The notes under the pieces are model-generated. The model searched no databases, was not told where the DNA came from, and saw nothing but the letters and a program-made list of their open reading frames with translations. A DNA stretch of 64,000 bases from Plantactinospora sp. KBS50 (GTDB lineage Bacteria; Actinomycetota; Actinomycetes; Mycobacteriales; Micromonosporaceae). This document shows, piece after piece, positions 1 to 64,000 of this stretch. The stretch lies in assembly GCF_002285795.1 (NCBI RefSeq), contig NZ_CP022961.1:2418001-2482000 (forward strand), written 5' to 3'. Numbering within the stretch: the first letter of the stretch is position 1; every line of letters begins with the position of its first letter. The position numbers and the translations under genes were made by a program.

Positions 1-341
1 AGCCGTTGCGGCAGTGGGACATCGGCGAGGCCGGCCAGGAACTGTACGGCGTCAACACCGGCTCCAACGTGGCGCTGCGCGATCTGGTCGACCTGTCGCT
101 GTACGGGTCGGCGACCGACCCGAAGGACCGGCGGTGGGAGGATGCGTTCGACCGCAACCTGCGCTGGGAGCAGCCGGCCAACCTGCCGCAGCAGGTCGCG
201 GTGGACCAGCAGCCCGCTGCCCGGAAGGTGGAGGTGCGGCAGTGGCCGTGGGAGACGGTGGCCCTGCCACCCCCGGTGGCGTTCCGCCGGGCCGCCCGGA
301 CCGGCGCCCGGGCGCGCGGACGGCGCAGCAGTGGCTGCTGA
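1..341 (+). CDS. C-terminal end of an unrecognised protein, cut by the left edge
   Basis: Open from the window edge in the frame starting at base 3 and ending with TGA at 339-341. About 112 residues are visible: a polar, soluble stretch (TGSNVALRDLVDLSLYGS near the start, then an acidic/aromatic region), followed by an Arg-rich tail that looks like out-of-frame sequence. The family is not recognised. The next gene lies in the -1 frame and overlaps this one. Adding one base near 300-312 would join the two into a single protein with a soluble N-terminal part and a membrane C-terminal part. Since -1 breaks are common in this window, one frameshifted gene is a real alternative to two overlapping genes. 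Confidence 0.5.
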   Translation, partial: PLRQWDIGEAGQELYGVNTGSNVALRDLVDLSLYGSATDPKDRRWEDAFDRNLRWEQPANLPQQVAVDQQPAARKVEVRQWPWETVALPPPVAFRRAARTGARARGRRSSGC

Positions 342-1462
342 CCCTGCTGCCCGCGTTCCCGGTCCTGCTGCTCGTGCTGCGGCTGTGGCAGCTCAGCCGG
401 CAGGACATGTCCACCATGCTGCTGCTGGTGCAGTACGTCAGCCCGCTCGGGCTGCTCAGCGCGCTGCTGATCGCACTGGTCTGGGCCTTTCCGTTCGGCG
501 TGCTGGTGCTCGGCGTGCTGGGTTGGCTGCTGCGGATCAGCGCCCCCGACCGGTTCGACCCGGAGCGCTCGCTGCTGGCGTCGGTGGCGGCGCGCACTCC
601 CGGCTGGGTGTTCGCCGGCGCGATCGTGCTGGCCGCGCTGACCTGGCAGCTACGCTTCCTGCCGACCCTGCTGATGCTGGCGCTCTGGCTCGCCGGGCTG
701 CGGGCCCGGTACCGGTGGCCGGACCGGCCCGACCGGCTGCTGGCGGTGGGCGTCGCGCTGCCGGTCCTGGCGGCGCTTGTCGCGTACGGCTGGCTCGGGC
801 CGGCGATCGTGTCCGCGCTGCGCGGCGGCGAGCTGGTGACCGGCCTGCTGCTGGCGCTGCCCCCGGCCGGCGCCGTGGTGCTCACCGGCCCGGTGCCGCG
901 CCGCCTCGCGCCGGCCGTCACGCACGGCGCCGCGTACGCGGTGGCGGCGGTGGCGCCGTTCCTGATGGGTGCGGTCTTCCTGCGGGCCGCGGTGCTGCCC
1001 AGCGCGGCGGTCGAGGTCGGGCCGGAGCCGCCGGCGACCGGTCCGGTCGAGGTGGTGGTGGGGCAGGTGGTCACCGTGACCGATCGGATGACCGTGGTGC
1101 TGGACGAGCGGGGAAACGTGCGGTTCGTCCCGAACGAGGAGGTGCGGGCTCAGGTGCTCTGCCTGGAAACCACCCGGATACCGCGCAGTGCGGTCCGGGC
1201 GCACGCCTGGCCGGTGGAGGAGACGGCGCTCAACTGGGTGATGCCGCGCCGGACGGTGATCGAGCCCGATCCGCGCTGCGCCGGCCGGGTCGCGCCGCCG
1301 GCGCCCGCCGGTTCCCCGGCCGCGGGTTTCCCGGCGCCGGGTCCGTCCGCGCCGGGTCCGACCGCGTCCGGTTCGCCGGCCTCGGGCTCGCCGGCTCCGG
1401 CTTCTCCGGCCGTTGAGTCGAGGCCGACCGGCCGGCCGGACGCGACGGCGGTACCCGGATGA
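248..1462 (+). CDS. Polytopic membrane protein of unknown function
   Basis: About 404 residues from GTG 248; GTG 242 is equally possible and there is no clear ribosome site. Roughly eight hydrophobic segments run from base 340 to 1000 (for example LLPAFPVLLLVL and FLPTLLMLALWLAGL). A soluble beta-rich region follows (VEVVVGQVVTVTDRMTVVLD), then a low-complexity Pro/Ser/Ala tail with repeated PGPSA/SGSPA units. No family is recognised. The stop overlaps an ATG of the next gene by four bases (ATGA at 1459-1462). It may be the C-terminal half of a gene that begins left of the window (see the preceding entry). Confidence 0.6.
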   Translation: MGDGGPATPGGVPPGRPDRRPGARTAQQWLLTLLPAFPVLLLVLRLWQLSRQDMSTMLLLVQYVSPLGLLSALLIALVWAFPFGVLVLGVLGWLLRISAPDRFDPERSLLASVAARTPGWVFAGAIVLAALTWQLRFLPTLLMLALWLAGLRARYRWPDRPDRLLAVGVALPVLAALVAYGWLGPAIVSALRGGELVTGLLLALPPAGAVVLTGPVPRRLAPAVTHGAAYAVAAVAPFLMGAVFLRAAVLPSAAVEVGPEPPATGPVEVVVGQVVTVTDRMTVVLDERGNVRFVPNEEVRAQVLCLETTRIPRSAVRAHAWPVEETALNWVMPRRTVIEPDPRCAGRVAPPAPAGSPAAGFPAPGPSAPGPTASGSPASGSPAPASPAVESRPTGRPDATAVPG

Positions 1463-1551
1463 CGGCGGAGCACCCCACCGAGCCGGCACACCGGACAACC
1501 CGCGGTGATCTAGTAGAGACAACCGGCCCGGGTGATGGCAGGCTGCCTGCC

Positions 1552-2346
1552 ATGACCCTCAAGCTGCGAACCGCGGCGGTGAGCGACCAGGGACTGGTGC
1601 GCAGCAGCAACCAGGACTCGGTGCACGCCGGAGAATGGCTGGTGGCCGTGGCCGACGGCATGGGCGGGATGGCCGCCGGTGACCTGGCCAGCGCGATCAC
1701 CATCGAGGCGGTGTCCGGGCTGGACGTGCCGACCCCGGACGACGCGCTGGTGGTCGCCCTCCAGGGCGCCATCGAGGTCGCCAGCGGCCGGATCCGGGAG
1801 GCGGTCGAGGAGGACCCCAACCGGCAGGGCATGGGTACGACGCTTACCGCGCTGCTGCTGTCGGAGCCCGGGACCTGCCTGGCGGTCGCCCACGTCGGCG
1901 ACTCCCGGGCCTACCTGTTCCGGGACGGGACCTTCGCCCAGGTGACCCGGGACGACACCTTCGTGCAGATGCTCGTCGACGAAGGGGTGATCACCGCGGA
2001 GGAGGCCAGCAGCCATCCGCGCCGGGCCGTGGTGACGCAGGCGTTGCAGGGCGAGACGGTACGGGCCGCGTACCTCACCGTCGATCCGCAGCCGGGGGAC
2101 CGCTGGCTGGTGTGCAGCGACGGCCTGACCAACGTGGTCCGGGCGGACACCCTGGCCGAGGTGGTGAGCGGGTACGCCGACCGGGAGGACTGCGCGCACC
2201 GGCTGGTCGACCTCGCCCTGCGGGCCGGCGGGCCGGACAACATCACGGTGGTCGTGGCGGACGTGGTCGACGGTACGCCGGAGGGTGGGGTTCCGGCGGA
2301 GGGTGGGGTTCCGGCGGGCACGCCCACTCTGGGCGGTCAGGCTTGA
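1552..2346 (+). CDS. PP2C-family serine/threonine protein phosphatase
   Basis: A 264-residue metal-dependent protein phosphatase of the compact bacterial (PrpC/PstP-like) type, without a membrane anchor. The metal-binding motifs are in order: NQDS near residue 21, ADGMGG near 36, GTTLTALL near 96, HVGDSRAYLF near 116, SDGLTN near 190 and GGPDNITVVV near 225. I chose ATG 1552 because the family fold begins there (TLKLRTAAVSDQG). The in-frame ATG 1459 would add 31 unstructured residues and overlap the previous stop. The tail (PEGGVPAEGGVPAG) is a repeat related to the array just downstream. It probably reverses Ser/Thr kinase signalling. The sigma factor that follows is convergent. Confidence 0.88.
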   Translation: MTLKLRTAAVSDQGLVRSSNQDSVHAGEWLVAVADGMGGMAAGDLASAITIEAVSGLDVPTPDDALVVALQGAIEVASGRIREAVEEDPNRQGMGTTLTALLLSEPGTCLAVAHVGDSRAYLFRDGTFAQVTRDDTFVQMLVDEGVITAEEASSHPRRAVVTQALQGETVRAAYLTVDPQPGDRWLVCSDGLTNVVRADTLAEVVSGYADREDCAHRLVDLALRAGGPDNITVVVADVVDGTPEGGVPAEGGVPAGTPTLGGQA

Positions 2347-2360
2347 TCCCGTCGTGGGCG

Positions 2361-2609
2361 TGCCCGCCGGAACCCCCGACCGGGGTTCGGTCCGTCGGGG
2401 TGTGCCCGGCGGAACCCCCGACCGGGGTTCGGTCCGTCGGGGTGTGCCCGGCGGAACCCCCGACCGGGGTTCGGTCCGTCGGAGTGTGCCCGGCGGAACC
2501 CCCGACCGGGGTTCGGTCCGTCGGAGTGTGTTCGGCGAACCCCTGACCGGGGATGGTCGGTTGGGGTGTGCCCGGCGGAACCCCCGACCGGGGGACGGTC
2601 GACGGGGTG
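2361..2609 (+). repeat. 42-bp tandem repeat array, about six copies
   Basis: Four nearly identical 42-bp units start at 2361, 2403, 2445 and 2487. Two decayed copies follow at 2529 and 2569. Each good unit contains AACCCC-CGACC-GGGGTT, a perfect 6-bp stem. The first bases resemble the GGGGTTCCGGCGG repeats at the end of the phosphatase gene, so the array may have grown from that gene's 3' end. It lies between two convergent genes and no coding role is supported. Confidence 0.9.
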
Positions 2610-2616
2610 TGACTGA

Positions 2617-2662
2617 GCAGAGGGCGGGTGGTGCGCCGGTTGGCGCACCACCCGCCCTCTGC
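2617..2662. terminator. Bidirectional hairpin terminator
   Basis: A perfect 21-bp inverted repeat (2617-2637 with 2642-2662) with a GGTT loop, placed between the convergent phosphatase and sigma-factor genes. There is no T tract, as is common for actinobacterial terminators. The symmetry would serve both strands. Confidence 0.8.
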
Positions 2663-2698
2663 CCGACCCCGCCGGAGCCGGAAGGTCTTTCAGGGGGT

Positions 2699-3511
2699 TC
2701 AGTAGGTGTCGACGAGCTGGCCGCGCAGCTTGGTCAGGGCGCGGGCGAGCAGCCGGGAGACGTGCATCTGCGAGACGCCGATCTGCTCGGCGATCTGCGA
2801 CTGGGTCAGGTTGCCGTAGAACCGCAGCGTGAGGATCTTCTGCTCGCGCTCGTCGAGGGTGGCGAGCGCCGGGCCGAGGGCCACCCGCAGCTCGGCCAGC
2901 TCGAACTCGCCGTCCTCGCCGCCGAGCATGTCGCCGAGTTCGGTCGCCCGCTCGCCGTCGCCGGTCGGGGTGGACAGCGACACGGCGTTGTACGCCCGTG
3001 CGCCCTCCAGACCCTCCAGCACCTCTTCCTCGGTGACCTTCAGGTGGGCGGCGATGTCGGCGACCGTCGGCGACCGGCCGAGCGACTGCAGCAGCGTGCT
3101 GTTCGCCTCGGAGATGGCCAGTCGCAGCTCCTGGAGCCGGCGGGGGACCCGGATGTCCCAGGTGCGGTCCCGGAAGTGCCGCTTGAGTTCGCCGATGATG
3201 GTCGGGATGGCGTAGCCGGCGAAGTCGACGCCGCGGCTGGGGTCGAACTTGTCCACGGCCTTGATCAGGCCGACGGACGCGGTCTGCACCAGGTCGTCGC
3301 TGGGCTCGCCCCGGCCGCTGTAGCGGTGGGCGAGGTGCTGGGCCAGCGGCAGCCACGCCTCGATGGCCCTGGCCCGCAGCGCGGCGCGGGACGGGTGCCC
3401 GGCCGGCAGCGCGGCCATCGCCTGCAGCAGCTCGGTGGCGCTGTCGCCCGGCTGGGTCGCGGTCGGTGCGGTCGCGGGGGCGGTGGACTGCTGGGTCATC
3501 GTCGCGGTCAT
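2699..3511 (-). CDS. RNA polymerase sigma factor, SigB/SigF/SigG family
   Basis: A 270-residue sigma-70 group 3 factor. Region 2 carries DLVQTASVGLIKAVDKFDP and the -10 recognition helix (RDRTWDIRVPRR). Region 3 is near SLGRSPTVADIAAHLKV. Region 4 ends with a clear helix-turn-helix (LTQSQIAEQIGVSQMHVSRL). ATG 3511 is preceded by GGGAGGACCACC, a good ribosome site. Such factors drive general-stress or developmental regulons and are held by RsbW-type anti-sigma factors. No anti-sigma gene is adjacent, but the PP2C gene upstream and the SpoIIE/HATPase protein at 13961-16111 are typical partners. GTTT-N15-GGGTA promoters at 22.8-23.4 kb are plausible targets. Confidence 0.92.
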   Translation of the reverse strand: MTATMTQQSTAPATAPTATQPGDSATELLQAMAALPAGHPSRAALRARAIEAWLPLAQHLAHRYSGRGEPSDDLVQTASVGLIKAVDKFDPSRGVDFAGYAIPTIIGELKRHFRDRTWDIRVPRRLQELRLAISEANSTLLQSLGRSPTVADIAAHLKVTEEEVLEGLEGARAYNAVSLSTPTGDGERATELGDMLGGEDGEFELAELRVALGPALATLDEREQKILTLRFYGNLTQSQIAEQIGVSQMHVSRLLARALTKLRGQLVDTY

Positions 3512-3814
3512 GGTGGTCCTCCCTGCACCTCGTCCGCGGATATAAGACAGCTGGTGCTTTTGAATGCTTCAGTTGGCCGTTCGAGGGAAACCCTAACCTG
3601 ATCGGCCGCCAGAAATCTAGCCGAACGGCTGATGTATAAAGCTCGTGTAAGCCATCATTTGCGACATCTCGCCGGAGAATTTCGCCGCGATCCGGGGTTT
3701 CCGGGCGCCGGTGCCCGCCTGCCGGCCCGGGCTGCGCCCGACTCGCTGGCCACCGACTACCACCGCACCGACGGCTGTCCGGCTCCGGCGGTGAGCCGGC
3801 TCGCCGGTCGCCGG
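3512..3814. other. Intergenic region upstream of the sigma-factor gene
   Basis: About 300 bp between two minus-strand genes. The half next to the sigma gene is unusually AT-rich for this genome (3540-3665) and probably holds its promoter. I found no SigF-type GTTT/GGGTA pair and no convincing -35/-10 pair. The far half is GC-rich with small inverted repeats. I see no coding sequence. Confidence 0.5.
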
Positions 3815-5404
3815 TCACCAGGTCCGGCGCAACCGGGCGCGCAGCGGCCGACCGTCCGGGTCGTAGATCAACCGGTACGCCGGCACGGCCCACAGCCTGG
3901 TGAGCCGGCCGAGTCGTTCGGGGGAGTGCGGCCGGAGTCGTCCCGGCGGCCGGGGACCCCGCCGCCCGCCGTCGTACCAGTCCTGCAGCGCGGTCGCGCT
4001 CGCCGTGATCGCCGCGACCGCGCTGTCCGGGTCCAGCAGGTCCGCGTCCTGGCTGCCGTCCGCGGCCCGGTCCAGGTGCTCGCGCCACAGCCGCAGCCGC
4101 AGTTCGCGGGCGTACCGGCGGGCGCCGTCGCCCAGCCCGGCCGGGTCGGCCGGCGCCCGGTCGTCGCGGGTGTCGTCCAGTACGGCGCAGGACAGTTCGC
4201 TGTCGTGCGTCCAGGACCGCCGGTTGAAGTTGTCGCTGCCGACGCTGGCCCAGACGTCGTCCACCACGCAGACCTTGGCGTGCACGTACACCGGCGTGCC
4301 GGAGTGGTTCTCCACGTCGAACACGTGCACCCGGTCCCCGGCGGCCCGCTGGCAGAGTTCCAGCGCCAGTTGCCGGCCGACCATGTTCGGCGGCAACGCG
4401 AACCGGCCGTCCACGTCCGGATGCCGGGGCACCACGGCGACCAGGTGCAGGTCGGGCTGCTCGCGCAGGGCGGCGGCGAACAGTTCGGCCACCTCCCGGG
4501 ACCACAGGTACTGGTCCTCCAGGTACACCAGCCGGCGCGCCCGGCGTACCGCCTTGGTGTAGCCGCGGGCGATGCCGCGCTCGCCGCCGGGGGCGAACCG
4601 GTACGCCGGCCTCACCGCGGGGTACGTGCGCAGCACCTGGATCCGGTGCGGATCGGCCGGGGGCGGCTCCGGCGGCTGCGGCGGCAGCGGATCGGGCCGC
4701 AGGTCCGCGCCGCGCAGCCGGTCCCGCGCGTAGGCCACCGGATTCTCCGAGTCCAGCGGCATCGGGTCGGTCCAGCGCTCCCGGAACAGCGTGTCCAGCG
4801 CGGCCACCACCGGGCCGCGCAGTTCCAGGTGGACGTCGTGCCAGGGCGGGCGTTCGCCGTACCGCGGGGACATGCCCGCGGCCTGCGGGTCGCCGCGGTG
4901 CGCCGCGTCGTCCCGGCGGCTGTGGCACAGGTCGATCCCGCCGGCGAACGCGACGTCCCGCTCGGGCGCGCCCGGACGGCGCAGCACCACCAGCTTCTGG
5001 TGGTGCGACCCGAGCCGGCGGACCCGCTGGTCCAGCAGCACCTCACCGCCGGCCTGCGACACCCGCTCGCTGAGGTTGCGGTTCTCCTCCTCGCTGAACT
5101 CCAGGCTGTCCAGGTGGGACCGCCAGATCAGCCCCTTGACCAGTACGCCGCGGCCGGCGGCCGAGGCGAACAATTCGGCCACGGTGGGACCGTCCGGACG
5201 AAGACGTTCATCCGGGTCGCCTCGCCAGTCGACGAAGAACAGGTGGTCACCCGGGTCGAGCGCGGACACCTCGGTCACCAGCCGGTCGAAGTACGCCGCG
5301 CCGTGCACGAGCGGTTCGGCCCGGTTTCCCGAGCACCAGATGGGTAATCGGGTGGCGGGGTTGGCGCGTTCCCGTGCGGTCAGGAACCAGTCCTCGATCG
5401 CCAC
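3815..5404 (-). CDS. Phospholipase D-like (HKD superfamily) protein
   Basis: 529 residues, about the size of two-domain PLD enzymes. The second catalytic motif is canonical: HAKVCVVD near residue 350, followed by GSDNFNRRS. The first is HHQKLVVLR near residue 138, where the usual Asp is Arg; GGIDLCHSRRDD follows as in other actinobacterial homologues. These enzymes hydrolyse or transfer phosphatidyl groups, and cardiolipin-synthase-like roles are possible. There is no signal peptide, so it is probably cytosolic or membrane-peripheral. The start is GTG 5404, without a strong ribosome site. It is transcribed toward the sigma gene, about 300 bp away. Confidence 0.85.
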   Translation of the reverse strand: MAIEDWFLTARERANPATRLPIWCSGNRAEPLVHGAAYFDRLVTEVSALDPGDHLFFVDWRGDPDERLRPDGPTVAELFASAAGRGVLVKGLIWRSHLDSLEFSEEENRNLSERVSQAGGEVLLDQRVRRLGSHHQKLVVLRRPGAPERDVAFAGGIDLCHSRRDDAAHRGDPQAAGMSPRYGERPPWHDVHLELRGPVVAALDTLFRERWTDPMPLDSENPVAYARDRLRGADLRPDPLPPQPPEPPPADPHRIQVLRTYPAVRPAYRFAPGGERGIARGYTKAVRRARRLVYLEDQYLWSREVAELFAAALREQPDLHLVAVVPRHPDVDGRFALPPNMVGRQLALELCQRAAGDRVHVFDVENHSGTPVYVHAKVCVVDDVWASVGSDNFNRRSWTHDSELSCAVLDDTRDDRAPADPAGLGDGARRYARELRLRLWREHLDRAADGSQDADLLDPDSAVAAITASATALQDWYDGGRRGPRPPGRLRPHSPERLGRLTRLWAVPAYRLIYDPDGRPLRARLRRTW

Positions 5405-5539
5405 GTACCGCCCCTTCGAGGTCGACTACGCCCTCACCGTAGGACGGCCCGGACATCCGCGCACGTCGGAGAGTCCCCGCCGGCGGGGATGTCCGGGACG
5501 TCCGGCGCATCCGCAGGAACCTAGGCTGGGGAGGCCAGG

Positions 5540-5674
5540 ATGAGCACCGATACGGCACGTACCGACACCGGCGGCGAGCGGCGCCCGGAGGAGGGCGACG
5601 GCGAGCGCGGAATTATGCTGGCCATGCTCGTGATGGTGCTGCTGGGCGTGGCGGGCATCTTCGTGACCACCTGA
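5540..5674 (+). CDS. Small single-span membrane protein (44 aa)
   Basis: ATG 5540 is preceded by GGGGAGG at a proper distance, and the frame stays open to TGA 5672-5674. The product is a charged 24-residue head (Asp/Glu/Arg-rich) and one hydrophobic helix (MLAMLVMVLLGVAGIFV), a single-pass topology. A good intrinsic terminator follows at once, supporting a real short transcript. The function is unknown. Confidence 0.62.
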   Translation: MSTDTARTDTGGERRPEEGDGERGIMLAMLVMVLLGVAGIFVTT

Positions 5675-5687
5675 GCGCCGCCGCCGC

Positions 5688-5726
5688 GGGGGCGCGGTGC
5701 AGAAAGGCGCCCCCTTGCCGTTTTCC
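5688..5726 (+). terminator. Intrinsic terminator
   Basis: GGGGGCGC (5688-5695) pairs perfectly with GCGCCCCC (5707-5714), followed by TTGCCGTTTT. It lies 13 bp after the stop of the small membrane protein gene. Confidence 0.78.
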
Positions 5727-5773
5727 GTACCCGGAGAGTCCCGCGCCGCCGGTGCCGGCAGGAGCGGGCGACG

Positions 5774-6646
5774 ATGACCACCTTCGCCGGGTCCGACGGA
5801 ACGCCGCTGTACTACGAGGACCGCGATCACGACGGGGTCGATTCCGGCGTACCGCCGGTCGTCGCCCTGGCCGGTGGGGCGGCGCTGCACCCCGACTACC
5901 TCGGTGACCTGGCCGGGCTGGGTGACCGGCGGCGGCTGGTGGTGCCGCACCTGCGGGGCGTGGGCCGCTCCCCGCTGCCGGACGACGTGAAGCGGGCCTC
6001 GTTCTGGCGCCAGGCCGAGGACCTCGACCTGCTGCGGGCCGAACTCGGCCTGGACCGGCTGCTGGTGCTGGGGCATTCGGCCGGCACCCGGCTGGCGATC
6101 AGCTACGCGATCCGCTTTCCGGGCCGGGTGGCCGGCCTGGTGCTGGTCACTCCGCCGGTCAGCTATCCGCCGATCGGCCGCCTGGTGGACCAGCCCGCCG
6201 ACACGGCGGCCCTGCTGCTGCGGCGGCAGGGCGAGCCGGCCATGGACGCCGCGGTCGCCGCCGCGGCGGCGGGACCCGAGACGTGGGACGACGCCGGGTT
6301 CAACGCCTGGCAGCAGCGGGTCGCCCCGCTCGGCTACGCCGCCTGGGGCGAGCGGGAGCGGGCACACGCCGCGGCCACGCACTACAGCTTCGCGGCGAAC
6401 CGGGCGTACTTCAGCATGCCGGCGCCGGCGGACCTGGTCGCCCGGCTCGGCGCCGTCACCGCCCCGGTGCTGGTGGTGGCCGGCGGCGCCGACTGCGCCG
6501 CGGGTGTCGCCCCGGTGGCCGCGCTGGCCCGGCTGTTTCCGGCGGGCCGGGCCGAGGTGATCGACGGCAGCGGCCACTTCCCGTGGGTGGAGCGGCCGGC
6601 GGCGTTCCGGCGGGCGGTCGACGGCTTCCTCGACGCGCTGCCCTGA
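5774..6646 (+). CDS. Alpha/beta-fold hydrolase
   Basis: 290 residues with the alpha/beta hydrolase layout: an oxyanion-region VVALAGGAALHPDYL, RGVGRSP, the nucleophile elbow GHSAG (Ser near residue 105) and a C-terminal catalytic His in GSGHFPWVE near 270. An acid is likely near GGADCAAG. The overall pattern is closest to proline iminopeptidase-like (S33) hydrolases, but the substrate cannot be read from sequence. ATG 5774 follows GGAGCGGGCGACG, a modest ribosome site. It is a single gene, convergent with the pirin gene. Confidence 0.85.
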   Translation: MTTFAGSDGTPLYYEDRDHDGVDSGVPPVVALAGGAALHPDYLGDLAGLGDRRRLVVPHLRGVGRSPLPDDVKRASFWRQAEDLDLLRAELGLDRLLVLGHSAGTRLAISYAIRFPGRVAGLVLVTPPVSYPPIGRLVDQPADTAALLLRRQGEPAMDAAVAAAAAGPETWDDAGFNAWQQRVAPLGYAAWGERERAHAAATHYSFAANRAYFSMPAPADLVARLGAVTAPVLVVAGGADCAAGVAPVAALARLFPAGRAEVIDGSGHFPWVERPAAFRRAVDGFLDALP

Positions 6647-6702
6647 CCCGTCCCGCGCCGCCCCGACCGTCCCGCGGCGATCGGCCGGCCCCGGCAGGCG
6701 CT

Positions 6703-6834
6703 GCGCCCACATCGGATGGCGCGCCCACATCGGATGGCGCGCCCACATCGGATGGCGCGCCCACGCCGGGAGGCGCGCCCACGCCGGGAGGCGCGCCGGC
6801 CGCCCCGGGAGGCGCGCCGGCCGCCCCGGGAGGC
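6703..6834 (+). repeat. Tandem repeats of 18 and 21 bp
   Basis: Three copies of an 18-bp unit (GCGCCCACATCGGATGGC) start at 6703, 6721 and 6739. Two variants (GCGCCCACGCCGGGAGGC) start at 6757 and 6775. Two 21-bp units then start at 6793 and 6814, and a third begins at 6835 and runs into the hairpin. They fill the gap between two convergent genes. Confidence 0.9.
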
Positions 6835-6837
6835 GCG

Positions 6838-6863
6838 CCGGCCGCCCCGGGTGGGGCGGCCGG
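6838..6863. terminator. Bidirectional hairpin terminator
   Basis: CCGGCCGCCCC (6838-6848) and GGGGCGGCCGG (6853-6863) form a perfect 11-bp stem with a GGGT loop, just beyond the stop of the minus-strand pirin gene. The left arm is part of the last repeat unit. Confidence 0.65.
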
Positions 6864-6878
6864 CGTACCCGTTGCGGC

Positions 6879-7868
6879 TCAGGGCCGCGCGGTGCTGCCG
6901 TCGGTGTGCGGCAGCCGCTCGGCGGGGACCACGCCGAGCCGGCCGGCCTGGTAGTCCTCGAACGCCTGGATCAGCTCGGCGCGGGTGTTCATCACGAACG
7001 GCCCGTAGTGCGCCACCGGCTCCCGGATCGGCTGGCCGCCCATCACGTACAGCTCCAGGGCGGGGGTGTGGGCGTCCTGCTGGGCGTCCGCGGCGAACCG
7101 GATGGCGTCGCCCGGACCGTAAACCGCGAGCTGGCCGGTGCGCACCGGACGGCGGTCGGTGCCCACGGTGCCCCGCCCGGCCAGCACGTAGACCAGGGCG
7201 TTGAAGTCCGGCCGCCACGGCAGGTCCACCTCGGCGCCGGGCTGCACCGTCACGTGGCTGATCGTGATCGGGGTGTGCGTGCTGCCCGGTCCCTGGTGCC
7301 CGGCGACCTCGCCGGCGATCACGCGCAGCAGCGCGCCGCCGTCGGGGGTGCTGAGCAGGGCCACCTCCCGGCCGCGGATGTCCTGGTAGCGCGGCGGGTT
7401 CATCTTGGCCGCCCGGGGCAGGTTCACCCACAGTTGGAGGCCGTGGAACAGGCCGCCGCTGGTCACCAGATGCTCCGGCGGCGCCTCGATGTGCAGCAGG
7501 CCACGGCCTGCCGTCATCCACTGGGTGTCGCCGTTGGTGATCGTGCCGCCACCGCCGTTGGAGTCCTGGTGGTCGAAGATGCCGTCGATGATGTACGTGA
7601 CGGTCTCGAAGCCGCGGTGCGGATGCCAGGCCGTGCCCTTCGGCTCGCCCGGCGCGTAGTCCACCTCGCCCATCTGGTCCAGGTGGATGAACGGGTCCAG
7701 CTCACTCATCGGCACGCCCGCGAAGGCGCGCCGGACCGGGAAGCCCTCGCCCTCGTACCCGCTGGGGGCGGTGACCACCCGACGGACCGGACGGTAGGTC
7801 GTGGTGGCCGGGTCCAGCCGGGGCAGCCGGGGCAGGACCAGAACGTCGTCGACGGTGATGGCAGGCAT
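6879..7868 (-). CDS. Pirin family protein
   Basis: 329 residues with a bicupin pirin fold. The N-terminal cupin has the metal site: HPHRGFETVTY, then FDHQDSNG, then GRGLLHIEAPPE. The C-terminal cupin follows with PDFNALVYVLAG. Pirins are Fe-binding proteins; some are quercetin dioxygenases and others regulators or redox sensors. ATG 7868 follows AAGGAGCGCACC on the coding strand. The MarR gene ends 10 bp upstream, so the two form an operon. A MarR-pirin pairing suggests control by a phenolic or redox signal. Confidence 0.9.
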   Translation of the reverse strand: MPAITVDDVLVLPRLPRLDPATTTYRPVRRVVTAPSGYEGEGFPVRRAFAGVPMSELDPFIHLDQMGEVDYAPGEPKGTAWHPHRGFETVTYIIDGIFDHQDSNGGGGTITNGDTQWMTAGRGLLHIEAPPEHLVTSGGLFHGLQLWVNLPRAAKMNPPRYQDIRGREVALLSTPDGGALLRVIAGEVAGHQGPGSTHTPITISHVTVQPGAEVDLPWRPDFNALVYVLAGRGTVGTDRRPVRTGQLAVYGPGDAIRFAADAQQDAHTPALELYVMGGQPIREPVAHYGPFVMNTRAELIQAFEDYQAGRLGVVPAERLPHTDGSTARP

Positions 7869-7878
7869 GGTGCGCTCC

Positions 7879-8373
7879 TTACTGGTTGCGCTGGGTCGGG
7901 GTGGCGGTGGTGGCGGCGTCGTCGCGGCCGCGCAGTCGGGCGCCGAGCCGCTGGAAGACCCGGGTGAGGCAGGCGATCTCGGCGTCGTCGAGGTCGTCCA
8001 TCAGGTGCTCGCGGACCGCGGCCAGATGACCGGGCGCGGCCTCGCGCAGCGCGAGCAACCCGGCGGCGGTGAGCACCGCCTCCTGGCCGCGCCGGTCGGC
8101 CGGGCAGGCCTGCCGGGCCACCAGGCCGCGCCGCTGCATGGTGGAGATCTGGTACGTCAGCCGGCTCGGCGAGAAGACCAGCCGGCTGGCCAGCTCGCCC
8201 ATCCGGAGTCGCTGATGTGGCGCCTCGGAGAGCAGCACCAGCACGTGGTAGTCGGCGAAGCTCAGCTCGCTTGTCGCGCGCAGATCCTCCTCCAGCCGGG
8301 TGAGCAGCAGTTGGCTGGACTCGATGTACGCCCGCCAGCAGGTCAGCGCCACCGGGTCGAGACCGTCCGTCAT
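7879..8373 (-). CDS. MarR family transcriptional regulator
   Basis: 164 residues from ATG 8373; an in-frame GTG at 8382 is also possible. The winged helix is clear: LSFADYHVLVLLSEAP, LRMGELASRLVFSPSRLTYQ as the recognition region, then the wing with RRGLVARQACPADRRGQ. It probably represses itself and the pirin gene 10 bp downstream through the AT-rich inverted repeat at 8394-8406. No ribosome site is visible before the start, which may mean a leaderless or very short leader. Confidence 0.88.
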   Translation of the reverse strand: MTDGLDPVALTCWRAYIESSQLLLTRLEEDLRATSELSFADYHVLVLLSEAPHQRLRMGELASRLVFSPSRLTYQISTMQRRGLVARQACPADRRGQEAVLTAAGLLALREAAPGHLAAVREHLMDDLDDAEIACLTRVFQRLGARLRGRDDAATTATPTQRNQ

Positions 8374-8393
8374 GACCACCACGATAGCACTAA

Positions 8394-8406
8394 TTCAAAA
8401 TTTAAA
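8394..8406. promoter_or_regulatory. Candidate MarR operator
   Basis: TTCAAAATTTAAA is an imperfect palindrome in one of the few AT-rich patches of the window. It lies about 20 bp upstream of the MarR start and between MarR and the divergent DUF1684 gene. MarR proteins usually bind such sites next to their own gene. Confidence 0.5.
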
Positions 8407-8505
8407 CAGTTATCCGTGGCCTTGGTGACGCGGCTCTCCCGGCGAGCGTGGATGACGTGCTTCGCATTTGAACCAGGGCCCGTGCGGACCGGATACGGTG
8501 GCCCG

Positions 8506-9092
8506 ATGGACGATCTCGACCTGCTCGACTGGCGTGAACGGGTGGCCCGGCTCTACCTGTCGGATCTCGACCTGGACGGCTTCCGGGCCGCCCGCGACGC
8601 CCTGTTCGCCGGGCACCCGGCCTCGCCGGTGGCCGGCCGGCCGGGCTTTCCCGGCCTCGACTACTTCCCGCCCGAGCCGGGTGCCGTCCTGGAACTCCCG
8701 CTGGAGCCGGCCGAGGGCGCCGAGTCGATCGACACCGGCGGGCCGGACGGCGTGGTGACGTACCGCCGGGTGGGGACCGCGCGCACGCCGTGGGGCGGCC
8801 TCACGCTGTGGTGGATCGAGGCGTACGGCGGTGGGCTGTTCGTGCCCTTCCGCGACGCCACCTGCGGCCGGGAGAGCTACGGCGGGGCCGCTACCTCACC
8901 GACACCGTGAAGGGCACCTTCGGGCGCGGGCTGGTGCTGCTGCCGGACCGGCGGGTGCGGCTGGACTTCAACTACGCGTACAACCCGAGCTGCTGCTACT
9001 CGGATGCCTGGGCCTGCCCGCTCGCCCCGCCGGAGAACTGGCTCGACGGCCCGGTCCGGGCGGGCGAACGGACGTACCGCGACAAGGGCTGA
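8506..9092 (+). CDS. DUF1684 family protein, frame broken by one missing base
   Basis: From ATG 8506 the DUF1684 sequence runs to CGRESYGG near 8886. It then continues only in the -1 frame (GRYLTDTVKGTFGRG, LDFNYAYNPSCC, CPLAPPENWL) to TGA 9090-9092. One extra G in the run at 8884-8887 restores a continuous 195-residue protein, normal for the family, so this is probably a sequence error. Uncorrected, the protein would stop at 8910. The conserved LDFNYAYNPSC and ACPLAPPEN motifs are typical of the family, whose biochemical role is unknown. It is divergent from the MarR gene. Confidence 0.8.
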
Positions 9093-9110
9093 CCTCGCCG
9101 GATCGGGCCA

Positions 9111-9135
9111 TTGTATCGATATTCATCGAATGCAA
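9111..9135. promoter_or_regulatory. AT-rich near-palindrome upstream of the CBM2 gene
   Basis: A 25-bp element whose outer arms are TTGTA and TGCAA and whose inner arms are TCGAT and ATCGAA, giving an imperfect dyad. Its composition stands out from the flanks. It lies about 50 bp before the secreted carbohydrate-binding protein gene and may be its operator. It does not match the CebR palindrome (TGGGAGCGCTCCCA). Confidence 0.4.
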
Positions 9136-9186
9136 GACTGGTCGCGCGGCCGTCCCTGACCTCGCCGCACGACCACGGAGGTGCCG

Positions 9187-9987
9187 ATGTTCCGGACCCT
9201 CGGCGCGGTGCTGGCCGCCGCGACGCTGCCGCTGTCCGTCTGGGCCGCAGCGGCCGTCCCCGCCGGTGCGAACGGTCCCGCCGGTGCGAACGGTCCCGCC
9301 GGTGCGAACGGTCCCGCCGGGACGGCCGTCCCCGCCGGCGCGGCGGCCGTCCCGGCGGCCACCCCGACGGTGATCCTCACCTGCCCGCCGGCGCTGCCGA
9401 TCAGCGGCCAGGTGACGGCGACGACCGCCACCAGCCTGACCGTCAGCTACTCGATGCTGCTCACGCCGCCCTGCGGCTACGACCCGCCGATCACGGTCAC
9501 CCTCTTCACCAGCCAGGAGGACGCCGTGCAGTGGCGGAATCCGGTGGCCGAGGCCGTGTCCGGGCCGGAGCGCTACGGCAGCGTGACCATCGACGGCCTG
9601 ACCCCGGACACCGCGTACTGGTTCCGGTTCGGCACCCTGGCCGGGCAGCAGGACCCGTACCTGATCGGCGGCCCGGCCCGGACCGCGGCGTCCACCGGCT
9701 GCGCCGCGACGGCCACCATCGACTCCGCATGGACCGGGGGATTCGTGGCCACCGTCACCGTGCGCAACATCGGCGACCGGCCGTTGCCGGGGTGGCGGGT
9801 CGGCTGGCGATGGTCCGGCGACGAGCGGATCCAGACGGTCTGGGGCGGGGTGCCGGCGGGCGCCGGCAGCGACGTCGTGGTCAGCGACGCGGGGTACAAC
9901 GGCGCCGTGCCACCCGGCGGCTCGACCACGTTCGGCCTGCTCGCGGCCGGCACGGCGCCGTCCGGCATCTCGCCGACCTGCGGGTGA
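9187..9987 (+). CDS. Secreted CBM2 carbohydrate-binding protein
   Basis: 266 residues from ATG 9187, with GGAGG ending at 9181. A signal peptide is likely at residues 1-22. A low-complexity linker with three exact PAGANG units follows (18-bp DNA repeat at 9265-9318). Next is a fibronectin-type-III-like domain (PDTAYWFRFGTLAG). The C-terminal 95 residues look like a cellulose/chitin-binding CBM2: paired Cys at both ends, AWTGGFVATVTVRNIGDRPL and WRVGWRW. No catalytic domain is present, so it is probably a binding or accessory protein for plant polysaccharide. Confidence 0.78.
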   Translation: MFRTLGAVLAAATLPLSVWAAAAVPAGANGPAGANGPAGANGPAGTAVPAGAAAVPAATPTVILTCPPALPISGQVTATTATSLTVSYSMLLTPPCGYDPPITVTLFTSQEDAVQWRNPVAEAVSGPERYGSVTIDGLTPDTAYWFRFGTLAGQQDPYLIGGPARTAASTGCAATATIDSAWTGGFVATVTVRNIGDRPLPGWRVGWRWSGDERIQTVWGGVPAGAGSDVVVSDAGYNGAVPPGGSTTFGLLAAGTAPSGISPTCG

Positions 9988-10098
9988 GCGGCGGCCGGTC
10001 GGCCCGATCGGCCCGGCCGGGGCGCCGGCGAGCCGTCTCCGCCGGCCGTGGGCGGCGGGAACGGCGTCGACCCGGCCCGTCCGGCGTTGCCGGTCGGT

Positions 10099-10692
10099 TC
10101 AGTGCGCCGCCTCGGGCGGGCGCATCGGCTGCCAGTTCAGCCGGCTCAACATCTGCCTGGCCTGCTCGGCGAAGTCGGCGTCGGCGGTCACCGCGTACTC
10201 GCTGGCCTGGAGCGAACTCGCGGAGCTGAAGTCCCGGCGTCCACCGGTCATCGCGTGCGCGATCGCCCCGAAGATGGCCCCCCAGATGGCGCCGATGATC
10301 AGCGCGATCACGATGATCGCCAGCCAGTTGCCGGCCGTGAAGATGCCGAACAGCAGGCCGATGAAGAGTCCGAACCAGGCACCGGTGCCGGCGCCGGCCA
10401 GGGCCGCCCGACCGGTGCTCATCCGGCCCAGCACGCTCTCCACCAGCCGCAGGTTCGTCCCGACGATCGCCGTGTGCTCCACCGGGAACCGATTGTCCGC
10501 CAGGTAGTCCACCGCCTGCTGCGCCGACACGTAGTCCGGGTACGACCCGATCGTCACGCTGGCCCGACCGTTCTGCGGGCCACCGTCGCCGCTGGGCGGG
10601 CTGATCGGCCGGCCGGTCGGCCCGGGCGGGAACGTGCTGGTGCTGGCGCCCGACGGTGTCGGCACCCAGCCCGGTGTGGTGTTCCTGGTCAT
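10099..10692 (-). CDS. General stress protein 17M-like membrane protein
   Basis: 197 residues. ATG 10692 has GGAGG 8 bp upstream. The first 45 residues are Pro/Ser/Thr-rich. A general-stress-17M-like domain follows (SYPDYVSAQQAVDYLADNRF, then VGTNLRLVESVLG), then two glycine-rich hydrophobic segments (WFGLFIGLLFGIF and IIVIALIIGAIWGAIFGAI). The family is linked to stress in Gram-positives but has no known biochemical activity. A SigF-type promoter was looked for and not found. Confidence 0.78.
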   Translation of the reverse strand: MTRNTTPGWVPTPSGASTSTFPPGPTGRPISPPSGDGGPQNGRASVTIGSYPDYVSAQQAVDYLADNRFPVEHTAIVGTNLRLVESVLGRMSTGRAALAGAGTGAWFGLFIGLLFGIFTAGNWLAIIVIALIIGAIWGAIFGAIAHAMTGGRRDFSSASSLQASEYAVTADADFAEQARQMLSRLNWQPMRPPEAAH

Positions 10693-10848
10693 GAGCTGCC
10701 TCCTTCGTCGGCCGCTGGATTCCCGGTCGGTACGGCGGTAACCGTCCGTCACCCGCCCGATCGTCCGTCCGCTCTCGTTGATCACGGCGGGCGTGTCCCG
10801 ACCCTGGTTGCCGAAACCGTCGCGACGGCGCTCGATAGGATCAGCCGG

Positions 10849-11910
10849 GTGAGCCGGGACAGAACGGGCGTGCTGGTGGTCGGGGCCGGCATCGCGGGCG
10901 TGTCCTGCGCCCGGGAACTGGCCGCGGCGGGCGTACCGGTGCGGATCCGTGAGCGGGCGCGGGTGCCCGGCGGCCGGATGGCCAGCCGGCGGTTCGACGG
11001 GCGCCCCGCGGACCTCGGCGCGGCGTACTTCACGGTCAGCGACCCGGACTTCGCCGCGGTGGTCCGGCGGTGGGCCGCCGCCGGGCTGGCCCGGGAGTGG
11101 ACCGACACCTTCGTCGCGTACGACGCCACCGGCCGCACCGAGCGGCCCGGTCCGGTGCGCTGGGCGGCCCCGGGCGGCCTGCGCAGCCTGGTCACACAGC
11201 TTGCCGGCGGGCTGGACGTGACGACGGACCGGCTGGTCACCATGGTGGAGCCGGGACCGCTGGTGGACTCCGAACCGGTCGAGGCGGTGGTGCTGGCCAT
11301 GCCCGGCCCACAGGCCGCCCGGCTGCTCGACACCCCTCTCGCCGCCGCCGTGCGGGCCACCCGGGCGCGGCGCTGGGCACCCAGCCTCGCGGCGGTGCTC
11401 CGCTATCCGCGACGGTCGTGGGTGGACTTCGCCGGCGCCTTCGTGAACGACCATCCCGTGCTCGCCACCGTCTGCGACGACGGGGACCGCCGCGGCGACC
11501 GGGCGCCGGTGCTGGTGGCGCACACGACCGCGGAGTTCGCCGGCCGGTACCTGCCCCAGCCGAGCCTGGCCGGCCCGGAGATCGACCGTGCGGTCCGGGA
11601 CCTGCTGGCCCTGCCGGATCCGGCGGCCGAGGTCTTCGTGCACCGGTGGACGTACGCCCGTCCGGAGCCGGCCGCGGCCGCGGACCCTGAGGCCGCCGAC
11701 CCGGCCGCCGCCGACGCTGCGGTCACCGACGCTGCGGTCACCGACGCTGCGGTCACCGACCCGGGCGCCGCGGATTCCGGCGGCGCCGGGTACCACCTGG
11801 ACGACGACGGCATCGGCCTGGCCGGCGACGCGTTCGGTACGCCAAAGGTGCAGACCGCCTGGTGTTCCGGCCGAGCCCTCGGGAGGGCGCTCGCCGCCCG
11901 GTTGCGCTGA
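10849..11910 (+). CDS. FAD-dependent NAD(P)-binding oxidoreductase (renalase-like)
   Basis: 353 residues from GTG 10849, preceded by an AGGA. The N-terminal dinucleotide fold is VLVVGAGIAGVSCARELAAAG, then RVPGGRMASRRFDG. The C-terminal FAD motif is GIGLAGDAFGTPKVQTAW. The order matches the renalase/amine-oxidase-like family; the substrate is unknown. A low-complexity Ala/Asp insertion (near residues 273-305) contains three exact 15-bp repeats at 11713-11757, in a loop just before the last FAD strand. The stop codon lies inside another tandem repeat (11895-11973). Confidence 0.83.
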   Translation: MSRDRTGVLVVGAGIAGVSCARELAAAGVPVRIRERARVPGGRMASRRFDGRPADLGAAYFTVSDPDFAAVVRRWAAAGLAREWTDTFVAYDATGRTERPGPVRWAAPGGLRSLVTQLAGGLDVTTDRLVTMVEPGPLVDSEPVEAVVLAMPGPQAARLLDTPLAAAVRATRARRWAPSLAAVLRYPRRSWVDFAGAFVNDHPVLATVCDDGDRRGDRAPVLVAHTTAEFAGRYLPQPSLAGPEIDRAVRDLLALPDPAAEVFVHRWTYARPEPAAAADPEAADPAAADAAVTDAAVTDAAVTDPGAADSGGAGYHLDDDGIGLAGDAFGTPKVQTAWCSGRALGRALAARLR

Positions 11911-11973
11911 GTCGCCCGGTTGCGTTGACTCGCCCGGTTGCGTTGACTCGCCCGGTTGCGTTGATTCGCCCGG
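11895..11973 (+). repeat. 18-bp tandem repeat running through a stop codon
   Basis: Units beginning CGCCCGGTTGCG start at 11895, 11913, 11931 and 11949, with a partial copy at 11967. The first copy contains the TGA of the FAD oxidoreductase gene; the remaining copies lie outside the gene. Confidence 0.92.
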
Positions 11974-11982
11974 ACCGCGCGC

Positions 11983-13266
11983 TCAGGCGGCGGATTCCGC
12001 CGGCTCCCGGCCCGCTGCCGCGGGCGTCGATCGCTCGCCCCGACGGTCCAGCCAGCGCATCACCGGCGTGGCCGCCACCCCGTGCCCGACCACCGAGACC
12101 ACCACCACCAGGCCCACGGTGGCCCACAGCAGGTCCGCCTGCGGGAAGCGGACGTGGGACATGGCGTACGCGAGGTAGTAGAACGAACCGACACCGCGGA
12201 TGCCGAACAGCGCGATCACCCAGTGCTCGGCCGGCCGGCCCGGTGTGCCGCGCAGCGACAGCCACGCGGCGACCGGCCGGACCACCAGCACCAGGGCCAG
12301 CCCGACGGCCGCGGCCGGCCAGGTGATCGGCGCCAGCAACCCACCCACCACCGCGCCGCCGAACAGCAGCAGCAACAGCACCGTGAGCAGCCGTTCCACC
12401 TGTTCGGCGAAGTCGTGCAGCACCTGGTGGAACTCGTGCGACCGCTCGGCCGAGCGGATCGCCCGCGCGGCCACGAACACGGCCAGGAAGCCGTACCCGC
12501 CGGCCACCTCGACCAGCCCGTACGCCAGGAAGGTGGCGGCCAGCACCAGGAAACCCTCGGCGTGCCGGGCCAGCCGCAGCGTCTCCGACGGCGCCCGGAA
12601 GAACAGCTTGCCCAGCAGCCACCCGATCAGCAGTCCGCCGCCGACCCCGACGGCCAGCCGGTAGAGCACGTCCACGGTGAGCCAGTGCGCGACCCAGCCC
12701 GAGGGTGCCAGCCCGGCCGAGGCGATCGCGATGGCCGCGTACACGAAGGGGAAGGCCAGCCCGTCGTTCAGGCCGGCCTCGGAGGTGAGCGCGAACCGCA
12801 CCTCGTCCTCGGAGTCCTCCACGTCGGTGGGCTCGCCGACCTGCACGTCCGATGCGAGCACCGGGTCGGTCGGCGCGAGCGCGGAGCCCAGCAGCAGCGC
12901 GGCGGCCGGCACCAGGCCGGCCCACCACCAGCCGAGCAGCGCGACCGCGCCGATGCACAGCGGCATGGCCACCGCCAGCAGGCGACCGGTGGCCGACCAG
13001 GCGCGCCAGCCGAGCGGCCGGTCGATCTTGAGACCGGCGCCCATCAGCGCCACGATGACCCCCACCTCGGTCAGATGGGTGGTCAGCGCCGGACCGGTCA
13101 GCGGGTCGGGCCGGGGCAGCCCGGTCGGCAGCAGGAACAGCAGCATGCCCAGGCCGAGGAAGGCGATCGGCATGGACAGCGGGCGGTGCTCCACCAGCCG
13201 GGGCAGCACCCCGGCCAGCAGCGCCGCCAGTCCGGCGAGGGCGAACCCCAGATCGACCAGGTCCAC
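11983..13266 (-). CDS. Cation:proton antiporter (CPA family)
   Basis: 427 residues with about 12 hydrophobic segments. It carries the antiporter motifs LAPTDPVLASDVQVG (transport Asp) and FALTSEAGLNDGLAFPFV, the usual paired-helix core of Na+/H+ exchangers. There is no large C-terminal regulatory domain. It is probably an inner-membrane Na+ or K+/H+ exchanger in pH or salt homeostasis. It starts 7 bp after the HAD gene and is the last gene of a SpoIIE-HAD-antiporter operon. Confidence 0.88.
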   Translation of the reverse strand: MDLVDLGFALAGLAALLAGVLPRLVEHRPLSMPIAFLGLGMLLFLLPTGLPRPDPLTGPALTTHLTEVGVIVALMGAGLKIDRPLGWRAWSATGRLLAVAMPLCIGAVALLGWWWAGLVPAAALLLGSALAPTDPVLASDVQVGEPTDVEDSEDEVRFALTSEAGLNDGLAFPFVYAAIAIASAGLAPSGWVAHWLTVDVLYRLAVGVGGGLLIGWLLGKLFFRAPSETLRLARHAEGFLVLAATFLAYGLVEVAGGYGFLAVFVAARAIRSAERSHEFHQVLHDFAEQVERLLTVLLLLLFGGAVVGGLLAPITWPAAAVGLALVLVVRPVAAWLSLRGTPGRPAEHWVIALFGIRGVGSFYYLAYAMSHVRFPQADLLWATVGLVVVVSVVGHGVAATPVMRWLDRRGERSTPAAAGREPAESAA

Positions 13267-13273
13267 GGGCGGC

Positions 13274-13951
13274 TCAGGCGAGGCCGCTCAGCGGCGACTC
13301 GCCGAACGCGGCCAGCAGGTCGGCCGGGTCCTCGTACACGGCGATCGCCCCGGCGCCGGCCAACTCCTCCCGGCTGGTGCCGCCGCAGGTCAGACCGATG
13401 CAGCCGACGTCGAGCTTGGCGGCGGCCACCACGTCCCAGACCGAGTCGCCCACGAACAGCGCCCGGTCCGGATCCAGCCCGGCCCGCTCCAGCGCGGTGG
13501 CCACGATGTCCGGCGCGGGCTTGCTGGCCCGCGCGTCGGCCGACGAGGTGATCGCGTGCACCACGTCGTCGACCCCGAGCACGGCCCGCAGCGCGGCCAA
13601 CTCCGGCTCGGCCGCCGAACTGGCCAGCACCACCCGCAGCCCACCGGCCGCGCAGGCGCGGACCAGGTCGGTGGCCGCGGGCAGCGGCCGCAGCCGTTGC
13701 CAGTACGTCGCGAACAGCGTGCTGTGCGCCGTGACCAGTTTCTGATCCGCGTCCCGGTCCCGCTCGTCGGTCAGCAGATGGTCCAGCAACTGGTCCGAAC
13801 CCATCCCGATGGCCCGGTGGATGCGGGCCATCGGGACGTCGTGGCCCTGCTGACGGAACGCCTGCCACCAGGAGACCGTGTGCAGGTACGTGGTGTCGAC
13901 GAGGGTGCCGTCGACGTCGAAGAGCACCCCGGCGGGGCGGTTGGCGGGCAT
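13274..13951 (-). CDS. HAD-family hydrolase (phosphatase)
   Basis: 225 residues with all four HAD motifs: DVDGTLVDT near the N-terminus (nucleophile Asp), LASSAAEPEL (motif II Ser), SKPAPDIV (motif III Lys) and LFVGDSVWDV (motif IV acids). An alpha-helical cap lies between motifs I and II, as in beta-phosphoglucomutase or phosphoglycolate phosphatase relatives. The substrate is not predictable. It begins 9 bp after the SpoIIE-type gene in the same operon. Confidence 0.87.
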   Translation of the reverse strand: MPANRPAGVLFDVDGTLVDTTYLHTVSWWQAFRQQGHDVPMARIHRAIGMGSDQLLDHLLTDERDRDADQKLVTAHSTLFATYWQRLRPLPAATDLVRACAAGGLRVVLASSAAEPELAALRAVLGVDDVVHAITSSADARASKPAPDIVATALERAGLDPDRALFVGDSVWDVVAAAKLDVGCIGLTCGGTSREELAGAGAIAVYEDPADLLAAFGESPLSGLA

Positions 13952-13960
13952 GCGTCCCTC

Positions 13961-16111
13961 CTACCCCGGGTCCGCACCGCCGATGCGCGATCCGGCGGGT
14001 GGGATCAGCATCTCGAACCACACGGTCGAGCCGCGGACCGTCGGGTCGGTGCCCCAGGCGTCGCTGAGCTGCTCGATGAGACCCAGCCCCCGGCCGCGGC
14101 TGCTCAGCGTGTCGGTGTGCGCGCGTACCACCCGGCCGCGGGTGCCGCTGTCGGCCACCGACACCAGCAGCCGCTCCGGGGTCAGGTCGATCTCGACCCG
14201 GGCGGCCGTCCCCGCGTGCAGCAGGGCGTTGGTGGTCAGCTCGCTGGTGCAGAGCACCGCGGCGCCGATCACCTGCTCCGGCACCCGCCACTCGGCGAGC
14301 TGGTCGGTCATCCAGTGCCGCACCCGGCCCGGCGCCGTCGGCTCGGCCGGCACCTCCATCACCGCGGACCGGCTCGGCGAGACCGCGAGTTCGACCGCGA
14401 GCACCGCCACGTCGTCCTCGGTGGCGCCGGGCACCGCCGTGCTGGCCACCGAGCACAGGGTGCGCGGGTCACCGGCCGGTGCGCCGCCCACCACCGCCGC
14501 CAGCCGGTCGAACCCGGCGCCCAGGCCCTGCTGGCGGCGCTCGATCACCCCGTCGCTGTACAGCAGCAGCGTGTCGCCGGCGGCCAGCCGTACGGCGGTG
14601 GCGGTGCGCCGGCCGCCGAGCCCGAGCGGCGCCCCCGGCGGGATGTCCAGGTACTCGGCGGCGGCGACACCGTCCGGCCCGACCCGGCGCAGCAGCGGCG
14701 CCGGGTGGCCGGCGCTGGCGATGCGCATCCGCCCGTCGTTCGGCTCGATCACGCCGTACACGACCGTCACGAACAGTTCGTCGCTGCTGGCCTCGGCGCC
14801 CAGGCTGGACACCAGCCGGTCCAGCCCGCGCAGCACGCCGGCCGGCTCGGGGTCGGCGAGCGCCAGGGCGCGCAGCGCCGCCCGTACCTGGCCCATCACC
14901 GCCGCGGCCTGCACGTCGTGGCCCGCGACATCGCCCAGGACGACGGCCAGCTCGCCCTCGGAGAGCCGGAAAGCGTCGTAGAAGTCGCCGCCGGCCGCGT
15001 TGCCGTCGACGCCCGGCTCGTACCGGGCGGCCAGCCGGAGCTGGGGCAGATCGGGCAGGTTGTCCGGCAGCATGCTGCGTTGCAGGAGCTGGGCGGTGCC
15101 GTGCTGGTTCTCGAACCGCCTGGCCCGCTCCGCCGCCTGGGCCACCAACTCGGCCGCGGCGGCCAGCAGCGCGCGCTCCGCCGGGGCCCAACCGTGCGGA
15201 TCCCGGTAACCGACGGTGAGCGCGCCGCGCAGCGACGGCGTACGCAGCGGCAGCGCGGCGAGCGCGCGGACCAGTTGGTCGTGCCGGTCGGCCGCGGTCG
15301 CCTGCAACGGCCGACCGTCGGCCACGAAGACCGGTTGCCCGCTGCGGGCGGTGTCCACCAGCGGTGCGGGGGAGTCCTCCGGGTGGTGCCGCCACAGCGG
15401 TGGGAGGCGCTCGTCCACCTCGTCCAGCTGGTCGCTGCGGACCCGACGCACCAGCCGCCAGGCCGGCCCGTCGTCGACCCCGAAGGCCACCTGCTCAGCA
15501 TCGAAGGAGGCCAGCGCGTACCGCAGCGCCACCCGGGCCACGTCGTTCAGGGTCAGGCTGCCGGACAGCGCGGTGGTGAGTTCGCCGAGGTTGCGCAGCC
15601 GCTGGGTCATCTGCGCCGTCTCCACGGCCACGATGAGGACGCCGAGGACGGCGCCCCGCTCGTCCCGGACCGGGGAGTGGCCGCGGGCGAAGACCCGGTA
15701 CTCCGGGCGGGTGGGGTCGGCGCCGTCGACCGGGAAGACCTGTTCGGGTTCCTGGCCCGGCTCGCCGGTGCGGTAGACCCGCTCCACCGCGTCGCCGACC
15801 CCGGGCCGCCGCCACTCCCGCGCCAGACCCTCGGCGCCGGGCCGGCCGAAGGCCGCCGGGTGGTACGTCCCGATCAGCGCGGCGAACGCGTCGTTGTAGA
15901 CCAGGCGGTGCTCCGGGCCGCAGGCCACGGCCATCGGTACGGCGGCGTCCAGCGCCAGCTGCACGGCGGTACGCAGCGCGGGCGGCCACTCCTGCGCGGG
16001 GCCGAGCTGGGCGTCCGGCCAGGCCCGGCCGGCCGGCGTGACCGCGCCCGGACGCGGCACCGGGGCCACCGGGGCGGTGGGCGCCGGCGTCCGCCCTGCC
16101 GTACCTGACAT
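13961..16111 (-). CDS. PAS-GAF-SpoIIE phosphatase-HATPase sensor protein
   Basis: 716 residues from ATG 16111; an in-frame GTG at 16153 would add 14. Domains in order: a PAS-like domain (about 35-150, EHRLVYNDAFAALIG), a GAF-like domain (about 165-330), a PP2C/SpoIIE phosphatase (about 355-570, GGDFYDAF, LGDVAGHDVQAAA, LYSDGVIE) and an RsbW-type HATPase (about 590-705, CTSELTTNALLHAG, SRGRGLGLIEQL). Such proteins dephosphorylate anti-anti-sigma factors and may rephosphorylate them or bind sigma through the ATPase part. It is a plausible control element for the sigma factor at 2699-3511. It is first in an operon with a HAD hydrolase and an antiporter. Confidence 0.9.
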   Translation of the reverse strand: MSGTAGRTPAPTAPVAPVPRPGAVTPAGRAWPDAQLGPAQEWPPALRTAVQLALDAAVPMAVACGPEHRLVYNDAFAALIGTYHPAAFGRPGAEGLAREWRRPGVGDAVERVYRTGEPGQEPEQVFPVDGADPTRPEYRVFARGHSPVRDERGAVLGVLIVAVETAQMTQRLRNLGELTTALSGSLTLNDVARVALRYALASFDAEQVAFGVDDGPAWRLVRRVRSDQLDEVDERLPPLWRHHPEDSPAPLVDTARSGQPVFVADGRPLQATAADRHDQLVRALAALPLRTPSLRGALTVGYRDPHGWAPAERALLAAAAELVAQAAERARRFENQHGTAQLLQRSMLPDNLPDLPQLRLAARYEPGVDGNAAGGDFYDAFRLSEGELAVVLGDVAGHDVQAAAVMGQVRAALRALALADPEPAGVLRGLDRLVSSLGAEASSDELFVTVVYGVIEPNDGRMRIASAGHPAPLLRRVGPDGVAAAEYLDIPPGAPLGLGGRRTATAVRLAAGDTLLLYSDGVIERRQQGLGAGFDRLAAVVGGAPAGDPRTLCSVASTAVPGATEDDVAVLAVELAVSPSRSAVMEVPAEPTAPGRVRHWMTDQLAEWRVPEQVIGAAVLCTSELTTNALLHAGTAARVEIDLTPERLLVSVADSGTRGRVVRAHTDTLSSRGRGLGLIEQLSDAWGTDPTVRGSTVWFEMLIPPAGSRIGGADPG

Positions 16112-16202
16112 GGTTGCACTGTAACGGGCCGAAACACACGAATCATGATCCACGAGGTGTGTGGCTGACCTCGGGGCCGGGACGTATCAGGCGGGCGGGC
16201 CG

Positions 16203-16571
16203 TCAGGTCCGGACGCCGGCGTCCCGGGCGAGCGCGCAGACCGCCAGCAGCCGCAGCAGCACCCAGTCCGGGTCGGACCAGTTCACCGGGCCGGCCGGCG
16301 GCCGCCAGCCGTGCTCGGCGGCGGCGGTCCGCACGCCGTCGGCGTACGCCGCGAGCAGCGTGGGCGTCGGCGGTCCCGCCGCCGGGTCCGCCGGCGCCCC
16401 GCCGATCCCGTCCCGGACCGCGGCCGCGTGCTGGTCGACCGCGGCCAGCAGCCCCGGCCGGGTGCCCGCGGCGACCAGCCCGGCCGCGCCGAACGACGAC
16501 AGCAGGGCGGCGAGCGACGGCGGTGCCGGACGGCGGCGGGACCGGCGGCCCACCGCGGCGAAGGCTCTCAT
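16203..16571 (-). CDS. Hypothetical protein
   Basis: 122 residues from ATG 16571. It starts with a basic stretch ([16 protein letters not shown]), followed by Ala-rich helices with AAVDQHAAAVRDGI and a C-terminal part with WSDPDWVLLRLLAVCAL. It resembles small conserved actinobacterial hypotheticals, possibly the DUF6401 group, but I cannot confirm the family. No membrane segment. The upstream extension to 16766 is Arg/Pro-rich and unlikely to be coding. Confidence 0.55.
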   Translation of the reverse strand: MRAFAAVGRRSRRRPAPPSLAALLSSFGAAGLVAAGTRPGLLAAVDQHAAAVRDGIGGAPADPAAGPPTPTLLAAYADGVRTAAAEHGWRPPAGPVNWSDPDWVLLRLLAVCALARDAGVRT

Positions 16572-16780
16572 GGCGCCGACGCTACCCGCCGGTACCGTCC
16601 GCGGCCCTCGGCCGGTCGGCGGAGCGCCCGGCCTCGACCGGGCCGGCCCGCGGGCCGACCCGGACGGCGAACATGGGACGACTTGCGGCCACCCCCGCCG
16701 GCCGGGCCGGGCGCGGCGCCGTGGATACCGGCCGGGCATCCGGGGTACTGGCCCGGCATCCTGCATGCACGGGAGGCGTG

Positions 16781-17281
16781 ATGAGCGGACCAGACGACCC
16801 GGCCGCGGCCCGGCGTACCGGTGCGGGCGGCCGGGCGTCCGCGCGGGCCGATGGGCCGGACGCGGCGCACCGGCGGCCCGCCGGCCTGGACGACGAGACG
16901 GTGGCGGCGCTCGGCAGGCTCGGCGAGGCGCTGGAGACGGTGGAGCGGGCGCGCGGGCACCTCTACTCGCTGCACCAGCTCACCGGGCAGGCCGACCTGC
17001 TGCTGGACGAGGTGGTCGCGCTCCTGCGGGCGGCCGGGCACGCCGCGCTCGCGGAGCGGATCGACCGGGAACTGATCGGCCGGAACGTGGTCGCCGGCCG
17101 GTGGACCTTCCAACTCGTCGAGGACTACGACGACGGGTACTACGCGGTGTTCCGGGACATCGAGCACGCTGCCCGGACCGGACTCGCCGGCGGCCGGCGG
17201 CACCTCTACGAGGCGGAGATGAAGGAACGGCGGCGCAGCCACGGCGTACCCGGTCACGAGGCCCGGCCGGCGCGCGGGTGA
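16781..17281 (+). CDS. Conserved actinobacterial hypothetical protein
   Basis: 166 residues. ATG 16781 has GGGAGG at 16771-16776. The first 35 residues are disordered. The rest is a compact charged protein with HLYSLHQLTGQADLLLDEVV, ELIGRNVVAGRWTFQLVEDY and a C-terminal basic helix (HLYEAEMKERRRSHG). The pattern looks strongly conserved and gene-like, but no function is known to me. No membrane segments. It is divergent from 16203-16571. Confidence 0.72.
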   Translation: MSGPDDPAAARRTGAGGRASARADGPDAAHRRPAGLDDETVAALGRLGEALETVERARGHLYSLHQLTGQADLLLDEVVALLRAAGHAALAERIDRELIGRNVVAGRWTFQLVEDYDDGYYAVFRDIEHAARTGLAGGRRHLYEAEMKERRRSHGVPGHEARPARG

Positions 17282-17339
17282 GGCCCGGCGGTGAGGCGCG
17301 GCGGTGAGGCGCGCGGGTGAGGTCCGGCGGCGACGCCGG

Positions 17340-17552
17340 TTACTCGCCGACCTCGACGTCGGCCGGGCGGCGCCGGTGCGCGTCGTCGGCGATGATGACG
17401 GTGGCCACCAGGAGCGCCACGCACATGCTGAACAGCCAGGACTCGTCCGCGAGCAGTCGGGCGGCCACGGGAGCCTGGAGCGCGACCAGCACGAAGCCGA
17501 TCCACGAGAGGCGGCGCTGGCGCATGCTGAGGAATCCGGAACCCTGATGCAT
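17340..17552 (-). CDS. Small two-helix membrane protein
   Basis: 70 residues from ATG 17552; ATG 17603 is an alternative. There are two hydrophobic segments, LSWIGFVLVALQAPVAARLL and SMCVALLVATVIIAD, with a basic C-terminal tail (DDAHRRRPADV). Neither start has a strong ribosome site. The function is unknown. The 58 bp between its stop and the convergent gene hold GGTGAGGCGCGGC-like short repeats. Confidence 0.55.
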   Translation of the reverse strand: MHQGSGFLSMRQRRLSWIGFVLVALQAPVAARLLADESWLFSMCVALLVATVIIADDAHRRRPADVEVGE

Positions 17553-17664
17553 CCGGCAAGTCTCCCCGCTGTCGGGATGGATTCCCTCAGCCGATCGGGC
17601 CATTTCCCGTGAACATATATCCGTTTTGTTCCCCGCAATCCGGCATCTCGGCGGCCGCCCACCC

Positions 17665-19323
17665 TCAGCCGCCGCCGGTCAGGTCACGGCGGCGGAACGC
17701 GAGCGCCGCCACCCCGGACAGTACGCCGGCCAGCAGCACCAGCAGCACCACGGCGGTGCCGCTGATCCCCTCCAACGGGTAGTCGCCGACGTGCTCGAAC
17801 GGCGACAGGTGCAGCGCGATGTCCGGCAGGTCGAGGATGGCGGCGAAGTAGCCGGCGATCAGCCCGTAGCCGACCACGACCCAGACCACCGGCAGCGCCC
17901 GCGGCGCCGCCGCGTAGAGCAGCGCGGCGGCGGCGAGGACCAGCCAGACCGCCGGCGCGTGGGCGAGGTGTCCGATCAGGACGGTGCCGATCAGTCCCGC
18001 GTCCGCCGTGCTCACCGCCGCTCCGACACCGACGCCGAGGCCGGCGACGAGCAGCAGCCAGGGTACGCCGAGCGCCGTGACGGCGATGTGGCTGCCGATC
18101 CAGGCGGGCCGGCCGACCGCGGTGGCCAGCACGGGTTCGGTGCGACCCTCGGTCTCCTCGGTGCGCAGCGTGTGCACGGCGAGCACCACGTACACGCCGA
18201 CCGCGAGGGCCATCGTCAGTCCCATCATGGCGAGGTACCCGTCGAGCAGGTTCGCCGGGCCGCCCATGATGGCCAGCATGTCCTCGGGCGCGTTGCGGAA
18301 GCCGTCCAGCAGCGGCCGGGTGAACGATCCGTACGCCAGGCCGGCGGCCAGCAGCGCCGCGGTCCAGCCGATCAGGCCGGCCCGGTGCAGCCGGAACGCG
18401 AGCGCGAGCGGGCTGGCCAGCCAGGCGGCGGCCCGGGGCGCGCCCGGACGCGGCGGCACCAGGCCGGCGCCGAGGTCGCGGCGCCCCGACAGCAGGTAAC
18501 CGGCCGCTGCCGTGACCGCCGCGAAGGCCAGCGAGACCGCCAGCGGCCACCAGCGGTCGTGGACGTACGGCGCGGTCTGCTGCGACCAGCCGATCGGCAA
18601 CAGCCAGGACAGCCAGGACGGCCCGCTGCCCTGCACCGCCGCCATGTCGCCGAGTCCACGCAGGACGAATGCGGCACCCAGCGCGGCGCCGGCCATCCCG
18701 GCGGCGGCGCGCGGGTACTCGGACAGCTGGACGGTGAGCGCGGCGATCCCGGCGAAGGCCAGCGCCACCGCGCCGACGGAGGCGCCGAACAGCAGCGAGC
18801 CGCCGGCGTCGAACCCGCGGCCGGCCATCGTCCCGGCGATCAGCAGGGCGACCAGCACCGCCATCGCGGCGGCCAGCAGCAGCGCGGCGGTGAGCTGGGC
18901 GTACCGGCCCACGACGTTGGCCCGGACCAGCTCGGCGCGGCCGGAGCGTTCCTCGGCCCGGGTGTGCCGCACCACCGTGAGCAGTCCCATCAGCCCGGCG
19001 CCGACCGCCACGTACAGGCCGTACTGGCCGGCGAGGAAGCGCTCGACGGTCAGGTCGTCGAACCCGAAACCGGGACCGCCGAACAGCGCGCCGGCCGGGC
19101 TGCCGGAGAACGCGGTCAGGCCGGCCAGGTCCTGCGGGGTCTGCACGATCGTGTCGAGCGCGGTGGCGAAGTACGTCATCAGCAGCGTCAGGCCCAGCGT
19201 CCAGGCGGGCAGGCGGATCCGGTCGCGGCGCAGCATGAACCGCAGCAGCGTGCCGATTCCGGTGACGGCGCCGCCCGGCCGCGCCGGTGCGGCGACCGGT
19301 CGGTCCATCGTGGTGGTGGTCAT
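17665..19323 (-). CDS. ABC exporter permease (ABC-2 type, duplicated)
   Basis: 552 residues with about 12 hydrophobic segments in two halves. Each half starts with a helix after a basic N-terminus ([14 protein letters not shown] and [15 protein letters not shown]), as in large ABC exporters annotated for polyketide antibiotics. Conserved [14 protein letters not shown] and [19 protein letters not shown] follow helix pairs in each half, evidence of internal duplication. It overlaps the ATPase gene stop by 4 bases (19320-19323). It probably exports a hydrophobic compound under control of the TetR gene upstream. Confidence 0.87.
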
Positions 19324-20285
19324 CGCGCCGCCTCCGCCGCGGTCTCCGCCGCCGTCTCCGTCGTCGTTCCCGTCGTCGTCTCCTCCGTCGGGTCGGCGCC
19401 GAACCGGTCGCCGTAGTGGCGCAGCAGCAACTGCTCCAGCGTCGGCGGCCGGACGGTCAGCCCCTGCACGTCGAGGTCACCCAGCCGGCGTACCACCGCC
19501 GCGAGGTGCTCGCCGTCGACCTCGAAGCGCAGGTGGCCGTGCTCGGTGCGCAGCCCGTGCACCCCGGCCGTCCCGGCCAGGACGTCGGCCGGCCGGTCGG
19601 TGACGGCGTCCACCGAGGTACGGGTCAGGTGGCGCAGGTCGGTCAGCGAGCCCGTCTCGACGATCCGGCCCTGCCGGATGATCGAGATCTGGTCGGCGAG
19701 CACCTCGACCTGGGCGAGGATGTGGCTGGACAACAGCACGGTGCGGCCGGCGTCCCTGGCCTCCCGGATGCACTCCTGGAACACCGCCTCCATCAGCGGG
19801 TCCAGCCCGGCGGTGGGCTCGTCGAGCAGCAGCAGCTCGACGTCGCTGGCCAGCGCCGCGATCAGGGCGACCTTCTGCCGGTTGCCCTTGGAGTAGGTGC
19901 GGCCCTTCCGGCTCGGGTCGAGGTCGAAGCGCTGGCACAGCTCGTCGCGGCGGACCGGGTCGGCGCCGCCGCGCAGCCGGGCGAACAGGTCGATCGCCGC
20001 GCCGCCGGTGAGGTTGGGCCACAGCTCCACGTCGCCGGGCACGTACGCGAGCCGGCGGTGCAGGCGCACCGCGTCGCTCCACGGGTCGCCGCCGAGCAGC
20101 CGGGCCTGGCCGGCGTCGGCGCGCAGCAGACCGAGCAGGATCCGGATGGTGGTGGACTTGCCGGCGCCGTTGGGGCCGAGAAAGCCGTGCACGGTGCCGG
20201 GTTCCACCCGCAGGTCGAGCCCGTCCAGGGCGCGGACCCGGCCGAAGGACTTACGGATGTGGTGCATGTCGATGGCAGCGGTCAT
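19320..20285 (-). CDS. ABC exporter ATP-binding subunit
   Basis: 321 residues from ATG 20285. Walker A is [11 protein letters not shown] near residue 38. The position of the signature motif reads [15 protein letters not shown], a degenerate form found in DrrA-like exporters. Walker B is [13 protein letters not shown] and the switch His is SSHIL. The last 25 residues are Thr/Glu/Ala repeats. It is coupled to the permease by an ATGA overlap. DrrA/DrrB-like self-resistance export is a fair guess; the substrate is unknown. Confidence 0.9.
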
Positions 20286-20388
20286 CGTCGCAGACCTCGT
20301 CTTGGGAGGATTCGGGGCAGTCCGGGTTCCGATGTGGTCGGACACCCGGCGCGGTGCGCGGAACGGGGGGCACGCCGGGGCGTGCCGG

Positions 20389-21081
20389 CTAGGATGCGGT
20401 GCGGTCCTCCGGGCCGGCCGGCGGCGGGTCCGGCACGAACATCAGGTATTCGTCGAGCATCGTGCGGTCGACCAGCAGACCCTCGGTGAACAGTTCCAGG
20501 GCGGGCAACGCCAGCTGCTCGACGTACCGGCGGAACAGGCCGGCGAACTCCGCCGGCTCGGCGTCCGCGCCGTGCAGCGTGAACCAGAGCACCATGCTGC
20601 CGGTGTTCTGGTAGGCCAGATACCGGGTGCGCGCGGCCCGGTCCCGACTGGGCCGCAGCACCCCGGCGGCCTCGCCCGCCGACAGGTACTGCTCCGCGTC
20701 GACGATCAGCTGCTCGACCAGCTCGCGCGCCAACTCGCCGCCGGCCTGCATGCTGCGCAGCAGGTAGCGCACGATCGGGGCGAACCGCTCCACCTGCGCC
20801 ATCTGGGCCAGCAGCATCGCCCCGGTGCCGTCGGTCAGCGCCCTGGTCTTCTCCTCGCGCAGGATCCGCAGCACGTGCCCGTCGCAGGCGCGGCGCAGTC
20901 CGTCCTTGGACCCGAAGTGATGGATCACCAGCCCGGCGGTCACGCCGGCGTCGGCCGCGACGGTCCGCAGCCCGACCCCGAAGCCGTCCCGGGCGAACCG
21001 CGCGACGGCGGCGTCACGGATCCGGCTCACGGTGGCGGACTCCCCGCCGCCGCCCGCGGATCCCCCGGTCCCGGTCGCCAT
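20389..21081 (-). CDS. TetR family transcriptional regulator
   Basis: 230 residues. The N-terminal helix-turn-helix is clear ([15 protein letters not shown], then [19 protein letters not shown]). The C-terminal ligand domain is helical and diverged. The gene is co-directional with the ABC exporter (103 bp gap to the ATPase start) and probably represses it and itself. An operator-like palindrome lies 10 bp upstream at 21091-21106. Confidence 0.87.
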
Positions 21082-21090
21082 GACACCAGA

Positions 21091-21106
21091 TTAAACACTC
21101 GTTCAA
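21091..21106. promoter_or_regulatory. Candidate TetR operator
   Basis: On the minus strand the element reads TTGAAC-GAGT-GTTTAA, with arms matching at five of six positions. It lies immediately upstream of the TetR gene and also in front of the divergent MFS gene. Its position and symmetry fit TetR autoregulation. Confidence 0.5.
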
Positions 21107-21184
21107 TGGTGCGCAACGGTGGGCCGCCGGGCGGCTCGCTTCCGGTGCCGGCTCCCTGGTATTAGGCTCTGGACCGGTAAAGCA

Positions 21185-21202
21185 GCCGGGTGCCAACCCG
21201 GC
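21185..21202 (+). promoter_or_regulatory. Hairpin in the MFS gene leader
   Basis: GCCGGGT and ACCCGGC form a perfect 7-bp stem with a GCCA loop, about 25 bp before the MFS start and followed by the GGGGGAGG ribosome site. A TAGGCT -10-like element precedes it near 21164. It may be a small structured leader. I could not match it to a known riboswitch: the cobalamin box GCCACTG is absent. Confidence 0.35.
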
Positions 21203-21227
21203 CGCGCCGACGGGGGAGGAAGTTGCC

Positions 21228-22487
21228 ATGTCCAACGCGGCCCCGATCGCCGGCGGCACCGCACCGCCGGCCCGCCCGCTCATCCGGCCCCGGGCGTCCC
21301 TGCTGCTGCTCGGCTACCTGGCGTTCGTCAGCCTCGGGTTGCCCGACGGCCTGCTCGGGGTGGGCTGGCCGTCGATCTCGGCCGACTTCCAGGTCCCCGC
21401 GGCGGCCGTCGGGCTGCTGCTGACCGCCGGCACCGCCGGCTACCTCACCTCCAGCGTGATCGCCGGGTTCGCGGTCGCGCGGATCGGCATCGGCTGGCTG
21501 CTGGCCGGCAGCACCGCCCTGATGGGCCTCGCGCTGGCCGGCTACGCCGGATCGCCCGTCCTCGCGGTGATGGTCGGCTGTGCGCTGGTGGCCGGCCTCG
21601 GCTCCGGCGCCATCGACAGCGGCCTGAACGCGTACGCCGCATCGGCCTTCGGGCCGCGACACATGAACTGGATCCACGCCTTCTTCGGGTTGGGCGTCGC
21701 GGGCGGACCGATGATCATGACGGCGACGCTCGACTCGGGCCTCGGCTGGCGCTGGGGATACGGCACCGTCGCCCTGGCCCAGGCCGGACTCGCCGTGGCG
21801 TTCATGCTGAACGTGCGCTCCTGGGCCGCCGGCCGGCCCGCCGCGCCGGCCGGGGACGCGGCGGACGCCGGAGGCACCGGCGGCGCCGTACCGATCGGGC
21901 GGACCCTCCGGCTGCCGGCGGTCTGGCTCGGCGCGCTGGCCTTCGCCGTGTACGTCGCCGTCGAGATCGGCGCGGGGCTGTGGGCGTACACGGTGTTGAC
22001 CACCGGCCGGAACATGGGCACGACGGCGGCCGGGATGGTGGTGACGCTCTACTGGGGCAGCCTCTTCGTCGGCCGGGTCGTGCAGGGCTTCGTCGCCGAG
22101 CGCCAGGGCACCCGGGGCGTGCTGCGGGCCAGCCTGCTCGGCATGGTCGTCGGGGCCGGCGTGCTGGCCGTACCCGGGCCGGGCTGGCTGGCCGCGGTCG
22201 GCCTGGCGGTGCTCGGCTTCGCCGCCGCCCCGGTCTTCCCGCTGCTCACGCTCACCACGGCGGACCGGGTGGGTGCCGCGCACGCCGACCGGGTGATCGG
22301 GGTGCAGATCGCCTCGGCCGGCCTCGGGGGCGCGTTGATCCCGGCCGGGATCGGCGTGCTGCTGGGCTGGTACGGCCCGGTGGCGCTCGGCCCGACCCTG
22401 CTGGTGCTCTCCGCGGTGCTGACCGCGCTCTACCTGCTCACCGAACGCCGACCCGCCGCGCCGCCACCCTCCGCACGGGCGCTCTGA
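21228..22487 (+). CDS. MFS transporter
   Basis: 419 residues, about 12 hydrophobic segments. ATG 21228 follows GGGGGAGGAAGTTGCC. The N-terminal half has SLGLPDGLLGVGWPSI and GLGSGAIDSGLNAYAA, patterns seen in FucP-like sugar-permease relatives. The central loop is Ala/Gly-rich. The signature VAERQGTRG lies between helices 8 and 9. The substrate is unknown; a sugar or small metabolite is likely. It is divergent from the TetR gene and may share its operator. Confidence 0.85.
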   Translation: MSNAAPIAGGTAPPARPLIRPRASLLLLGYLAFVSLGLPDGLLGVGWPSISADFQVPAAAVGLLLTAGTAGYLTSSVIAGFAVARIGIGWLLAGSTALMGLALAGYAGSPVLAVMVGCALVAGLGSGAIDSGLNAYAASAFGPRHMNWIHAFFGLGVAGGPMIMTATLDSGLGWRWGYGTVALAQAGLAVAFMLNVRSWAAGRPAAPAGDAADAGGTGGAVPIGRTLRLPAVWLGALAFAVYVAVEIGAGLWAYTVLTTGRNMGTTAAGMVVTLYWGSLFVGRVVQGFVAERQGTRGVLRASLLGMVVGAGVLAVPGPGWLAAVGLAVLGFAAAPVFPLLTLTTADRVGAAHADRVIGVQIASAGLGGALIPAGIGVLLGWYGPVALGPTLLVLSAVLTALYLLTERRPAAPPPSARAL

Positions 22488-22525
22488 CCAACGGGCCGGC
22501 GCCGGGCCGGCTGCTGGGGTGGGTG

Positions 22526-22804
22526 TCAGTTCGGGCCGGTGCGTCCGGTGGTGGACGGCCGGAACGGGCGCTGCGGGTCGGTCGGGTCCCGCCCCGAGTC
22601 GTCGGTGGCGTCCGGCTCGACGGAACTCGTGTGCCGCTCGTCGGTGGCGGTCGGCCCGTGGCCGAACGCCGACTCCTCGCCGGCGTCGTTGCCCGTCGCG
22701 TCATCGACCTGCCCGTCACCGGGGGAGGTGGCGATGGCCTGCTCCAACTCGCTGAGCGGCAGGCGTTCCTCGTCGCGCCACACGCGCGGATCGTTGTCGG
22801 TCAT
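22526..22804 (-). CDS. Small acidic hypothetical protein with a SigF-type promoter
   Basis: 92 residues from ATG 22804, hydrophilic and Asp/Glu-rich, probably disordered (TDNDPRVWRDEERLPLSELE, then ATGNDAGEESAFG). No family recognised. There is no ribosome site, but a promoter-like GTTT-N15-GGGTAC ends about 10 bp before the ATG, which would give an almost leaderless mRNA. Its neighbours at 22862 and 23402 carry the same promoter type, so it is probably a stress-induced protein. Confidence 0.62.
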   Translation of the reverse strand: MTDNDPRVWRDEERLPLSELEQAIATSPGDGQVDDATGNDAGEESAFGHGPTATDERHTSSVEPDATDDSGRDPTDPQRPFRPSTTGRTGPN

Positions 22805-22814
22805 GCCTGCAGCC

Positions 22815-22839
22815 GTACCCCGGCGGCCGGGCACCAAAC
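22815..22839 (-). promoter_or_regulatory. SigF-type promoter (GTTT-N15-GGGTAC)
   Basis: Minus strand: the -35 GTTT is the complement of 22836-22839, the -10 GGGTAC the complement of 22815-22820, spacer exactly 15 bp. This matches the known SigB/SigF group consensus GTTT-N14-17-GGGTAT. The predicted start lies about 4 bp upstream of ATG 22804. Confidence 0.65.
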
Positions 22840-22861
22840 GGCGCCGGCCGCCGGGTCGCGG

Positions 22862-23272
22862 CTACCAGCGCTGGGTCTCGGTGTTGTGTCCCAGCGCCGC
22901 CCAGACCTCGTTGATGGTCCGGTACTCGACGTCGTCGGGCAGCCGGTCCAACTCCGCCAGGATGTCGCTCGGTGCCTCGTTCTCCTCGGCGTTCGCGCGC
23001 AGCGTCAGCCGGTCGCCGGGCAGCGCGGCGAGGGTGATGAACCGGCCGAGCCGGCTGCGCTGCTCGACCTCCTCGGAGGTCATCCCCTGCGGTGCTCCAC
23101 TGCGCCGGTCACCCGCCGGCGCCGTCGTCGCCTCCGGCTGGTCCTCGCCGGCCGGCTCCGGGGTACGCCACTCCTCCGCCCGGGAGCCGGCGGTGTGCCG
23201 TAGCTGCTCGTTGGCCTCCCGACTCATCTGGTCGTCGACGCGCGGTCCGTGCTTGCTGTTGCCACGTTCCAT
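22862..23272 (-). CDS. DUF2795-like protein
   Basis: 136 residues from ATG 23272. The first 70 are charged and disordered (Gln/Glu/Arg-rich). The C-terminal half matches the DUF2795 pattern (LRANAEENEAPSDILAELDR, then LPDDVEYRTINEVWAAL). The role is unknown; such proteins often sit with stress genes. The promoter-like GTTT-N15-GGGTAG ends 11 bp before the ATG, consistent with the lack of a ribosome site (near-leaderless). Confidence 0.72.
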   Translation of the reverse strand: MERGNSKHGPRVDDQMSREANEQLRHTAGSRAEEWRTPEPAGEDQPEATTAPAGDRRSGAPQGMTSEEVEQRSRLGRFITLAALPGDRLTLRANAEENEAPSDILAELDRLPDDVEYRTINEVWAALGHNTETQRW

Positions 23273-23282
23273 ACCGAGTGCG

Positions 23283-23307
23283 CTACCCGCGGGTATGCCG
23301 GCTAAAC
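23283..23307 (-). promoter_or_regulatory. SigF-type promoter (GTTT-N15-GGGTAG)
   Basis: Minus strand: GTTT is the complement of 23304-23307 and GGGTAG the complement of 23283-23288, spacer 15 bp, upstream of the DUF2795-like gene. Confidence 0.65.
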
Positions 23308-23347
23308 GCCGGCCGGGGCTCGGGCGGGACGCGGACGGCGCACCGTC

Positions 23348-23372
23348 GTTTGTCGCCGGTGGCGCCGGGAAC
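23348..23372 (+). promoter_or_regulatory. SigF-type promoter (GTTT-N15-GGGAAC)
   Basis: Plus strand: GTTT 23348-23351 and GGGAAC 23367-23372, spacer 15 bp, about 30 bp before the ChaB gene. It differs from the consensus -10 GGGTAT at two positions, so it is weaker than the two divergent ones. Confidence 0.5.
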
Positions 23373-23401
23373 CCGACCGGTCGACTGGAAGGGGGACCGG
23401 C

Positions 23402-23938
23402 ATGCCCGGACGCGAGGTACTGCCCAGCACGCTGCGCCGCTCCGATCGGAAGGCGCAGGAGACCTGGATCAAGACCCACGACTCGGCCGTCGCCACCTAC
23501 GGCGAGGGGCAGCGGGCGCACCGTACCGCCTTCGCGGCGGTGAAGAACACGCACGAGAAGGTCGGCGACCACTGGGAACCGAAGCGCCGGCGGGGGCCGA
23601 GCGACGCCCAGGCCGCGGGCGGCGGTCCGGCCCGCCGGGCGCCCACGGCCGGCGGGGTGGATGCCAACGCGCCGAAGGAGCACCTGATGGCCGTGGCGCG
23701 CAAGCTCGACGTACCGGGCCGGTCCCGGATGACCAAGGGGGAACTGGTCACGGCGATCCAGAAGGTGAACAACCGGCGCACCACCGCGGCCCGGGGCCGC
23801 AGCGCCAGTTCGGCGGCCCGGGGCCGCAACGCCGGTTCGGCGGGCCGGGGTCGCAGCGCCGGTTCGGCGGGCCGGGGTCGCAGCGCCGGTTCGGCGACCC
23901 GGGGCCGCGCCGGCAACCGGGCCGGGCGCGGGCGCTGA
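23402..23938 (+). CDS. ChaB domain protein with Rho-N-like domain and basic repeat tail
   Basis: 178 residues. ATG 23402 follows GGAAGGGGGACC. Residues 1-60 are a ChaB-like domain (LPSTLRRSDRKAQETWIKTH, then HRTAFAAVKNTHEKVGDHWE). Residues 88-125 resemble a Rho N-terminal/SAP-like helical fold (KEHLMAVARKLDVPGRSRMT). The tail is four 9-residue units of the type RGRSAGSAG, coded by a 27-bp DNA repeat at 23790-23897. The tail is Arg-rich and would bind nucleic acid or polyanions. A SigF-type promoter precedes it. Confidence 0.8.
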   Translation: MPGREVLPSTLRRSDRKAQETWIKTHDSAVATYGEGQRAHRTAFAAVKNTHEKVGDHWEPKRRRGPSDAQAAGGGPARRAPTAGGVDANAPKEHLMAVARKLDVPGRSRMTKGELVTAIQKVNNRRTTAARGRSASSAARGRNAGSAGRGRSAGSAGRGRSAGSATRGRAGNRAGRGR

Positions 23939-23944
23939 CCCGCG

Positions 23945-24019
23945 GATCACCGCGGCCGGCCGATCACCGCGGCCGGCCGATCACCGCGGCCGGCCGATCA
24001 CCGCGGCCGGCGGATCACC
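23945..24019 (+). repeat. 17-bp tandem repeat, four copies
   Basis: GATCACCGCGGCCGGCC units start at 23945, 23962, 23979 and 23996, followed by a partial copy. Each contains the self-complementary CCGCGG and GGCCGGCC. It fills the gap between convergent genes and may terminate both. Confidence 0.9.
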
Positions 24020-24038
24020 GGGCGCGCCGGGCGGACGG

Positions 24039-25478
24039 TCACCAGCCGGTCGACTGCCCGCCCGGGGCGCCCAGGTGCACCACCTTGGTGACGGTCATCT
24101 CGTCCAGCAGCTCGGGGCCGTACCCGAAGCCGTCCCCGCTGCCGCGGCGCGGCTGCGCGGCACCGCCCGGGGCACCGCCGAAGACCGCGTTGATCTTCAC
24201 GGTGCCGACCGGCAACTCCCGCCAGGCGCGTTGCGCCCGGGACATCGAGCCGGTCAGCACGGTCGCCGCGAGGCCGTACCGCGAACTGGCCGCCCGGGAC
24301 AGCGCCTCGTCGAAGGACTCGACCACCATCACCGGGGCCACCGGGCCGAACGTCTCCTCCCGCATCACCGCCATCCGGTCCGTGCAGTCGCTCAGCACGG
24401 TGGCCGGGTAGAACGCGCCGGGGCCGGCCGGCACCTCGGCACCGATGAGCGCCCGCGCACCGTCGGCGAGCGCCGCGCTGACCTGACCGTGTACGTGGTC
24501 GCGCTGGCGCCGGTCGACCAGCGGACCCAGCTCGGTCAGCGGATCCCGGCCCGGTCCCGTCCTGATGGCGTCGGCCCGCTCCACGAGGGCGCTCAGGAAC
24601 CGGGCCGACGCGTCGCGCAGCACGTAGATCCGTTCCACCGCGACACAGAGCTGCCCGGCGTTGGTGAAGGCGCCGAGCGCGGCCTGTTCGGCCGCCCACT
24701 GCGGGTCCACGTCGGCGTCCACGATCAGCGGGTCGCTGCCGCCGTTCTCCAGCAACGGCTTGGCGTACGTGCGGGCGCAGGTGGCCGCGATGGCCCGCCC
24801 GGTGGCGGTGGAGCCCACGTGGGCCACCAGGTCCACCTCGGCGGCGGCCAGCGCGGCGCCGACCGGGCCGTCGCCGGTCAGCAGCGACAGCACGCCGGAG
24901 GGCAGGTGCTGGTCCAGCAGCCGGGCCAGCAGCCAGCCGCTCGCCGGGGTCCGCTCGCTGGGCTTGTACACCACCGCGTTGCCGGTGACCAGGGCGGCGC
25001 CCAACAGGCCGCAGGAGACGGCCACCGGGTCGTTCCACGGGGTGAGCACGGCCACCACGCCCCGGGGCTGCGGCACCATCACGTCGATCGCGTCCGGCGC
25101 GCCCAGCAGCGACCGGCCCCGGTGCACCGGGCCGAGTTCGGCGTACTGGCGCAGCGTCGCCACGCCGGCGGCCACCCCGCCGCGGGCGGTGCCGATCGGC
25201 CGGCCCATCTCGGCGGTCTGCGCGGCCGCGAGTTCGTCGGCCGCGGCCTCCACCGCGTCGGCCGCCCGGTGCAGCGCGGCGGCGCGCTCGGCGGCCGGGG
25301 TGGCCGCCCAGCCGGTCGCGGCCGTCCGGGCGCCCTTCACCGCGGCGGCCACCGCCTCCGGGCTGGCCGTCGGCGCCGTGGCCACCGGCGTGTCGTCGGC
25401 CGGGTCCCGCACCACGACCTCGCCCGTTCCGTTCCCGGCGCCCCAGGCACCCGCTACGAGCTGCTGTACGTTGTACAT
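24039..25478 (-). CDS. Aldehyde dehydrogenase family protein
   Basis: 479 residues from ATG 25478; a TTG at 25511 would add 11. The NAD-binding region has VVAVLTPWNDPVAVSCG and KPSERTPASGWLLARLL. The general base is in LLENGGSDPLIV (family usually ELGG, here ENGG). The catalytic Cys is in NAGQLCVAVERIYV. The C-terminal motif EETFGPVAPVMVV is intact. It oxidises an unknown aldehyde to an acid with NAD(P)+. No clear ribosome site. It is divergent from the CrtI-like gene 150 bp away, a possible functional pair. Confidence 0.88.
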   Translation of the reverse strand: MYNVQQLVAGAWGAGNGTGEVVVRDPADDTPVATAPTASPEAVAAAVKGARTAATGWAATPAAERAAALHRAADAVEAAADELAAAQTAEMGRPIGTARGGVAAGVATLRQYAELGPVHRGRSLLGAPDAIDVMVPQPRGVVAVLTPWNDPVAVSCGLLGAALVTGNAVVYKPSERTPASGWLLARLLDQHLPSGVLSLLTGDGPVGAALAAAEVDLVAHVGSTATGRAIAATCARTYAKPLLENGGSDPLIVDADVDPQWAAEQAALGAFTNAGQLCVAVERIYVLRDASARFLSALVERADAIRTGPGRDPLTELGPLVDRRQRDHVHGQVSAALADGARALIGAEVPAGPGAFYPATVLSDCTDRMAVMREETFGPVAPVMVVESFDEALSRAASSRYGLAATVLTGSMSRAQRAWRELPVGTVKINAVFGGAPGGAAQPRRGSGDGFGYGPELLDEMTVTKVVHLGAPGGQSTGW

Positions 25479-25628
25479 GCGCAGCAGGGTGCCCCGGTCC
25501 GGGCCGAACAAACGCCGACGCCCGCGCGCCGGACGCGCTCAGGCGATGGCGCCGCCTTCGGCCCGCTGCGACCGGCGGCGCACGACGGCACCGCCCGCGC
25601 CCGTGCCGGGCGGCGGGAGGGAGTGCCG

Positions 25629-27226
25629 GTGGCGGCGACGACGGTGGACGCGGTCGTGATCGGCGCCGGGCACAACGGCCTGGTGGCGGCCAACCTGCTG
25701 GCCGACGCCGGCTGGGACGTCGTGGTGCTGGAGGCGACCGGCCACCCGGGCGGCGCGGTCCGGTCGGCGGCGGTGACCGCCCCCGGCTACCTCAGCGACC
25801 TCTACAGCTCGTTCTATCCGCTCGGCGTCGCCTCGCCGGTGCTGCGCGGGCTGGACCTGCACCGGTACGGCCTGGCCTGGCGGCACGCCCCGGCCGTGCT
25901 GGCCCACCTGCTGCCCGACGACCGGGCGGCGGTGCTGCACCGCGACCCCGCGGCCACCGCCGACTCCGTGGCGCGGTTCGCCCCCGGCGACGGGGAGCGC
26001 TGGCTGCACCTGTACGACGAGTGGCAGCGGATCTCGGCACCGCTGCTGGACAGCCTGTTCACCCCGTTCCCGCCGGTGCGTGCCGGTGCGGCGCTGCTGG
26101 GCCGGCTCGGCGTGGCCGGCGCGCTGCGGCTGGCGCGCCGGGCGGTGCTGCCGGTGGACCGGCTGGGCGAGGAGTTCTTCACCGGCGTCGGGGCGCCGGT
26201 GCTGCTGGCCGGCTGCGCACTGCACACCGACCTGGCGCCGTCCGACGCCGGCTCCGGGGTGTACGGCTGGCTGCTGGCCATGCTCGGCCAGCAGGTCGGC
26301 TGGCCGGTGGCGGCCGGCGGCGCCGGCCGGATCACCGACGCGCTGGTCGCCCGGCTGACCGAGCGGGGCGGCCGGGTACGGGTCGGGGAGCCGGTGGACC
26401 GGGTGCTGGTGGCCCGCGGCCGGGCCATGGGGGTGCGCTCCGCCGGCGGCGACTGGCGGGCGCGCCGGGCCGTGCTGGCCGACGTACCGGCGCCGGCGCT
26501 GCTGCTCGACCTGGTCGGCCCGCGCTGGCTGCCGCCCCGGCTGGTGGCCGACCTGGCCCACTTCCGCTGGGACGGCTCCACGGTGAAGGTCGACTGGGCG
26601 CTGTCCGGGCCGGTGCCGTGGACCAACCGGGACCTGGCCGGCGCCGGCACGGTGCACCTGGGCGGCGACCCGGCCGGGCTGCGCCGGTACGCCGCCGCGC
26701 TGGCCGCCGGCGACCTGCCGGACGACCCGTTCCTGCTGGTGGGCCAGATGGCGACCGCCGACGCCGGCCGGGCGCCGGCGGGTGGGGAGTCGCTGTGGGC
26801 GTACACCCACCTGCCGTTCCGCCGGGACTGGCCCGCGGGCGTGGTGGCCGAGCGGGTGGCCCGGATGGAGGCGCTTCTGGAACGGCACGCACCCGGCTTC
26901 GGCGCCCTGGTCCGGGGTCGGTACGTGGCGGGGCCGGGTGACCTGGAACGGGCCGAGCCGAGCCTGCTGGGCGGTGCGGTCGGCGGTGGCAGTTCCGCCG
27001 CGTACCAGCAGTTGGTGTGGCGCCCGGTGCCCGGCCTGGGCCGCGCCGACACGCCGATCGACCGGCTCTTCCTGGCCAGCGCGTCGGCGCATCCCGGCGG
27101 CGGGGTGCACGGCGGCCCGGGTCGAACGCCGCGCGGGCGGCGCTGGCCCGGGACCGGCCGGTCACCGGCGGCCTGTACGCCTCGGCGCTCGGCGCGGCGC
27201 ACCGGGCGGTCTACCGGCCGTCCTGA
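25629..27226 (+). CDS. Phytoene dehydrogenase-like FAD oxidoreductase, frame broken near its end
   Basis: About 532 residues once one base is restored. GTG 25629 lies 8 bp after GGGAGG. The N-terminal FAD fold is VVIGAGHNGLVAANLLADAG, then EATGHPGGAVRSA. The body is like CrtI-family amine oxidases. The C-terminal FAD motif GGGVHGGPG near 27115 runs out of frame; the -1 frame continues SNAARAALARDRP to TGA 27224-27226. One extra G at 27119-27121 repairs it; uncorrected, translation would read on to about 27515. No other carotenoid genes are nearby, so the substrate is open. Confidence 0.8.
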
Positions 27227-27247
27227 GCGGCCCGACCCGCGGTGCCG

Positions 27248-27341
27248 GGGCGGGCCACGACTCCCGGGCGGGCCGGGACTCCCGGGCGGGCCACGACTCC
27301 CGGCCGGGCCACGTCACCGGACCGGGCCGGGACTTCCGGGT
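27248..27341 (+). repeat. Degenerate 18-bp tandem repeat
   Basis: Units of the form GGGCGGGCCACGACTCCC start at 27248, 27266 and 27284, with further decayed copies to about 27341. They lie between the convergent CrtI-like and glycosyltransferase genes. Confidence 0.8.
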
Positions 27342-27358
27342 CGGGCCGGACCGCGCGC

Positions 27359-28125
27359 CTACCGGGTCAGTCCGCGGTGCCGGCTGCGCAGCCGGAACGG
27401 CATGAGCGCGCTTTCGATCTTGGTGGCGGTGGTCATCTTGGACGCGCCGTCCCGGCGCTCCTCGAACCGGATCGGCACCTCCACGATGGTGTGCCCCAGC
27501 TTGGTGGCCAGGTAGTGCATCTCCACCTGGAAGCTGTAGCCGTTGGACTGCACCCGGTCCAGGCCGATGTCCCGGAGCGCGTCCGCGTCCCAGATCTTGA
27601 ACCCGGCGGTCAGGTCCCGGATCCGGACCCGCAGCAGGGTGTGCACGTACAGGTTGGCCCAGCCGCTCAGCGCGCGCCGGTAGATCGGCCAGGCCTCGTC
27701 GAGCTGGCCGCCGGGAACGTAGCGGGATCCGATCACCACACCGGCCTGGGTGGACAGCAACGCGCCGAGCATCCCCGGCAGCGCCTCCGGCGGGTGCGAC
27801 AGGTCGGCGTCCATCTGCGCGACGTACTCGGCGCCGGAGGCCAGGGCGCGGCCGATCCCGTCGATGTACGCCCGGCCCAGTCCCTCCTTGCCGGGCCGGT
27901 GCACCACCTGGATCCGGTCCGGGTGCTCGACGGCGAGCTTGTCGGCGATCTCGCCGGTCCCGTCCGGCGAGTTGTCGTCGGCGATCAGGATGCTCATCCC
28001 CGGCAGCGGGAGCGCCAGCAGCCGCTCGACCAGCACAGGCAGGTTACCGGCCTCGTTGTAGGTCGGGACGACGACGGTCAGGCGCGCGTCCCCCACGGGG
28101 AGGGAAGCTGCACGGGAACGGTCAT
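27359..28125 (-). CDS. Polyprenol-phosphate mannosyltransferase-like GT2, N-terminus probably broken
   Basis: GT2 glycosyltransferase of the dolichol/polyprenol-phosphate mannose synthase type. VVVPTYNEAGNLPVLVERLL, ADDNSPDGTGEIAD and MDADLSHPPEALP (the metal-binding DxD) are intact, then GSRYVPGG and LTAGFKIWDADAL. It transfers mannose from GDP-mannose to polyprenyl phosphate, giving the lipid donor for mannosylation outside the membrane. The best start is ATG 28125 (leader GAGGATGATCCGC), but the frame joins only if one G is added to the run at 28090-28094; otherwise GTG 28096 gives 245 residues. No C-terminal membrane domain. It is divergent from the heptose operon. Confidence 0.82.
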
Positions 28126-28352
28126 GCGGATCATCCTCGGTTCGCCAATTGGGGGTCAAGGGGAAGGGTACCGACTCGTGCCGAAAATGCCGCATCGGGT
28201 GCACACCGCAGCGAGCGGGCCGCGGACCGGTTAGCTTCTCGGGAGCGCGGGGTATCGCAGGCGACGAGCCGGGTGTCGCGGACGGACGAGAGGCGCGGCC
28301 CGGGCGGGTCGGGCAGGGGTTTACTTCTCCTACCCCAGGGAACGCGCCGCCC

Positions 28353-30205
28353 GTGCGCAACGACCGGGTTGACCCGCATCAGTGCAGGTCAGGCGCCAAC
28401 GGCGCCGGCCTCGCACCGGCGCGGAGTGGACCGGGGGGCCGCGCCGCGCCGCTGTTCGACGCCGTCCTGTTCGACCGCGACGGCACGCTGGTGCACGACG
28501 TGCCGTACAACGGCGATCCCGAACTGGTGCGCCCGGTCGACGGCGCCCGCGCCGCGCTGGACCGGCTGCGCGACGCCGGCCTGCGGCTGGGCGTGGTGAC
28601 CAACCAGTCCGGCCTGGCCCGCGGCCGGTTCACGGCCGCCGACCTGGCCCGGGTGCACGCCCGGCTGGATCGCCTGCTCGGTCCGTTCGACACGTGGCAG
28701 ACCTGTCCGCACGCGTCCGGCGCGGGCTGTGAGTGCCGCAAGCCCGCGCCGGGCATGGTCGTCCGGGCGGCACGGGAGCTGGGTACCACCCCCGCCCGGT
28801 GCGTGCTGGTCGGCGACATCGGGGCGGACATGACCGCCGCCGCGGCGGCGGGGCCACCGGCATCCTGGTACCGACCCCGGTCACCCGCTCGGCCGAGGTC
28901 GCCGCGGCACCGGAGGTGGCCACCGACCTGGCCGACGCGGTCGAGCGGATCCTGCGCCGTCAGCGGCTGTTCGCCGGCTCCGGCTCCGTCACCGTCACCG
29001 GCGGTGGCGGCCGGCGACGCCGGTGCGTGCTGGTGGCCCGTACCGACTCGGCCGGCGACGTGCTGGTCACCGGCCCGGCGATCCGCGCCGTGGCGGCCGG
29101 CGCCGAGCGGGTGGTGATGCTCTGCGGCCCGCGCGGCCGGGCCGCCGCCGAACTGCTGCCCGGGGTCGACGAGCTGATCGAGTCGCCGCTGCCCTGGATC
29201 GACCCGCGGCCCGCGCCGGTCGACCGGGCCGGCCTGGACCGGCTCGTCGGGCTGCTGGCCGGGGCCGGCGCGGACGAGGCGGTGCTGTTCACCTCGTACC
29301 ACCAGTCCGCGCTGCCGCTGGCCCTGCTGCTGCGGATGGCCGGGGTGGGCCGGATCAGCGCGATCAGCGACGACTATCCCGGCGCCCTGCTGGACGTGCG
29401 GCACCGGGTTCCGGCCGGCATTCCCGAGGCCGAACGCGCGCTGTCGCTGGCCGCCGCGGCCGGCTTCCGGCTGGCCGCCGGTGACGAGCCGGTGCTGCGC
29501 ATCCGGACCGACCGGGTCGCTCCGGCCACCGTCGCTCCGGCGGGCGCGGGACCTGCCACCGCGGGACCGGACGGCGACCGGGGTACGTGGTGGTGCACCC
29601 CGGATCGTCGGTGCCGGCCCGTGGCTGCCCGCCCGAGGTGTCCGAACGGATCGTCGCGGCGCTCGCCACCGCCGGGCACCGGGTGCTGGTGACCGGCGGG
29701 TCGGGGAGCGGGCGCTGACCGCCCGGGTCGCCGGCCGGTACGGCGTCGACCTGGGCGGGCGTACCTCGCTGGCCGACCTGGCCGCCGTGCTCCGCGGCGC
29801 CGGCTGCCTGGTGGTGGCCAACACCGGCCCGGCGCACCTCGCCGCCGCGCTCGGCGTACCCGTGGTCAGCCTGTTCGCCCCCACCGTGCCGTTCGGACAG
29901 TGGGGCCCTACCGGGTCCCGGTGGTCCGGCTGGGTGCGGCGGCGGCGCCCTGCCGGGACAGCCGGGCCACCGAGTGTCCGGTGCCCGGTCACCCGTGCCT
30001 GGCCTCGGTCGACCCCGCCGAGGTGGTCGCCGCGGTCCGGCTGCTCGGCCTGCGCCCGGCGCCGTCCCGGTCCGACCGGCCGGTCCCGGTGCCGGCGGGC
30101 GGCCCGGCGGAGTCGGGGTCGGGACCGGCCGGTGGTCCGCCGGCGTCGGGGATGGGACCGGCCGGTGGTCCGCCGGTGCTGGCCGGCAGCGAGGTGGCGT
30201 CGTGA
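28353..30205 (+). CDS. GmhB-like phosphatase fused to GT9 heptosyltransferase, four frame breaks
   Basis: The first part is a HAD-IIIA phosphatase like GmhB: VLFDRDGTLVHD, VTNQSGLARG, the Zn loop CPHASGAGCECRKPAPGM, VGDIGADMT. After a -1 break (28850-28853) the same frame runs from its end (LADAVERILRRQR) into a GT9 domain (LVARTDSAGDVLVTGPAIRA). It is broken again at 29580-29583, 29703-29706 and 29902-29905, with HPGSS, NTGPAHLAAALGVPVVSLF and HPCLASVDP in successive frames. Four added Gs give about 618 residues. Predicted role: dephosphorylate heptose-1,7-bisphosphate and transfer heptose. GTG 28353 is a weak start choice. The stop overlaps the next gene (GTGA). Confidence 0.78.
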
Positions 30206-31173
30206 ACATCCTGCTCTGGCACGTGCACGGCTCCTGGACCACGGCGTTCGTCCAGGGCAAGCACCGCTACCTGGTGCCGGTGACGCCGGACCGCGGCCCG
30301 TACGGGCTGGGCCGGGCGCGGACGTACCCGTGGCCCGACACGGCGATCGAGGTGACCCCTGACGAACTCGCGGACGAGGACGTGGACCTCGTCGTGCTGC
30401 AACGGCCGGAGGAACTGGAACTGGCCGCGCGGTGGCTGCGCCGCCGGCCCGGCCGGGACCTGCCGGCGGTCTACGTGGAACACAACACCCCCAAGGGGGA
30501 CGTGCCGGTCTCCCGGCACCCGGTGGCCGACCGGGACGACCTGCTGCTGGTGCACGTCACGCACTTCAACGACCTGTTCTGGGACGCCGGCGGGACCCGC
30601 AGCACGGTCGTGGAGCACGGCATCGTGCCGCCGGCCGCGAGCTGGACCGGCGAGCTGGACCGGATCGGCGTGGTGGTGAACGAACCGGTCCGGCGCGGCC
30701 GGGTGACCGGGACCGACCTGCTGCCCCGGTTCGCCGAGCTGGCCCCGCTGGACGTGTACGGCATGGGGGTGGCCGGCCTGCCCGCGCATCTGGGCCTGGC
30801 CGACCGGATCACCCCGTACGACGATCCGCCGCAGGACCGGATGCACGCCGAGCTGGCCCGGCGCCGGCTCTACCTGCACCCGTGCCGGTGGACCTCGCTG
30901 GGGCTCAGCCTCATCGAGGCGATGACGATGGGGATGCCGGTGCTGGCGTTGGCGGTCACCGAGGCGGTGGTGGCGGTCCCGCCGGAGGCCGGCGTGCTCT
31001 CCACCCGGGTCGGTGACCTGGTGGAGGCCGCCCGGTGGCTGCTGGACGAGCCGGCGCAGGCCCGCCGGCTCGGCGAGCGGGCCCGGGCGGCGGCCCGCAC
31101 CCGGTACGGCCTGGACCGGTTCCTGGCCGACTGGGACCGGCTGCTGGAGGAGGAGCTATGCGCATCGCGATGA
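30202..31173 (+). CDS. Glycosyltransferase (GT4-like)
   Basis: 323 residues from GTG 30202, overlapping the previous stop by four bases. It has a short Rossmann-like N-terminal half (ILLWHVHGSWTTAFVQGKHR) and a C-terminal half with RRLYLHPCRWTSLGLSLIEA and MTMGMPVLALA, the acidic E-x7-E-type donor site of retaining GT-B enzymes. Homologous actinobacterial genes sit in similar heptose/glycan operons. Acceptor and donor are unknown. Its last 16 bases overlap the next gene. Confidence 0.82.
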   Translation: MNILLWHVHGSWTTAFVQGKHRYLVPVTPDRGPYGLGRARTYPWPDTAIEVTPDELADEDVDLVVLQRPEELELAARWLRRRPGRDLPAVYVEHNTPKGDVPVSRHPVADRDDLLLVHVTHFNDLFWDAGGTRSTVVEHGIVPPAASWTGELDRIGVVVNEPVRRGRVTGTDLLPRFAELAPLDVYGMGVAGLPAHLGLADRITPYDDPPQDRMHAELARRRLYLHPCRWTSLGLSLIEAMTMGMPVLALAVTEAVVAVPPEAGVLSTRVGDLVEAARWLLDEPAQARRLGERARAAARTRYGLDRFLADWDRLLEEELCASR

Positions 31174-32372
31174 TCTCGGAGCACGCCAGCCCGCTCGCGG
31201 TGCTGGGTGGCGAGGACGCGGGTGGGCAGAACACCCACGTGGCCGAGCTGGCCACGGCGCTCGCCGCGGCCGGGCACGACGTGCGGGTGTACACCCGCCG
31301 GGACGACCCGGCGCTGCCCGCGGTGGCGCCGGTCCGTCCGGGTGTCACGGTGGTGCACGTGCCGGCCGGACCCGCGGCGCCGATGGCCAAGGACGACCTG
31401 CTGCCGCACATGGCGGAGTTCAGCCGGTGGCTGACCGCGGCCTGGGGCGGGGACTGGCGGCCGGAGGTGGTGCACGCGCACTTCTGGATGAGCGGCCTGG
31501 CCGGGATCACCGCGGGGCGCCACCGCGGCGTGCCGGTGGTGCTCACCTACCACGCGCTGGGCAGCGTGAAGCGCCGGCACCAGGGCGCGCAGGACACCAG
31601 CCCGCCGGGGCGGATCGGCTACGAGCGGGCGCTGGGCCGCGCGGTCGACCGGGTGATCGTGCAGAGCCGCGACGAGGTACGGGAGCTGACCCTGCTCGGC
31701 GTGCCGCGCGCCCGGCTGAGCGTGGTCCCGTCCGGGGTCAACCTGTCGGCGTTCGGGCCGACCGGCCCGGCCGCGCCCCGGGATCCGGGCCGGCCCCGGC
31801 TGCTCAGCGTCGGCCGGCTGGTCGAGCGCAAGGGCTTCCAGGACGTCATCGAGGCGATGCGGCTGGTCCCGGACGCCGAGTGCCTGATCATCGGCGGTCC
31901 GCCGGCCGACCTGCTGGACACCGATCCGCAGGCCCGGCGGCTGGCCGAGCTGATCGACCGGCACGGGCTGGCCGACCGGGTCCGGCTGCTCGGCGCGGTG
32001 CCCCGGGAACGGATGCCGTACTGGTACCGCTCCGCGGACCTGCTGGTGGCCGCGCCCTGGTACGAACCGTTCGGGCTCACCCCGCTGGAGGCGATGGCCT
32101 GCGGTGTACCGGTGGTGGGCACGGCGGTCGGCGGGCTCACCGACACGGTCGTGCCCGGACTCACCGGTGATCTCGTACCGGCGCGCGACCCGGCGGCCCT
32201 GGGCGGTGCGATCGCCCGGCTGCTCGCCGACCGGGTACGCCGGCACGCCTACGTCACCGCGGCGCTGGACCGGGCGCGGACCCGGTATTCCTGGCAGCGC
32301 ACGGCGGACGAGCTCGGCGACGTGTACGCGAGCGTGGGCCGGGTGCGCGAACCCAGCCGGGTGGGCGCATGA
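31158..32372 (+). CDS. Glycosyltransferase family 4
   Basis: 404 residues. ATG 31158 has GGAGGAG upstream inside the previous gene. Typical GT4: the N-terminal GGEDAGGQNTHVAELATALA glycine loop, VVHAHFWMSGLAG, then LLSVGRLVERKGFQDVIEAM and the donor site PWYEPFGLTPLEAMACGVPV with the conserved Glu pair. It resembles sucrose-phosphate-synthase/MshA-like retaining transferases. It probably adds a hexose or heptose to the same glycan as its neighbours. It is coupled to gmhA by a 4-base overlap. Confidence 0.87.
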   Translation: MRIAMISEHASPLAVLGGEDAGGQNTHVAELATALAAAGHDVRVYTRRDDPALPAVAPVRPGVTVVHVPAGPAAPMAKDDLLPHMAEFSRWLTAAWGGDWRPEVVHAHFWMSGLAGITAGRHRGVPVVLTYHALGSVKRRHQGAQDTSPPGRIGYERALGRAVDRVIVQSRDEVRELTLLGVPRARLSVVPSGVNLSAFGPTGPAAPRDPGRPRLLSVGRLVERKGFQDVIEAMRLVPDAECLIIGGPPADLLDTDPQARRLAELIDRHGLADRVRLLGAVPRERMPYWYRSADLLVAAPWYEPFGLTPLEAMACGVPVVGTAVGGLTDTVVPGLTGDLVPARDPAALGGAIARLLADRVRRHAYVTAALDRARTRYSWQRTADELGDVYASVGRVREPSRVGA

Positions 32373-33229
32373 TGTCCGACGCGGCCGGCGTGCTGGACAA
32401 CCACCTCGCCGGCCTCGCGGGCACGCTGCTGCCGTACCGGAAGGTGGCGGCCCGGCTCGGCCAGTGGGGCGGCGAACTGGCCTGGCGCCTGGGCCACGGC
32501 GGGCGGCTGCTGGTGGCCGGCAACGGGGGCAGCGCCGCCGAGGCGCAGCACCTGGCCGCCGAGCTGGTGGGCAAGCTGCGCGGCGACCGGGTGCCGCTGT
32601 CGGCGATCGTGCTCGGCGGCGATCCGTGCGGGCTGACGGCGCTGGGCAACGACTACGGCTTCCCGGAGGTCTTCGCCCGGCAGGTACGGGCGCACGGCCG
32701 CCCCGAGGACGTGCTGCTGCTGATGTCGACCAGCGGGCGCAGCGCCAACCTGATCAGCGCGTCCCGTGCCGGGGCCGAGATCGGCATGCGGTGCTGGGCG
32801 TTCACCGGCCCGGCCCCCAACCCGCTCGCCGACACCTGCGCCGACGTGCTCGCCGTGCCGTCGTCGGATCCGCAGGTGGTGCAGGAACTGCACCTGGTCT
32901 CCGTGCACGTGCTCTGCGACTACCTGGAGGAGGCGCTGCTCACCGTGCTCGGCCCCGCGGGCTGCGCGGCGCCGGCGATCCGGCCCGGCCCGCCGGCGGC
33001 GGCCGGCCCGGACCGCCCGGCGGTGGCCGGCCCGGACCTGCTGGGCGCCGGCCCGAACCTGCCGGCCGCCGACCCGGACCTGCTGGACGCCGACGCGGAC
33101 CTGCCGGCCGCCGATCCGGACCTGCCGGCCGCGACCCCGGTACCGCCGGACGCGGAACCGGTCGTCCCGCCGGCCGGGGTCGAGGTGACCGTGGCGGACG
33201 TGTCCGACGGAACGGGTCCGGTCCGGTGA
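32369..33229 (+). CDS. gmhA: Sedoheptulose-7-phosphate isomerase (SIS domain, GmhA-like)
   Basis: 286 residues; residues 1-200 are a SIS-fold phosphoheptose isomerase. The substrate loop is GNGGSAAEAQHLAAEL, then LMSTSGRSANLI and SDPQVVQELHLVSVHVLCD with the catalytic Glu/His region. It converts sedoheptulose-7-phosphate to D-glycero-D-manno-heptose-7-phosphate, the first step to ADP-heptose. The last 80 residues are an Ala/Pro/Asp-rich repeat (PDLPAADPDLLDADADLPAA) absent from usual GmhA (about 195 aa). It overlaps its neighbours by 4 bases on both sides. Confidence 0.87.
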   Translation: MMSDAAGVLDNHLAGLAGTLLPYRKVAARLGQWGGELAWRLGHGGRLLVAGNGGSAAEAQHLAAELVGKLRGDRVPLSAIVLGGDPCGLTALGNDYGFPEVFARQVRAHGRPEDVLLLMSTSGRSANLISASRAGAEIGMRCWAFTGPAPNPLADTCADVLAVPSSDPQVVQELHLVSVHVLCDYLEEALLTVLGPAGCAAPAIRPGPPAAAGPDRPAVAGPDLLGAGPNLPAADPDLLDADADLPAADPDLPAATPVPPDAEPVVPPAGVEVTVADVSDGTGPVR

Positions 33230-34711
33230 GCGCGGTGAACCCGCCGGGCACCTCGGCCCGGCGCAGCGGTCCGCTGGTCGTGCTCGGGGACACCCTGCTC
33301 GACCGGGACGTCGAGGGATGGTCAACCGGCTCTGTCCCGACTCGCCCGCGCCGGTGCTGGACGAGGGGGAGGCCGCCGACCGGCCCGGCGGCGCCGGCCT
33401 GGCGGCGCTGTTCGCGACCGGCCACGGATTCGAGGTCGCGCTGGTCACCGCGCTGGCCGACGACGCCGGCGCGGCCCGGCTGGCGAGCCTGCTCACCGCG
33501 GCCGGGGTCCGGCTGTACGCGCTGCCCATGCGGGGCAGCACGCCGGAGAAGATCCGGCTGCGCACCCGGGGCCAGGTGCTGCTGCGGCACGACCGCGGCG
33601 GCCCGGCCGGACCGCTGGGCGACCCCGCCGAGGCCGTCCTCGACGTGCTGGCCGACGCCGCGGCCGTGCTGGTGGCCGACTACGGGCGGGGGTGGCCCGG
33701 CATCCGGCGCTGCGGACCGCGCTGGCCGCCACCCGCGCCCCGGTGGTGTGGGATCCGCACCCGCGCGGGCCGGCGGCGGTCGGCGGGGTCCGGCTGGTCA
33801 CGCCGAACGAGAACGAGGTACGGGAACTGGTGGGGATCGCGCCGGGCGGTTCGCGGCTGTCCGCGGCGGCCCGCGGCGCACAGGGCCTGCGCCAGCACTG
33901 GCGGGCGGCCGCCGTCGCGGTGACGCTCGGCGGAGACGGCGCCCTGCTCAGCCACGCCGGCTCGACCCCGCTGGTGGTCCGGGCGCCGGCGGCGGCGCCC
34001 GGCGACACCTGCGGTGCCGGCGACCGGTTCGCCGCCACCGCGACGGTGGCGCTGGCCGAGGGCGCGCTGGTCTCCGAGGCGGTCGAACGGGCGGTCGCGG
34101 AGGCGTCGGCGTACGTGGCCGGCGGCGGGGTGGCGACCGCGGTGCCGGCCGTGCGGTCGACCCTGGCGCCGGCCGAGGCCGTACCGGCCCGGCGCACCGG
34201 ACCACCGCCGGCGCCGGAGCACCGGATCGGCGCCGCCGCGGCCGGCGCGGTGGTTTCCCGGGTACGCGCCCGGGGCGGGACGGTCGTCGCCACCGGCGGC
34301 TGCTTCGACCTGCTGCACGCCGGCCACCTGGCCACCCTGGAGGCGGCCCGCCGGCTCGGCGACTGCCTGGTCGTCTGCGTCAACTCGGACGCCAGCGTGG
34401 CCGGGCTGAAAGGGCCGGACCGGCCGGTGGTGCCGCAGGCCGACCGGGCGCGGCTGCTGGTGGCCCTGGGCTGCGTGGACGCCGTGGTGGTCTTCGACGA
34501 GACCACGCCGCACGCCGCGCTGTCCTGGCTGCGGCCGGACATCTGGGTCAAGGGTGGCGACTACGCGACCGGGGCGGGAGACGAACCACAACTGCCGGAG
34601 GCGGGAATCGTGCAACGCTGGGGTGGACAGACCGTGGTGGTGCCGTACCTGGACGGCCGCTCCACCACCGAGATGATCGCGGCGGCCCGCTCGGGCCGTG
34701 GTGCCGAATGA
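33226..34711 (+). CDS. hldE: Bifunctional heptose-7-P kinase/heptose-1-P adenylyltransferase, two frame breaks
   Basis: About 495 residues once two bases are restored. PfkB kinase part: LGDTLLDRDVEG, a break at 33315-33317, DRPGGAGLAALFATG, VADYGRG, a break at 33688-33692, then VTPNENEVRELVG and the catalytic GDTCGAGDRF. C-terminal adenylyltransferase: VATGGCFDLLHAGHLATLE (HxGH), VCVNSDASV and IWVKGGDY. It makes heptose-1,7-bisphosphate and, after GmhB, ADP-heptose. Both breaks are single missing Gs. GTG 33226 overlaps the gmhA stop, and the stop overlaps the SDR gene. Full HldE fusions are typical of Gram-negatives making LPS. Confidence 0.87.
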
Positions 34712-35409
34712 CCGGCGCGGCGCCGCCCAGCGGGCCGTCGGTGCTGGTGACCGGCGGGTCCAGCGGACTCGGCGCGGCGGTGGTGGCCGGCGTGCTGTCC
34801 GCCGGTGGCCGCCCGTGCGTGCTGGACCGCCAGCCACCGGCCGACGGCCTGCCGTTCGTGCGGTGCGACCTGGCCGACACCCGGGCCGCCGAGGCGGCCA
34901 CCCGGCAGATCGCCGAGCAGGTGGGCGGGCTGGACGGGCTGGTCACGGCGGCCGGGATGGACGTGCCCGGCCGGTTGACGCAGGTGCCGGCCGAGACCTG
35001 GGAACGGGTCGTGACGGTGGATCTGCTGGCCACCGCCGCGGTGATCCGGGCGGCCCTGCCGTACCTGGAACGCTCGGCCGGCCGGATCGTCACGGTCGCC
35101 TCCACCCTCGGGGTCAAGGCGGTCAGCGACGCCACCGCGTACTGCGCGGCCAAGTTCGGGGTGGTCGGCTTCACCCGGGCGCTCGCCGCCGAACTCTCCG
35201 GCACGGTCGGGGTGACCCTGCTGGTGCCCGGCGGCATGCGGACCGCCTTCTTCGACGAGCGCGACCCGCAGTACCGGCCGGGTCCGGACGCGCGGCTCAG
35301 CGACCCGGACCACGTGGCCAAGGCGGTGCTGTTCGCGCTGGGCCAGCCGCCGGGCTGCTCGATCCGGGAGATGGTGGTCTGCGCCGACGAGGAGACCTCG
35401 TACCCGTGA
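34708..35409 (+). CDS. Short-chain dehydrogenase/reductase
   Basis: 233 residues, classical SDR. Cofactor loop VLVTGGSSGLGAAVV, TAAGMD (usual NNAG), catalytic Ser in VASTLGVKAVS and YCAAK. It is not an HldD-type epimerase: too short, and the active site is of the classical kind. Its place between hldE and a GT9 gene suggests it may modify the heptose or another sugar of the glycan, or another intermediate. Both ends overlap neighbours by four bases, so it is translated with the operon. Confidence 0.85.
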   Translation: MTGAAPPSGPSVLVTGGSSGLGAAVVAGVLSAGGRPCVLDRQPPADGLPFVRCDLADTRAAEAATRQIAEQVGGLDGLVTAAGMDVPGRLTQVPAETWERVVTVDLLATAAVIRAALPYLERSAGRIVTVASTLGVKAVSDATAYCAAKFGVVGFTRALAAELSGTVGVTLLVPGGMRTAFFDERDPQYRPGPDARLSDPDHVAKAVLFALGQPPGCSIREMVVCADEETSYP

Positions 35410-36377
35410 TCCTGGTGCTCCGGGCGCTCGGCATCGGCGACCTGGCCACCGCCGTACCGGCGCTGCGCGGGCTGCGGCGGGCGCACCCGGACCGGCCGCT
35501 GGTGCTGGCCGCGCCGGACTGGCTGGCGCCGCTGGCCCGGCTGACCGGCTGTGTGGACCGGCTGGTCCCGGTCGCCGGGCTGGAGGACCGGGACGGGCGA
35601 GGGTTGGCGCGCCGGCTGGGCTCGCCGCCGTACTGGGCGGTCAACCTGCACGGCCGGGGACCCGAGTCGCACCGCCTGCTGGGCCGGGCGACGGGCGCGC
35701 CGCTGCGCGCCTTCGCCTGCCCGCAGGCCGGGCACCGGGACGGGCCGGCCTGGTCCGCCGACGAGCACGAGGTCCGTCGCTGGTGCCGGCTGCTTGACTG
35801 GTACGGCGTACCGTCCGACCCGGACGACCTGGATCTGCCCCGGCCCGGGTCGGCCGGGGTGCCGCGCGGGGTGACGGTGCTGCATCCCGGCGCCAAGGAA
35901 CCGGCCCGCCGCTGGTCCGCGGGGCGGTTCGCGGCGGTGGCCCGGGAACTCGACCGGCTCGGCCACCGGGTCGTGGTCACCGGCTCACCGGCCGAACGGG
36001 ACCTGGCGGGCGGGGTCGCCGAGGCGGCCGGCCTGCCGCCGGGCGCCGCCGTGACCGGCCTGGACCTGCCGGCCCTGGCGGCGCTGATCGCGCACGCGCG
36101 GCTGCTGGTCAGCGCGGACACCGGGGTGGCGCACCTGGCCACGGCGTACCGGACGCCCTCGGTGGTGCTGTTCGGACCGGTCCGCCCGGATCACTGGGGG
36201 CCGCCGGCCGGCCGGCCCTGGCATCGCGTCCTGTGGGCCGGCCCGGCCGACCGAGCGGGTACGGCCGAGCGGCTGCATCCGGCGCTGGCCGCCATCTGCC
36301 CGGACGAGGTGCTGGCGGCCGTGGCCGACGTGGACCGGCGAACGCGGCCCGACCCGGCCATGGCGGGTCGGGACTGA
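35406..36377 (+). CDS. Heptosyltransferase (GT9 family)
   Basis: 323 residues from GTG 35406. GT9 pattern: LVLRALGIGDLATAVPALRG at the N-terminus, VTVLHPGAKEPARRWSAGRF in the middle, VSADTGVAHLATAYRTPSVV and LFGPVRPDHWGPP in the donor domain. This matches the ADP-heptose:LPS heptosyltransferase (WaaF/RfaF) fold. No membrane segment; it probably acts at the inner face of the membrane. It is the last gene of the heptose operon, giving two GT9 enzymes in the locus. Confidence 0.87.
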   Translation: MILVLRALGIGDLATAVPALRGLRRAHPDRPLVLAAPDWLAPLARLTGCVDRLVPVAGLEDRDGRGLARRLGSPPYWAVNLHGRGPESHRLLGRATGAPLRAFACPQAGHRDGPAWSADEHEVRRWCRLLDWYGVPSDPDDLDLPRPGSAGVPRGVTVLHPGAKEPARRWSAGRFAAVARELDRLGHRVVVTGSPAERDLAGGVAEAAGLPPGAAVTGLDLPALAALIAHARLLVSADTGVAHLATAYRTPSVVLFGPVRPDHWGPPAGRPWHRVLWAGPADRAGTAERLHPALAAICPDEVLAAVADVDRRTRPDPAMAGRD

Positions 36378-36385
36378 CGGGTCGC

Positions 36386-36478
36386 GGGAGGCGTGCGGGA
36401 GGCGTGCGGGAGGCGATCCCGGGAGGCGTGCGGGAGGCGATCCCGGGAGGCGTGCGGGAGGCGTGCGGGAGGCGATCC
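36386..36478 (+). repeat. Interleaved 11/13-bp tandem repeats
   Basis: Seven units, each GGGAGGCGTGC (11 bp) or GGGAGGCGATCCC (13 bp), in mixed order just after the last heptose-operon gene. Several carry ribosome-site-like GGGAGG motifs, but no coding sequence follows them. Confidence 0.85.
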
Positions 36479-36540
36479 GCGGACGTGAGGCGGCCACAGA
36501 AGCCGCCGCGCCAGGATCGAACACATCTTTTGCAGGTATG

Positions 36541-36568
36541 CCCGAGAGTAATTTTTATGACTCTCGGG
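36541..36568. terminator. Hairpin terminator between convergent genes
   Basis: CCCGAGAGT (36541-36549) and ACTCTCGGG (36560-36568) form a perfect 9-bp stem; the 10-nt loop is AT-rich with a T5 run. It sits in an AT-rich patch between the heptose operon and the TetR gene ends. A protein-binding site is an alternative. Confidence 0.65.
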
Positions 36569-36602
36569 TATGGCCGTCAAAGGTCATGTCGCTTTCGGCG
36601 AG

Positions 36603-37409
36603 CTACTGGCCGGTGCCGACCGCGGCCCGCCGGTCGATCAGGGCCGCCACGCCGTCGAGGATCCGGTCCAGGCCGAAGGTGAAGTCGGCCTCGGGGTCCT
36701 CGCCCTCGTCCTGGAGTTCGCCACCGGCGACCAGCCCGTGCAACTGCGGGAACCGGTCGGCGTCCAGCAGTCGGGCCAGCCGCCGGCCGTACGCGGCCAT
36801 CGCCTCGTCGGGGCTGACCCCGCTGGCGTCGGCGGCCGCCGCGATGTCCAGGGTCACCTGCGCCCAGTAGCGCACGTAGCCGGCCAGCAGCATGGCGGTG
36901 GAGAGCCGCTCGGGGCCGGTGAGCCCGGTGTCGCGCGTGACGGCCAGGGCGCCTTCCAGCCAGCGGAGCTGGTTGGGCAGGATCGGTGGGGACTCCATCG
37001 GGACGTGGCGCAGCCACGGATGCCGCCGGTAGCTGTCGAGGACGGCCCGGGTCCACCGGTCGAGGGCGGACCGCCAGTCCGACCCGGCGGCGGGCTCGCT
37101 CCCGGGTCCGGTCCCGGGTCCGGTCGGCAGTTGCGGTGGCGGGCCGAACGCGGCGTCGGTCATGAGTTCCAGCAGCTCACCCTTGGCGCCGACGTACCGG
37201 TACAGGGCCATGGTCCCGGCGCCCAGTTCCCTGGCCACCCGGCCCATCGAGACCGCTCCGAGGCCGTCCGCCTCGGCCACCCCGATGGCCGCGCGCACGA
37301 TGCGGTCCAGGCTGAGCGCGGGCCGGGGTCCCTTGCCCGGCCGGTCGCGCAGCCCCCAGGCGGCTTCGAGGCTCGCCGGCAGGCCGGTAGCGCTGTCGTC
37401 TTCCATCAC
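36603..37409 (-). CDS. TetR/AcrR family regulator (TetR_C-type)
   Basis: 268 residues. The helix-turn-helix is VRAAIGVAEADGLGAVSMGR, then VARELGAGTMALYRYVGAKG, the form seen in true TetR relatives. The C-terminal domain has WRSALDRWTRAVLDSYRRHP and a Gly/Pro-rich loop. It is divergent from the MFS exporter gene and separated by two perfect-looking operators at 37445-37480. By analogy with TetR-TetA it should repress the exporter until it binds the exported drug. Confidence 0.88.
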   Translation of the reverse strand: MMEDDSATGLPASLEAAWGLRDRPGKGPRPALSLDRIVRAAIGVAEADGLGAVSMGRVARELGAGTMALYRYVGAKGELLELMTDAAFGPPPQLPTGPGTGPGSEPAAGSDWRSALDRWTRAVLDSYRRHPWLRHVPMESPPILPNQLRWLEGALAVTRDTGLTGPERLSTAMLLAGYVRYWAQVTLDIAAAADASGVSPDEAMAAYGRRLARLLDADRFPQLHGLVAGGELQDEGEDPEADFTFGLDRILDGVAALIDRRAAVGTGQ

Positions 37410-37444
37410 TCCGCTTCCCTCGGGTTGACCGCCATCCTAGTTCC

Positions 37445-37480
37445 GCGTATACCTTACGCAGAAGCGCGTACGACGTACGC
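37445..37480. promoter_or_regulatory. Two tandem TetR-type operators
   Basis: Site 1 (37445-37459) is GCGTATACCTTACGC. Site 2 (37466-37480) is GCGTACGACGTACGC, a perfect 6-3-6 palindrome. Both are followed by AGAA. Their centres are 21 bp apart, two helical turns, so dimers would bind the same face. They lie in the 94-bp gap between the divergent TetR and MFS genes. Confidence 0.78.
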
Positions 37481-37503
37481 AGAAAAGGTGCGGAGGAACG
37501 GCG

Positions 37504-39154
37504 GTGGACGTGGTGAGCGGGGAAGAACTGCGGGCGGGGCGGAAGGAATGGGTCGGTTTCGGCGTGCTGGTGCTGCCGCTGCTGCTGGTCTCGATGGACG
37601 TGTCGGTGCTCTACTTCGCCGTACCGTTCCTCAGCCGGGAGCTGCGGCCCACCGGCACGGAGCAACTGTGGATCTTCGACATCTACGGCTTCGTGCTGGC
37701 CGGGCTGCTGGTCACGATGGGCGCGCTGGGCGACCGGATCGGCCGGCGCCGGCTGCTGCTGGTGGGCGCCGGCGCGTTCGGCGCGGCGTCGCTGCTGGCC
37801 GCGTACGCCGGCAGCGCCGAACTGCTCATCCTGGCCCGCGCGCTGCTCGGGATCGGCGGGGCCACCCTGATGCCGTCCACGCTCGGGCTGATCCGGGCGA
37901 TGTTCCGGGACGACCGGCAGCGGGGCACGGCCATCGCCATCTGGACCGCGGCCATGACCGGCGGCGTCGCCATCGGCCCGGTGCTCAGCGGGCTGCTGCT
38001 GGAGCACTTCTGGTGGGGCTCGGTCTTCATGGTCAACCTGCCGGCGATGGCGTTGCTGCTGGTGCTCGGCCCGGTGCTGCTGCCCGAGCACCGCGCGCCG
38101 GCCCGGGCGCCTTCGACGTGCCGGGTTCGCTGCTGTCGCTGGCCGCCATCCTGCCGGTGATCTACGCGATCAAGGAGGTCGCCCGGTCCGGGTTCTCGGC
38201 CGTGCCGGTGCTGGCCGGCGTGGCGGGCGTCGCGTTCGGGATCATCTTCCTGCGCCGGCAGCGGCGGCGGCCGGATCCGATGATCGACCTGGCGCTCTTG
38301 CGGCGGCCCGCATTCGGTGGCTCGCTGCTGGTCAACGTGCTGGGCATGTTCGCCATGGTCGGCTTCGCCATCTTCACCACCCAGTACCTGCAACTGGTGG
38401 CCGGGATGAGCCCGCTGCGGGCCGCGCTGTGGAGCCTGGTGCCCACGGTCGCCGTGGGCGGGGTGGCGCCGCTGGCCGCCGGGCTCGCCGCCCGGCTCGG
38501 CCGGGCGTACGTCATGGCCGGCGGCTTCGTCGTGGCCGCGGCGGGCTTCGCGGCGCTGACCCGGGTGCCGGCCCGTCCGGGATCTGGCTGCTGCTGATCG
38601 GGGCCACCGGGTACGCGGCCGGCATCGTCGCGGTGATGTCCCTGGTCACCGACGTGGTGCTGGGCTCGGCGCCGCCGGCGCGGGCCGGCGCGGTGTCCGG
38701 ACTGCTGGAGTCGGCGACGGAGTTCGCCGGAGCGCTCGGGATGGCCGTGCTGGGCAGCGTCGGCAGCGCGGTCTACCGGCGGGAGATCGGCGACTCACTC
38801 GAAGGGCTGCCGGCGGCCGCCGCCGATCCGGCCCGGGAGACGCTGGCCGGCGCGTTCACCGCCGCCGGAGGGCTGCCGGCGGAGACCGCGGGCGCGCTGC
38901 TGCGCGCCGCCCGGTCCGCCTTCCTCGCCGGCCTGCACGCCGCGGCCCTCGTCGCGCTCGTGCTGATGCTGCTGGCCGCCGCGCTGTGCGTGCTGCTGCT
39001 CCGGCACGCCGCCGCGGCGACCCCGCCGGCCCCGGCGGCGGCTGCGGCACCCGACGGCGCGGCGGACACGGCACCCGAGGGCGCGGCGGCCGTGGCCGTT
39101 GCATCCGGTCGGGGTCGTGCCGGCGACCCCGCCGGGCACCGGGTCAGTCGTTGA
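37504..39154 (+). CDS. MFS drug exporter, DHA2 (EmrB/QacA) type, two frame breaks
   Basis: About 550 residues with two added bases, the usual size of 14-helix exporters. GTG 37504 has GGAGGAACGGCG upstream. Motif A is GALGDRIGRRRLLLVGA, and motif C-like GGVAIGPVLSGLLLEHFWWG follows. A -1 break near 38096-38107 moves the reading to PGAFDVPGSLLSLAAILPV; a second near 38570-38577 moves it to SGIWLLLIGATGYAAG. The last helices and an Ala-rich tail end at TGA 39152-39154. It probably exports a cationic or amphiphilic drug and is controlled by the divergent TetR gene. It overlaps the next (convergent) gene by 11 bp. Confidence 0.83.
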
Positions 39155-39647
39155 GCACGTGCGACAGTTCGTCGCGGAACCGGCGCTCCGACTCGCTGAC
39201 GGTGTCGCCGCCCAACCCCAGGAACCCGCCGCTGGACGCGGCCGACACCACCTGCTCGGCGATCTCGACGAGCCACAGCTTGTACGCCCCGGCGTCGCCC
39301 TCGTGCGCCTTCGCGGTGAGCAGTCCGGCCGCCGCGCGGGCCCGACCCAGCACGTCCGAGATCATCGTGGCGGGGTCGTCGGGCTGGATGACCGGCAGTT
39401 CCTCACCGGTCTCCGGGTCGCCGGTGCGGTGCACCACCTCGCCGGCCACGGTCGCCACCAGCCGGCTCGCCGACTCCCGGCCCGTGCCGATGGCGTCCAG
39501 CCCGGCCGCGTTCTCCGCCATGGTGCGGCGGGTGCCGTCCGACTCGGCGGCGCTCGCCGCCGTCAACACCGCCTGCGGCAGGTTGACCAGCAGGCTCCAC
39601 TCGTCGTCGGTGAACCCGAACTCGCTGTGCAACGGTTGGTCCGTCAC
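39144..39647 (-). CDS. Conserved hypothetical protein
   Basis: 167 residues from GTG 39647, preceded by AGGGGACGATGAC; GTG 39671 is an alternative. The protein is helical and acidic, with FTDDEWSLLVNLPQAVLTAA, HRTGDPETGEELPVIQPDDP and KAHEGDAGAYKLWLVEIAEQ. The pattern looks like a widespread actinobacterial hypothetical, but I know no function. It has no membrane segment. Its 3' end overlaps the convergent exporter gene by 11 bp. Confidence 0.7.
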   Translation of the reverse strand: MTDQPLHSEFGFTDDEWSLLVNLPQAVLTAASAAESDGTRRTMAENAAGLDAIGTGRESASRLVATVAGEVVHRTGDPETGEELPVIQPDDPATMISDVLGRARAAAGLLTAKAHEGDAGAYKLWLVEIAEQVVSAASSGGFLGLGGDTVSESERRFRDELSHVLND

Positions 39648-39762
39648 GTCATCGTCCCCTGCGTTGGGCACCGTCGGTGCGTTCGACGGCAGCCAGCCTA
39701 GGTCAGCGGTCGCCGGCGGCGACCGTCAGTGGTCGTCGTGCCGCGCGGCGCGGCGCGGCACG

Positions 39763-39846
39763 GGTCGCGGTCGTGCCGCGCGAGGCGGCAGGTCGTGGTC
39801 GTGCCGCGCGAGGCGGCAGGTCGTGGTCGTGCCGCGCGAGGCGGCA
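39763..39846 (+). repeat. 28-bp tandem repeat, three copies
   Basis: Units start at 39763, 39791 and 39819. The last two are identical and the first differs by one base. Each contains GCCGC-GCGAG-GCGGC, a 5-bp stem. A partial, diverged copy precedes them. They lie just after the recQ stop and may act as terminators. Confidence 0.9.
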
Positions 39847-39866
39847 CCGGCGGTCGGCGGGCGGCC

Positions 39867-41504
39867 TCACCGGTCGTCCGCGGTGAGCAGGCCCTGCTGG
39901 CTCACCACCGGCACCGACAGGGTCTTGTAGCCGACCTCGTCGAACAGCACCGTCATCTTGTCCGCCTCGTAGCTGAGCACCAGCCCGGCACCCCACTCGG
40001 TGTGCCGCACCTGGCTGTGCACCGGGAACGGCCCGCTGGCGCCGTCGTCGGGGACGCTGGTGCCGGCGGCGCAGTTGTCGCAGTGCCCGCAGACGTGCGC
40101 CATCTGTTCGCCGAAGTAGGCCAGCAGGGTCTGCCCGCGGCAGGCGCGGGTCTCCGCGTACGCCCGCATCATGTCGGTCCGGGACCGCTGCACCGACTGC
40201 TGGCGCTCGGCCTCGGCGACCGCGGCGCGGGCCGCGTCGGCCGGCTCCGGGGCGTACCGGGGCGCGGTGATCATGTGGTTCGCGGCCGGCGCCGCCGCAC
40301 CCACCTGTTCCAGCAGGCTGAGCAGGTTGCCCAGCTTGCGCGGGCCGAGCCCGGAGCGGTCGCGCAGCGTGCTGCGGGAGCCCGGCTTCTCGCGCAGCAG
40401 GGCGGCCAGGTCCCGCAGCTCGGTCTCGTCCGGGGTCCCGCCGGAGAAGAACCGGTGCAGCCCGATGTCCTCGGCCTGCCACAGCAGCAGCGCCCGGGCC
40501 GGCTCGCCGTCCCGCCCGGCGCGCCCGATCTCCTGCAGGTAGCTGTCCGGGGAGTCGGGCAGCGCCATGTGCACCACCCAGGCGATGTTCGGCTTGTCGA
40601 TGCCCATCCCGAACGCCGAGGTCGCCACCATGATCGGTACGCGGTCGGCGAGGAACGCCTCGTGCAGTTCGTTCCGGGCGCCCGCGGCCATGCCGCCGTG
40701 GTAGAACTCGGCCGGGAAACCGGCCCGGGTGAGCCGCTCGGCCAGATCCTCGGCGGCCCGCCGGGTCGGCACGTAGATGATGCCCGGCCGGGTGTCCTCG
40801 CGCAGCAGCGCGATCAGCCGCCGCCACCGGTAGTTCTCGGTGGGGCAGTGCGCCACCTCGACGAAGATGTTCGGACGGTCCAGCCCGGAGGAGACGACCT
40901 TCGGGTCGCGCAGGCCGAGCCGCGCGATGATGTCCTCCCGCACCGGCGGGGAGGCGGTGGCGGTCAGCGCCACCACCGGCGGCCGGCCGAGGCCGCGGAT
41001 CAGGTGGCCCAGGGCCAGGTAGTCCGGCCGGAAGTCGTGGCCCCACGCCGAGATGCAGTGCGCCTCGTCGACCGCGACCAGGGCCGGGCGCAGCGCGCGT
41101 ACCTCGGCCATCCGCTCCTGGTTGGTCAACTGCTCGGGGGTGATGAACAGGAACTCGGCGGAACCGTCCCGGATCGCCTCAAGCGCCGCGGCCTGCTGCG
41201 CCGCCGACTCGTGCGAGCTGACCCGGACGGCGCGCAGTTCGGGGCGCTCCCGCTCGTTCAGCGAGGCGATCTGGTCCTGCTGCAACGCCAGCAGCGGTGA
41301 GATCACCACCGTGGGGCCGGGGATCAGGCTGGCCGGAATCTGGTAGATCGCCGACTTGCCCGCGCCGGTGGGCAGCACCACCAGGGTGTCCCGGCGCTTC
41401 ATCACCGACCGCATGGCCGCGAGTTGGTTGGGACGCAGCGTCCGCCAGCCGAAGAGGCTCTTCGCGGCCCGCCGCAGGCGGCTCGAATTCAGTGGCAGCT
41501 TCAT
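39867..41504 (-). CDS. recQ: ATP-dependent DNA helicase, RecQ family
   Basis: 545 residues. Superfamily 2 motifs in order: LRPNQLAAMRSVM (motif 0), LPTGAGKSAIYQ (Walker A), AVDEAHCISAWGHDFRPDY (DEAH plus aromatic loop), LTATASPPVR, IIYVPTRRAAEDLA and QEIGRAGRDGEPA (motif VI). The RecQ-Ct zinc site is CRGQTLLAYFGE followed by CGHCDNC. In place of an HRDC domain the C-terminus has a small beta-barrel-like unit (VRHTEWGAGLVLSYEADKMT), similar to tudor/DUF3553 domains. It unwinds recombination intermediates. No neighbour shares its operon. Confidence 0.92.
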   Translation of the reverse strand: MKLPLNSSRLRRAAKSLFGWRTLRPNQLAAMRSVMKRRDTLVVLPTGAGKSAIYQIPASLIPGPTVVISPLLALQQDQIASLNERERPELRAVRVSSHESAAQQAAALEAIRDGSAEFLFITPEQLTNQERMAEVRALRPALVAVDEAHCISAWGHDFRPDYLALGHLIRGLGRPPVVALTATASPPVREDIIARLGLRDPKVVSSGLDRPNIFVEVAHCPTENYRWRRLIALLREDTRPGIIYVPTRRAAEDLAERLTRAGFPAEFYHGGMAAGARNELHEAFLADRVPIMVATSAFGMGIDKPNIAWVVHMALPDSPDSYLQEIGRAGRDGEPARALLLWQAEDIGLHRFFSGGTPDETELRDLAALLREKPGSRSTLRDRSGLGPRKLGNLLSLLEQVGAAAPAANHMITAPRYAPEPADAARAAVAEAERQQSVQRSRTDMMRAYAETRACRGQTLLAYFGEQMAHVCGHCDNCAAGTSVPDDGASGPFPVHSQVRHTEWGAGLVLSYEADKMTVLFDEVGYKTLSVPVVSQQGLLTADDR

Positions 41505-41573
41505 CGAGGGCCACTGCTACCCGCGGAAGATCCCCGCGAAACGACACCCACCGACCCGGCCCGCACCGGCGGG

Positions 41574-42707
41574 TCAGGCGGGCGTGGTGTCGGACTCCGG
41601 GGGCAGGGCGGCCACCGGCACGCCCTGCGCCACCGCCCAGTCCAGGGCGCGGCGGATCTGGTCGACCGGCAGCGGCCGCCGCCGGGTCACCGCGACCACG
41701 CAGGTGCCGCTGAACTGCACGAACGGGTACGTCCCGGCCAGGCCGCCGAGGTCCTTGCCGATCCGGTACGCCACCTGCAGCGCGTCCTCGGCCGACAGCG
41801 CCGGCATGATCAGCAGGAAGTCGCCCTCGCCGAACCGGGTCACCCGGTCGATCGGGCGCAGGCCGGCGGTCAGGACCTGCAGGACCGCCTGCAACTCGCG
41901 GGCGGCGCTGCGCCGGCCGAGCCGCTCCGGAGCCTCCGGCGGCTCGGCGACCCGGATCCCGACCAGCGCCACCGGCAGGGTGCCGGAGGCGGTCGTGCCG
42001 TCCATCCCGGTCCAGCGGCGCACCGCGGCCTCGTCGGCCAGACCGGTCAGGCCCGACTCGGCGGCCGGCCGGCGGGCGGCGTCGAGCTGCCGGCACAGGT
42101 CGTCCTGCCGGTCGAGGTTGCGCCCGATGCGGCTCACCAGCAGCCGGACGGCGGCCTCGGTGCGGCTCTCGCCGGGCGTGGCCGGCAGGTCGCGGACCCG
42201 GGTCAGGGTGTCGTCGATGCCGGCCAGGGCCGGCGGCGGCAGCCGGTCGGCGAGCGCCCGGCGCAGCCGGACCAGCTCGTGCAGCGCGTCGTCGCGGCGG
42301 AAGTGCCACCGTCCGTCGAACAGCCGGCCGCCCTCCAGGGTGGTCGAGGCCGGCGCGACCTCCTCGCGGTCGTGGGCCACCAGCATGGCCCCGAACCGCG
42401 GGGTGAGCGCCACCACCGTCCACTCCCGAGCCAGTTCCTCGGTCGCGGCCAGCCGCACCGGGTACGCCCCGTCCGGCACGGCCGGCGGCTGGTCGGCCAC
42501 CAGACCGATCACCGTGGTTACGCTCTGTGCGGCGATCCGGCCGTACACGGCGCGTTCCCGCTCGAAGTACGGCGCCCGCTGGAACATCGCCACGACGACG
42601 AGCGGTCCGTCCTCGGCGGCGGCCAGCGCCGCGCGCTCGATCGCATGCGACACCTCGACCATGGTGCGCTTGTTGAGCCGTTCGGTAGGTCGTCCACTGT
42701 CCGCCAC
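41574..42707 (-). CDS. DICT sensory domain protein with degenerate GGDEF-like domain
   Basis: 377 residues from GTG 42707. The N-terminal DICT-type sensor (RTMVEVSHAIERAALAAAED, then VVVAMFQRAPYFERERAVY) is followed by a helical linker and a C-terminal domain with DRVTRFGEGDFLLIMPALSA. There GGDEF has become GEGDF, so diguanylate cyclase activity is doubtful. DICT domains are linked to light or redox sensing in two-component and c-di-GMP proteins. No ribosome site is obvious. It is divergent from the acetyltransferase gene (66 bp). Confidence 0.8.
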   Translation of the reverse strand: MADSGRPTERLNKRTMVEVSHAIERAALAAAEDGPLVVVAMFQRAPYFERERAVYGRIAAQSVTTVIGLVADQPPAVPDGAYPVRLAATEELAREWTVVALTPRFGAMLVAHDREEVAPASTTLEGGRLFDGRWHFRRDDALHELVRLRRALADRLPPPALAGIDDTLTRVRDLPATPGESRTEAAVRLLVSRIGRNLDRQDDLCRQLDAARRPAAESGLTGLADEAAVRRWTGMDGTTASGTLPVALVGIRVAEPPEAPERLGRRSAARELQAVLQVLTAGLRPIDRVTRFGEGDFLLIMPALSAEDALQVAYRIGKDLGGLAGTYPFVQFSGTCVVAVTRRRPLPVDQIRRALDWAVAQGVPVAALPPESDTTPA

Positions 42708-42773
42708 CCGGCGGAGCCTACGGCACCAGGGAAAATAGCGCTGCGTCGCCGGTGGGGCGGCTACCATCGCGCG

Positions 42774-43970
42774 ATGCACAGCGCGATCGAGGTACGTGAG
42801 TTGGCCGAGCCCGACCTGGCGGCGGCCTGGCGGTTGGGCCGGCTGGCCTTCGGCGGTCCGCCCGACATGCCGCCGGTGGTGCACCCCCGACCCGGGATGA
42901 CCCGCTGGGGCGCCTTCGACGCCACCGGCCGGTTGGTCGGCAAGGCCACCGACCTTCATCACACACAGTGGTGGTCGGGCCGCGCGGTGCCGTGCGCCGA
43001 CGTCGCCGGGGTGGCCGTGCTGCCGGAGGCCCGCGGCAGCGGCGTGGCACGGGCGGTGCTGACCGCGCTGCTGCGCGCGGCCCGGGACCGCGGCGCCGCG
43101 GTGAGCGCGCTCTTCCCGACGGTCGCCGCGCCGTACCGGGCGCTGGGCTGGGAGATCTGCGGCACGATGCGCACGGTCGACCTGGCCACCGCCACGCTGC
43201 CCCGGCCGCGTCCGGGCCTCGCCCCGACCGCGCGGCCCGGCACCCCCGCGGACCTGCCGGCCGTGCGCCGGCTGTATGAGGAGTACGCCCGGCACCGGTG
43301 CGGTCTGCTGGCCCGCCGGGGCGGCTGGTACGGCGAGGACTGGACCGGGGAACTGCTGACCGAGTCCGACGGGCTCACCGTGGTCGAGGAGGCGGGCCGG
43401 CTGGTGGGCTACGCGGTCTGGCAGCGGGGCCGCGGGTACGACGCCGAGGCGGTGCTCACCGTCGAGGACATGGTGGCCGCGGGGCCGGACGCGGCGCAGG
43501 TGCTGCTGGGTGTGCTGGGTAGCTGGGACAGCGTCGCGCCGACCCTGCGGCTGCCGGCGCCGCAGTTCGACGCGGTGAGCGCCCGGCTGCCGTTGTCCGC
43601 CGGCCGGGACCGGTCCCGGCACCCGTGGATGCACCGGCCGGTGGACGTGGTCCGGGCGGTCGCGGACCGGGGTTGGCCGGTCGCCGTGCGCGGCGCCGTG
43701 GAGTTCGGCCTGGCCGACCCGGTCGCGCCGTGGAACTCCGGCGGCTGGCGCCTGGAGATCGCCGACGGCCGGGGCTCCCTGACCCCTGTCGAGCACGGCG
43801 AACCGGACCTGGCGCTCACCCCGGGCGGCTTCGCGCTGCTGTACTGCGGCGCGGCCGGGGCGGCCGCGCTGGTGGAGGCGGGTCTGCTGCGGTGCTCGGC
43901 CGGTGCCGATCCGGCGGCGCTGGACCTGCTCGGCTGCGGCCCGCACGCCCAACTGCTCGACTACTTCTAG
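42774..43970 (+). CDS. Eis-like GNAT N-acetyltransferase
   Basis: 398 residues with the Eis layout: an N-terminal GNAT domain with the acetyl-CoA loop VAVLPEARGSGVARAVLTAL, a second degenerate GNAT domain (LPAVRRLYEEYARHRCG) and an SCP2-like C-terminal domain ending in LLDYF, whose C-terminal carboxylate acts in Eis enzymes. Eis proteins acetylate aminoglycosides or lysine side chains. ATG 42774 has no strong ribosome site. The TAG stop lies in a direct repeat (43965-44011). Confidence 0.85.
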   Translation: MHSAIEVRELAEPDLAAAWRLGRLAFGGPPDMPPVVHPRPGMTRWGAFDATGRLVGKATDLHHTQWWSGRAVPCADVAGVAVLPEARGSGVARAVLTALLRAARDRGAAVSALFPTVAAPYRALGWEICGTMRTVDLATATLPRPRPGLAPTARPGTPADLPAVRRLYEEYARHRCGLLARRGGWYGEDWTGELLTESDGLTVVEEAGRLVGYAVWQRGRGYDAEAVLTVEDMVAAGPDAAQVLLGVLGSWDSVAPTLRLPAPQFDAVSARLPLSAGRDRSRHPWMHRPVDVVRAVADRGWPVAVRGAVEFGLADPVAPWNSGGWRLEIADGRGSLTPVEHGEPDLALTPGGFALLYCGAAGAAALVEAGLLRCSAGADPAALDLLGCGPHAQLLDYF

Positions 43971-44011
43971 ATCCTCGGCAAGGCCACCGGTTCTAGATCC
44001 TCGGCAAGGCC
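43965..44011 (+). repeat. 21-bp direct repeat containing a stop codon
   Basis: The sequence beginning TTCTAGATCCTCGGC occurs at 43965-43985 and again at 43991-44011. The first copy carries the TAG of the Eis-like gene. Confidence 0.92.
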
Positions 44012-44032
44012 GACGAGCCGATCATGCGCGGC

Positions 44033-44164
44033 TCACTTGCGGCCGAACATCGCGCGGATCGCCGCCACCAGGAAGACCACGCCGGCGATCGCGCCGACGA
44101 TCCGGACGCCGGGAATGTCGTACCAACTGGTGTCGGCTGCCGCCGCGAGCCGGCTGGGGTCCAT
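44033..44164 (-). CDS. Small membrane protein (43 aa)
   Basis: ATG 44164 to TGA 44035-44033. The product begins with a short amphipathic stretch (DPSRLAAAADTSWYDIPG), followed by one hydrophobic helix (VRIVGAIAGVVFLVAAI) and a basic end (RAMFGRK). Codon third positions are strongly GC, as in real genes here. No clear ribosome site, and the function is unknown. Confidence 0.55.
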   Translation of the reverse strand: MDPSRLAAAADTSWYDIPGVRIVGAIAGVVFLVAAIRAMFGRK

Positions 44165-44233
44165 GACCCGAACTCTGCCACGCCGCCCGCACCGCGCGCC
44201 ATGTCCGGATCCGGGGTGTCGGGCGGCCCGCGG

Positions 44234-44521
44234 TCAGTTCCCGGCGGCCAGCAGGTCCCGGTACTCCGGATGCCGCTCGATGAAGGAGGCGATGAACGGG
44301 CACCGCGCCACCACCCGCTCGCCGCGCTCGCGTACCTGGTCCAGGGCGCCGCGGGCGAGCGCGCTGCCCACCCCGCGACCCTCGTACGCCGGATCCACCT
44401 CGGTGTGGGTGAAGACGGTCACACCCGGACGCTGGTCGTAGGCGGCGAAGCCGGCCGGGCTGTCGTCCACCAGGATCTCGAACCGGTGCCGTGCGGGGTT
44501 GTCCTCGACGAGCATGCTCAT
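44234..44521 (-). CDS. GNAT-like N-acetyltransferase (short form)
   Basis: 95 residues: SMLVEDNPARHRFEILVDDS, FTHTEVDPAYEGRGVGSALA (acetyl-CoA loop) and VVARCPFIASFIERHPEYRD. This is the short YidJ/YjdJ-type GNAT (COG2388) found in many bacteria, whose substrate is unknown. ATG 44521 has no strong ribosome site. Confidence 0.85.
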   Translation of the reverse strand: MSMLVEDNPARHRFEILVDDSPAGFAAYDQRPGVTVFTHTEVDPAYEGRGVGSALARGALDQVRERGERVVARCPFIASFIERHPEYRDLLAAGN

Positions 44522-44621
44522 CGCGCCATTGTGCGCGAAAGAACGCCATTGCGCGCGAAAGGAGCGGGCCCCGCGTCCTCACCCTGCCCGGATACCGCCG
44601 ACCGCCTCGTACCCTTGTCCG

Positions 44622-45109
44622 ATGATCCGAGGCAGCAACCCCCCGATGCTGGCGGACCCGGGCCGCATCCCCCGGCAGCGCCGCGCCGCCGTGGCCGCCC
44701 TGGCCGCCGGGGCCGCCGGGGGCCGCCGCGGTGCCGTGGCTGCGGTGGCCGCCGGGGGCCGGACTGCCGCGGCGGCCGTGGGAAGCCGGCCGGCCGCTGT
44801 GCTCGCGGCCGTGGCGCTCGGCCTCACCGCCGTCGCCGGCTGCGGCGCGCAGTACACGGAGAAGGAGTGCGGGCCGGACTACTGCCTGGTCACCTTCGAC
44901 CGCGGGTGCAGGCCGAGACCAGCGTGCTCGGGGTGCCCGCCCGGTTGATCGGCGCGGACACCGACACGGTGACCGTGGAGGTGGCCGGCCAGCAGATCGT
45001 GCTCGCCACCGACGACCAGGCGGCGCGGGTGGCCGGACTGTACGTCTCCGTCGAGGCGGTCAACGGCGAGGAGGCCGTGATCCGGGTCGGGCGTACCCGT
45101 AGCTCGTGA
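44622..45109 (+). CDS. Putative lipoprotein, frame broken by one missing base
   Basis: About 162 residues with one added base. The N-terminal part is a long Ala/Arg low-complexity stretch ending in a signal helix and lipobox (LGLTAVAGC at about residue 75), so the true start may lie later than ATG 44622. The mature part starts GAQYTEKECGPDYC, breaks at 44904-44906 (ggg) and continues in the -1 frame with VQAETSVLGVPARLIGADTD and ATDDQAARVAGLYVSVEAV. Uncorrected, it would end near 44948. The stop lies in a 27-bp tandem repeat. The function is unknown; probably surface-anchored. Confidence 0.62.
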
Positions 45110-45160
45110 CGCCTCGGGCGTACCCGTGGCTCGTGACGCGTCGGGCGTGCCCGTGGCGCG
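45087..45160 (+). repeat. 27-bp tandem repeat containing a stop codon
   Basis: Copies start at 45087, 45114 and 45141 (the last shortened). The first carries the lipoprotein TGA at 45107-45109. Confidence 0.88.
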
Positions 45161-45213
45161 CGGGCCGGGCCGGCCACGTTTGAAAACCCGCCTCATCGGT
45201 GATTGTCGGGGCC

Positions 45214-46035
45214 ATGTCCGCCACCTCTGGAACGCACGCCACCGCAGCCCGAGCCACCAACAACAAGCCGCTGGAACTGCTCGCCCGAGCCGGCTTCATC
45301 GGATACGGCATCGTGCATCTGCTGTTCGCGTGGCTGGCGCTGCAGATCGCCTTCGGCGGCACCGGCCAGGAGGGCGACCAGACCGGCGCGATGCAGACCC
45401 TGGCCGGCCAGCCGTTCGGCAAGTTCCTGCTGGTGCTCATCGGGGTGGGCATGGCCGCCATGGCGCTGTGGCAGGCGCTGGAGGCCGCGGTCGGGCACCG
45501 CACGGAACGCGGGCGGTCCCGGGTGCTCGAACGGCTCTCGTCCGCCGGCCGCACCCTGGTCTACGCCTGGTTCACCTGGACGGCCTTCAAGATCGTCGCT
45601 GACGCGCAGGGCTCCGGCGCGGACAAGCAGGAGTCGTTCTCCGCGCAGTTGATGTCGCACACCGGCGGGCGCTGGCTGGTCGGCCTGGTCGGCCTGGGCG
45701 TGCTGGCCCTCGGCGTGGGGATGGTCGGCTACGGCTGGAAGCGCAAGTTCCAGGAGAAGCTGCGCACCGAGCGGATGAGCGCACGCACCCGGACGCTGGC
45801 CCGGCGCCTGGGTGCCGCCGGGTACGGCGCGAAGGGGACCGTGCTGGCCGTCGCCGGTGCGCTGGTGGTGACCGCCGCGGTGACGTACGACCCGGAGCGG
45901 GCCCGCGGCCTGGACGCCGCCCTGCGCACCATGGCCGACCACTCGTGGGGGCCCTACCTGCTCGCCCTGATGGCGCTGGGTATCGTGGCGTTCGCCGCCT
46001 TCTGCGTCATCCAGGCCCGTTACCGGAAGGTGTGA
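45214..46035 (+). CDS. DUF1206 membrane protein
   Basis: 273 residues. ATG 45214 follows TCGGGGCC. Three related units, each with two hydrophobic helices, are visible: FIGYGIVHLLFAWLALQIAF, then GRTLVYAWFTWTAFKI and GAKGTVLAVAGALVVTAAV. The G-x(2)-RG/KG-like motif before each pair is the DUF1206 hallmark. The biochemical role is unknown. A GTTT at 45179 with GGTGAT 16 bp later weakly resembles a SigF promoter. Confidence 0.85.
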   Translation: MSATSGTHATAARATNNKPLELLARAGFIGYGIVHLLFAWLALQIAFGGTGQEGDQTGAMQTLAGQPFGKFLLVLIGVGMAAMALWQALEAAVGHRTERGRSRVLERLSSAGRTLVYAWFTWTAFKIVADAQGSGADKQESFSAQLMSHTGGRWLVGLVGLGVLALGVGMVGYGWKRKFQEKLRTERMSARTRTLARRLGAAGYGAKGTVLAVAGALVVTAAVTYDPERARGLDAALRTMADHSWGPYLLALMALGIVAFAAFCVIQARYRKV

Positions 46036-46131
46036 CCTGCCGGGCGTGACCTGGACGTCCGGGTAGGGGTCGGGGCATCCTGAGATGCCGCCGACCCCTT
46101 TCCGTCACCGGAACGAGGAGACAGGAATCCC

Positions 46132-47339
46132 GTGCAGCCCTATCTCTGGACGCTTGCGGCCGCCGTGGGAGCGGCGGTCATCGCAATGCTGGCAGCCCAG
46201 ATCGTCCATCGGGTGATCCGGCGCCTCGGCCGGCACTCGGTGCTGCTGGCCGAACTGGCCGAGCACGTGCGCCGACCGTTCCGGATCGCCGCGACGACCT
46301 TCGCGGTGCAGATCGCGGTGCGGATCGGCACCGGCCAGTTCGCCGTCGGCACGGCATGGCGGCAGACGCTGCTGCACTTCCTGGTGCTGCTGGTGATCGC
46401 CGCAACGGCCTGGCTGGTCGGGTCGCTGCTGCTGGCCGTGGAGGACACCGCGCTGGCCCGGTTCCGCACCGACGTGCCGGACAACCGCCAGGCGCGGCGG
46501 CTGCGTACCCAGATCAACCTGCTCCGCCGGCTCACCGTGGCGATCATCGTGGTGCTCGCCGTGGCGGTCGCGCTGATGACCTTCCCGTCGGTACGCGGCG
46601 TCGGCGCCAGCGTGCTGGCCTCGGCCGGCGTCATCGGCGCCATCACCGCGCTGGCCGCGCAGAGCGTCATGTCCAACGTCTTCGCGGGGCTGCAACTGGC
46701 GTTCAGCGACGCCGTCCGGCTCGACGACGTGGTGGTCGTGGAGGGGGAGTGGGGCCGGATCGAGGAGCTGACCCTCAGCTACGTGGTGGTGCACATCTGG
46801 GACGACCGCCGGCTCGTGCTGCCCACCTCCTACTTCACCACCACCCCGTTCCAGAACTGGACCCGGACCCAGGCGGCGGTGCTGGGCACCGCCATGTTCG
46901 ACGTCGACTGGGCGGTCCCGGTGCAGCCGATGCGGGAGGAACTGCGCCGGCTGGTGGAGGGGACCGAATTGTGGGACGGGCGGGTCTGCGTGCTGCAGGT
47001 CGTCGACGCCGTTGGCGGCGTGGTCCGGGTCCGCGCGGTGGTCAGCGCGGCGGACGCCGGCCGGCTGTGGGACCTGCGCTGTCTCGTCCGGGAGCATCTG
47101 GTGGGCTGGATCCGCGACCAGCGGCCGGTGGCGATGCCGCGGCTGCGCACCGAGATCGGCGACGCCGGCAGCCAGCTTCCCTGGCAGCGGGTCCAGGCGC
47201 GGCGCTCGGGGAAGTCCCGGAACGAGAGTGAGGCGCCGAGCGACGCGCGGGTCTTCGGGGCAGCGACGACGGCGACGCGCGCAGCAGCACGTTCGTCGGC
47301 CCGGAGGAGCCGGTCAACGCCGCGCCGTCGCGGCCGTAG
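46132..47339 (+). CDS. MscS-family mechanosensitive channel, frame broken near the end
   Basis: About 402 residues with one added base. GTG 46132 has CAGGAAT just upstream. Four to five helices lead to the pore and vestibule: GAITALAAQSVMSNVFAGLQ, LDDVVVVEGEWGRIEELTLS and VLPTSYFTTTPFQNW. A missing G in the run at 47257-47260 shifts the last 26 codons; the -1 frame (GSDDGDARSSTFVGPEEPVN) ends at TAG 47337-47339. Uncorrected, it reads on to 47457 with an Arg-rich tail. It opens on membrane tension to protect against osmotic downshock. Confidence 0.87.
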
Positions 47340-47508
47340 CCCGGCGATCCGGGGCCATCGCCCTGTTCATCCCGTCCGCTCCTTTCACGAAACGGGTCCG
47401 TCCGGTACGGGTTCGGGCGTTCCCGCCCCACGGACCGTCCGACGTGACCAGGATTGATCGGCGCGAACCCGGGGCATAGAGCCCGGGGAGCGCGAAAAGG
47501 AGGGCAAC

Positions 47509-47943
47509 ATGGCCGACGTCGTCGATCCCGGCCGATCCCGGCCGGTCACCGAGCAGTCGACCGCGGAACTCGTGCAGCGGGCGACCGAGCAGGTGTCAAC
47601 GTTGATCCGGGACGAGCTGGCGCTGGCCCGCGCCGAGCTGACCGAGAAGGGCAAGCACGCGGGAATCGGCGTCGGGCTGTTCGGCGGGGGCGGGGCGCTT
47701 GCCCTGTACGGCCTGGGCGCGCTGGTCGCCGCCGTGATCATGCTGCTGGCGCTGGCCATCCCGGCCTGGCTGGCCGCGCTGATCGTCGCCGTCGGGCTGT
47801 TCGCCATGGCCGGCGTGCTGGCGTTGGTGGGCCGGAAGCAGGTCCGGCGGGCCGTGCCTCCCGTACCATCGGCGGCAGCCGATAGCCTGCGGGCGGACGT
47901 CAACGCGGTGACGACGGCGGTCAAGGACGGGAGGCGGGCATGA
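47509..47943 (+). CDS. Actinobacterial Holin-X family membrane protein
   Basis: 144 residues. ATG 47509 has AAGGAGG at a good distance. An N-terminal amphipathic helix (LVQRATEQVSTLIRDELALA) precedes two hydrophobic segments (LYGLGALVAAVIMLLALAI and LAALIVAVGLFAMAG), then a charged C-terminal helix. This matches putative Actinobacterial Holin-X (holin superfamily III). The name comes from similarity; a lytic role is unproven. It is first in an operon with DUF3618 and DUF4235 genes, a common actinobacterial set. Confidence 0.87.
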   Translation: MADVVDPGRSRPVTEQSTAELVQRATEQVSTLIRDELALARAELTEKGKHAGIGVGLFGGGGALALYGLGALVAAVIMLLALAIPAWLAALIVAVGLFAMAGVLALVGRKQVRRAVPPVPSAAADSLRADVNAVTTAVKDGRRA

Positions 47944-48251
47944 CCGTCAACAACGGCAAACAGGACCCCGAGGCGCTGCGCGAGGAGATCAAGCGGACCC
48001 GGTCGGACCTGGGCGAGACGGTCCAGGCGCTGGCCGCGAAGGCCGACGTCAAGGCGCGGTTGAAGGAGTCGGCGGCGCAGACCACCGCCCGGGTCCGCCA
48101 GCAGGCGGCGCAGCGGACCGACCGGGTCCGCGAGCAGGCCGGGCAGACGGCCGAGGCGGTACGGCGGGACCCGGTGCCGTGGGCCGCGGTGGCCGCCGGC
48201 GTGGTGGCCGTGCTCGCCGTGGTGCTGGTGGTACGCGGGAGGCGGCGATGA
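47940..48251 (+). CDS. DUF3618 protein
   Basis: 103 residues. ATG 47940 overlaps the previous stop (ATGA). It starts with the DUF3618 signature (ALREEIKRTRSDLGETVQAL), then coiled-coil-like Ala/Arg/Gln repeats (TTARVRQQAAQRTDRVREQA), and ends with a single C-terminal helix (WAAVAAGVVAVLAVVLVV) and a basic tail. It is probably a tail-anchored membrane protein acting with the Holin-X neighbour. Confidence 0.87.
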   Translation: MTVNNGKQDPEALREEIKRTRSDLGETVQALAAKADVKARLKESAAQTTARVRQQAAQRTDRVREQAGQTAEAVRRDPVPWAAVAAGVVAVLAVVLVVRGRRR

Positions 48252-48520
48252 GCGGGACGGTCAACCGGTTGGCCTACAAGCCGGTCGGCATGCTGCTGGG
48301 GATGGCCGCCGGCCTGCTGGCCGGTGCGGTGTTCCGGCAGGTCTGGAAGCTCACCTCCGGCGACGACGACGCTCCGGGTGCGACGGACGAGGACCGCGGC
48401 TGGGGCGAGGTGCTGGCCGCCGCCGCCCTGCAGGGGGCGATCTTCGCGGTGGTCCGGGCGGCCGTGGACCGGGGCGGCGCCACCGGCGTACGCCGGCTCA
48501 CCGGCTCCTGGCCCGAGTAG
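48248..48520 (+). CDS. DUF4235 membrane protein
   Basis: 90 residues. ATG 48248 overlaps the DUF3618 stop by four bases. It has the DUF4235 pattern: [30 protein letters not shown], then [20 protein letters not shown] and a basic GVRRLTG end. Two hydrophobic segments. The function is unknown; last gene of the Holin-X operon. Confidence 0.87.
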
Positions 48521-48600
48521 GCCGGCGTCGAAGCGCCTGGCCGGTGGCCGTTCCACCTGGCGGTACCACCCCGGCTGTCGGCCGTATCTCAGGTCACATG

Positions 48601-48786
48601 TCGGAGAATTTCGTCAGGTAGGCTGTGCGAAGTTTTTGCGTACGTGGTTTGCTGTTCCACGCTGTTGCGAGACGGCGTGGGTTGAGGGAAGTCCTCCTTC
48701 GCGGGGGCCGACTCAGGCGCCGCTGCTCGAAAACGGCCAACCGGCCGCACGGCGTGCTCGGCCGCCAGTTTTAGAAGGAGATACAC
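48601..48786 (+). promoter_or_regulatory. Long 5' leader of the cold shock gene
   Basis: A TAGGCT -10-like element at 48619-48624 would give a leader of about 155 nt. It contains a CCACGC/GCGTGG hairpin (48657-48680) and ends in a strong AAGGAG ribosome site (48775-48780). Long structured leaders are typical of cspA-type genes, where RNA structure controls translation by temperature. The -35 is not obvious. Confidence 0.5.
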
Positions 48787-48989
48787 ATGGCGCAGGGAAC
48801 CGTGAAGTGGTTCAACGCAGACAAGGGCTTCGGCTTCATCACCGTCGACGGCGGGGTGCTGACGTGTTCGTCCACTTCTCGGCCATCCAGACCAGCGGCT
48901 ACCGCACGCTGGAGGAGAACCAGCGGGTGGAGTTCGAGATCGCCCAGGGGCAGAAGGGCCCGCAGGCAGAGCAGGTCCGCCCCATCTGA
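48787..48989 (+). CDS. cspA: Cold shock protein (CspA family), frame broken by one missing base
   Basis: ATG 48787 begins [20 protein letters not shown] (RNP-1 is KGFGFI). At 48853-48856 a run of four G needs a fifth. The -1 frame then gives [20 protein letters not shown] (RNP-2 is VFVHF) and ends QVRPI at 48989. Correction gives exactly 67 residues, the standard CspA length, so a sequence error is far more likely than loss of the gene. It is a single-stranded nucleic acid chaperone. Confidence 0.9.
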
Positions 48990-49036
48990 TCCAGCGCCCG
49001 GTCGCGGCCGGGCCTCACCGTTTCACCAAGGACCAC

Positions 49037-49075
49037 CGACGGGTCCCGCAGCCGGTCCGGCCGCGGGACCCGTCG
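49037..49075 (+). terminator. Hairpin terminator after the cold shock gene
   Basis: CGACGGGTCCCGC (49037-49049) pairs perfectly with GCGGGACCCGTCG (49063-49075), a 13-bp stem, about 48 bp after the csp stop. Confidence 0.8.
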
Positions 49076-49212
49076 CCGTGCCGGCGTGGGTACACGGGCC
49101 GTGCCGGCAGCGATACGGGCCGTGCCGGCGGGGATCCGTCGCGTGCCGGCGGAGGCCGTGCCGGCGGGGATCCGTCGCGTGGCGGCGGACATCCGGGCCG
49201 TGCCGGCCGGGC
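49076..49212 (+). repeat. Degenerate GTGCCGGCGG tandem repeats
   Basis: About seven units built on CGTGCCGGC, including two copies of GGGGATCCGTCGCGT near 49121 and 49168, with 15-24 bp spacing. They lie between the cold shock terminator and the minus-strand small membrane gene, and end next to that gene's stop. Confidence 0.75.
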
Positions 49213-49215
49213 GCG

Positions 49216-49413
49216 TCACGGCGCCCCGCGGCGCCGGCGCAGTCCGGCGGCGAGCAGCGCCAGGCCGGCCAGGCTCAGCACCGGTCCCACGATCGCCCAG
49301 GTCCGGTCGCCGGTCATCACGCTGCCGCCCAGATAGCCGAGGCCCTGCGCCGTCCAGAGCGCGCCGACCACCACGGCCAGCAGCCCGACCGCGAGCACCA
49401 ACCACGCCTTCAT
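49216..49413 (-). CDS. Small two-helix membrane protein (65 aa)
   Basis: ATG 49413 has GGGAGGATCGG upstream. Two hydrophobic segments, AWLVLAVGLLAVVVGALWTA and WAIVGPVLSLAGLALLAAGL, are joined by a polar turn (GGSVMTGDRT) and end in RRRRGAP. The family looks like small actinobacterial membrane proteins of unknown role. Confidence 0.72.
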   Translation of the reverse strand: MKAWLVLAVGLLAVVVGALWTAQGLGYLGGSVMTGDRTWAIVGPVLSLAGLALLAAGLRRRRGAP

Positions 49414-49548
49414 CCGATCCTCCCGCCGGCCGTCGTCCGGGTCCAGGGTGGCAGGGCGGGCGCCGGGGGTCGAGCCGCCGGGCCGGGTTGTGGCCGCCGG
49501 ATGCGGGTCGTAGGCTACCCAAGACGTACGTACGGTTTGGAGGCTGCC

Positions 49549-50370
49549 GTGTGGGACCCGGCCCTGTACCAGCGCTATTCGGACGAGCGGTCCCGGCCCT
49601 TCGTCGACCTGCTCGCCCGGGTCGGTGCCGATGACCCGCGCGGGGTGGTCGACCTCGGCTGCGGGCCGGGCACCCAGACCGCCACCCTGGCCGTGCGCTG
49701 GCCGCGCGCCCGGGTCACCGGCCTCGACTCCTCGGCCGAGATGATCGACCGGGCCCGCGGGTTGGACGGCCCGGTGGAGTTTGCGGTGGCCGACGTGCGC
49801 GACTGGCGGCCCGGGCCGGACACCGACGTGCTGGTGGCCAACGCGCTGTTGCAGTGGGTGCCCGGACACGACCGGCTGCTGCGGGCCTGGGCGACCGGGC
49901 TGCCGGCCGGCGCCTGGCTCGCCGTCCAGGTGCCCGGCAACTTCTCCGCACCCTCGCACCGGGCGCTGCACGAGGTCGCCGGCCGGCCGCGCTGGCGGGA
50001 ACGGGTGGCGGCGCTGCTGCGCGCCGACCCGGTGGCCGACCCGGGCGGCTACGCCGCCCTGCTGACCGACGCCGGGTGCACGGTGGACGCCTGGGAGACG
50101 ACGTACCTGCACCTGCTGCCGGTCACCGGCCCGGACCATCCGGTGCTGGCCTGGATGGAGGGTACGGCGTTGCGCCCGGTCCGGGCCGCCCTCGGCGACG
50201 GGCCGGACTGGCGGGACTTCCGCCGCGAGCTGGCCGGGGAGCTGGCCACGGCCTATCCGGTGCGGTCCGGGTCGGTGCCGTTCCCGTTCCGGCGCGTCTT
50301 CTTCGTGGCCCGCGCCGGATGCGGCGTCGGCGGCGTATCGCCCGAGTCGTGCGAGAATGTGACCCCATGA
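49549..50370 (+). CDS. tam: Trans-aconitate 2-methyltransferase-like SAM methyltransferase
   Basis: 273 residues from GTG 49549 with GGAGG 7 bp upstream. It starts with the Tam pattern WDPALYQRYSDERSRPFVDL. SAM motif I is VVDLGCGPGTQTATLAVRWP, then the acidic GLDSSAEMIDRAR and NALLQWVPGHDRLL. The C-terminal WETTYLHLL and PFPFRRVFFVA are also Tam-like. It methylates trans-aconitate, an inhibitor of aconitase, in the cytosol. The stop overlaps the adenosine deaminase start by four bases, so the two are co-translated, an unusual pairing. Confidence 0.85.
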   Translation: MWDPALYQRYSDERSRPFVDLLARVGADDPRGVVDLGCGPGTQTATLAVRWPRARVTGLDSSAEMIDRARGLDGPVEFAVADVRDWRPGPDTDVLVANALLQWVPGHDRLLRAWATGLPAGAWLAVQVPGNFSAPSHRALHEVAGRPRWRERVAALLRADPVADPGGYAALLTDAGCTVDAWETTYLHLLPVTGPDHPVLAWMEGTALRPVRAALGDGPDWRDFRRELAGELATAYPVRSGSVPFPFRRVFFVARAGCGVGGVSPESCENVTP

Positions 50371-51392
50371 TCGACCTGACGACCTTCATCGCCGGACTGC
50401 CCAAGGCGGAGCTGCACGTGCACCATGTCGGCTCCGCCTCGCCGCGGATCGTGGCCGAGCTGGCGGCCCGGCACGAGGGGCGCAGCCCGGTGCCGGCCGA
50501 CCCGGCGGCCCTGGCCGACTACTTCGCCTTCCGCGACTTCGCCCACTTCATCGAGGTGTATCTGAGCGTCGTGGACCTGATCCGGGACGCCGACGACGTC
50601 TGGCTGCTCACCTACGAGATCGGTCGGGAGCTGGCCCGCCAGCAGGTCCGGTACGCCGAACTGACCATCACGCCGTACTCGCACGTGCGGCGCGGCATCC
50701 CGGCGCCGGAGTTCTGCGCGGCGATCGAGGACGCCCGCCGCCGGATCGAGGCGGACTTCGGCGTGCTGCTGCGCTGGTGCTTCGACATCCCCGGCGAGGC
50801 CGGGCTGCCGGCGGCCGAGGAGACGCTGCGGATCGCGCTGGAGGAGCGGCCCGACGGGCTGATCAGTTTCGGACTCGGCGGCCCGGAGATCGGCGTGCCA
50901 CGGCCACCGTTCAAGCCGTTCTTCGACCGGGCCCGCGCGGCCGGGCTGCGCTCGGTGCCGCACGCGGGGGAGACCACCGGACCCGAGACGATCTGGTCGG
51001 CGCTGCGGGATCTCGGCGCCGAGCGGATCGGGCACGGCATCTCCGCGGCGGCCGACCCGCGGCTGCTGGAGCACCTGGCCGAGCACGCCGTCCCGCTGGA
51101 GGTGTGCCCGACCTCCAACGTCCGCACCCGCGCGGTGGCCACGATGCAGGAGCACCCGCTGGCCGCGCTGGTGGCCGCGGGCGTACCGGTGTCGATCGGG
51201 TCGGACGACCCGCCGATGTTCGGCACCACTCTGGAGGCCGAGTACGCGGTCGCCGCCCGGCTGCTCGGCTACGGCCCCGCCGAGGTCGCCGGGCTGGCCC
51301 GCAACGCCGTGACGCACTCGTTCATGCCGCCCGCCGACCGGGACCGGATCCTCGCCGAGATCGACGCGTACGCCCGGGCCGTTCCGGTCTGA
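50367..51392 (+). CDS. Adenosine deaminase-like amidohydrolase
   Basis: 341 residues from ATG 50367. Zn ligands: KAELHVHHVGS (HxH), SVPHAGETTGP (third His and catalytic Glu) and SIGSDDPPMFG (Asp). The conserved CPTSN and RIGHGIS are present. It deaminates adenosine-type nucleosides. The HHVGSASPRIV form and GLGGPEIGVPRP resemble actinobacterial enzymes related to the aminodeoxyfutalosine deaminase of menaquinone synthesis, so that substrate is a serious alternative. It is co-translated with the methyltransferase. Confidence 0.85.
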   Translation: MIDLTTFIAGLPKAELHVHHVGSASPRIVAELAARHEGRSPVPADPAALADYFAFRDFAHFIEVYLSVVDLIRDADDVWLLTYEIGRELARQQVRYAELTITPYSHVRRGIPAPEFCAAIEDARRRIEADFGVLLRWCFDIPGEAGLPAAEETLRIALEERPDGLISFGLGGPEIGVPRPPFKPFFDRARAAGLRSVPHAGETTGPETIWSALRDLGAERIGHGISAAADPRLLEHLAEHAVPLEVCPTSNVRTRAVATMQEHPLAALVAAGVPVSIGSDDPPMFGTTLEAEYAVAARLLGYGPAEVAGLARNAVTHSFMPPADRDRILAEIDAYARAVPV

Positions 51393-51410
51393 TTCTGATC
51401 GCCGCCGCCG

Positions 51411-51488
51411 AGATGTGGCCGCGGTCGAGATGTGGCCGCCGCCGGGATGTGGCCGGCCGTCGACATGTGGCCCGCCACCGAGATGGTG
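51411..51488 (+). repeat. 18-bp tandem repeats after the deaminase gene
   Basis: Four to five units built on GATGTGGCC with 17-18 bp spacing start near 51411. The rest of the 380-bp gap to 51774 shows no gene I can support. Confidence 0.8.
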
Positions 51489-51774
51489 GCTGGCCCGGCG
51501 CGGGGTGCTGCGGGCGGCCGCGCCGGGCCAGCGATCCGGGGCCGACTCGCGGCGGTGCACGCGCGGCGGGACATGGTGTGGGGGTACCCGGCCCCGCCGC
51601 GCGTACTTCCGCTCCACCGCACCGGGGCGGGACGCACTATGGGGCGTTGTGGTCCGGTGGAGCGGGATGGGATCACCTGCGATGTTGCCAGCCCGTCCCG
51701 CGGTACACAGCGGCATTAACCCAGACGTAAGGAGAACTTGCACCAGTGCAGAGAAAGCGCTCTCGGCGCGCGGG

Positions 51775-53169
51775 TCACTCCTGCTTCTCGCGGGGCCGTG
51801 GCCAGCGCCGGGTGCCCGAATCCCGTTCCCGGGCCAGCCGGCCGACAAGTCCGAACCGGCTTACCTGCCGGGGCGTGGCCTCGGGATCGGCCAGCAGCAT
51901 GACCACGCTCGCGCCGCCGAGTTGGGCCCGCGCGATGCTCACCGACCCGTTGGCCTGCCGCGCCACCCGGTGCGCGATGTCCAGACCCAGCCCGGTCGAG
52001 CCCTGGTCGCTGGCGCCGCGCCGCAGCGCGCGGTCCGGGTTGGCGATGCCCGGTCCGGCGTCGTCGACCCGGATCGCCACGTACCCGTCCCGGCGCGACA
52101 CCGCGACCTCGAACGCGGTGCCCTGCGGGGTGTACCGGAAGACGTTGCCCAGCACCGCGTCCAGCGCCGCGGCCAGCTCGGCCCGGGGCACCGCCACCGG
52201 GATCCGCAACTGGGCGCCGAGCACCTGGTACGTCCGGTTCTGATCGCTGGCCAGCGCCGCCCAGAACACCATCCGGTCCCGGACCACCTCGCTGGCGTCG
52301 CACATGCCGGGGCCGGTCTCCTGTGCCGCGACGCTCTTGCGGGTGGTGTTGATCAGGACGTCGATCTCGCCCTCCAGGGTCACGATCGCCTGCCGGATCC
52401 GCCGGATGGTCCGGCGCCGGTCCAATTCGGCCTCGGTGAAGAAGCCGACGCTGGTGTCGTCGGAGTCCAGCGCGTCCGCGTCCAGCCGCAGCACGGTGAG
52501 CGGGGTGCGCAGCCGGTGCGACAGGTCGGCGACCAGCTCCCGCTCGTCGGTGCGGGACACCACCAACCGGTCGGCCATCCGGTTGAAGGCCCAGCCCGCC
52601 TCGGCCAGTTCCCGCGGCCCGCTGGGCTGCACCCGTACCCCGAGGTCGCCGTCGCCGACCGCCAGGGCGGCCTGGACGAGCTCCCGGGCCGAGGTCACCG
52701 CCCGGCCGGCGATCCGGTCCACCACCACGACGCTGGCCGCGACCAGGCCGAGTGCGATGGCGACCAGCGCGAGCCAGCGACCGGTGCTGCCGCGTTCCAG
52801 GTCGGCGGTGGGGACGAACACCTCCAGCACGCCGGTCTCCGGACCCAGCGGCACCGGCTCCAGCCGGACCACCCCGTCCGGGACCGTCACGAGCATCGGG
52901 CCGCCCTGCGCCTTCGCCCGCTCCACGTCCTGGTCGCTGGCGCGCACGATGCCCCCGGTCGCCAGGCCGTGCACGACCGGCCGGCGGGTCGGGTCGCCGC
53001 CGATGCTGTCCAGCACCCGCTGCACGTCCCGGGGGTCCCGGCTGACCGTCAGCGCGCCCTGGACCGCCGCGCTGCGCTGCGCCGCGTCGGCCAGCGCCTC
53101 GCTACGGACCGCGTCCTGCCAGGCCAGGCCGAGCGGGATGAGGAAGACCAGGGCGATGATCGAGGCCAT
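51775..53169 (-). CDS. Sensor histidine kinase
   Basis: 464 residues from ATG 53169. That ATG falls inside the first helix (LALAYLGAGM precedes it in frame), so the real start is probably slightly upstream at a rare codon. Helix 1, an extracellular sensor (about 25-125), helix 2 (LALVAIALGLVAASVVVVD), HAMP, HisKA with LVADLSHRLRTPLTVLRLDA, then an HATPase with LGNVFRYTPQGT, RVDDAGPGI and STGLGLDIAHRVA. It partners with the OmpR-type regulator just upstream. The signal is unknown. Confidence 0.9.
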   Translation of the reverse strand: MASIIALVFLIPLGLAWQDAVRSEALADAAQRSAAVQGALTVSRDPRDVQRVLDSIGGDPTRRPVVHGLATGGIVRASDQDVERAKAQGGPMLVTVPDGVVRLEPVPLGPETGVLEVFVPTADLERGSTGRWLALVAIALGLVAASVVVVDRIAGRAVTSARELVQAALAVGDGDLGVRVQPSGPRELAEAGWAFNRMADRLVVSRTDERELVADLSHRLRTPLTVLRLDADALDSDDTSVGFFTEAELDRRRTIRRIRQAIVTLEGEIDVLINTTRKSVAAQETGPGMCDASEVVRDRMVFWAALASDQNRTYQVLGAQLRIPVAVPRAELAAALDAVLGNVFRYTPQGTAFEVAVSRRDGYVAIRVDDAGPGIANPDRALRRGASDQGSTGLGLDIAHRVARQANGSVSIARAQLGGASVVMLLADPEATPRQVSRFGLVGRLARERDSGTRRWPRPREKQE

Positions 53170-53198
53170 GCCGGCCCCGAGGTAGGCCAGCGCCAGCC

Positions 53199-53887
53199 TC
53201 AGTCCGGTGCCACCAACCGGAACCCGACCCCCGCACGGTGCGCAGGTAGCGCGGCTTCGCCGCGGACTCGCCCATTTTGCGGCGTAGCCAGTAGAGATGT
53301 ACGTCGATTGTCTGGTCCTCGCCGACCGATGGCTGACGCCATACCTCCTCCAACAGTTCCCGGCGGGACACTACCCGGCCGGGCCGGGCCGCGAGATAGG
53401 CCAGCAGGTCGAACTCTTTGCGGGTCAGTGCCAGGGGTACGCCGTCCAGCGTGGCGCTGCGCTCGCCGACGTCCACCCGCAGGTCGCCGACCTGGTGGAC
53501 CGCCGGGGCCACCGCCCGGCTGGCGCGGCCGGCCCGGCGCAGCACCGTGGTGATCCGGGCGTCGAGATGGGCGCCGGTGAACGGCTTCACCATGTAGTCG
53601 TCCGCCCCGGCCCGCAGCAGCCGGATGATGGCCTGCTCGTCGTCCCGGGCGGTGGCGATGATGATCGGGATGTCGGTGATGCCGCGGAGCATCCGCAGGG
53701 CGTCCGCGCCGTCCAGATCCGGCAGTCCCAGATCGAGCACGACCAGGTCCGGGGTCTCGGCCGCCACCCGGCGCAACGCGTCGAGCGCCGTGCCGACCGC
53801 GTGCACCGCGTGGCCCCGGTCGGCCAGGGAACGCAACATCGCGCCGCGGACGACGTGATCGTCTTCGACCAGGAGTACCGTCGCCAC
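53199..53887 (-). CDS. OmpR/PhoP-type response regulator, frame broken near the end
   Basis: 229 residues with one base restored, from GTG 53887 (a TTG at 53911 is possible). Receiver: VATVLLVEDDHVVRG, the phospho-acceptor in VVLDLGLPDLDG, and KPF. The DNA-binding winged helix has LTRKEFDLLAYLAARPGRVV and DVHLYWLRRKMGE. A missing G in the C5 run (plus strand) at 53228-53232 shifts the last residues; the proper end GVGFRLVAPD stops at 53199, next to the kinase gene. Uncorrected, it would read on to 53102. Confidence 0.88.
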
Positions 53888-53953
53888 CCCAGACCGTACT
53901 TCCCTTGGCAAGTCCTCGCCCCGGCTGGTCCGCGGGACACGCGGCAGATGTCA

Positions 53954-53993
53954 CCCGGGGTGATCCGGCCGGCACCGGCCGGATCACCCCGGG
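53954..53993 (-). terminator. Strong hairpin terminator
   Basis: A perfect 19-bp inverted repeat (53954-53972 with 53975-53993) with a 2-nt loop, downstream of the minus-strand ABC permease stop. It separates the SARP-leuA-ABC operon from the two-component operon. Confidence 0.85.
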
Positions 53994-54000
53994 GTGGTGT

Positions 54001-54741
54001 TCAGGCGTCCCGGCGGGACGCCGAACGGCGGTAGGCGAAGACCGCGAACGCGGCGAACACCACGAACCACCCGCCGAGCACCAGCGCGTCGGAGGTGGCC
54101 GGCCTGTCGTTGAAGTCGACCACCCGCAGCGGCAGGTCGGCGTACCCGTGGGTGGGCGTCAGCGCACCGATCGTGCGCAGCCAGTCCGGGAACGTGCGCA
54201 GCGGCAGCCACAGGCCGCCCAGCAGGGAGAAGCCGAAGTACGCCAGGAAGTTGGCCGGCTGCACCGTCTGCGCGGTGCACAGGTAGCCGATGCCCAGCCC
54301 GAGCAGCACGAACGGGGCGGAGCCGAGCCACAGCATCGGCACGATGGCCAGCCACTGCCCGGCCGAGAGCCGCACCCCGTTGATCCCGGCGGCGGCGACG
54401 CAGAGCGCGATCACCGGCGGCAGCGCCAGCAGCATCCCGGTGAGCGCCTTGCCGAGCACCACCCGCAGCGGGGACAGCGGGGTCAGCCGCAGGTGCCGCA
54501 GCCACCCGCTGGACCGGTCGGTCACGATGCTCGCGCCGTAGTTGAGCAGGGCGCCGATGGCGCCGAAGCCGCCGATGCTGATCATCGCGTAGAGCGCGGC
54601 GTCGTCGGCGTGGTCCTCGCCGGTCACCCTGCCGAGGTTCGTGAAGATCAGGTACATCACCAGCGGCATGATGATCGTGAAGATCAGGAAGCCCGGTGCC
54701 CGGAGCGTGCGTCGCAGCTCCAGCCGCAGGTAGCCGATCAT
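54001..54741 (-). CDS. ABC-2 type transporter permease
   Basis: 246 residues with six hydrophobic segments, as in DrrB-type permeases. It begins with GYLRLELRRTLRAPGFLIFT; a cytosolic coupling region near LRHLRLTPLSPLRVVLGKAL follows helix 2. ATG 54741 overlaps the ATPase stop by four bases. It is the last gene of the SARP-leuA-ABC operon and probably exports the product of the neighbouring pathway. Confidence 0.87.
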   Translation of the reverse strand: MIGYLRLELRRTLRAPGFLIFTIIMPLVMYLIFTNLGRVTGEDHADDAALYAMISIGGFGAIGALLNYGASIVTDRSSGWLRHLRLTPLSPLRVVLGKALTGMLLALPPVIALCVAAAGINGVRLSAGQWLAIVPMLWLGSAPFVLLGLGIGYLCTAQTVQPANFLAYFGFSLLGGLWLPLRTFPDWLRTIGALTPTHGYADLPLRVVDFNDRPATSDALVLGGWFVVFAAFAVFAYRRSASRRDA

Positions 54742-55753
54742 GGCAGGCTCCTCACCCTCGCGTCGCCGGTGATCGCCAGGAAGGCGTCCTCCAGGTTGGC
54801 GCCGACCACCTCCAGGTCGCGCACCAGACCCCGCTGCGCCAGGGCCAGCACGGTCGCGTCCGAGTCGGTCGAGGCCAGCACCGCCCGGTCGGCCACCAGG
54901 TCGACCGAGACCACCCCGGGCAATCCCGTCAGCGGACCCGCCGCGGCGTCCGGTGCGGCGTCGGCGCCCGCCGCGGCGCCGGATCCGATGTCGAGGCCCG
55001 CCGCGACGGGCGGTGCGGTGTCCGCACCGGGTCCGCCGTCGCCGCCCTGCGGCCAGCGGATCGAGAGCCGCCGGCCCGGCACCGTGCGCTTGATCTCCTC
55101 GGGGGAGCCGTCGACGATCTTCCGGCCCTGCGCGATGACGACGATCCGGTCGGCGTTCTCGTCCGCCTCCGCCAGATAGTGCGTGGAGAACAGCAGGGTC
55201 CGGCCCCGGGCCACGTACCGGCGCATGGCCACCCAGAGGTCGCGCCGGGCCTCCACGTCCAGCGCCGCGGTGGGCTCGTCCAGCACCAGCAGGTCGGGCC
55301 GGCCGATCACCGCCATGGCGAACCGGACGCGCTGCTGCTGGCCGCCGGAGAGCGCCTCCGTCATCCGCCCGGCCAGGCCGGTCAGGTGGGCCAGGTCCAG
55401 CACCTCGTCCACCGGCATCGGGTCCGGATAGAGGCCGTGGGCGAAGTCCAGCAGTTCGGCGACCCGGATCCGGGGCAGCAGCTGGTTCTCCTGGAGCATC
55501 GCGCCGATCCGGCCGGCCGCGACCGCCTGCGCCGGGCGCTGACCGAAGATCTGCACCGTGCCGGTCTCCGGCGGCAGCAGCCCGAGCAGCAGGTTGATGG
55601 TGGTGGACTTGCCCGCGCCGTTCGGCCCGAGCAGGGCCAGCACCTCGCCGGCGGCCACCGACAGGTCCAGCCCGTCGACGGCCTTCGCCGCGCCGTACCG
55701 GTAGCCGACGCCGGCCAGCGCCAGGGCCGGCGGCGCCGCGGTCGTGGTGGCCG

Positions 55754-55757
<4 letters not shown>
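54738..55757 (-). CDS. ABC transporter ATP-binding protein
   Basis: 339 residues from GTG 55757, which overlaps the leuA stop (GTGA). Walker [19 protein letters not shown]-loop MLQENQLLP, signature LSGGQQQRVRF, Walker B LLVLDEPTAALD, switch His FSTHYLAEADENADR. After residue 230 there is an Ala/Gly/Asp-rich stretch before a final small domain. It is an exporter ATPase, coupled by ATGA to the permease. Confidence 0.9.
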
Positions 55758-58329
<2,572 letters not shown>

Positions 58330-58413
58330 TTAATTGTTTGGGGTGCCGACCGGCCGGGAAGAACGGTGTTGTGACCGCCTCGCCGACTGTTCCTGGGGCC
58401 GAACCCTAGAGCG

Positions 58414-58432
58414 TTGATCGTCGATCGCTCAA
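58414..58432. promoter_or_regulatory. Inverted repeat in the SARP-UbiA divergent region
   Basis: TTGATCG-TCGAT-CGCTCAA, with arms matching at six of seven positions, lies about 100 bp upstream of the SARP gene and 130 bp upstream of the UbiA gene. It may bind a cluster regulator. SARPs themselves prefer direct heptamer repeats, which I did not find clearly. Confidence 0.4.
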
Positions 58433-58526
58433 GATGAACTGGCCGGAGGGTGCGGCAGGTAATCGCATGGATGCAGGCGGCGGTCTGGAGGATGCACCCC
58501 GCGCTGCAACTTTGGTTGTAGCGCCA

Positions 58527-58554
58527 TTGACGGGTGCTGGAGTTCGGATACCGT
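58527..58554 (+). promoter_or_regulatory. Candidate promoter giving a leaderless UbiA mRNA
   Basis: TTGACG (58527-58532), a 16-bp spacer and TACCGT (58549-58554) place the start of transcription at about 58561, the ATG itself. The gene has no ribosome site, which fits leaderless translation. Confidence 0.45.
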
Positions 58555-58560
58555 ACAGAC

Positions 58561-59496
58561 ATGTCGGTGGATGTACTACCCCGCGTGCCGACCGCTGCTC
58601 GCGTACTCCCGTCCCTTAACCGGGGACTGGTGGCGTGCGTTGTGGAAGCCCGACCCTGCGTCCAGGTTATTTTCCTACTCCGTTTTGTCGCTGGTTTCGT
58701 TCTGACCCGTCCGGCCGGTGCGGCGATCCCGCTGGGCCGACTGTTGATCGCCGGGATCAGCTGGGAACTCGCGGTGGTGTCCGCGTATCTCTTCGACGGC
58801 GTCATGGACGTGGTGGAGGATCGGCTCAACGGATCCACCCGGCCGATCGCCGCCGGTGCCCTGTCCCGCGGCTTCGCGGCGGTGGTCTCCGGTGCCGCGG
58901 CACTTGCCTCGCTCGCCGGCGCCTTCGTGCTCGGCGGGGCGTACCCGATCTTCGTGGGCATCTCGCTGGTGCTGGGGTACGCCTACTGCGCGCCGCCGGC
59001 ACGGCTCAAGCGGTCCTCCCGGGCGGCCGGGGCGACGGTGATCATCTGCGGTCTGCTGACCTTTCTCGCCGGCGCCAGCGTCTATGGACCAGTACGAATA
59101 AACGTGGACCTGACCATATTCGCCGTAGTCATGTCGCTATGGATGGGCCTGGTCGGTGCGCTGGCGAAGGACTTTTCCGACACCGCCGGAGACGCCGCGG
59201 CCGGCTGCCGGACGACCGCCTTGGTCAGGGGCGACGCCCGGGCCCGCCGGCTGGTGGCCCGCAACGCGCTGGCGGTGGGCATCGGGTTTCCGGTGGCCGC
59301 CGTGGTATTCGCGCCCGGGCTGACCTGGCCGGCGCTCGCGATGTCGGCGGGTGCGGTTGTAGTCGCCTGGTTTACGCGCAGTAATCTCTCGCTCGGGAGT
59401 CGCAAGCGCCGCCGCTTGCCCTACCGTGCATTTATGGCAACCCAATATGCGGTTAATTGCGCGCTGCTGCTGACGGGCTTGATCTTGCCCTCCTGA
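58561..59496 (+). CDS. UbiA-family membrane prenyltransferase
   Basis: 311 residues, eight to nine hydrophobic segments. The two Asp-rich sites of the UbiA fold are recognisable but altered: LFDGVMDVVEDRLNGSTRPI (usual NDxxDxxxD) and KDFSDTAGDAAAGCRTTALV (usual DxxDxxGD). YCAPPARLKRSSRAAG between them is typical. It attaches a prenyl group to an aromatic or other acceptor in the membrane. Next to a type II PKS this could mean a prenylated polyketide, but a quinone or lipid role is possible. Codon use is slightly less GC-rich at both ends. Confidence 0.83.
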   Translation: MSVDVLPRVPTAARVLPSLNRGLVACVVEARPCVQVIFLLRFVAGFVLTRPAGAAIPLGRLLIAGISWELAVVSAYLFDGVMDVVEDRLNGSTRPIAAGALSRGFAAVVSGAAALASLAGAFVLGGAYPIFVGISLVLGYAYCAPPARLKRSSRAAGATVIICGLLTFLAGASVYGPVRINVDLTIFAVVMSLWMGLVGALAKDFSDTAGDAAAGCRTTALVRGDARARRLVARNALAVGIGFPVAAVVFAPGLTWPALAMSAGAVVVAWFTRSNLSLGSRKRRRLPYRAFMATQYAVNCALLLTGLILPS

Positions 59497-59550
59497 GTAG
59501 CCACCGCTAGCCTCATCGCAATCGCAATATCGCGGGCGAGGAGAGCGGCG

Positions 59551-60623
59551 TTGGCCGAACGTCATCATGAAGGCTTGTCTCCGGCACTGGCCTCCTCTCT
59601 GAGAGCGGCACATCCGGACATAATGGCCTCGTTCGAGCGTCGCCTCGCCGAGCAGGACAGTCCGTTGTTCCGCAGCGAGGTATCCCGGCAGCAGGTCGTC
59701 GCGCACGCCCAGCAGCTTCTGGACGACCTGCTGGACGAGCTGGCCGGGCGGCACGAGGAGGCGGTGCGGCGCACGCTCGCCTCCGACATCGGGGCCACCC
59801 GCGCCGCGCAGGGCTTCCGCCCGGGCGAGTCCTTGCGGGCCGCTGGCATCCTGTTTGACGTGCTGCTGCGCTCCGTCGACGAGAACATCCAGGACGCCGC
59901 CGTGCGGTCCGAGCGGACCCTGCTGATCGCCCTGACCATGAACGCCGTGCTGGTCCGCGCGCTCGGTCAGGCCGCCGACGCGTACGGGGGCTTCCTGCTG
60001 AACCGGGTGCACGGCGCGCACCTGGAGGAGCGGCGCCGGATCAGCCGGGAGGTGCACGACCGGATCGGTTCCGGCGTCACGGTCGCGCACCGCAATTTGG
60101 AACTGTTCAATATTTATTGGGAAACCCAACCCGTGCATGCGGTTGCCCGAGTGGGTGTGGCGTACGAGGCGTTACGCGAAACCCTTGATGCGGTACGCGA
60201 AGTTATTTCAAGTCTGCGGGTAAGTGAGCCACTGGACAGCCTGGAGAAGGAGTTCCAGCGCTTCCTGGACTCGGTGCAACGCCCGGAGCTTGCGGTGCAC
60301 ATCGAGGTGAACGGCGACGAGCACTGGGCGCCGCCCGAGGTGCGCAACGAGGCGTTCCTCATCCTGCGCGAGGCCATCCGCAACGTCCTGGCGTACGCCG
60401 AGGCCAGTCACCTGCTGGTGCGGGTGGATGTCACCCCGGACGAACTGCGCGGGACCGTCCGGGACGACGGCGTCGGCTTCGACCCCCGGAACGTGTCGGC
60501 CAGCCGGGCCGGTATCGCCTCGATGCGGGAACGAGCGGCGCTGCTGGGCGGCGCCGTCAGCGTCGAGAGCGCCCCGGGCGGGGCACCCTCGTCGAACTTC
60601 TGGTGTGCCTACGGGAGGCGTGA
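59551..60623 (+). CDS. NarL-type sensor histidine kinase, frame broken before its stop
   Basis: 357 residues with one base restored, from TTG 59551 (GAGGAG upstream). The N-terminal 160 residues are helical, a globin-like or RsbR-like sensor without membrane helices. HisKA_3 is LEERRRISREVHDRIGSGVT; the ATPase has NEAFLILREAIRNVLAYAEA and VRDDGVGFDP. A missing G in the run at 60580-60583 hides the real end (GTLVELLVCLREA, TGA 60621-60623) and makes the frame run on into the regulator gene, mimicking a fused protein. It is a soluble kinase for the regulator downstream. Confidence 0.83.
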
Positions 60624-60624
60624 G

Positions 60625-61293
60625 GTGGACGAGGGGCCGACCCGACTGGTCCTGGTGGACGACCACATGCTGGTCAGGGAGGGCATCCGGTGGATCCTTG
60701 AGGTCGAACCGGACCTTGAGGTGGTCGGCGAGGCGGGGGACAGCGCGACCGCGGTGGCCACGGTGACCGCGTTGCAGCCGCACGTCGTGCTGCTCGATGT
60801 CGAGATCGTCGGGGACGACGTGGTGACCACGGTGCAGCGGATGCGCGAGGCCGCCCCCGAGACCGAGATCATCATCCTGAGCATGTACGACGGCCCGCAC
60901 CTGCTGCAACGCCTGCTCGACCTCGGCATCCGCGGCTACCTGCTGAAGAGCGCCCGCCGCGAGGAGCTGATCTCGGCCATCCGGACCGCCCGGCGACGGG
61001 ACGACCGGATCATCCTCGGCGTCTCGCGGCAGAGCCTGGCCCGGGTCCGCGCCACGGCGGCCGACGTCGACCTGTCGGCCCGGGAACTCGACGTGCTGAA
61101 GCTGGCCGCCCAGGCCCTGACCAACGCGCAGATCGCCTCCCGGCTCCAGGTCACCGAGGCCACCGTGAAGCGGCACCTGAGCAACATCTTCGGCAAGCTC
61201 GGCGCCGTGTCCCGGATCGACGCGGTGAACAAGGCGGTCCGCTCCGACCTGATCAGCGCGCCCCGGTCCGGCCCGCACGGCGGGTCCGGATAG
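60625..61293 (+). CDS. NarL/LuxR-type response regulator
   Basis: 222 residues from GTG 60625, with GGGAGG at 60613-60618. Receiver: LVLVDDHMLVREGIRWILEV, phospho-acceptor in VVLLDVEIVG and KS near YLLKSARREEL. LuxR helix-turn-helix: LSARELDVLKLAAQALTNAQ, then VTEATVKRHLSNIFGKLGAV. It pairs with the kinase 1 bp upstream. The location between the UbiA gene and the PKS genes suggests cluster control. Confidence 0.88.
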   Translation: MDEGPTRLVLVDDHMLVREGIRWILEVEPDLEVVGEAGDSATAVATVTALQPHVVLLDVEIVGDDVVTTVQRMREAAPETEIIILSMYDGPHLLQRLLDLGIRGYLLKSARREELISAIRTARRRDDRIILGVSRQSLARVRATAADVDLSARELDVLKLAAQALTNAQIASRLQVTEATVKRHLSNIFGKLGAVSRIDAVNKAVRSDLISAPRSGPHGGSG

Positions 61294-61380
61294 CCCGGTC
61301 CTCCACCGGTCCTTTAGCGGCGCCGACCACGATGCGCTGAGCCGGCGACGGCCGGATCCGCCGTCGGAAGGGAGGCGGCC

Positions 61381-61917
61381 GTGTTCATCGAACAGCTCAA
61401 CGGCAGCACCGGCCCGCTCGCGGCGCACCCGGAGCCGCCGGCCGGACTCGGACCGGAGGACTTTCGCCGGGCGCTGGCCCGGTGTGCCGCCGGGGTGGTC
61501 GTGGTGACCGTGGCCGACGGGCCGACCGGGATGACCGCCAGCTCGTTCACCTCGGTCAGCCAGTCACCGCCGTTGGTGTCGTTCTGTGTGGACCGGCGCT
61601 CCAGCAGCCGGCTGCGGCTCTGCGCCGCCGAGCACTTCGCGGTGAACGTGCTCACCGCCGGCCAGGCCGACGTGGCCGCCGTCTTCGCGCGCCGGGACAC
61701 CGACCGGTTCGCGCTCACCCGGTGGCGCCGCGGCCGGTACGGGCTGCCGCTGCTGGAGGACGCCGCGGCCCACCTGGCCTGTCGCACGTACAGGATCGTG
61801 CCGCTCGGCGACCACCTCATGATCGTCGGGCTGCTGGTCGACGCCGAGCACCCCCGGCCGGACCCGCCGCTGGTCTACCACCGCGGCGCGTACGGGCGGT
61901 TCGAGCCGGACCGCTGA
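61381..61917 (+). CDS. Flavin reductase-like FMN-binding protein
   Basis: 178 residues. GTG 61381 has GGGAGGCGGCC upstream. Flavin-reductase domain: LARCAAGVVVVTVADGPTGM, TASSFTSVSQSPPLVSFCVD, FAVNVLTAGQADVAAVFAR and a final VYHRGAYGRFE. Such enzymes (like ActVB) supply reduced FMN or FAD to partner monooxygenases in aromatic polyketide tailoring. Its place just before the ketosynthase genes supports that role. Confidence 0.88.
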   Translation: MFIEQLNGSTGPLAAHPEPPAGLGPEDFRRALARCAAGVVVVTVADGPTGMTASSFTSVSQSPPLVSFCVDRRSSSRLRLCAAEHFAVNVLTAGQADVAAVFARRDTDRFALTRWRRGRYGLPLLEDAAAHLACRTYRIVPLGDHLMIVGLLVDAEHPRPDPPLVYHRGAYGRFEPDR

Positions 61918-62058
61918 GCCCCGCGGCCGGGTCGCGTCCGGCCGCGTCCCGGGCACCCGTGTGCCCCCGGCGCGTCTCCAACCCGGCTCGACGACGCCCC
62001 CACCACCGACCGCCAGGCTCTCAGGAGCCGCCGGGCGGATACGAGGAGAGGAGATGGC

Positions 62059-63327
62059 ATGACCCGACGTGTCGCGATAACCGGGATCGGCGTGATCGCA
62101 CCGGGCGGCATCGGTACCGATGCCTTCTGGAATCGCATCCTGTCCGGCCGCAGCGCCACCCGCACCATCACCACGTTCGACCCGACGCCGTTCCGGTCCC
62201 GGATGGCCGGCGAGTGCGACTTCGACCCGGCCGAGCACGGCCTCACCCCGCAGGAGATCCGCCGGATGGACCGCGCGGCGCAGTTCGCCGTCGTGTGCAC
62301 CCGGGAGTGCCTGGCCGACTCCGGCCTGTCCACCGGGGAGGTCGCGGCCACCCGGACCGGGGTGACGGTCGGCAGCGCGGTCGGCTGCACCATCAAACTG
62401 GAGAACGAGTACCTGGTCCTCTCCGACGGCGGCCAGCGCTGGAACGTCGACCCCGGCTACGCGGTACCGCACCTCTACGACTACTTCGTGCCGAGTTCGC
62501 TGGCGGCCGAGGTGGCCTGGCAGGTGGGGGCCGAGGGCCCGGTGTCGGTGGTCTCCGACGGCTGCACCGCCGGCATCGACGCCATCGGGTACGCCTGCCA
62601 ACTGATCCGCGACGACGAGGCGGACGTGGTGATCGCCGGCGGCACGGAGGCCCCGATCGCACCGATCACGGTGGCCTGCTTCGACGCCATCCGGGCCACC
62701 TCCGCGCACAACGACGACCCCGAGCACGCGCTGCGGCCCTACGACGTCAGCCGCAACGGCTTCGTGCTCGGCGAGGGCGCCGCCATGTTCGTGCTGGAGG
62801 AACTGGAGCACGCCCGGCGGCGCGGCGCCAGGATCTACGCGACCATCGACGCCGTCGCCACCCGGGCCAACGCGTACCACATGACCGGGTTGCAGGCCGA
62901 CGGCCGGGAGATGGCCGAGGCCATCCGGGTCGTCCTCGACAAGTCCCGGGTACGCCCGGAACAGGTCGACTGGGTCAGCATGCACGGCACCGGCACCAAG
63001 CAGAACGACCGGCACGAGACGGCGGCGGTCAAGCGCACCCTGGGCGAGCACGCCTACCGGACGCCGGCCAGCTCGATCAAGTCCATGGTGGGCCACTCGC
63101 TCGGTGCGATCGGCGCCATCGAGACCGCCGCCTGCGCGCTGGCCATCACACACGGGATGGTCCCGCCCACGGCGAACCTGCACGAGCAGGACCCGGAACT
63201 GGACCTGGACTACGTACCCCTGCACGCGAGGGAGTGGACCGTGGACGTGGCACTGAACGTGGGCAGCGGGTTCGGCGGCTTCCAGAGCGCCATGCTGCTC
63301 TCCCGGCCCGAGGCGGTGGCCCGGTGA
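62059..63327 (+). CDS. Type II PKS ketosynthase alpha (KS-alpha)
   Basis: 422 residues. ATG 62059 has GGAGAGGAGATGGC upstream. The thiolase-fold ketosynthase triad is intact: Cys in VVSDGCTAGIDAIGYACQLI (near residue 173), His in SMHGTGTKQNDRHE and His in KSMVGHSLGAIGAI. MTRRVAITGIGVIAPGGIG at the start is typical. With the chain-length factor that follows and an acyl carrier protein it builds the poly-beta-ketone chain of an aromatic polyketide. The stop overlaps the next gene (GTGA). Confidence 0.93.
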   Translation: MTRRVAITGIGVIAPGGIGTDAFWNRILSGRSATRTITTFDPTPFRSRMAGECDFDPAEHGLTPQEIRRMDRAAQFAVVCTRECLADSGLSTGEVAATRTGVTVGSAVGCTIKLENEYLVLSDGGQRWNVDPGYAVPHLYDYFVPSSLAAEVAWQVGAEGPVSVVSDGCTAGIDAIGYACQLIRDDEADVVIAGGTEAPIAPITVACFDAIRATSAHNDDPEHALRPYDVSRNGFVLGEGAAMFVLEELEHARRRGARIYATIDAVATRANAYHMTGLQADGREMAEAIRVVLDKSRVRPEQVDWVSMHGTGTKQNDRHETAAVKRTLGEHAYRTPASSIKSMVGHSLGAIGAIETAACALAITHGMVPPTANLHEQDPELDLDYVPLHAREWTVDVALNVGSGFGGFQSAMLLSRPEAVAR

Positions 63328-64000
63328 CCGGCCCGGTGACCGGCCCGAGGACCCGGGCCGTGGTGACCGGCCTCGGGGTGCTGGCCCCGACCGGGCTCGG
63401 CGCGGACGAGCACTGGGCCGCCACCGCGGCCGGCCGGGCGGCCATCGGGCCGATCGGCCGGTTCGACGCGAGCACCTACCCGGTCCGGCTGGCCGGTGAG
63501 ATCGGCGCGTTCGAGCCGACCGACCACCTGCCCAGCCGGCTCATCCCGCAGACCGACCGGATGACCCAGCTCGCCCTGGTGGCGACCGAATGGGCGCTCG
63601 CCGACGCCGCGCTGACCGTCGACGAGGGCTGCGACTTCGACTTCGGCGTGGTCACCTCCGCCTCCGCGGGCGGGTTCGAGTTCGGCCAGCGCGAGTTGCA
63701 GAAGCTCTGGACCGAGGGACCGGGCACGGTCAGCGCGTACATGTCGTTCTCCTGGTTCTACGCGGTGAACACCGGGCAGATCTCGATCCGGCACAAGCTG
63801 CGCGGCCCCGCCTCCGCGCTGGTCACCGACCAGGCCGGCGGGCTGGACGCGGTCGGCCACGCCCGCCGGCTGGTCCGCGACGGCACGCCCGCGGTGATCA
63901 CCGCAGGCGTGGACTCGTCGCTGTGCCCGATGGGGCTGGTCTCGCAGTTGCCCAGCGGGCAGCTCAGCGAGCGGCGGGACCCGGCCACCGCGTACCGGCC
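63324..64000 (+). CDS. Type II PKS chain-length factor (KS-beta), cut by the right edge
   Basis: First 225 residues. GTG 63324 overlaps the KS-alpha stop; GTG 63336, in the second copy of a 12-bp duplication, is an alternative. TRAVVTGLGVLAPTGLGADE begins the fold. The active-site Cys is replaced by Gln in VTDQAGGLDAVGHARRLV, the hallmark of chain-length factors. It forms a heterodimer with KS-alpha and sets chain length. No stop is seen before base 64000. Confidence 0.93.
   Translation, partial: MTGPVTGPRTRAVVTGLGVLAPTGLGADEHWAATAAGRAAIGPIGRFDASTYPVRLAGEIGAFEPTDHLPSRLIPQTDRMTQLALVATEWALADAALTVDEGCDFDFGVVTSASAGGFEFGQRELQKLWTEGPGTVSAYMSFSWFYAVNTGQISIRHKLRGPASALVTDQAGGLDAVGHARRLVRDGTPAVITAGVDSSLCPMGLVSQLPSGQLSERRDPATAYR

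Follow-up and report, generated by a model that had tools for sequence, protein, structure and literature searches.

Conserved SigB/SigF-type promoter motifs upstream of chaB, DUF2795 and acidic-protein genes in Micromonosporaceae

Here we present an analysis of three neighbouring small genes of a soil bacterium of Micromonospora type, within a 64-kb window (the whole stretch of DNA that was analysed), whose upstream sites are very probably general-stress promoters of the SigB/SigF family, giving three transcripts: a leadered chaB mRNA and near-leaderless mRNAs for a DUF2795 protein and for an acidic protein. The motifs, their conservation, their fixed distance from the start codons, a genome-wide regulon of the same sites and the family of the sigma factor were all observed.

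Three sites and their genes

The first-pass annotation had placed GTTT-N15-GGG-type motifs before the three genes, and the sequence bears out all three positions. Each site combines a −35 GTTT with a −10 GGGWA over a spacer within the 14–17 bp taken to define a SigB/SigF-type promoter. The features are as follows, with distances to the ATG counted from the last base of the −10.

2699–3511, minus strand: sigma factor of the SigB/SigF/SigG family (TIGR02980, 283.6 bits against a cut-off of 234.35)
22526–22804, minus strand: gene for the acidic protein, 92 aa (pI 4.17, GRAVY −1.33, 9.8% Gly; strongly hydrophilic)
22815–22839, minus strand: predicted SigB/F-type promoter GTTT-N15-GGGTAC, ending 10 nt before the acidic-gene ATG (22804)
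22862–23272, minus strand: DUF2795 gene, 136 aa (disordered N-terminal half; helical C-terminal DUF2795 domain, residues 72–124)
23283–23307, minus strand: predicted SigB/F-type promoter GTTT-N15-GGGTAG, ending 10 nt before the DUF2795-gene ATG (23272)
23348–23372, plus strand: predicted SigB/F-type promoter GTTT-N15-GGGAAC, ending 29 nt before the chaB ATG (23402)
23389–23396, plus strand: purine-rich Shine-Dalgarno-like stretch AAGGGGGA 5' of chaB, read from the sequence; relatives have GGAGG there
23402–23938, plus strand: chaB-type gene, 178 aa (ChaB domain, Rho_N domain and basic C-terminal repeat tail; pI 11.98)

The identities proposed earlier for the DUF2795-like and ChaB neighbours hold, both domains scoring above their Pfam gathering cut-offs: DUF2795 (PF11387) reaches 35.7 bits against 25, and ChaB (PF06150) 67.5 bits against 27, with Rho_N as the second domain of that protein. 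The predicted structure of the DUF2795 protein has a mean pLDDT of 70.2, with values of about 90 in the helical C-terminal part and a disordered N-terminal half that contains a KHGPRxDDxM-like motif. The model found no fold match in the PDB below E 2.6, a sequence search of the PDB gave nothing better than E 0.087, and a literature search on DUF2795, judged by titles, returned nothing on stress or sigma factors. The acidic protein has no match in Pfam or NCBIfam and is conserved (49–64% identity to four relatives); its 72 orthologues among the best 80 of 234 loci span 7.8–15.3% Gly and GRAVY values of −1.34 to −0.99. Hydrophilins are defined by high glycine content (>6% Gly) together with strong hydrophilicity. 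The acidic protein is hydrophilin-like in composition and may have a protective role. The ChaB–Rho_N protein, in turn, is predicted to bind nucleic acid (DNA or RNA), presumably also in a protective role.

The Gly/Arg/Ser repeat tail of the ChaB protein is encoded by a 27-bp tandem repeat (4.6 copies, 23786–23908) and is missing from most relatives, in which the protein has about 133 aa against 178 here. A separate 17-bp tandem repeat, GATCACCGCGGCCGGCC, lies at 23945–24020 between the ends of chaB and the next gene (4.5 copies at 98%). A search for RNA families across 22400–24100 gave two matches, both far under their gathering scores, which we regard as chance.

Motif frequency and conservation

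Sites of this type are far more frequent than chance would give. GTTT-N14-16-GGGWA has seven matches in the window against 0.18 expected, a number reached in none of 100 dinucleotide shuffles, and the narrower GTTT-N15-GGGWAS has four against 0.03 expected. The genome-wide scan that had been proposed confirms the enrichment, with 66 matches in 6.69 Mb against 12 for a reversed-pattern control, and in 30 of 31 related genomes the motif is commoner than its control (the exception being G013). The 15-bp spacer claimed for all sites is true of the three described here; the genome-wide matches are spread over 15, 16 and 14 bp (33, 20 and 13 matches, respectively).

We then considered the upstream regions of relatives. 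Named genomes were scanned with six DUF2795 proteins, and the counts that follow refer to the best 80 of 234 loci, all from Micromonosporaceae, which were picked by protein similarity only; loci in which the alignment did not start at residue 1 were dropped (one for DUF2795, two for the acidic gene and one for chaB). A GTTT-N15/16-GGG[T/A/C]A motif lies 8–12 nt before the DUF2795 ATG in 78 of 79 cases, at exactly 10 nt in 77 of them; the strict GGGWA form is found in 67 of the 79, the remaining 12 having GGGCAT at the same position. The acidic gene has a GGG[T/A/C]A-type motif 9–10 nt before its ATG in 71/72, and chaB, which is leadered, has one 33–78 nt before its ATG in 72/75. The −10 variant is gene-specific, each gene retaining its own form across relatives: GGGTAG for DUF2795 (64/78), GGGTAC for the acidic gene (67/71) and GGGAAC for chaB (50/72). 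Column by column, 79 unique upstream regions display conserved −35 and −10 blocks around a variable spacer. Among more distant DUF2795 relatives (six proteins, 33–43% identity), G011 and G018 retain the 10-nt layout, G016 has a weaker site (GGTT-N16-GGGTAG, 12 nt from the start), G003 has a motif about 80 nt from the start, and G026 and G030 (L073) have no GTTT-type site 5' of the DUF2795 gene.

That the motifs are chance matches in GC-rich DNA is barely credible. Both elements, GGG and GTTT, are short; of the 66 genome matches, at least 4 fall in rRNA operons and 12 lie inside predicted genes. However, this explanation is at odds with the window expectation of 0.18 and with a fixed distance conserved across as many as 79 independent sequences from the best 80 of 234 loci, and it is refuted by the column-wise footprint of the −35 and −10 blocks. 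The comparisons support the prediction that SigB/F-type promoters on all three genes are conserved across Micromonosporaceae.

The arrangement of the genes is similarly constant within the best 80 of 234 loci. chaB is present in 76 of the 80, always divergent from and upstream of DUF2795, and the acidic gene in 74, always on the same strand as DUF2795 and downstream of it. In most of these loci the starts of chaB and DUF2795 are about 1.2 kb apart, and about 0.6 kb lies between DUF2795 and the acidic gene. In the loci that were read, the first gap holds a BrkB-family membrane gene, often with a motif of its own, and the second a polyketide-cyclase-family gene; relatives L112, L164, L121 and L173 carry one or both, and the window has neither. 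Transporter and aldehyde-dehydrogenase genes flank the module in the window and in relatives alike, so the window holds the same locus. Given the BrkB-family and polyketide-cyclase genes that most relatives have in these gaps, we regard the tight three-gene layout as a probable contraction, derived from a five-gene stress island.

A genome-wide regulon and its candidate sigma factors

The three genes had been described as a compact regulon. Their SigB/F-type promoters hold up, but the regulon is neither compact nor self-contained, the sites forming part of a genome-wide set. Of the 66 genome matches, 54 have no overlapping predicted gene (those in rRNA operons counted in), of which 44 have a start codon no further than 250 nt away, gene starts being taken from a custom codon-usage gene finder; we put the regulon at about 45–50 sites. 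Genes recognised by Pfam 3' of the sites encode DUF2231, DJ-1/PfpI, MT0933-like antitoxin, Hva1_TUDOR, erythromycin esterase, DUF6343, hemerythrin, dksA/traR zinc-finger, polyketide-cyclase, GAF-ANTAR and FMN-reductase proteins. Other downstream genes, named from sequence alone, would encode a catalase, a thioredoxin, a ClpC-like ATPase and MoxR, RecQ-like helicase and WhiB-like proteins. Since catalase, DJ-1, ClpC-like, hemerythrin and DUF2231 genes share the same sites, the gene set is that of a general stress response, a SigB/SigF-type regulon. Within the window, a GTTT-N16-GGGTAG site at 41518–41542 (minus strand) lies 12 nt before the RecQ-like helicase gene.

The promoters had been assigned to the factor at 2699–3511. 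Its SigB/F-family identity is secure. It falls below the cut-off of the SigF equivalog PRK07122 (NF005514; 286.3 bits against 372), so we do not call it SigF by name. Its role at the three promoters is likely but unproven, as the genome encodes two SigB/F/G-family factors above the TIGR02980 cut-off. The second, at genome position 3080135 outside the window (257.8 bits against 234.35), has a STAS domain fused to its C-terminus (Pfam STAS_2, 46.1 bits; C1:3080135-3080800 region, L103:1390-2520) and lies among 10 clustered motif sites at 3.03–3.12 Mb. It is possible, though not the reading we would choose, that SigB/F-type promoters at the module are read mainly by this STAS-fused paralogue, or by both factors: it passes the family threshold, it lies amid motif sites, and Streptomyces SigB paralogues cross-recognise promoters according to the available text of PMC8346170. 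On the other side, orthologues of the 2699–3511 type (69–88% identity) occur in all six module-bearing genomes examined and the STAS-fused type in five (G014 has no clear full-length match), and the distance between the 2699–3511-type gene and the module is about 20 kb here and in G002 and about 45 kb in G009. Distribution and proximity mildly favour the 2699–3511 factor. No rsbW was found among the neighbours of the 2699–3511 gene. In the distant relative G030, chaB has a STAS gene ahead of it and a SigB/F/G gene about 2 kb further along. A sigma factor with an antagonist-like STAS domain, kept in several relatives, deserves its own look; our literature search found no report of one in Micromonospora.

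In the proposed mechanism, a stress signal would free the general-stress sigma factor, probably through an anti-sigma/antagonist switch encoded elsewhere, and RNA polymerase with the freed factor would make three separate transcripts. The chaB mRNA would be leadered, with a ribosome site; the DUF2795 and acidic mRNAs would start 0–4 nt before their ATG, and ribosomes would load straight onto the start codon.

The closest known counterpart is the SigF regulon of Mycobacterium smegmatis, for which we relied on the available text of two studies. Its consensus is GTTT-N(15-17)-GGGTA, and chaB shares a transcript there with rsbW and sigF, made from a SigF-dependent promoter (PMC7390352); MSMEG_1802 (ChaB) decreases in the sigF mutant, a RecQ gene is SigF-dependent, and by our own count 16 genes in the SigF table list a motif 8–11 nt from the start codon (PMC4694148). 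The two regulons resemble each other in consensus, in having several targets with a motif 8–11 nt from the start, and in including ChaB, hemerythrin, catalase, MoxR and RecQ genes. They differ in the position of chaB, which here lies some 20 kb away from the sigma gene, and the SigF table as available to us (PMC4694148) names neither the DUF2795 nor the acidic gene. Compared with the SigB consensus of B. subtilis (GTTTAA-N12-14-GGGWAW) and of S. coelicolor (GNNT −35, GGG-N-A −10), as given in the part of PMC8346170 at hand, the sites here have a strict GTTT −35 and a last −10 base that is C or G instead of T. SigF control of ChaB and a SigF-dependent leaderless gene are already known, and the target genes are little studied. 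The present analysis provides a well-supported predicted stress regulon for Micromonosporaceae and connects the general stress response with two uncharacterised proteins, one of the DUF2795 type and one acidic and conserved; the SigF–ChaB link of mycobacteria appears to be retained in this family with chaB apart from the sigma gene.

Near-leaderless starts

The minus-strand pair had been called nearly leaderless. The 10-nt spacing stands and so does the missing ribosome site, neither ATG being preceded by a Shine-Dalgarno sequence by eye (chaB has one); a leader of 0–5 nt is a prediction from the 10-nt distance. Exact transcription starts are thereby predicted and open to test. That the two genes are instead leadered from starts further upstream, the conserved motif being a second, minor start, is quite improbable. 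Leadered forms do exist, in that the DUF2795 gene of G026 is closely preceded by a DUF2231 gene and has no motif, and 14% of leaderless mycobacterial genes have leadered transcripts too (available text of PMC6448022). Against this, the two minus-strand genes are only 58 nt apart, neither has a Shine-Dalgarno sequence, the 10-nt distance recurs in 77 of 79 DUF2795 relatives from the best 80 of 234 loci, and the first codons of both genes are conserved among relatives. The near-leaderless reading has parallels in other actinobacteria: leaders of 0–3 nt are efficiently translated in M. marinum (PMC8022548, in part), and the S. coelicolor gene sspA is SigF-dependent and leaderless, its transcription start coinciding with the translation start by S1 mapping. 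sspA resembles the present pair in its SigB/F-type promoter (GTGT-16N-GGTTAC) and leaderless start, and differs in being a sporulation gene that is also bound by BldD and encodes an unrelated protein (all from the available text of PMC4282423). A literature search found no report joining leaderless genes and an alternative sigma factor in Actinoplanes.

Across the genome, distances from the −10 to the start are bimodal: 10 sites have 8–12 nt, one has 17 and none has 18–27, the remaining sites being at least 28 nt from the start save two, where the start was predicted upstream of the −10 end. At one of these two, 4989669, an ATG lies 9 nt past the −10, which may add slightly to the near-leaderless class. 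When 150 genomes of the order were scanned, an ATG or GTG came after GTTT-N14-16-GGGTA at N9–12 in 833 cases and at N18–21 in 354, some of the latter being second in-frame codons of the same DUF2795 genes; N9–12 is in excess in 95 genomes and the reverse holds in 17, the rest being ties. A special preference of the regulon for leaderless starts is nevertheless weakened: the near-leaderless share here is 10 of the 44 sites that have a start no more than 250 nt away and are free of overlapping genes, close to the 24% of all M. smegmatis transcripts that are leaderless (available text of PMC6448022), and leaderlessness is thus not special to the regulon. It is rather unlikely that the fixed gap of 9–10 nt marks a translational sub-regulon, in which a subset of general-stress genes would stay leaderless throughout the order for translation under impaired Shine-Dalgarno initiation; in Micromonosporaceae, its best-conserved members would be the DUF2795 and acidic genes.

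The genome has one other DUF2795 gene (63 aa; C1:5527991-5528283), with GTGT-N15-GGGTAG 9 nt before its ATG. It is divergent from an erythromycin-esterase-like gene, which itself has GTTT-N15-GGGTAG 9 nt before its ATG.
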